A stretch of DNA of 33,850 bases from Candidatus Altimarinota bacterium. Lineage in GTDB: Bacteria; Patescibacteriota; Gracilibacteria; BD1-5; UBA6164. Below the pieces are notes generated by a model. It had not been told where the DNA came from and did not search any database. It saw only the letters and a program-made list of their open reading frames with translations. The stretch is from NCBI GenBank assembly GCA_030683605.1, contig JAUXPL010000023.1, positions 1 through 33,850 on the forward strand. The letters run 5' to 3'. The stretch's first letter is position 1, and each line of letters opens with the position of its first letter. Both the position numbers and the translations under genes were made by a program. Shown here one piece after another: positions 1 through 33,850 of the stretch.

Positions 1-120
1 AATTTTATAAAATAGCTGTAAAATTTAATACTTTAATAAGTGTGACTTTTTTATTGTCCTTAAAATTTGTTATTTTTCTAATTTTTAGTAAAATCCTTCT
101 ATTAAAAATACCATTATTCC

Positions 121-184
121 TTAAGTTAATGGTATTGGGGCGAAGCTACAGACCACACACTAACTCCAATGCCATTAAGTTAAG
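121..184. repeat. Inverted repeat, ATTAAGTTAA family, copy 1
   Basis: Arms at 121-140 and 164-184 are near-perfect reverse complements (core TTAAGTTAATGGTATTGG against CCAATGCCATTAAGTTAA), separated by about 24 bases that contain the GC-richer GGGCGAAGC. The same arm recurs as a tighter perfect hairpin at 23710-23755. It lacks a T-run, so it is not an obvious terminator. Confidence 0.7.
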
Positions 185-198
185 AAAATTTGTACTTA

Positions 199-325
199 GG
201 TTCTAATCCCTCCCCCCTGCGGGTACTCCCTTTGTCCTAAAGGATACATTTCAATAAAAAAGGGAGAAATTTCTTCCCTTTCAAGGGAAGTACTCGAAAC
301 GCAGTGGAGAGGGATTGGATAGAAC
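199..325. repeat. Palindromic repeat family A, double copy
   Basis: A GC-richer island in AT-rich DNA. The left half carries TAATCCCTCCCCCCTGCGGG and later AAAGGGAGAAAT; the right half carries CTTCCCTTTCAAGGGAAG and GCAGTGGAGAGGGATT. Outer arms GGTTCTAATCCCTC and GAGGGATTGGATAGAACC make the whole unit palindromic. Single copies of the same family occur at 3559-3610, 11357-11428 and, inside a gene, 15292-15344. Confidence 0.75.
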
Positions 326-375
326 CATGTTCTACAATTAAATCATATAGTTTACATACAATTTAATAAAATATA

Positions 376-1188
376 ATGTTAGAGATATTTCAATATGAAT
401 TTATGCAAAATGCATTTATTGTATGAATTATACTATCAATACTTTGACCAATTATAGGAGTATTTTTAATTATAAGAAGATATACAATGATATCTGATAC
501 ACTTTCTCACTCATCACTTACATGAGTTATTTTGTGATTATCTACTTGATATTCTCCTATGATTACTACTCTAGTTTATTCAGTATTTTCAGCGGTAGTT
601 ATAGAAAAACTGAGATTATCAAAAAGACTTGCTTGAGATATGGTTTTGGCATTATTTTTGGCTTTTAATCTATCTATTGTAGCTACAATGATTAGTTTGA
701 ATAACAGGTTTATGATAAATATTTCATCGTATTTATTCTGAAGTATTTCACTAGTTTCGAAAAGTGATGTAAATTTGATAATAGTATTAGCAACTGTTAT
801 TTTGCTTGTATTATTTTTTATAAAAGACTCACTTATAAAAGTTACTTATGATGAAGACAATGCCGAAGCATCAGGTGTAAATACTAAATTAATCAACTTG
901 ATTTTTATCATATTGGTTTCTATGCTTATTACATTGGCTATACCAATTACAGGAATATTATTGTTATCAGTATTGATTATTTTACCTGTAATAGTATCTA
1001 CACAAATCAGCTGGAGCTTCAAATCTACTATTGTAATAGCTGAGATTATCTCTATATTGTCAGTGATTTCATGAATAACTATATCATATTATTTTGATAT
1101 ATCTGCAAGTGGAATTATTTCATTTATTTTGTTATGATTTTTTGCTATATTTTTCATATTTGCCAAATTTTTTAGAAGAGTGAAATAG
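376..1188 (+). CDS. Metal ABC transporter permease, ZnuB/TroC (ABC-3) family
   Basis: A 270-residue integral membrane protein, the usual size for the zinc/manganese importer permease family, with about seven to eight hydrophobic segments. Near the N-terminus, RRYTMISDTLSHSSLTGV matches the family pattern RR..L.GD.LSH..L.GV. Near residue 155, DEDNAEASGVNTKLIN matches the conserved D.E.A..SGV segment, followed by the conserved ITGILLLSVLIILPV helix. The family forms the channel for Zn2+ or Mn2+ uptake together with an ATPase and a lipoprotein receptor. Neither partner is in the window, so they are either upstream beyond repeat-filled DNA or elsewhere. The start is the ATG at 376, preceded only by AT-rich DNA with no Shine-Dalgarno. 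The gene ends in TAG just before a hairpin terminator. Metal specificity cannot be read from the sequence. Confidence 0.85.
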
Positions 1189-1192
1189 TTAC

Positions 1193-1242
1193 AAAAGCAA
1201 TTAAGTATATATTTTGTATATTTATTTGCTTTTATTTTTTTT
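1193..1242 (+). terminator. Terminator of the metal permease gene, overlapping TA1 promoter
   Basis: AAAAGCAA (1193-1200) pairs with TTGCTTTT (1226-1233), extended inward by TAAGTATATA/TGTATATTTA with G-U pairs, then a T-rich tail. The descending arm also supplies the TTGCTT -35 box of the next promoter. A near-identical copy lies at 2826-2874. Confidence 0.7.
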
Positions 1243-1252
1243 GTGATATAAT
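1226..1252 (+). promoter_or_regulatory. Promoter of TA1
   Basis: TTGCTT at 1226-1231 and TATAAT at 1247-1252, 15-bp spacer, 31 bases before the antitoxin ATG. The leader is shared with TA2 (2859-2886), so the two modules are likely expressed alike. Confidence 0.6.
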
Positions 1253-1283
1253 ATATGAAATTTAAAAATAATTATTCTAAATT

Positions 1284-1463
1284 ATGACAAAAATTGAAGA
1301 AAAGAGAAATCTTTTAAAAGAAGTTGATATTATAAATGATAGGGAATATATATTATCAGAATTAAAGAAAAGTGAGTCAGAAAAAAGCTATTCTTTCGAA
1401 GAATCTTATGAGTATAATTTGGCTAGATTAAATAAAATGTTTGAGAAATATGAAAATATATAA
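1284..1463 (+). CDS. TA1 antitoxin, small acidic protein
   Basis: A 59-residue charged protein directly upstream of, and overlapping by 14 bases, a RelE/ParE-type toxin: the normal antitoxin-first order. The C-terminal part (YSFEESYEYNLARLNKMFEKYE) resembles that of the TA3 antitoxin (VSFEYAYEKGKRFINNL), the region expected to wrap the toxin. No recognisable DNA-binding domain is evident in the N-terminal half, so autoregulation is not established. Its role as antitoxin rests on size, order, overlap and similarity to the TA3 partner. It contains no TGA codon. Confidence 0.65.
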   Translation: MTKIEEKRNLLKEVDIINDREYILSELKKSESEKSYSFEESYEYNLARLNKMFEKYENI

Positions 1464-1755
1464 TATAAAAATAAGAGATAGTGTACATGAATTTGTCTGA
1501 GATTTATGAGAATATATATTTAGAATGTCATTTGATTTTGAAAATTCAAAAACAATAATGAATAATATATATAAAGATATATTTTCACTTAAAATTTTCC
1601 CAAATAGATTTCCAAGTTTTAATGATAAGTTTAGAGTTATGACTATAAATAAAAAATATAGAGTATTTTTTGTAGTAGATGAAGAAAATACTACAATTAT
1701 AGTTTCTAGAATATTTTTTAGTAGTGAGAATTATTTAGAATGATTAATAGATTAA
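1450..1755 (+). CDS. TA1 toxin, RelE/ParE superfamily
   Basis: A 101-residue protein of the RelE/ParE fold family. In the family these are either ribosome-dependent mRNA interferases or gyrase inhibitors; the sequence does not decide which. Diagnostic parts are the N-terminal KIYNIKIRDSVHEFVGDLGEY helical stretch, the central SLKIFPNRFPSF loop and the C-terminal strands FRVMTINKKYRVFFVVDE, the 'YRV.Y.VD' core typical of ParE-like toxins. It is closely similar to the TA3 toxin at 11707-12003 throughout. Two N-terminal glycines are TGA-coded, so a standard-code caller would find only a truncated product from 1525. The ATG at 1450 overlaps the antitoxin and matches the start of the TA3 toxin. 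Confidence 0.8.
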
Positions 1756-1762
1756 AATTTAT

Positions 1763-1801
1763 AAAAACTCCTAAAAACATTTTGTTTTTAGGAGTTTTTG
1801 T
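1763..1801 (+). terminator. Terminator after TA1
   Basis: Perfect 16-bp stem AAAAACTCCTAAAAAC / GTTTTTAGGAGTTTTT (1763-1778 and 1784-1799) with a 5-base loop, ending in a T-run. Confidence 0.85.
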
Positions 1802-1839
1802 TATAATAATTACATAATTTATATAAAAATACTTTAATT

Positions 1840-2820
1840 ATGAAATTACAAAAATACACAAAAACAAGTCTATCAATAGTATTAACATTATTCTTATCAT
1901 ACTGATTAGTATCAGCATGGACGAATCTATCATCAGTAACTACTTGAGACACATTAACATCAACTGTATGGAATGATATGGTAACAAAATTGAATGACAC
2001 AGGATAAAGAGCAAGTGGTATATTTACAGATGGGATTGGTAATGTATGAATATGAAATTCAAGTCCAAATGCAAAATTAGATGTTCAAGGAGGTAGAAGT
2101 TTTTTTTCTGCAGCAAATGAACAATATGGTATATGAGTAAGATATTCTTCAGCTGGTGGTGCTGTTTATTTTTGAGCAAATAGTTCATCAAGTACTCCTG
2201 ATGTTGTTATATCTGCTGCTGGTGGTAATACTCTTATGACATTACAAAATTGAGGTAATGTTTGAATATGAGCATCTAATCCTCAAAACAAATTGGAAGT
2301 AAATTGATCTATCCAATGAAATAGATTAATATCTTATTGATATACATGAAATGATGCGATAAGATTTCAACCATGAAATGATTTAAATCCAACATATGCT
2401 GCTATAGTGGTTTGAAATGCCGCTTGGACATGATATCCATTTTATGTAAGAAAAGATTGATATGCATTTGCAACATCTTGGAATAGTTCTTCTGATCTTA
2501 GACTAAAAGAAGATATTAAGCCTATAGAAAATATATTTGAAATGATTGATAAAATTAGATGAGTGAATTTTACATGGAAAGATACTAAAAAACATGATAT
2601 GTGAGTAATTGCACAAGAAATAGAAAAAGTATTCCCTGAATTTGTAACAACTAAAAATGATTGATTTAAAACAGTTGAATATGGTAAACTAGTAGCTCCT
2701 TTAATTGAAGCTGTAAAAGAATTAAAAAAAGAGAATGAAGAAAAAGATAAACAAATAGAAACACTAAAAAAACAAAACGAAGAAATATTAAAAAGATTAG
2801 AAAAACTTGAAAATAAATAA
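1840..2820 (+). pseudogene. Secreted surface protein with S74 intramolecular chaperone domain; in-frame TAA
   Basis: Read through a TAA at 2005-2007, the frame encodes 326 codons. Residues 1-27 form a signal peptide (hydrophobic SLSIVLTLFLSYGLVSAW). The middle holds two 'NVGIG..S.P..KL.V.G' repeats, typical of large adhesin and tail-fibre-like proteins. The C-terminus is an S74 (endosialidase-type) chaperone domain beginning SSDLRLKEDIKPIEN, where the Ser and Lys of S-D-x-R-x-K are the self-cleavage dyad, and ending in a charged coiled coil. Such proteins trimerise and cut off the chaperone part. The TAA falls at codon 56, between signal peptide and repeats, in otherwise intact sequence, and no useful downstream start keeps the signal. 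A single A-to-T change (AAA to TAA) would explain it. It may be a fresh nonsense mutation, a phase switch, a sequencing error or readthrough. Confidence 0.75.
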
Positions 2821-2825
2821 ATATG

Positions 2826-2874
2826 AAAAGCAATTAAGTATATATATTGTATATTTATTTGCTTTTTATTTTTT
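2826..2874 (+). terminator. Terminator of the S74 surface-protein gene
   Basis: Second copy of the AAAAGCAATTAAGTATATAT...TTGCTTTT hairpin seen at 1193-1242, placed just after the stop codon of the surface protein and again overlapping the -35 box of the following TA module. Confidence 0.65.
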
Positions 2875-2886
2875 AAAATATATAAT
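2859..2886 (+). promoter_or_regulatory. Promoter of TA2
   Basis: TTGCTT (2859-2864), 16-bp spacer, TATAAT (2881-2886), then an AT-only leader nearly identical to that of TA1 up to the antitoxin ATG at 2917. Confidence 0.65.
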
Positions 2887-2916
2887 ATACTTAAATATAA
2901 AAATAATTATTAAAAT

Positions 2917-3132
2917 ATGACTACAATTAATTTAGAAATACCAAGTGAAATAAAAGAAAAATTATGAATAGGTAATAAAATTTCTTATTATGATTTGATA
3001 GAAAAAACAATATGAGAAGATTATATTTCGCCTGAACTTAAATTTATTAGTTATGTAGATTTATCAGAAGAAGATAAAAAAATGTATGATGAATCAGATA
3101 TTTTAGATAGAAGTAAATTTACAAATATATAA
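2917..3132 (+). CDS. TA2 antitoxin
   Basis: A 71-residue protein ending one base before the toxin start region, in antitoxin position. It begins MTTINLEIPSEIKEKLGIG, a short beta-like stretch plus helix, and ends in an acidic tail (LSEEDKKMYDESDILD) likely to cover the basic toxin surface. It is not related to the TA1 or TA3 antitoxins by eye, although it shares its promoter and leader with TA1. No antitoxin family is confidently recognised. Two glycines are TGA-coded. Confidence 0.6.
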
Positions 3133-3133
3133 T

Positions 3134-3388
3134 ATGATAACTATAATAAATATTGTTGAAAAAGAAGGTATAAAATCTTACTTGATAAAAAGAAATTTAA
3201 TAAAACAATATAAGAAAGCAAAGATTCAAATATTAGCTTGAATATACTGATGAATGGATTTAAAAATTAGAGAACCAAAAGATAAATGAATATGGAGTTT
3301 TAGAATAAATAAACAATATAGAGCATTTTGTATATTAGAATGAGATACTTTAATAGTATTAAAAATAGATAATCACCAAAATTACTAA
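3134..3388 (+). CDS. TA2 toxin, RelE-like mRNA interferase family
   Basis: An 84-residue basic protein. The C-terminal half, IWSFRINKQYRAFCIL then VLKIDNHQNY, matches the RelE/YoeB/Txe-type signature in which a W-S-x-R-x-[ND]-x-x-[YW]-R strand is followed by a terminal I-D-x-H segment, and family members of this kind usually cut mRNA at the ribosome. Its length is normal for such toxins. It differs clearly from the TA1 and TA3 toxins, so the window holds at least two toxin subfamilies. The start at 3134 lies one base after the antitoxin stop (TAA TATG). The hairpin terminator begins in its stop codon. Confidence 0.75.
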
Positions 3389-3425
3389 AAACTCAAAAAA
3401 TCTTTTGGATTTCTTGAGTTTTTTA
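3387..3425 (+). terminator. Terminator after TA2
   Basis: Stem AAAAACTCAA.AAATC / GATTTCTTGAGTTTTT with a short TTTTG loop and T-rich tail, overlapping the toxin stop codon. Confidence 0.8.
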
Positions 3426-3558
3426 TTATAATTAAGCTATCGCGCTACTTTCGATTGTGTAATTCTGATGAAGTAGGGCTATTTTTGACGTTGTTAAAAA
3501 TGAGGTAATATGATTGTGTAACTCCTCCTCATACATTTTCTTTATTAATCGGTTCCAT

Positions 3559-3610
3559 AATTTCTCCCTTTTTAAAAGGGAGTACCCCGCAGTGGGGAGG
3601 GATTAGAAAT
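3559..3610 (+). repeat. Palindromic repeat family A, single copy
   Basis: ATTTCTCCCTTTTT then AAAAGGGAG, CCCCGC and GTGGGGAGGGATTAGAAAT. Two nested palindromes: CTCCCTTTT/AAAAGGGAG and the outer ATTTCT/AGAAAT. It lies in the ~260-bp gap before rpoB. The rest of that gap shows only a 10-base direct repeat, GATTGTGTAA, at about 3454 and 3512. The hemW insertion at 15292-15344 is the same element. Confidence 0.75.
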
Positions 3611-3650
3611 AATGAATAAATTATATTATTATATTAATTAATATATTTGT

Positions 3651-7112
<3,462 letters not shown>

Positions 7113-7119
7113 AAATACG

Positions 7120-7222
7120 AGAACCCCTCTCAATTCTCCCCTTGTCAGGGGAGATGAGGCACAAGTAAAATATTATTCCTCCCCTGACAAGGGGAGGTGG
7201 CTGAAAGCCGGAGGGGTTTTTT
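7120..7222. repeat. Palindromic repeat family B between rpoB and rpoC
   Basis: GAACCCCTCTCAATTCTCCC, CTTGTCAGGGGAGATGAGGC, then CCTCCCCTGACAAGGGGAGG and GCCGGAGGGGTTTTTT. The central arms (CCTTGTCAGGGGAG with its complement CTCCCCTGACAAGG) and the outer arms (AACCCCTC with GAGGGGTT) make a long stem that ends in six Ts. It could therefore attenuate transcription between the two polymerase genes. Related copies: 16017-16169 and a remnant at 12710-12765. Confidence 0.75.
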
Positions 7223-7275
7223 GGTTAAGAATTAAATTCAACTTTAAAATTTTTTAATCTCTAATTATAATCATA

Positions 7276-11288
<4,013 letters not shown>

Positions 11289-11292
<4 letters not shown>

Positions 11293-11327
11293 TCACAAAA
11301 AAACGAAACTTTAGTTTCGTTTTTTTT
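11289..11327 (+). terminator. rpoC terminator, first copy of a 39-nt direct repeat
   Basis: ACGAAACT-TT-AGTTTCGT flanked by A- and T-runs, a bidirectional-type hairpin. The 39 bases 11289-11327 recur exactly at 12239-12277. Confidence 0.9.
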
Positions 11328-11335
11328 GGCTTAAT

Positions 11336-11473
11336 CAAATTTTGGTGGAATAAAATTCTAATCCCTCCCCCTGCGGGGACTCCCTTTTGGCCCTAAAGGA
11401 TACACCTTCGGATAAAAAGGGAGAAATTATCAAATGTTATAACTATATTTTTTCTTTCTCCACCAAAATTTAG
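11336..11473. repeat. Family A palindromic repeat bracketed by a 13-bp inverted repeat
   Basis: A family A copy in reverse orientation (11357-11428: TTCTAATCCCTCCCCCTGCG through AAAGGGAGAAATTA) with an extra GGCCCTAAAGGAT loop, as in the 199-325 copy. It is enclosed by AAATTTTGGTGGA (11337-11349) and its exact complement TCCACCAAAATTT (11459-11471). The bracketing arms are unlike other family A copies and could be ends of a small non-autonomous element. Confidence 0.65.
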
Positions 11474-11518
11474 ATTATGTCTAATATATACTTATTATAC
11501 TCAAAAATACAAAATAAT

Positions 11519-11546
11519 TTGCAATTAGTAATAAAAATATTATACT
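11519..11546 (+). promoter_or_regulatory. Promoter of TA3
   Basis: TTGCAA (11519-11524), 16-bp spacer, TATACT (11541-11546), 29 bases before the antitoxin ATG at 11576. Its position supports that start over an in-frame ATG at 11477, which lies upstream of the promoter. Confidence 0.55.
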
Positions 11547-11575
11547 ATAAAAAATTAATACATAATCTTATAAAT

Positions 11576-11707
11576 ATGTCAGTAAAAACAAATATAGATA
11601 AAAAAGCAATAATTAATGAATTAAATAGAAGAGAAACAGAAAAAACTGTATCTTTTGAGTATGCTTATGAAAAATGAAAAAGATTTATTAATAATCTTTG
11701 AAAATAA
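11576..11707 (+). CDS. TA3 antitoxin
   Basis: A 43-residue protein (MSVKTNIDKKAIINELNRRE at the start, then a VSFEYAYEK segment) whose stop TAA shares its last base with the toxin ATG, indicating translational coupling. Its C-terminal part resembles the TA1 antitoxin, in keeping with their similar toxins. Its first 22 bases around the start codon are identical to those of the orphan antitoxin gene at 12029. Two glycines near the end are TGA-coded. Confidence 0.65.
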
Positions 11708-12003
11708 TGTATGATATAAAAATTAAAGAATCAGTTTTACAGGATTTGGAAGAAATATCTGAATATATATTTCGAATGTCATACAGTATAGAGTTATCTA
11801 ATAATATATATGATAAAATAATGGCTTCAATAATATCTTTAAAAATATTTCCATATTCATTTCCGATTTTTGAAAATAATTATAGAGTTATAACTATTGA
11901 TAAAAGATATAGAGTTTTTTATAAAGTTGATGAAATATCAAAAGTAGTAATTGTACAATATATTTTTTGAACTAGTGAAGATTATGAAGAATTAATTAGA
12001 TAA
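11707..12003 (+). CDS. TA3 toxin, RelE/ParE superfamily
   Basis: A 98-residue protein homologous along its whole length to the TA1 toxin: MYDIKIKESVLQDLEEISEY, then IFRMS, SLKIFPYSFPIF, and the YRVITIDKRYRVFYKVDE strands of the ParE/RelE core. The two proteins share an EYIF-R-MS segment whose arginine is AGA in TA1 and CGA here, the best local evidence that CGA still means Arg. Interferase versus gyrase-poison activity cannot be told from sequence. The C-terminus runs over a TGA-coded glycine (IFGTSEDYEELIR). The pair lies in a block bracketed by duplicated rpoC terminators. Confidence 0.8.
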
Positions 12004-12028
12004 AAAATTTATATATAATATTATAAAT

Positions 12029-12196
12029 ATGTCAGTAAAAACTCAAAAAAAAGTAGATAATCTACATGTTACAAGTTTAGAAGAAATTATTTATTTGTTA
12101 CAAGAGTGAGAAGAAAGAGGTGGTGAAATGGATGCAAGAGAAGCATATGTTAAATGATTAGAATATTTTGCTAATCTTAAAAAACAGTATTGTTAG
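12029..12196 (+). CDS. Orphan antitoxin-like small protein
   Basis: A 55-residue protein beginning MSVKTQKKVDNLHVTSLEEI and ending KGLEYFANLKKQYC. The N-terminal codons and leader copy the TA3 antitoxin; the C-terminal KGLEYFANLKK resembles its KGKRFINNLGK. No toxin follows. The frame RVIRTEKVDFEL directly after the stop (12197-12235) may be the last trace of one, as it resembles the YRV strand of such toxins. It could be a decaying TA pair or an antitoxin kept to neutralise related toxins. Confidence 0.5.
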
Positions 12197-12238
12197 AGTT
12201 ATTAGAACAGAAAAAGTAGATTTTGAATTGTAAAAATA

Positions 12239-12277
12239 TTAATCACAAAAAAACGAAACTTTAGTTTCGTTTTTTTT
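12239..12277. terminator. Second copy of the rpoC terminator, shared with the converging gene
   Basis: Identical over 39 bases to 11289-11327. On the minus strand its A-run overlaps the TAA stop of the 12276-12653 gene, so it serves both directions. The original arrangement was probably rpoC and that gene converging on one terminator. Confidence 0.85.
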
Positions 12278-12653
12278 ATAAATCATTTAACATATTTAAT
12301 ACATTATCTGCATCATCATCAGCATCATCACTTGCTTCTTGGTCTTTGATTTTTTTCTTTGAGTCTTTTAATTGGAATTCTTGCCATTCTATTAAATGTT
12401 TTTCATTTAAGTTTTTGATTTCATTTTGATATTTTTCTTCTAATTTTTCTAATTTTTTTCTTTCAGTATCTAGAATATTGAATAATCTATCTACTTGTTC
12501 ATTTGTCATAGATGGTAATATATCAAACCAATATTGTCTTTCGTCATCATCCATTGATTCTGTAGACAGTATTAATTCCACCAACTCATTGTATTGAGCT
12601 AGAGTTTCATCTGAAACATTAAATGTTTTTCAATTTTGTTTTAATTCAGCCAT
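12276..12653 (-). CDS. Acidic coiled-coil protein, unknown function
   Basis: A 125-residue protein that I do not recognise. It opens MAELKQNGKTFNVSDETL. The middle is a predicted amphipathic coiled coil (RKKLEKLEEKYQNEIKNLNEK with further K/E heptads), followed by a strongly acidic tail (ASDDADDDADN) and a short hydrophobic end. There is no signal peptide or membrane segment, so it is likely cytosolic. One TGA glycine lies at residue 8, so the true start lies upstream of a standard-code call. It converges on rpoC through the duplicated terminator. The acidic tail suggests protein or nucleic-acid-factor binding, but that is inference only. Confidence 0.7.
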
Positions 12654-12709
12654 GTTATATTGTTAATATTAAATAAGTTTTTATGTAAAAATCATTAAAA
12701 ACTACATTT

Positions 12710-12765
12710 TTGTAGCCTCTTTCCTTTATGTAAAGGAAAGAATTCAAGATAGGAATAGGAATGAC
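12710..12765 (+). repeat. Remnant of palindromic repeat family B
   Basis: TTGTAGCCTCTTTCCTTTATGTAAAGGAAAGAATTCAAGATAGG (given in part) parallels the right half of the 16017-16169 element (TGTAGCCTCTTTCCCCTGAT, then GGGGAGAGAATTCAAG). The inner stem CTTTCCTTTA/TAAAGGAAAG is preserved with drifted bases. The rest of the 12654-12895 gap is AT-rich and holds only a promoter. Confidence 0.6.
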
Positions 12766-12815
12766 TTTTCACATTTAACTTAATACCTATTCATTATACC
12801 AAACAATTTAAAAAT

Positions 12816-12842
12816 TTGCAAAAAAAAAATATAAGTTATAAT
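12816..12842 (+). promoter_or_regulatory. Promoter of the 12896-16018 operon
   Basis: TTGCAA (12816-12821), 15-bp A-rich spacer, TATAAT (12837-12842), about 54 bases before the first ATG. Confidence 0.5.
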
Positions 12843-12895
12843 AAATAATATAAAAATTGGGAGAATTATTAATTTATTTTTAATTAAAATATTAT

Positions 12896-13147
12896 ATGTT
12901 AACATTTTATATAGGAATTTATACTTTTGTATTAGCATTATTATGGTGATTATTTATAGTTGCAAAAATACATGCTTACAAGTTTAAAGATTTTTCATTA
13001 CATATTACAAAAGTAACTAATATATTATTTATATTTTTGTTAATTCTTTCAATTATATGATATCTTTTTATTTTTTATTTTACTACAAATACAACAACAG
13101 TAGTAAAAAATTATTCATCTTGAGATATCCAAGAAGTAAATTATTAA
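12896..13147 (+). CDS. Small two-helix membrane protein, unknown function
   Basis: An 83-residue protein with two clear membrane helices: residues 5-22 (YIGIYTFVLALLWGLFIV) and about residues 45-65 (ILFIFLLILSIIGYLFIFYF). Between them lies a short basic loop, and the C-terminal tail is polar (NYSSGDIQEVNY). No family is recognised. It is the first gene of a tight run: the HIT gene starts 6 bases after its stop. Glycines within the helices are TGA-coded. Confidence 0.65.
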
Positions 13148-13153
13148 TTAACT

Positions 13154-13477
13154 ATGAATACAATGTCAATTTTTAGCAAAATAATAAATAGGGAAATACC
13201 AGCAGATATTGTTTATGAACAAGAAAATATAATAGTTATAAAGGATATATTTCCTAAGGCAAAAACTCATTTGTTGATTATTCCTAAAAAAGAGATAGCA
13301 ACTATTAATGATTTACAAGAAGATGATAGGTGATTGTTAGCTGATATGTTTTTTGTAGCCAAAAAAGTGGCAAGAGATTTATGAATTGAAGAATGATATA
13401 AGTTAAGTTTTAATGTATGAGAAAAGGCAGGTCAAGAGGTAATGCATATACATTTACATCTATTATCTAATATATAA
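13154..13477 (+). CDS. HIT-family nucleotide-binding protein
   Basis: A 107-residue histidine-triad protein of the Hint/PKCI type. The C-terminal triad H98-x-H100-x-H102 (EVMHIHLHLL) is intact, and the N-terminal SIFSKIINREIPADIVYE and AKTHLLIIPKK are characteristic. Family members hydrolyse AMP-lysine or other nucleoside phosphoramidates; the physiological substrate here is unknown. It sits second in a four-gene run, 5 bases before the solute-binding protein, with no obvious functional tie to its neighbours. Several glycines (for example FNVGEKAG) are TGA-coded. Confidence 0.9.
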
Positions 13478-13482
13478 AAAAT

Positions 13483-14829
13483 ATGAACAAAAATAAAATT
13501 ATATTTGCTATTTTATGAATACTTTTATTAGTATTATTTATTTTTCTTTTATTAAATTTTAATAAAAAAGCAGCTAATACAAATATTTCCAGATCATGAG
13601 AGTTGGTAGTTTGGCTTTTGTGAGATGAGTCAGAATGATTTAAAAAAGTATTTGATGAATTCAAAAAATCTAGTAAAGAATATGAATGAAAAACAATTAA
13701 AATAGAAAGTTTTGCTTCGTATGATGATTATTTTTATACTCTTAATTCAGCAATTATATCTTGAAAATCTCCAGATATATTTGTATTAAATAATAATGAA
13801 AAAAAATCCACATTTACAGAACAAGTAGTTTGAATAAATCCAAATATAGTGAATCCAAATGATTTTAGAAAAAAATTCAAATGAGTTTTTGCTGATGATT
13901 TGATTATGTCTAGTTGAGAATGAGAACAAAAAACAGAATTTTTAGTTTGAATTCCTGTATGATATGAAGCATTATGAATTTATTTTAATAGAAAATATGT
14001 AAAAGAGTCAGAATTATCATCTATATCATCATTGAATAATCTTGTTGCAAAAATCAAGGAATCCAAACCAGAAATTACACCAATTTGAATATGAAATTGA
14101 TTTAGTGTATTTTGAGTATCTGATATTTTAACACAATTTTTGATGCTTGAATCAGATGTTTCTTGATTAAAAGATGTTACTTGAGACAAAATGAAACAAT
14201 GATTAGCATCTTATATGCTTTATTGAGATATAAGTTGAGATAATGCTTACAATGAAAGAATTGAAGAAATGAATAAATCTTGAGAAAATTCACTAGATTT
14301 GTTTTCTAAATGAGATACCTTTATGCTTGTATGATACCCAAGATTATTAGAACAAATAAATAAAAAATGATTTAGTAAAAATTTCTTGCTAGCATCAGTA
14401 TTTCCTCAATATGTAAATGGAAAATGAAAAGCATTGATTAATTATAATTATTTTGTTATTAATAAAGAATCTAAAAATCAAGATGTTGCAAGTAAATTTC
14501 TTTGATATTTAGCATCTGATAAATGAGCTAAACAATATTTAGATAATTATAAATATTATTTACCAGCATTACTTTCACTAGAATCTGATAAATTAGAAGA
14601 AAAAGTAAACAGTGCTTATAACATAGTATTATGAAATTTTTATTCATCTGATTATGATTTATCTAGTTTTGATAAATGAATTAAAACAATTTATGATGAG
14701 TGAATAATTTCTATATTAGATAATGTTTCATGATATCAAAAAGATTTTGATAACTTTAGAGATTCTATAGTTTGTAAAGCAGAAAAATTAGCAACTTTGG
14801 ACTGATTATCAAAAAGTTGTGTAAAATAA
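13483..14829 (+). CDS. Extracellular solute-binding protein, family 1-like
   Basis: A 448-residue exported protein. Residues 5-24 are one strong hydrophobic segment (IIFAILGILLLVLFIFLLLN) without a lipobox cysteine, so it is probably anchored by an uncleaved N-terminal helix. The mature part starts GELVVWLLGDESEGFKKVFDEF, typical of ABC sugar-type binding proteins, followed by the PDIFVLNN and GIPVGYEALGIYFNRKYV segments of the family, where the bound ligand is usually contacted. The ligand is not predictable. No permease or ATPase genes are near, so it would need a partner encoded elsewhere or act as a sensor. It starts 5 bases after the HIT stop and ends 10 bases before hemW. Confidence 0.75.
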
Positions 14830-14839
14830 TTATTATTAC

Positions 14840-16018
14840 ATGAAAAACACTTTTTGTTATGTTCATATACCTTTTTGTACTAGTAAATGTAAATATTGTA
14901 GATTTGCTTCTTTTTGAAATATTGAATTTTTAAAAATAAATGCTTATGTTGATAAACTAATTAATGAAATTCAAAGATCTTCATATTGTGTAAAAAATAA
15001 TACATTAAAAAGTATATATTTTTGATGATGAACACCTAGTATATTAAGTACTAAACATTTAAAAAATATAATAAAGTCAATTAATGAAAAGTATATTTTT
15101 GATAAAAATATAGAAATAAATATAGAAGCAACACCAATTACAGTAACTAAAGAGAATATAAAATCACGGATTGAAATATGAATAAATAGAATAAGTATCT
15201 GAGTACAGAGCTTGAATAGAGATACATTAAAAGAAATTGGAAGATGAGAAAAATGAGATATAATCCAAGCATTAGATAATATTAATGATAGATTTCTCCC
15301 TTTTACAAAGGGAGTACCCGAAGTATGAGGGGGAGGGATTCTTAATATTTCAGTAGATTTTATTATATGATTACCACATGTAAAAAAATGAGAAATAAAA
15401 AAAGATATAGAGTATATCTTGGATAATTATGATTTCGTAAATCATATTTCTGTTTATATGCTTGAAGAATACTATGAGCAATCAGCAGTATCTAATGAAG
15501 ATTGATTATTGGATAGTAAATTTCAAAATATTGTATATCCTAATAATTGGATGAACCTATGAATAAATGAAGATGATTATTTATGAGAATATATAGAAAT
15601 AAAAGAGTATTTAAAAACTAGATGATTTATTTCATATGAGATTTCAAATTTTGCAAAACTATGATATGAGTGTAAGCACAATAATTCATATTGGAATCAT
15701 TCTAATGTGGTATGATATTGATTATGAGCTCATTCATTAGTAAATAATGTTAGATTTAGTAATAGTGAAGAATTTTTGTGATATTATATTTGAGAAAAAC
15801 AAGATTATGAAATATTAAATAATAATGATATATTTATTGAAAAGATAATGTTCTGATTAAGAACTAGCTGATTAGAAAAATACATATATGAAAAATTAGA
15901 ATACGATAAATTATTACAATTTGTAAATGATTGATTATTGTATTTAGAAGACGATGTGTTTAAATTGACTGATAGATGAGTAATGCTTTTGGATTATATT
16001 TTGAGAGAATTGATATAA
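14840..16018 (+). CDS. hemW: HemW-like radical SAM protein with an in-frame repeat insertion
   Basis: A 392-residue radical SAM protein. The N-terminal YVHIPFCTSKCKYC carries the cluster cysteines C13, C17 and C20. Next come FGGGTPSIL, the SAM-binding segment, INRISIGVQSL and SVDFIIGLP, all as in HemW/HemN-like proteins. The HNNSYWNHSNVVGYGLGAHS block supports HemW, a heme chaperone, rather than true coproporphyrinogen dehydrogenase. Residues ~151-168 (RFLPFTKGVPEVGGGG) come from a family A palindromic repeat at 15292-15344, inserted in frame just before the NISVDFIIGLP strand. The insertion sits in a loop, so the protein may still fold. A CGG codon in KSRIEIGINR reads acceptably as Arg. Heme genes are not visible nearby. 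Confidence 0.85.
15292..15344 (+). repeat. Family A palindromic repeat inside hemW coding sequence
   Basis: TTTCTCCCTTTTACAAAGGG followed by AGTACCCGAAG and GGGGGAGGGATTCTTA parallels the intergenic 3559-3610 copy position by position. It keeps the hemW frame and contributes about 17 residues. One TGA in it is read as glycine, so it would be a stop in the standard code. Confidence 0.8.
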
Positions 16019-16169
16019 CCCCTCTCAATTCTCCCCTTGTCATGGGAGATGAAGCACAAAAAAAAACTCTTCTTGAATTATTATCCTTTTTTTAGGATAT
16101 ACTACATCTTTATTACTTTTTGTAGCCTCTTTCCCCTGATAAGGGGAGAGAATTCAAGTGAGAGGTTAA
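16017..16169. repeat. Palindromic repeat family B after hemW
   Basis: Outer arms AACCCCTCTCAATTCTCCCC (16016-16036) and GGGGAGAGAATTCAAGTGAGAGGTT (given in part, to 16168) enclose GTCATGGGAGATGAAGCAC and an AT-rich middle with a TATCCTTTTTTTAGGATA hairpin. It begins inside the hemW stop and ends just before the converging HPF-like gene, so it fills their shared 3' gap. Confidence 0.7.
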
Positions 16170-16175
16170 TTTTTA

Positions 16176-16484
16176 TTATTTATCTTTACTTAAAGATTCT
16201 TTGAAATGATCAAATAAGTGATTGATTAAATCATCTAAGTTTTTATAATCTTCTCTTTCAAATCTATATGCTTCACCATCTAAATTAGCTTGTATTTTTC
16301 CATCAAATAAACCTTTTTTATTTTTTTCTATAGTTAAATCAATTATTCATTCAGCATCTTTTTTATCAAATTTATTTAGGTATTGGTCCAATTTTTTACT
16401 TAAATTTTCTCAAACTAATCTCTCAATAACTTCTTTAGACTCAGATAAGTCATTTCCAACATGTAATTTTATTTGGATTTCCAT
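16176..16484 (-). CDS. HPF/RaiA-like ribosome-associated protein (probable)
   Basis: A 102-residue protein that starts MEIQIKLHVGNDLSESKEV. In the middle it shows KKLDQYLNKFDKKDAEGIID and a strand pair LTIEKNKKGLFDGKIQANLD, then YRFEREDYKNLDDLINHLFD and a basic end. The beta-alpha-beta-beta-beta-alpha pattern and the '(R)ED.Y.NL.DLIN.LFDH' helix fit the S30EA family of hibernation factors, which bind idle ribosomes. Conserved basic positions cannot be verified without alignment, so the family call is moderate. A small unrelated alpha/beta protein is the alternative. It is transcribed divergently from gatB, with a TATAAT on the minus strand at 16511-16516. Confidence 0.6.
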
Positions 16485-16510
16485 ATAATCATTGTTAACA
16501 AATAAGTATT

Positions 16511-16541
16511 ATTATAATATCACTTTGTTTATTAAAATCAA
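16511..16541 (-). promoter_or_regulatory. Probable promoter of the HPF-like gene
   Basis: On the minus strand, TTGATT (16536-16541) and TATAAT (16511-16516) with a long 19-bp spacer, 26 bases upstream of the start. The -10 is strong; the -35 is weak. Confidence 0.35.
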
Positions 16542-16560
16542 GACAAATTAAAAAAAATTG

Positions 16561-16588
16561 TTGAAAAATATGAATTAATAGATATAAA
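16561..16588 (+). promoter_or_regulatory. Probable promoter of gatB
   Basis: TTGAAA (16561-16566), 16-bp spacer, TATAAA (16583-16588), 38 bases before the gatB ATG. Confidence 0.4.
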
Positions 16589-16626
16589 TAGATATATATT
16601 GATTTTTTAATACTAAAATAGAATAG

Positions 16627-18063
16627 ATGACAAAATATATAAAAACGATATGATTAGAAATACATGTAAGAATTAAATCAAAGACTAAAATGTTTTGTTC
16701 TTGTACGAATGCAGTTGCTTTAGCAGAAGAACCAAATATGAATGTTTGTCCTGTTTGTATGTGATTTCCAGGTATGTTACCAGCATTGAATAAAGAAGTT
16801 GTTAGACTATGAATGATAGGATGAATGATGATGTGATGTGAAGTAAATAAAGTTTCTAGGTTTGATAGAAAAACATATTTTTACCCTGATAATCCAACAG
16901 CATACCAAATAACTCAATTATATGAACCAATTGTATGAAAAGGTAGTGTAAAAGTAATAGTAGAAGACCAAGTTAGAGAATTTGCTATTCATCATATGCA
17001 TTTAGAAAACGATGCATGAAAATTAGTACATGCATGAGGAAAAACACTTTGTGATTTCAATAGAGCTTGAAGTCCATTAATGGAAATAGTAACAGATCCT
17101 GTATTTCACGAAAAAGAAGAAGTAATGGAATTCTTGAAAGAATTACAAAAATTGATGAGAGCAGCATGAGTTTCAGACGCAGATATGGAAAAATGACAAA
17201 TGAGATGTGATGTAAATATATCTGTAGCACCAGAATGAGCTAAACAATGGGGTAACAGAACAGAAACAAAAAATGTAAATAGTTTCTCAGCTATATGAAG
17301 AGTAATAGATCATGAATCAAAAAGACAAATAAAAATAGTTGAAGCAGGCTGAGTAGTGGATCAAGAAACTAGATGATGGGATGATGATACAGGTACTTCT
17401 AGAACACAAAGATCAAAAGAAGATGCTATGGATTATAGATATTTCCCAGAGCCAGATTTATTACCACTAGTACTTGATGATGCATTTATAGCTGAAGCTA
17501 GAGCTTCATTACCAGAATTACCAATTGAAAAAAGACTTAGATATTTAAATGACTACAAATTATCTGCTGATGATGCTAGAATATTAACAGTTACTAGAGA
17601 ATTAAGTGAATATTTTGATGAACTTGTTAGACTTACATGAGATGCTAAAAAATCGTGTAGTTATTTAACTACAGTATTATTAGCAATGATTAATGAATCT
17701 GATGTTATAAATAATGTAGAAGAATTAAAATTTGATATAAAAGAGTTAGCAAGAGTTATAGAATTAGTAAATAATGATGAGTTATGAACCTTGAATTCAA
17801 AACAAGTTATAGAAGAATTATTCAATAACTGATGAGATGCTGATGTAATTGTTGATGAGAATAATCTGAGACAAAAAAATGATACTTGAGCATTAGAAAT
17901 AATTGTAGATGAAGTAATAAATACTAATTCAAAACAAGTAGAAGAATACAAAGCTTGAAATGTAAATATATTTTGATTCTTGGTTGGTCAATGTATGAAA
18001 GCATCAAAATGACAATGAAACCCAAAAATATTTAATGAATTATTAAAGAAAAAATTGTGATAA
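16627..18063 (+). CDS. gatB: Aspartyl/glutamyl-tRNA(Asn/Gln) amidotransferase subunit B
   Basis: A 478-residue GatB. It amidates misacylated Glu-tRNA(Gln) and/or Asp-tRNA(Asn) with ammonia delivered by GatA. The N-terminal [18 protein letters not shown]-like start is present (here [19 protein letters not shown]), with the zinc ligands C24, C26, C41 and C44. Further signatures: [61 protein letters not shown] and [13 protein letters not shown]. The C-terminal GatB/YqeY helical domain that grips the tRNA is present and ends [14 protein letters not shown]. GatA and GatC are not adjacent. Glycines in most motifs are TGA-coded. The gene is alone between a promoter and its own terminator. Confidence 0.97.
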
Positions 18064-18074
18064 AAATATATTTC

Positions 18075-18106
18075 AACTAGATTTTTATAGAATCTAGTTT
18101 TTTATT
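18075..18106 (+). terminator. gatB terminator
   Basis: AACTAGATTT / AATCTAGTT stem with a TTATAG loop and T-run. Confidence 0.8.
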
Positions 18107-18117
18107 TGCTCAAAATT

Positions 18118-18146
18118 TTGCTTGTATAAAAAAAATATGATAAAAT
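18118..18146 (+). promoter_or_regulatory. Promoter of the 727-aa membrane-protein gene
   Basis: TTGCTT (18118-18123), 17-bp spacer, TAAAAT (18141-18146), 37 bases before the ATG. Confidence 0.55.
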
Positions 18147-18183
18147 ATTTATAGTAAATAAATTTGACTATAAACAAAATATT

Positions 18184-20367
18184 ATGAACTTTATAAAATT
18201 AATACATAAAATAAAAGAAAACAAGAGAAATATTATATTATATTTCATGTTTTTTATTATATTTTTTAGTTTTACTGATATTTCATTTGCGGCAGATAAA
18301 AGTGTTGATTCGTTAATAGATAAAACTTCTACTATTGCAGAATTTTTCTTGAAATGAATAAGCTTATTATTAGCATTAATAACATATTTAGCTACTATAT
18401 TTTTATCACCTACCTGGATAAATGGTAGTTTATTTTGATTAAATGTATATTTTAAAGAAATATGGATACTTGTTTCAAATGTAGTATATTTCATATTTGC
18501 ATTTATACTTATATGGATTGCATTTATGAATATCATAGGTAAAAATTCTGATCAATATCAGTTAAAGCAAGCATTACCAAAATTTATAGTATGAGTTATA
18601 ATAGTTCCATTTTCTTGGTTCTTAGTACAATTTATACTTTCTATATCAGCAGTTTTAACAGTAGCATCATTATCTCTACCATTTGATACTTTTGATGAAT
18701 TTAGTTCTTCACTAGAAAATGTTAAAGTTCCAATAAATTGTGAATTGAATCTGAATTCATTTATGGCAGATGATCAAAAACAATGATCTAATAAACAAGA
18801 TTGATTTATAAGTTGTTCGGAAGAATGAAAGATACCTATTACTTCTATAGCTTGAAAATGAGACTCTATATCATCAATTTTTTGAATAATATCTATGTAT
18901 ACATATTGAGTATTATCACTTGATACAATTGATGATGTAGATAGTTTTGATTTAAAAAATGTCAAAACTATGCTTGATTTAATTGTAAAAATAGTATTTG
19001 ATTTGCTATTTGTAATTATATACTCAATATTAATGATCACTTTATGATTAGTGTTAATGATTAGATGAATATATATATGGATTTATATGATGCTTTCACC
19101 AGTTTTTTGATTAATGTATTTCTTTGGTAAAAGTAATTGATGAGAATGATTTTTTGCAAAATTTAATATAAAAGAATTTATAGCATTAGCTATGGTTCCT
19201 GTATATACTATGTTAGCTCTTTCATTTTGATTATTGTTTTTATTTGTAGTATGAGCTTGAATTTCAGGAAGTAGTAAGGTTTCTAGTGATAATGAAGTGA
19301 GTGTAAAAGATGATGTAATCAAGGTTTGAGATTTTAGTTTAAAAATAGTTTGACAAGTATCAAAATTAGAAAATATTACAGAATTTTGAAAAAGTATATG
19401 AGGAGTATGATTATGAATTGTATGAAGTTTGATACTTAAAATATTTGGTATAGTAGTTTTGTGGTGAACAATAATGGCTGCTATGAGAACTTCTGAAATA
19501 ACGAAACAAATAACACAACCAATATATGATTTATGAGCAAGTGTTTGAAAGGTTATGATGTCAGCACCATGAAATATGCCAATATTTGGTGGACAAAGTA
19601 TGCAAAGTATGAATACAATGTGACAAAGAGCTTCACAATTTTATTCTAGCAGAGAATCAGAAAGATGAACTAAATTTCTGAAAGATCATGGCTTGTTTCA
19701 AGATTGATACTGAGATCAACAAAAAAATACAAATGAATCTAAAACAGTCACTTCAGCAGGTCAAACTAAGAACTTAATAGAAAAATCTTTAAAAGATATG
19801 AATTGAAATACTCATCAATTGACCACTGAAAATTATAAAGAATTATTAGATAATATTGCAAATAATAATAGTTCTTGAGCTAATAATAAATTTAGGGAGT
19901 ATATGAATTGATTAAAAGATAAAAACTCATTAACTAAAAATGAAGCTGCAAAAGCATTATTATTATTGGAAGATACTAATATTGATTTAGATTTTAATAA
20001 AGGTAGAAGTGTTTGAGTTGGTAGTGAAGCTGATGTAATAAAGTATATTGAGAATCTAAAAAATAAATCAAACAATGATACTCCTAGCACATGATCTTCA
20101 GATACTAGCACACCTAGTACATGATCTTCAAATACTAATATAAATGTTACAATAAAAAATAATAAAATAGACACATTTGATTGAATTAATTTAGCAAATG
20201 ATAAACAAACAGCAATAAAAGAATTAGAGATTAATAAATTTACGAAAGATAATTTCATAAAAGAATTACAAGAAACAAAAATATGATTAAACGAATCTGA
20301 TGCTAAAAAAATAGCAGATAAAATTGATTTATCTAATTATAAAACTATTCCTAATCCTAATCCATAA
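18184..20367 (+). CDS. Large polytopic membrane protein, TrbL/VirB6-like architecture
   Basis: A 727-residue protein. A signal or first membrane segment spans residues ~18-38 (IILYFMFFIIFFSFTDISFA). Several more helices run to about residue 440. A ~110-residue extracytoplasmic loop contains two cysteines (INCELN and ISCSEE) that may pair. The last ~280 residues are hydrophilic, rich in N, S, K and D, with a short tandem repeat (PSTGSS twice, 30-nt period, 20083-20130) and no membrane helix. Exported start, multi-helix core with 'WIYMMLSPVFGLMYFFGK', and long soluble tail recall VirB6/TrbL channel proteins of type IV secretion, but no signature motif proves it. No other secretion gene lies beside it. 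It could equally be a lineage-specific envelope protein. It has its own promoter and a strong terminator. Confidence 0.6.
20083..20130 (+). repeat. Short tandem repeat in membrane-protein tail
   Basis: CCTAGCACATGATCTTCA (20083-20100) and CCTAGTACATGATCTTCA (20113-20130), one mismatch, 30-bp period, encoding two S/T-rich PSTGSS linkers. Likely variable in copy number. Confidence 0.75.
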
Positions 20368-20402
20368 AAACAAAACCTAAGCATAGCTTAGGTTTTGTTT
20401 TT
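20366..20402. terminator. Terminator after the 727-aa membrane-protein gene
   Basis: Perfect 17-bp stem AAAAACAAAACCTAAGC / GCTTAGGTTTTGTTTTT with an ATA loop. The stem starts in the stop codon. A- and T-runs allow action in both directions. The ~95 bases from here to the converging gene are featureless. Confidence 0.9.
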
Positions 20403-20497
20403 ATGTTTTTTTGATTTTTCAAAATAAATAATATTGTTCCATTTGTAAATCAAATAAAATGTTTAAAAAATATCTAGTTGATGAGAGGCTCTTTTTT

Positions 20498-21697
20498 CTA
20501 TTTACCAAATCTTTTTATAAAATCATTTATTTCAATTATCTCAATACTATCATACCTCAATTTCTTTAATCACAATTTTTCTACATTTTCTATTAATATA
20601 TATTTTTTAAAATCATCTTCTATTTTCATAAACTTAGCTACTTCTTTTTTTATATCATCTCTAGAAAAATTATCAGTTATTTGAATATATATTTTTGATT
20701 CTAGAATATTGCTTGTGTTATCATTAATTAATTCTCAGAAAAATGAAAAATCAAATTTCCCACTTACTCAAGAATATACATTATAATTATTCATTTCTAA
20801 CAAATTAAACACTAGATTTTCATTTAATATTTCTTCTTTTAATTCAAAATTTGCAAGTGCATTTCTTATTCAATTATCAGCAAAATAATATTTAGCTTTT
20901 GCTGAATTAGTTTTGTTTGTTTTGATATCATATTTATATACTCTCTTTAATATTTTTTCTTGAATAGAATAATCTATATAATCAATTGCTGTTTTTAGAG
21001 ATATGCCTTGTATATTATCTAGCTTGCTTTGTAATTCTCTAAGAGAAGAGAAAAAACTATTTTCAGCTAAAAATGTGATAGTGAATTTATACAAATCTAT
21101 ACTTTTTACTCAGTAATTCTTAAATATATCATTTAAAAATATATCATTTACTAACAATTTTAAATACTTTTCTTTTAGATCTATTTCTTGAATATGTTTT
21201 ACTTCATTTATAGCTCAGTATTTCAGTGTAGATTCTAGGTTTTCATCTGTAATATTTATATTAGTAAATATCTCTAGTTCTTTTATTCATCATATTTTTA
21301 TTGTATTTCATACTAGTATTGTTTTGTAGTTTGATTTATAAATCATGGAAATGAAATCTTTTACTCATTCTATATTAGAAATATTTTGTAATACTATTAT
21401 TTTTGGATTTTTGTATAACTGTACATAGTCATTTAATAACAATTCAAGCTCTTTATTACTAGAAACTCTATTTTCTATATCATCTGATTTATTGAAATAG
21501 AAATAAGATTTAGTTAAATTTGCTTTACTTATAAATTCCTTTATAAAGTTCAATTTTCATGTATTTTTTAATCATTTAATTATTATTAATTTATCCTTGT
21601 TTAGTATTTCTATCGTTTTCTTTATATTATTTGTATTGTAAGGGATAAAACTCTCTCTATCCAACACAAAAAAGTTATTTCTTTTTATTGTACTCAT
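20498..21697 (-). CDS. Degenerate AAA_14/DUF4143-type ATPase-like protein
   Basis: A 399-residue protein with the layout of the predicted AAA+ ATPases that pair an AAA_14 domain with a DUF4143 nuclease-like domain. The N-terminus places a P-loop-like GLKNTGKLNF at residues 42-51, but the residue after GK is Leu, not Ser/Thr. The Walker B strand reads KIIVLQNISNIE, lacking the acidic pair. A later FADNGIRNAL block fits the conserved 'F.D.G..N.L' of DUF4143. Both ATP-site motifs being eroded suggests the protein no longer hydrolyses ATP, although the frame is intact, so it is probably expressed. Function of the family is unsettled; roles in defence or TA-like systems have been suggested. It is transcribed divergently from argS and stops with TAG. 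Confidence 0.6.
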
Positions 21698-21848
21698 TAA
21701 AATGTATAACTTAACTTATATAAAATATTTGTTTTTTTGTATACTTATATATTAATAAAATATATAAAAAGTCAATTATATAAAAAATATTTATTTTTCA
21801 CATTTTTTAGTTATAATAAAAAAAATAAATGATAATAATAAAATACAT
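21698..21848. promoter_or_regulatory. Divergent promoter region, DUF4143-type gene / argS
   Basis: Very AT-rich. TATAAT at 21812-21817 lies 31 bases before the argS ATG and is the best -10 on the plus strand. Its -35 is unclear. Several short A/T palindromes (around TTATATAAAATATTT) lie nearer the other gene. Confidence 0.4.
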
Positions 21849-23672
21849 ATGGAAGAAAAGCTAAAACAAATAATAAAAGATAAAATAAAATCTAACTACA
21901 ATATAGATTTAAATGAAATAAAATTAGATATTCCACCAAAAAAAGAATTATGAGATTTTGCTTTTGGTTGTTTTGTTTTATCTAGGGAGTTGAAAAAAAG
22001 CCCAGATGTAATTTCTCAAGAATTATCGTTATTATTTAATGATGTAGATTTGATAGCATCTGTAACTAATTTTTGACCACACTTGAATATAAGAATTTCA
22101 AAAAATATATATTCAGATATTTTCAATGAATTATATAAAAATAAAGAAAAAATAATCTGAAATAAAGAATCAAATAATAAAAAAATAGTAATAGATTATA
22201 TATGACCAAATGTATGAAAACCACTACATATAGGGCATATGTGTACTCCAAATCAATGACAAGTATTAGTTAATTTGTATAGGAAATTAGGTTATACAGT
22301 GATAGCAGATACACATATCTGAGATTGGTGAATAATATTTGGTAAACTTATTACTGCATATAAGTTATGGTGAGATAAAAACAAATTAAAAGAAAATGCA
22401 GTAGACTATTTACTAGAATTATATATTAAAATTACTGAAGAAATAGAGAACTGAATAGACTTAGAACAAAGAACTAGAGATGAATTTAAATTATTATCTA
22501 AGTGAAATCCTGAATCAGTTGAATTATGGAAAGAATTTACTAGTTATTCTATAAAGGCTTTACAAGTACAATTAGATAGATTGAATATCAAGGCTGATTA
22601 TAATATTGGTGAGAGTTTTTATGAATGATTGCATTTTCCAAAGATGGAGGATTATCCAGATCTGAAATTTACTATGAGTGATATAGTAGAAGAATTAATA
22701 AAAAAATGAATAGCAACGAAAAATGATGATAATTCTGTATGAGTAGAGTTTGATGAAAAGACAAAAATACCTAGTTGTATATTACAAAAGAGAGATTGAA
22801 CACATTGATATTTAGCTTCTGATTTAGCAGCTATCAAGTATAGAATGGATAATTGGAATCCTTTTAAAATAGTTTATTTTACTGATTCTAGGCAGCAATT
22901 GCATTTCAAACAAGCATTTGAAATAGCGAAAAAAGCAAGTTGGTTAAACGAAACAGAATTATTTCATGCATTTAATTGATTCATATCGCTGAAAGATTGA
23001 GCTATGAGTACTAGAAAGGGGAGAATAATTAGACTGGATTCTTTACTAGATGAAGCTGAACTTAGAGCTAAAAATATTATACTTGAAAAGAGAGATGATA
23101 TTCAATGAGTTGAACTAGAAGAATTAGCGAAAATTATATGAATATGAGCTATTAAATACGGTTATCTGAAAAAATCTAGAGACACGGATGTAATTTTTGA
23201 TTGGGATGAATTCATGACTTTCGAATGAAATTCTGGACCATATATTCAATATGCATATGTTAGAGCAATTAGAATATTGGAGAAAAGTGTTGATGAAAAT
23301 GTTATCAATAGTAAAATTAGTTCAGGGCTACCACAAGGGAAGCCCCTACAATGTGATAGTAGTGACGCCCCTTGTGGGTGTAATGATTACATATGATTAT
23401 TTGAATATTCTGAAGAAATAGAATTGATAAAATTAATTAATAGTTATGATGATGTTTTAGATAAAACAGCCAAAACAAATATGCCACATCATTTGTGTAG
23501 TTTTTCTTATGAATTAACTAAAGCATTTAATAGTTTTTATAATACTGTTCATATATTGAGTGAAGTAGATGAGAAAAAGAAATTAATCAGATTACAATTA
23601 GTTGAATTATTTTCACTTGTTTTAAAAGATAGTTTCAAATTGTTAGGTATAGAAATGCCAGAAAAAATGTAA
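21849..23672 (+). CDS. argS: Arginyl-tRNA synthetase with an in-frame repeat insertion
   Basis: A 607-residue class I synthetase that charges tRNA(Arg). The HIGH motif is intact (PLHIGHM, H127-H130), as are GDWGIIFGKL, CILQKRDGTHGYLASDLAAI, the KMSKS equivalent MSTRKGR and SGPYIQYAYVRA. The C-terminal DALR anticodon-binding domain carries HHLCSFSYELTKAFNSFYN and ends KLLGIEMPEKM. Near residue 490, between the catalytic core and the DALR domain, about 22 residues (SSGLPQGKPLQCDSSDAPCG and neighbours) derive from a palindromic repeat at 23322-23386, are cysteine-rich unlike the rest, and have no place in the family. At 22320-22331 the codons TGA-GAT-TGG-TGA spell the conserved GDWG, showing TGA=Gly and TGG=Trp side by side. 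Confidence 0.96.
23322..23386 (+). repeat. Palindromic repeat (family C) inside argS coding sequence
   Basis: CAGGGCTACCACAAGGGAAG at the left and GACGCCCCTTGTGGGTGTAA at the right; the 9-bp arms CCACAAGGG (23331-23339) and CCCTTGTGG pair. It is GC-rich against an AT-rich gene, and is free of stop codons in the argS frame. No second copy of this family was seen in the window. Confidence 0.75.
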
Positions 23673-23682
23673 TTTTTATTAT

Positions 23683-23775
23683 ATATTTCCTCTTTCCCTT
23701 GGTAAAAGACAATGCCATTAAGTTAAGTAGAAAACTTCTTAACTTAATGGCATTGTGGTAAAAAGGGGGGGAATT
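23683..23775. repeat. ATTAAGTTAA hairpin nested in a C/G-rich repeat after argS
   Basis: Perfect 18-bp stem CAATGCCATTAAGTTAAG (23710-23727) / CTTAACTTAATGGCATTG (23738-23755), 10-base loop. It is the same arm as at 121-184. It is set between CCTCTTTCCCTTGGTAAAAG and GTGGTAAAAAGGGGGGGAA, which look like two halves of another palindromic element, so one repeat may have landed in another. It fills the argS-methyltransferase gap and may serve as an argS transcript end. Confidence 0.7.
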
Positions 23776-23804
23776 TAGAAAGATGTTTTTTAAGTTTTGA
23801 TTTT

Positions 23805-24455
23805 ATGACTGTAGATTACAATGATTTCGCAAAGACTTTTTCTAATTCTAGAAAAAATATGAAATGGGAGGAAATAGAATATTTTATTTCCTTTTTGTCT
23901 TGAAAAAAAGATTTGAAAATACTTGATGTTTGATGTGGAAATGCTAGATTATTGTGAGAACTAAAAAAACATCAATTAGATATTAGTGATTATTTAGGAG
24001 TCGATTTATCATCATGATTATTAGAAGAAGCAAAAAATAATCATCCTGAAAACAATTTTCAAGAATTAAATATGCTTGATATAAATACTTTACATAATAA
24101 TTATAATGTAATATTTCTTATTGCTTCATTTCATCATTTAGATAATTTGGATAATAGGTTAAGTGTTTTGAGACAAATTCATAATTTATTAGAAGATTGA
24201 TGAATAGTATTTATGACTAATTGGTCTTTAAATAGTAATTTAAATCAAGATAAATATAAAAGTTCAATGATAGAATGAAGTGAAAATGATTATGGAAGTA
24301 CTGATTATAGTATAAAAATATGAACAAATCATAGATATTATCATTGTTTTACTTTGGAAGAATTAACTTATTTATTTAAGCAAAATAATTTTGAGATAAT
24401 TGAAAATAGAGAATTTGATACAAAGAAAAATTTCATAAGTATAATAAAAAATTAA
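23805..24455 (+). CDS. Class I SAM-dependent methyltransferase, possibly tRNA-modifying
   Basis: A 216-residue Rossmann-fold methyltransferase. Motif I is KILDVGCGNARLL with D41-x-G43-x-G45, Gly43 being TGA-coded. Motif II is YLGVDLSSGLL, motif IV a hydrophobic IFLIASFHHLDN strand, followed by a 'LLEDGG..F' post-motif. The start, YNDFAKTFSNSRKNMKWEEI, resembles the N-terminus of the TRM9/ALKBH8-like tRNA wobble-uridine methyltransferase group (Y..A..FS.TR...W), which is suggestive but not decisive. Substrate is unknown. It follows argS after a 130-bp repeat gap and is terminated by a strong hairpin shared with the converging hydroxylase gene. Confidence 0.8.
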
Positions 24456-24501
24456 ATATGTTTCTTTGAAATATATTTTTTAAAAACATCTAAAAAATAC
24501 A

Positions 24502-24542
24502 TAAAAAGTAGAGATATAGCATTTCTATATCTCTACTTTTTT
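24502..24542. terminator. Bidirectional terminator, methyltransferase / hydroxylase
   Basis: AAAAAGTAGAGATATAG / CTATATCTCTACTTTTT stem with a short CATTT loop. The TAG stop of the minus-strand gene lies in the right arm. Confidence 0.9.
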
Positions 24543-25309
24543 AATATATTCTCTTGTATATTATCAAATACTAGTTCATAATCTGGAAATTCTGTTTTTA
24601 ATAATTTATCCCAAATACGGAAATATCATCAATAATTTCAATTTATTTTACTATGATGCATATTATGATGAGTACTTGTAGATACAAATTTAAATATACT
24701 TTTATTAAATCATTTTGAATAAAATTCATATCATAGGTGAGATTTTACATTATTGAGAATGCTTATTATTTGAAAAATAATTAATAATGGAGCATATATA
24801 GGTATTATCATAGCTACAGGAATAATCCAAAAAAATAAGAAAAATGGCTCAATTATATGAAATGATAGAGATGTAAGCGGATTTACATCAAAACTTTTAT
24901 GATGTACAAAGTGAACATAACGGAATCATTTTTTTGTATGTAATAATCTGTGATACCAATAAAACCAAGTATCATCAATAATTACTAATCAAATTAATAC
25001 AATAATACTTAAAAATATATTATAGTCGAATATATTTGTATAAATTTTTGTATATCACATAATTGCTAAATAATAAACTATACTATTAAATATTGTGAAA
25101 GCAATTATCGTACTTATGGCACTTTTTAACTCTCTTTTAATTTGTTTATCATTTACTCTTTCTGTTGCTTGAATACGATGATTTATAATTTTTTGTTTCA
25201 ATTTTTTCCATACTAATAAATAAGCAATATATACTACTATTCAATTTATTAAAGTAGTTTCAACTATAGAGCCTGTTAAAATAGTAATAATGTTTTCAAA
25301 AAGTTGCAT
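24533..25309 (-). CDS. Fatty-acid hydroxylase / sterol desaturase family di-iron membrane protein
   Basis: A 258-residue membrane protein with four or more hydrophobic segments. The eight-histidine di-iron signature is complete: HRLLH (after DDTWFYWY), HFVHHKSFD about ten residues on, and THHNMHHSK near the C-terminus, followed by FRIWDKLLKT. Family members hydroxylate or desaturate lipid alkyl chains, sterols or carotenoids using O2. The true substrate is unknown; in a reduced symbiont-type genome it may act on host-derived or scavenged lipids. CGT is used for three Arg codons here, rare in the window. Glycines are TGA-coded. The ATG at 25309 is the first in frame. Confidence 0.9.
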
Positions 25310-25428
25310 TCTATTTTTGATTTAATTAAGTTTTAATTCGCTTATATATTATTATTTTTTAAGAAATTACAATATTATTTTACAAATTACAAAAAAAGAG
25401 ATATGCAAAGCAAAATCTCTTTATAAAT

Positions 25429-26259
25429 TTACTCAAAATCACTTATGGCATAAGGAATTCATTGATTTAGTTGGTTTGACCCAAAGTTAGTTATAGGACT
25501 TCAATCTGCATTTTTTCATTGTTCTTGTCAATCAACTAATATTCAAGAACCGCTTCAAATTAATGTATTAGGACAATTTGCAGCATTTTCAAAACATGAT
25601 TCACTATCATAATCTCATACAATTATTGTTTCTAATGTATCAGTTCATTCTTTTTTTAATGTATATGCTATGTTGTAATAAGTACCAGTTTTATTTTCTG
25701 CTCACCAGTTTGCTCAAGTAGGTTTTTTATAAACAGAATACACATATCTTCAAATTCATTTATCAATAAGCTTATTAGATGTCGAAGTTTCTTTTAAGTC
25801 ACCTACTTCTGTGTCATATAAATCTTTAGTTAAGTATACTTTTCACATTGTTGATTGTGAGATTGTTCATTTTGCTCATATTTGTTGATAACCGTCAATA
25901 TTCATTACTCTTCATCAACCGTTTGCAGAGACAATAGATGTGATTTCAGCTCAATTTAGAGTTACATCAACCGTATTTGATTGAGTTGCTGTAGTTCAAG
26001 AATTGTATCACCACATATTAGTAGTTAAATCATAAGAGTCAACTGCTGGATAATAATTTTTATCAACTTTGTAATTTTGAAGTGATTTTTCTATAGTAGT
26101 AACATCAGCCATTTTTCTACTTCAAACCGCTTTTCCTACTGCTCAACCGAAATTTTGGTATGCTACAACTGATATAATAGCTAAGATAGTAATAACAACT
26201 AATAATTCTACTAATGTAAACGCTTGTACTAGAACTTTTTTATTTGCTGTTTTATGCAT
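25429..26259 (-). CDS. Type IV pilin-like protein with class III signal
   Basis: A 276-residue pseudopilin/pilin. A short basic leader (MHKTANKKVLVQA) precedes the prepilin hydrophobic helix FTLVELLVVITILAIIS, with Glu at +5 of the mature protein, then a long globular part rich in S, T, G and N containing two cysteines near the end (ESCFENAANC) that probably form the D-loop disulfide. The residue before the cleavage site is Ala13, coded GCG, not the usual Gly. Prepilin peptidases tolerate Ala poorly to moderately. Type IV pili in these bacteria serve attachment and DNA uptake. No assembly genes are adjacent. Many glycines are TGA-coded. Promoter TTTACA-16-TAAAAT lies at 26290-26317. Confidence 0.85.
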
Positions 26260-26289
26260 ATTTTTATTTATTAAATATAAATTATTTTT

Positions 26290-26317
26290 ATTTTATTCTT
26301 TTTTATTTTTATGTAAA
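26290..26317 (-). promoter_or_regulatory. Promoter of the pilin gene
   Basis: On the minus strand TTTACA (26312-26317), 16-bp spacer, TAAAAT (26290-26295), 30 bases before the start. It lies back to back with the relA promoter. Confidence 0.5.
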
Positions 26318-26324
26318 GAAAATA

Positions 26325-26352
26325 TTTACAAAATACTTATATATGATACAAT
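26325..26352 (+). promoter_or_regulatory. Promoter of relA/spoT
   Basis: TTTACA (26325-26330), 16-bp spacer, TACAAT (26347-26352), 25 bases before the ATG. Confidence 0.55.
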
Positions 26353-26377
26353 ATTATTATTGGTATTAGTTTTAATA

Positions 26378-28606
26378 ATGAATTATATGGATAAATATTT
26401 AAACATAGATTTAAAAGTAGAAAAAATTGTTTCAAATGTAGCAAAATATATGAATAATTTGAATATTGAATATATTAGAAAAGAAATATTTAAAGCTTAT
26501 ATATATGCTAGAGAGGCTCATGAATGACAAAATAGACTTTCTTGAGACCCTTATATTATACATCCAGTTGAAGCAGCAGAGATTCTTCTTAGTTTGAAAC
26601 CTGATTTATTTACAATTCAGGCATGTTTTTTGCATGATGTAATAGAAGATACTATCAAAACTGAAAAAGATATAAAAAAAGAATTTTGACAAGAAGTTGC
26701 TACATTGTGTATTTGATTGGAAAAACTATCAAAAGTAAAATATAAATGAGAACAAAGAGATATTTGAAGTCTTAGAAAAATGATTATAGCTATGGCGGAT
26801 GATTTAAGGGTTATATTTATTAAACTTTCAGATAGACTTCATAATATGAAGACATTAAAACATCATCCAAAAATAGAAAAAAGAGAAAAAATAGCACTTG
26901 AAACTTTAAATATTTATGCTCCAATAGCTGATAGATTATGATTATATCATATGAAAAATGAGCTAGATGAAGAATGTTTTAAAATATTAGAACCAGAAAA
27001 TTTTAAAAAATTAAGTAAGGAATTAAAAGATTTAGAGCCAGAAATTAAATTATTTACAAAAAATGCTAGAAAAGAAATAGATAAATTATTTGAATGAAAG
27101 ATAGAAGTGTATGAAATAGATTTAAGAGTAAAATCTATTTATTCTATACATAAAAAAATTGTAAAAAAATGATTGGAGCATGTAAATGAATTATATGATT
27201 TGTTTTGATTGAGAATAATGGTTCAAACTGAATCTGATTGTTATAGAGCATTGTGAATTATTCATAGTTCATTAACTCCTGTTCCGAAAAGATTTAAAGA
27301 TTACATTGCCTTGCCAAAACCAAATTGATATAAGAGTTTGCATACAAATGTAATGTGACTATTTAAATCACAAAGACATCAACCAACAGAAATACAAATA
27401 AAAACATTTGAGATGAAAGAATATTCTGATATATGAGTAGCTGCTCATTTTGAATATAAAGAAAAATGAAGTACTTTAGCTACTGAGATAGATTGGGTAA
27501 ACGAATTAAAAGAACTTGTAAATAATATAGGAGATAGCGACTTTGTTTGATCATTGAAATTGGATGTTTTTAAAGATAGAATATTTGTATTTACGCCTAA
27601 GTGAGATTTTATAAATCTACCTTCAGGTTCTACCCCTATAGATTTTGCATATTATGTACATAGTGACTTATGAGATCATATAAGTATAGCAAAAGTAAAT
27701 AACTGAGTTTATCCACTTGATAAAGAATTACATAATTGAGATGTAGTAGAAATAGTGATAGATAAGAATAAAAAACCAAATCCTTTTCGGATATGATTTG
27801 TTAAGACTGTTAAAGCAAAAAATAGAATAAAAAATTATCTAAAAAAAGAGGATAGAGAATTGCATAGAGAAAGGTGAAAGGAAATGCTTAATAAATATCT
27901 AGAAAAGGCTTGATTAGAAACATTAGACAAAGAATTATTATTTTTAAAAAATGTTGATTGAGTGATTTATTCCAAAGAAGATAGATATAGTTTATTGGAG
28001 CAAGTAGGAAATTTCAGTGTAAATCCATCTGCTATAATGAAGAAAATTTTAAAAACTAAGAAAATAACTCTAGAAAAAAAAGAACCTAATGAAGATGTTT
28101 TAAAACAAAATGAACATAAATGAACAAATGATTCTGAAAAAATTCAATTAGTTATATGATGAGAAGTGAATATGCCTTATAGAATATGAAATTGTTGTAA
28201 AAAAAAGTTAAGTAATGAATTAGTTGCTCATATTAGTTCTAAGTGAATAATTACAATTCATAATAGAAAATGTGAAATTTTAAAAGATGCAAACAAGGAA
28301 AGATTATTATCAGCACATATTAAATGAATAGAAGAAGAATCTATAATTGTAGAAGTTGATTTAATATTCAAAAATCAAATTTGAATATTAAAAGAATTAA
28401 GTGATATTATTTTTTCTATGTGAATAGATGTTGATGCTATTAATACATCTAAAATGTGATCAGATAAAACAAAAGTATTATTAAAATTAAAAATTCTTGA
28501 TTACGATTATTTAATTATTGATAGATTTGTAGAAAGATTAAAAATGAAATTCAAAGATTTATTATCGTCAGCAATTATTTGAAGAATAGAAAAAACTAAT
28601 AATTAA
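26378..28606 (+). CDS. Bifunctional (p)ppGpp synthetase/hydrolase, RelA/SpoT (Rel)
   Basis: A 742-residue full-length Rel protein that makes and degrades the alarmone (p)ppGpp. The HD hydrolase domain is complete: [12 protein letters not shown], then H86-D87 in [10 protein letters not shown] and [12 protein letters not shown], so hydrolase activity is expected. The synthetase domain has [40 protein letters not shown] and EIQIKT, also complete. Then come a TGS domain ([20 protein letters not shown]), a helical part, the zinc-finger-like domain (GNCCKKK ... [11 protein letters not shown]) and a C-terminal ACT domain. A CGG codon in NPFRIGFVKT falls where the family has arginine (P-S-R). Another in-frame ATG three codons later is an equally good start. 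It ends in a terminator shared with rpsO. Confidence 0.95.
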
Positions 28607-28636
28607 AAAAAGCTCAATTTTGAGCTTTTTTTAATT
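28601..28636. terminator. Bidirectional terminator, relA / rpsO
   Basis: AATTAAAAAAAGCTCAA / TTGAGCTTTTTTTAATT stem with a minimal loop. Both flanking genes have their TAA stop inside the stem. Confidence 0.9.
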
Positions 28637-28904
28637 ATTTTCTTAAATTTAATTTTTCAAGTATTTCATTATATTTATCTAAATCTTTACTTTTTAAGTA
28701 AGTAAGTAGTTTTCTTCTTTTTGCAACCATTATTAGAATTCATCTTCTAGAGTGATTATCTTTTTTATGTTCTAATAAATGATCTTTTAAATTTTCAATT
28801 TCTGCAGTTAAAATTGCGATTTGTACTTCAGTAGAACCAGAATTACCTTTTTTGCCTCCAAAATCTTCTACGAGTTTAGCTTTTTGTTCTTTAGTAACAG
28901 CCAT
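28634..28904 (-). CDS. rpsO: 30S ribosomal protein S15
   Basis: An 89-residue S15, normal size, that binds 16S rRNA and bridges the subunits. It reads [57 protein letters not shown] and [20 protein letters not shown], ending LEKLNLRK, as in the family. One TGA glycine lies in the invariant HSRRG. The stop position is uncertain by one base in my reading. Upstream is a 21-bp perfect palindrome with a minus-strand promoter. Confidence 0.95.
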
Positions 28905-28967
28905 GTTAGTATTTTTATAAATTAAAATATTTTTACATAACCAGAAAAATACACCAGTAAATGTGAA

Positions 28968-29017
28968 TTGATTATATAAAATAAATTTAAATTATCAAAT
29001 TTATTTTATATAATCAA
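28968..29017. repeat. Perfect 21-bp inverted repeat upstream of rpsO and murL
   Basis: Arms 28968-28988 (TTGATTATATAAAATAAATTT) and 28997-29017 are exact reverse complements with an 8-base loop. Each arm carries an outward-facing TATAAT. Such a site could be a dimeric operator between divergent promoters or an RNA hairpin. The rest of 28905-29203 shows only a small CTGTTGA/TCAACAG hairpin (29127-29152). Confidence 0.75.
28971..28998 (-). promoter_or_regulatory. Promoter of rpsO
   Basis: On the minus strand TTGATA (28993-28998), 16-bp spacer, TATAAT (28971-28976), leaving a leader of about 60 bases before the S15 start. It lies wholly within the 21-bp palindrome. Confidence 0.6.
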
Positions 29018-29203
29018 TAATAAATAAAAAACTATAAGATTTTTATTTGAAATATTTGATAAAAAAGATAATATCTAACAAGTAAAAAACTATTACAATA
29101 AATTAAGGAAACACTGAAAAAGTCCTCTGTTGAAATATATGATTGTCAACAGAATGCTTTAGATTTCTGTTATTATAAAATTTTATAAAAAATTAAATTA
29201 ATT

Positions 29204-30700
29204 ATGCACAAATTCTCTTTATTTTATTTCAAATCATTTGAATTTGATTATTCAAATTTGCAAGCAAAATTTTATTATAGTTTTGATGATGAAGTTTTTT
29301 TTGAGGAAGTTTTAGATTTTTATAATGAAAATTTTAAAATAATAGAAAATATAGATAATAATATTTTAGAAAATATACTTTTTCATTTACATATAGCTAT
29401 TGGTATAAGTTATTATAAGGTTTTTCCAACTAATGACTTGATAGTAGAATCAGGTTTTTTAGATGAATTTCAGATTAAATTTTGGCAAAAATTTTATACT
29501 AATTGATTATGAGAATTTTTGTATTCAAATCAGATTTCTCCAAAAGGATTATTTAATTTCATAAATAAATCAAAAAAGCCTAAAAAAAATTATATAGTAG
29601 AAAATAATGAAGAATTTAATTCTGTATCAATAAAAAATAAAAAATCTTTAATATCAATATGATGATGAAAAGACTCAATTGTTTCTATAGAATTGATGAA
29701 AAATGCCTGAATGAATTTTGATTTATTTGTATTTTGAAAAATAGATCCTCTTAAACAATTTACAAGTGATATATCATGAAATAAAATACTATCAGTAAAG
29801 AGAGAATTATCATCTAATTTATTTGATTTAAATAAGTTATGATACTATAATTGACATGTGCCTATTACTTGAATAATTGCTTTTTCACTGGAAGTTGTAT
29901 CATATTTGTACAACTATGACTATTTAATATTATCAAATGAAAAATCAGCTAGTTTTTGAAATACTATATGGGAATGAGTAAATATAAATCATCAATATTC
30001 TAAAAGCCTTGATTTCGAGAAAGATTTTTGCGAATATGTTTTTAAATATATTTCTAAAAAATCTAGTTATTTTTCACTTCTTAGATGATTATACGAAATT
30101 AAGATTGCAGAATTATTTTCTAAATTTGCAAAGAAATATTTCAAGAATTTTTCTAGTTGTAATAATAATTTTAAGATAACTAAAAATTCTAATTTATCAC
30201 CATATCAAAGGGCGAGAGAAAGAAAAATGAGTTTAATATATTGATCAAAAAGTTATTGGTGTAATGCTTGTCCAAAATGTGCTTTTGTTTTTTCTATATT
30301 GAGACCATATTTATCAAAAACAGAAATATTAGAAATATTTTGAGAAGATTTATACGAGAGAAAAGACTTAGAAAATTTATTCAGAGAACTATTGTGAATA
30401 TCTGGAATAAAACCTTTTGAATGTGTATGAGAAGCTGAAGAGGTAATTTATTCTATGTATCTGACTATTAAAAATAATTATTATGCACCATTTAGTAGTG
30501 AGGAAAATTTGTGATGATGGTCAAGAAAAAGTATAAATTTAAATAGTAATCTTCCATTTATTTTACAAATTTTTGAAACAGAAGTTTTAAATCAATTAGA
30601 TTTAAAATCTATAGAAAAAATTGAAAAAAAACTTGTTACAATTTACAATGATGATATAATACCATCATTATTAAAAGATCTAATTTTTAAAAAACTATAA
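29204..30700 (+). CDS. murL: MurL-like UDP-MurNAc-L-Ala-L-Glu epimerase
   Basis: A 498-residue protein. The centre has a PP-loop-like SIGGGKDSIVSIELMKNAG, then NGHVPITGIIAFSLEVV, LSNEKSASFGN, INHQYSKSLDFEKDF, YFSLLRGLYEIKIAELFSKF, FSSCNNNFK and SYWCNACPKCAFVFSILRP. These blocks fit my memory of MurL, the ATP-dependent enzyme that turns the L-Glu of UDP-MurNAc-L-Ala-L-Glu into D-Glu, an alternative to MurI with MurD. The first ~170 residues are less conserved. The gene lies three bases upstream of a penicillin-binding protein, which supports a cell-wall role. I cannot check whether murI is absent from the genome. Another ATP-pyrophosphatase-type enzyme is the alternative. Confidence 0.72.
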
Positions 30701-30703
30701 TTA

Positions 30704-33040
30704 ATGAAGAGACAATCTATATTAGATAATTTTATCAATAATAGAACTATAAGAAGTTTTATAAATAAATGTAGCAAAATTCACATAATTGCAGCATTTT
30801 TTATATTGTGTTTTTTAATTATTGTTTTCAAAATGTTTAGTTATACAGTTTTTCATTTTGATTTTTATAAAACATTAGCTGATAAACAACAAATTTGAGA
30901 AGTTATTGTTCCTGTAACTAGATGAAATATATATTCATCTTGAGAGAGAGAGACTATTTTATGAACATCTTTGAATTTATATGATATTGCTATAGATCCA
31001 AAAATGGATTGAGATAAAGATAAATTGGCTTACTTTTTACAAGAAATAGTTTATAAACAAATATGTTATTTAAAGAAAAAAAGAGAATGTAAGGATAATT
31101 TGACTAAATTTTTAAAAGTATTAGATATTGAAGATTTTGAAAATTCTGAAACTTATATAAAAAAACTTTTGTTAGAAAAAATGAAAGAAAGAGTAAATCA
31201 GACTTATGTTACAAGTGTATTGATTAAAAAAGATTTATCTAATCAACAAATAAATGATGTAATTAATTTATGAATAAAATGAATATATCCATCAAAAAAT
31301 CATATTTATGCAAATCCTTTAGAAATAGATAATATACCATCAGTAGCAGAAAAATTATCACCTTTATTGTGATATCAAAAATCTGATTTAGAGTACATAT
31401 TAAGAAAAAGAGAATTAAGGTATGTTCCAATATTTAATAAAGTATCTATCTATGTATCAGAATATTTGAAAAATTATTTAGATGAAGAAAAAGAAGCAAT
31501 TCAAAAATGAATATTGGATATTAATAAATCTATATATAAATTTTTTATTCTTACTCCTAATCCGAATAGATTTTACCCTGAGAATGAACTTGCTGCTCAA
31601 GTAATGTGATTTGTAGATAATCAATGAGTTTGACATTATTGAATTGAATGACAATTTAATGAAATTTTAAAATGAAATAATTGAAAAATAGTAAGTAGGA
31701 AAGATATAATGTGAAGGATAATAGATCCTATTTCAATAGATAAAAATGATTTACTATGAGAATGAGTAAATATTATTTCTACAATTGATAGAAATGTACA
31801 AAAAAAAGTAGAACAAGTATTAGAAGACTGAGTTAAAAAATATAGAGCTAATAAATGAACAATTATAGTAATGGAGCCTAAAACAGGCAGGATTATATCT
31901 ATGGCTAATTATCCAACTTATGATTTGAATAATTTTTGAGATGTTTATAGTTTAGAAAAAGTTAAGTATTCAGAATTTCCAAATCCCAGTATAGATTTAT
32001 TGTGATATCCTATTTATGTAGAGGATAATACTAATGGTAAATTGTATTATTATAATAATAAAGAAATTTATTTAAGAGAAGCAGAAAGAACAGAGTTATG
32101 AAATAAATCATTAGTAAAATATAGATACAAAAATTATTATTGAGCTCAAGTATACAAAAATGATGCAATATCTTCATTATATGAACCAGGTTCTGTAATG
32201 AAATCGATAACAGTTGCAGTATGATTGGATACATGAGAAATTACTAGAAATTCAATGTATTTAGATGAATGACAAGTAAAAATTGATCAATTTACAATAA
32301 AAAATATTGCAAGACAATGTTTATGATATCATACTTTTTGAAATGCTCTAAATTATAGTTGTAATGTATGAATGATTAGAATTGTACAAAGAGTATGAAA
32401 AGTGATAATGCATCAGTATTTTACAGATTTTTGATTTTGAGATGTAACAAATATTGATTTGTCTTGAGAAGTATATTCTAAAATTAGACCATGGGAAAGA
32501 TGGTCAACAGCACAATTATTAACATCTAGTTATTGATTATGAGTAAGTGTTACTCCATTACAAATGGCTGCAGCTTATAATGTATTAGCAAATTGATGAG
32601 TATACGTGAAACCAAAAATCATTGAACAAATAAAATTTCCTGATTGAAAAATAATAAATTATAAAACTGAACAAGAAAGAAGAGTTATTAAGGCTTCAAC
32701 TTCTAAAGCAATTACTGAAATGTTAACGGATTGATGTATAAATTGAGTTGCTAATAATTGAGCTGTAGAATGATATAATCTAGCCTGTAAATCATGAACT
32801 GCTCAGATTCCATATAAATGAAAATACGAAACATGACAATGATCAACTAATTGAACATTTGCTTGATATTGACCTTCAGAAGATCCTAGATTTGTAATTT
32901 TGGTAAAATTAGAAAGAATCAGAACTAGTTCTTATGGATGAGAAACATCTTGACGTCTTTTTGCAGATATTTCTAAATATTTACTTGATTATTACGGTAT
33001 ACCAAAAAAAGTAGTAACTGAAACTAAAAAAACAAAATAA
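30704..33040 (+). CDS. Class B penicillin-binding protein, FtsI/PBP2-type transpeptidase
   Basis: A 778-residue peptidoglycan transpeptidase. One N-terminal membrane anchor spans residues ~26-46 (IIAAFFILCFLIIVFKMF). The dimerisation domain contains VTRGNIYSSGE (usual R-G-x-I-x-D/S). The transpeptidase domain carries all three active-site motifs: S497-x-x-K500 in EPGSVMKSIT, S552-x-N554 in YSCNVG, and K696-S-G-T in CKSGTAQIP, whose glycine is TGA-coded. Between the domain start and SxxK an extra ~70-residue tyrosine-, asparagine- and lysine-rich insertion is present. The PBP dimer region is also enlarged by a helical insert near residues 115-190. FtsI (division) versus PBP2 (elongation) cannot be decided without neighbours such as ftsW. 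It is co-transcribed with murL. Confidence 0.93.
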
Positions 33041-33068
33041 AAACAACTTTTAAGTTGTTTTTATTTTT
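33038..33068. terminator. Terminator after the PBP gene
   Basis: AAAACAACTT-TT-AAGTTGTTTT stem, 10 bp, ending in T-rich DNA, and A-rich on the other side, so it can also end the converging tRNA transcript. Confidence 0.8.
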
Positions 33069-33082
33069 TGTCTTTACTGTAA

Positions 33083-33157
33083 TGGTGCCGAAGGGCGGAT
33101 TTGAACCACCGACACAGGCCTTTTCAGGGCCCTGCTCTACCCCTGAGCTACCCCGGC
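33083..33157 (-). tRNA. tRNA-Phe(GAA)
   Basis: Read on the minus strand: acceptor GCCGGGG pairs with CTTCGGC (two G-U), D-arm GCTC/GAGC, anticodon stem GGGCC/GGCCT around loop CTGAAAA (anticodon GAA), five-base variable region, T-arm GGTGG-TTCAAAT-CCGCC, discriminator A and an encoded CCA. All stems close. Its high GC contrasts with the surroundings, as expected for a tRNA. Phe charging is by anticodon only. Confidence 0.95.
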
Positions 33158-33334
33158 TTCGCTTATTGCTTTAGCATTATATAGAAAAAAAAATATAATC
33201 AAATTTTTTTTAGACTTTTTTAAAAAATGTACAGTCTATATATACTGGTCTAAAAATAATTAATAATTTATTATTTTTTGATTAATTTTCAATATTTGTA
33301 TAATGAAATTATTATTTTTTAAATAAATATATTA

Positions 33335-33460
33335 ATGAGTAAATCTAATTTTAGTGAATTTACTGGTTTGTATGAGCATTCTTCTGGTACTGAAAATACA
33401 AAATTTAAAACCCCCCAAAAAATTTCTACTTTTTATCTAAATACACATAAAAGCTTATAA
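33335..33460 (+). CDS. Possible small protein, 41 residues
   Basis: ATG at 33335 opens MSKSNFSEFTGLYEHSSGTE and closes with TAA at 33458-33460 inside the arm of a perfect 17-bp hairpin, the same stop-in-terminator layout seen for other genes here. Glycines are GGT, not TGA, unusual for the window. No homologue is recognised. It may be a real small gene, a gene remnant or chance. Confidence 0.35.
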   Translation: MSKSNFSEFTGLYEHSSGTENTKFKTPQKISTFYLNTHKSL

Positions 33461-33490
33461 TAAATTCATATTTATTATAAGCTTTTATTA
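33449..33490 (+). terminator. Strong hairpin terminator after the small ORF
   Basis: Perfect 17-bp stem AAAAGCTTATAATAAAT / ATTTATTATAAGCTTTT (33449-33465, 33470-33486) with a TCAT loop. Confidence 0.75.
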
Positions 33491-33788
33491 TAGTTATTTA
33501 TTGTAAAATCATTAAATATTTCACTATTCTCTACTCAAAATCGGAACTACTCAAATTTTAGTAATGCATTAAAATAAATTTTTTATTATTATATCACTTG
33601 TAGATGATATAATTACTATCATTACTAAAAAAATTTAACTAAATATATTATTTTATACTAGATTAAGAGTTTATCATTATATTGTTTCTTTATAAAAATA
33701 TCATTAAATACTCGCATTCTAAAAACTTTCACAAAACTATAATTGAATAATCTTTAATCTAAGCCATAAACAAGACTTCAAGTAAACA

Positions 33789-33819
33789 CAAAAAAACACG
33801 ATTTTTTCGTGTTTTTTTG
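33789..33819. terminator. Bidirectional hairpin terminator near window end
   Basis: Perfect 13-bp stem CAAAAAAACACGA / TCGTGTTTTTTTG with a five-T loop. It implies a transcript ending here from one side or the other, although no gene is evident on the left. Confidence 0.75.
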
Positions 33820-33828
33820 TTGAACTTT

Positions 33829-33850
33829 TTTGTCAAAAAAACTTGACAAA
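33829..33850 (+). promoter_or_regulatory. Possible operator/-35 at window end
   Basis: TTTGTCAA and TTGACAAA form an 8-bp inverted repeat separated by AAAAAC. The right half contains a consensus -35 TTGACA. The -10 would lie outside the window. Confidence 0.35.

Follow-up and report, generated by a model that had tools for sequence, protein, structure and literature searches.

A palindromic repeat lies in frame within hemW of a Gracilibacteria genome reading UGA as glycine and is probably translated as a surface loop

Introduction

The interspersed palindromes of Rickettsia (Rickettsia palindromic elements, RPE) and Wolbachia (WPE) are found between genes as well as in frame within unrelated housekeeping genes, whose products presumably stay functional (PMC10969869, PMC2229807), and RPE are about 100-150 bp long (PMC2229807). 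Intragenic GTAG/CGTC REPs are short stem-loops located in ORFs of several phyla, often in those of DNA/RNA enzymes and sometimes several per gene, and in recB of two Xanthomonas species they occupy about one site (PMC3733652).

We looked at a repeat of this kind in a stretch of 33,850 nucleotides (the window) from a Candidatus Altimarinota bacterium of the Gracilibacteria, in which the long ORFs need code 25 (TGA = glycine). A first-pass annotation of the window had noticed an intergenic palindromic repeat translated inside hemW and had drawn a parallel with the Rickettsia elements. This parallel is apt. Like RPE and WPE, the element is a multicopy palindrome present both in intergenic regions and in frame in many unrelated housekeeping genes, at places where relatives of these conserved genes lack it. 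Contrary to RPE, its host is unrelated and reads UGA as Gly, most copies (41-73 nt) are shorter than the roughly 105-150 bp of the RPE class, the copies are read in more than one phase and in either orientation, and several families are stacked in one gene. The element also differs from the GTAG/CGTC REPs: by inspection it carries no GTAG/CGTC tag, its consensus starts with ATTTCTCCC and ends with GGGATT, and the genome has no RAYT. The suggestion that such elements had not been described in this phylum was borne out insofar as our search of the literature, covering few subscription journals, gave no report of translated palindromes in Gracilibacteria, although intragenic palindromes were already known beyond Rickettsia (PMC3733652).

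Results

The hemW-like radical SAM gene (positions 14840-16018, + strand) encodes 392 aa under code 25, and the closest named HemW match belongs to an uncultured Candidatus Gracilibacteria bacterium. The element within it (read RFLPFTKGVPEVGGGGI) spans positions 15292-15340 of the same strand, ending a little before the 15344 first proposed. Its 49 nt (ATTTCTCCCTTTTACAAAGGGAGTACCCGAAGTATGAGGGGGAGGGATT) contain two hairpins, one of 8 bp at 15296-15314 (+; CTCCCTTT-TAC-AAAGGGAG) followed by a variable one at 15317-15331 (+; CCC-GAAGTATGA-GGG). In frame, it translates as (R)FLPFTKGVPEVGGGGI with a single TGA codon (15326-15328, +), which code 25 reads as Gly163, as the annotation had it. The element is indeed in frame, and the roughly 17 residues it was said to add become a net gain of about 14-15 when aligned with the short-loop HemW of relatives. 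The Radical_SAM match (PF04055, Pfam) extends from residue 7 to 192 and spans the insert. The AlphaFold model of the protein (mean pLDDT 86) has E. coli HemN as its best PDB match (1olt, E 7.8e-24) and falls below a pLDDT of 50 at residues 153-163; in this model, the insert would form a loop without order that joins helix 138-150 to barrel strand 169-176. The predicted element-derived tryptic peptides are FLPFTK and GVPEVGGGGILNISVDFIIGLPHVK.

The assembly to which the window belongs (G000; 1.54 Mb in 57 contigs, fragmented, 96.6% complete) was then searched for further copies. BLAST with the hemW copy gave 42 matching places, and a strict perfect-hairpin pattern found 42 sites against none in the reversed control. 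With a degenerate pattern, 116 and 111 matches were obtained on the two strands against one on each in the control, corresponding to about 116 sites. From 69 stretches around copies, we catalogued 119 of them. The copy nearest to that of hemW (96%) is also in a gene, encoding a penicillin-binding protein (L002/L009). In the window, intergenic copies lie at 3560-3604 (+), at 205-270 (-) and 11360-11427 (-), both with a longer first loop, and at 269-316 (+), a copy of the ATTTCTTCCC subtype placed head to head with that at 205-270. The hemW element had been described as the same as the intergenic copies; it belongs to the same family, but those at 3560-3604, 205-270, 269-316 and 11360-11427 differ from it. 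Rfam gave one tRNA only in the window, and no known RNA family for the element. Six contigs of the genome (C9, C14, C31, C38, C42, and C52) end in or beside a head-to-head element pair. This indicates that the assembly breaks at such pairs and that the copy number is probably underestimated. Contig C9 is exactly as long as the window (33,850 nt), yet in the parts fetched the two are different sequences with repeat copies alone in common.

These counts bear on the simplest alternative, that the hemW segment is an ordinary lineage-specific loop extension resembling a repeat by chance or through composition bias. The HemW loop does vary in length without a recognisable repeat in several relatives (L045, L056, and L061). 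However, the segment is near-identical to dozens of copies where controls gave 0 or 1 match, and its GC content is 0.47 against 0.21 in the remaining hemW. Copy number and controls together refute a chance resemblance, and we give this explanation practically no credit.

Other repeats were seen in the window. A second family (AACCCCTCTCAATTCTCCCCTTGTCA..., TTTTTGTAGCCTCTTTCCCCTGATAAGGGGAGAG) is present at 7122-7197 and 16017-16158, one copy starting within the hemW stop codon, and related repeats are predicted to be translated as part of QueA, of PrmC, and of a radical-SAM fusion protein. Some copies of the element are enclosed, in the manner of a larger MITE, by terminal inverted repeats (CAATACCATTAAGTTAAGGAA...TTCCTTAACTTAATGGTATTG), which were seen at 167-198 and 23724-23755 of the window and in L014, L015, L013, and L026; the fetched stretches hold 38 matches to them. 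A pair of identical terminator-like hairpins of 39 nt (AAACGAAACTTTAGTTTCGTTTTTTTT) lies at 11289-11327 and 12239-12277.

The genome search also placed the element in other coding genes. About 19 copies are in frame within long ORFs, at least 16 of them in identifiable genes, so that no fewer than a dozen core genes besides hemW are affected. The hosts include GalE, PrmC, PBP1a, QueA, a PriA-like helicase, YaaA, and RNase R, and further in-frame copies are found in glycosyltransferases and a prepilin-like protein. The malic enzyme contains three tandem copies, the exonuclease part of PolA two in opposite orientations, and a DUF58 protein two. Pfam supports most host genes, and its domains span the insert in HemW, PBP1a, PolA, and QueA. 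The tandem copies of the malic enzyme (L022, G000:C11:75186-75276) directly precede the Rossmann strand KIVVNGLG, and an apparent copy lies in a type IV pilin-like leader peptide (L088, G000:C25:9257-9298), MNKRKIQS-NPSPFRHFPGKGKN-NKGFTLVEL.

The in-gene copies are read in sense and antisense and in several phases, with the frame kept in all those found. None of the 119 catalogued copies interrupts a gene so as to leave 80 or more codons on either side; the one split that was flagged is the antisense side of the malic enzyme gene, which is itself intact. If the frame were irrelevant, about two thirds of genic insertions would shift it, so that, judged from sequence, conservation of the frame favours translation over excision or bypass. 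The insert could otherwise be left untranslated, either because it is cut out of the mRNA or because ribosomes jump over it, as they do over the byp hairpins in Magnusiomyces mitochondria. Bypassing of palindromes in translation is known (PMC6649704), and here too stable hairpins lie within coding sequence. Skipping, however, makes the frame irrelevant, yet every in-gene copy found is in frame, whatever its phase or orientation, and no gene is split; moreover, the inserts vary at their ends and are located in loops, and the frame-breaking inserts that mark byp were not seen among the copies. We therefore consider an untranslated insert very unlikely.

Among 58 relatives, the element is patchy within the family and absent from the other families of the order. 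Same-genus counts were 38/43 in G002, 14/12 in G004, and 8/9 in G001, with none in G003, and a stricter pattern had a single match in 115 genomes drawn from elsewhere in the phylum. In G002, in-frame copies were found in CysS-like and MnmA-like proteins (named by eye). The HemW loop is short in most family members and most relatives lack the hemW element, in keeping with the insertion proposed at first. In both G000 and G004, the hemW element is located at the identical base with its hairpin intact, indicating that it most likely inserted before the two split. Since the hemW of this nearest relative is also filled, the empty site is taken from more diverged relatives with a variable loop length; for distant HemW obtained by a contig scan, the comparison is a fold alignment only.

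The same segment was not found in HemW of relatives lacking the repeat family, which have either a short loop or other palindromes. In two other genera, the loop contains unrelated palindromes, each repeated in its own genome: GTCATTGCGAG...CTCGCGATGAC in G033, which resembles the GTAG/CGTC REP class, and TTCGGGGGTGGAAA...TTTTCCACCACCGAA in G023. A second HemW of G022, an assembly with 7% contamination, carries two related copies in opposite orientations in this loop (L132, G022:C40, near 40441); the other HemW of G022 is short-looped.

Does the hemW copy have a function of its own? It might have been co-opted, whether to stabilise the mRNA, in regulation or to contact another protein, and then be maintained by selection. 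In favour of this, G000 and G004 both retain an intact hairpin, the element is 93% identical between them (40/43) against 83% (937/1127) for the rest of the gene, and a related element occupies the same loop in the second HemW of G022. But the excess is not significant (Fisher p = 0.095), and this equally led us to reject gene conversion or hyper-conservation of the hemW copy. Moreover, the two copies differ by an in-frame indel of 6 nt, the element is missing from most relatives, and the loop is predicted to be disordered. Co-option thus seems unlikely, and the insert would rather be close to neutral.

Filled and empty sites could be compared directly in two other proteins. RNase R has 833 aa in G000 and 741 aa in G004, with a C-terminal part that is 88% identical, and the length difference corresponds to palindromic inserts, four or five in number and from different families (QDQPHPSPLLRGEGIEG; INLPFSKGVPEGGGI; SPHPSPLPKGEGID followed by SSLPLGETEGG...; PPSHGGEGARGGG). 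In G002, RNase R has a different repeat (GPPPNTLLSKAGE) at the beta-hairpin that bears a G000 insert. QueA has 393 aa in G000 against 356 in G004, and it contains two inserts that are missing in G004, G002, and G001. Most of the other-family inserts of RNase R and QueA fold as hairpins and have more copies in the fetched stretches.

Codon use sets the inserts apart from their hosts. In 17 in-gene copies, the ratio of TGA to GGN glycine codons was 4:46 against 354:197 in the remainder of their host genes (p = 2e-15, two-copy genes being counted twice in the host background), and GC content was 0.49 against 0.25. The hemW gene has five GGN glycine codons, four of which fall inside the element. 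The preference of in-gene copies for GGN, where host genes mostly use UGA, is the mark of unadapted inserts. Recoding of a stop had been thought to make such insertions easier to survive. The gain is small: 274 of 336 element frames (82%) are open in the standard code and 306 of 336 (91%) in code 25, mainly owing to one antisense phase. In-frame TGA is present in five of the 19 in-ORF copies and absent from the other 14, and we rejected recoding as the key enabler. UGA recoding might thus help insertion slightly, without being required.

Discussion

Altogether, we are confident that the hemW segment is a non-autonomous hairpin repeat, inserted in frame, spreading in this lineage, and presumably translated as a surface loop. 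According to this scenario, a repeat of about 41-73 nt with two hairpins would spread through the genomes of the lineage, and it would have entered hemW before the split from the sister species G004. There, it would be transcribed and translated as a flexible surface loop of the radical-SAM barrel. Genic copies would last only where frame and fold survive, at tolerant loops, and selection would purge the other genic insertions, leaving most copies intergenic.

Movement would depend on a factor acting in trans. Like REPINs, the element forms hairpins and some head-to-head pairs (205-270 with 269-316; others in C57 and C52). Unlike RAYT-mobilised REPINs, it resides in a genome in which no Y1 transposase (Y1_Tnp, PF01797) was found, a missed copy being possible at 96.6% completeness. 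Among the 58 relatives, Y1_Tnp does not track the repeat, and it was rejected as the mover. The element is small, non-autonomous and able to fuse in frame to genes, as are MITEs such as Correia/NEMIS and ERIC. It departs from them in its termini, ATTTCTCCC and AATCCCTCC, which are inverted only imperfectly. In a small test of 13 copies, two had a target-site duplication where 2.06 were expected, which gives no signal.

Translated palindromes as such have been described before, RPE and intragenic REPs being examples. What is new here is the code-25 host, the presence of several families at once, and the reuse of the same loops. Protein-coding palindromes are thereby extended, at high density, to a recoded lineage of the candidate phyla radiation. 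Before-and-after pairs among congeners, together with independent insertions in the same loop, make neutrality, movement without a visible transposase, and the seeding of new protein functions testable. A caution follows for automatic gene and loop annotation in such genomes, which takes in selfish DNA. Family-wide, we tentatively propose, at somewhat less than an even chance, that unrelated repeats re-enter tolerant loops (those of HemW in three or more lineages and of RNase R in two congeners) as an ongoing, genome-wide source of protein novelty, and that core proteins within the genus may differ mainly by loops of selfish DNA.
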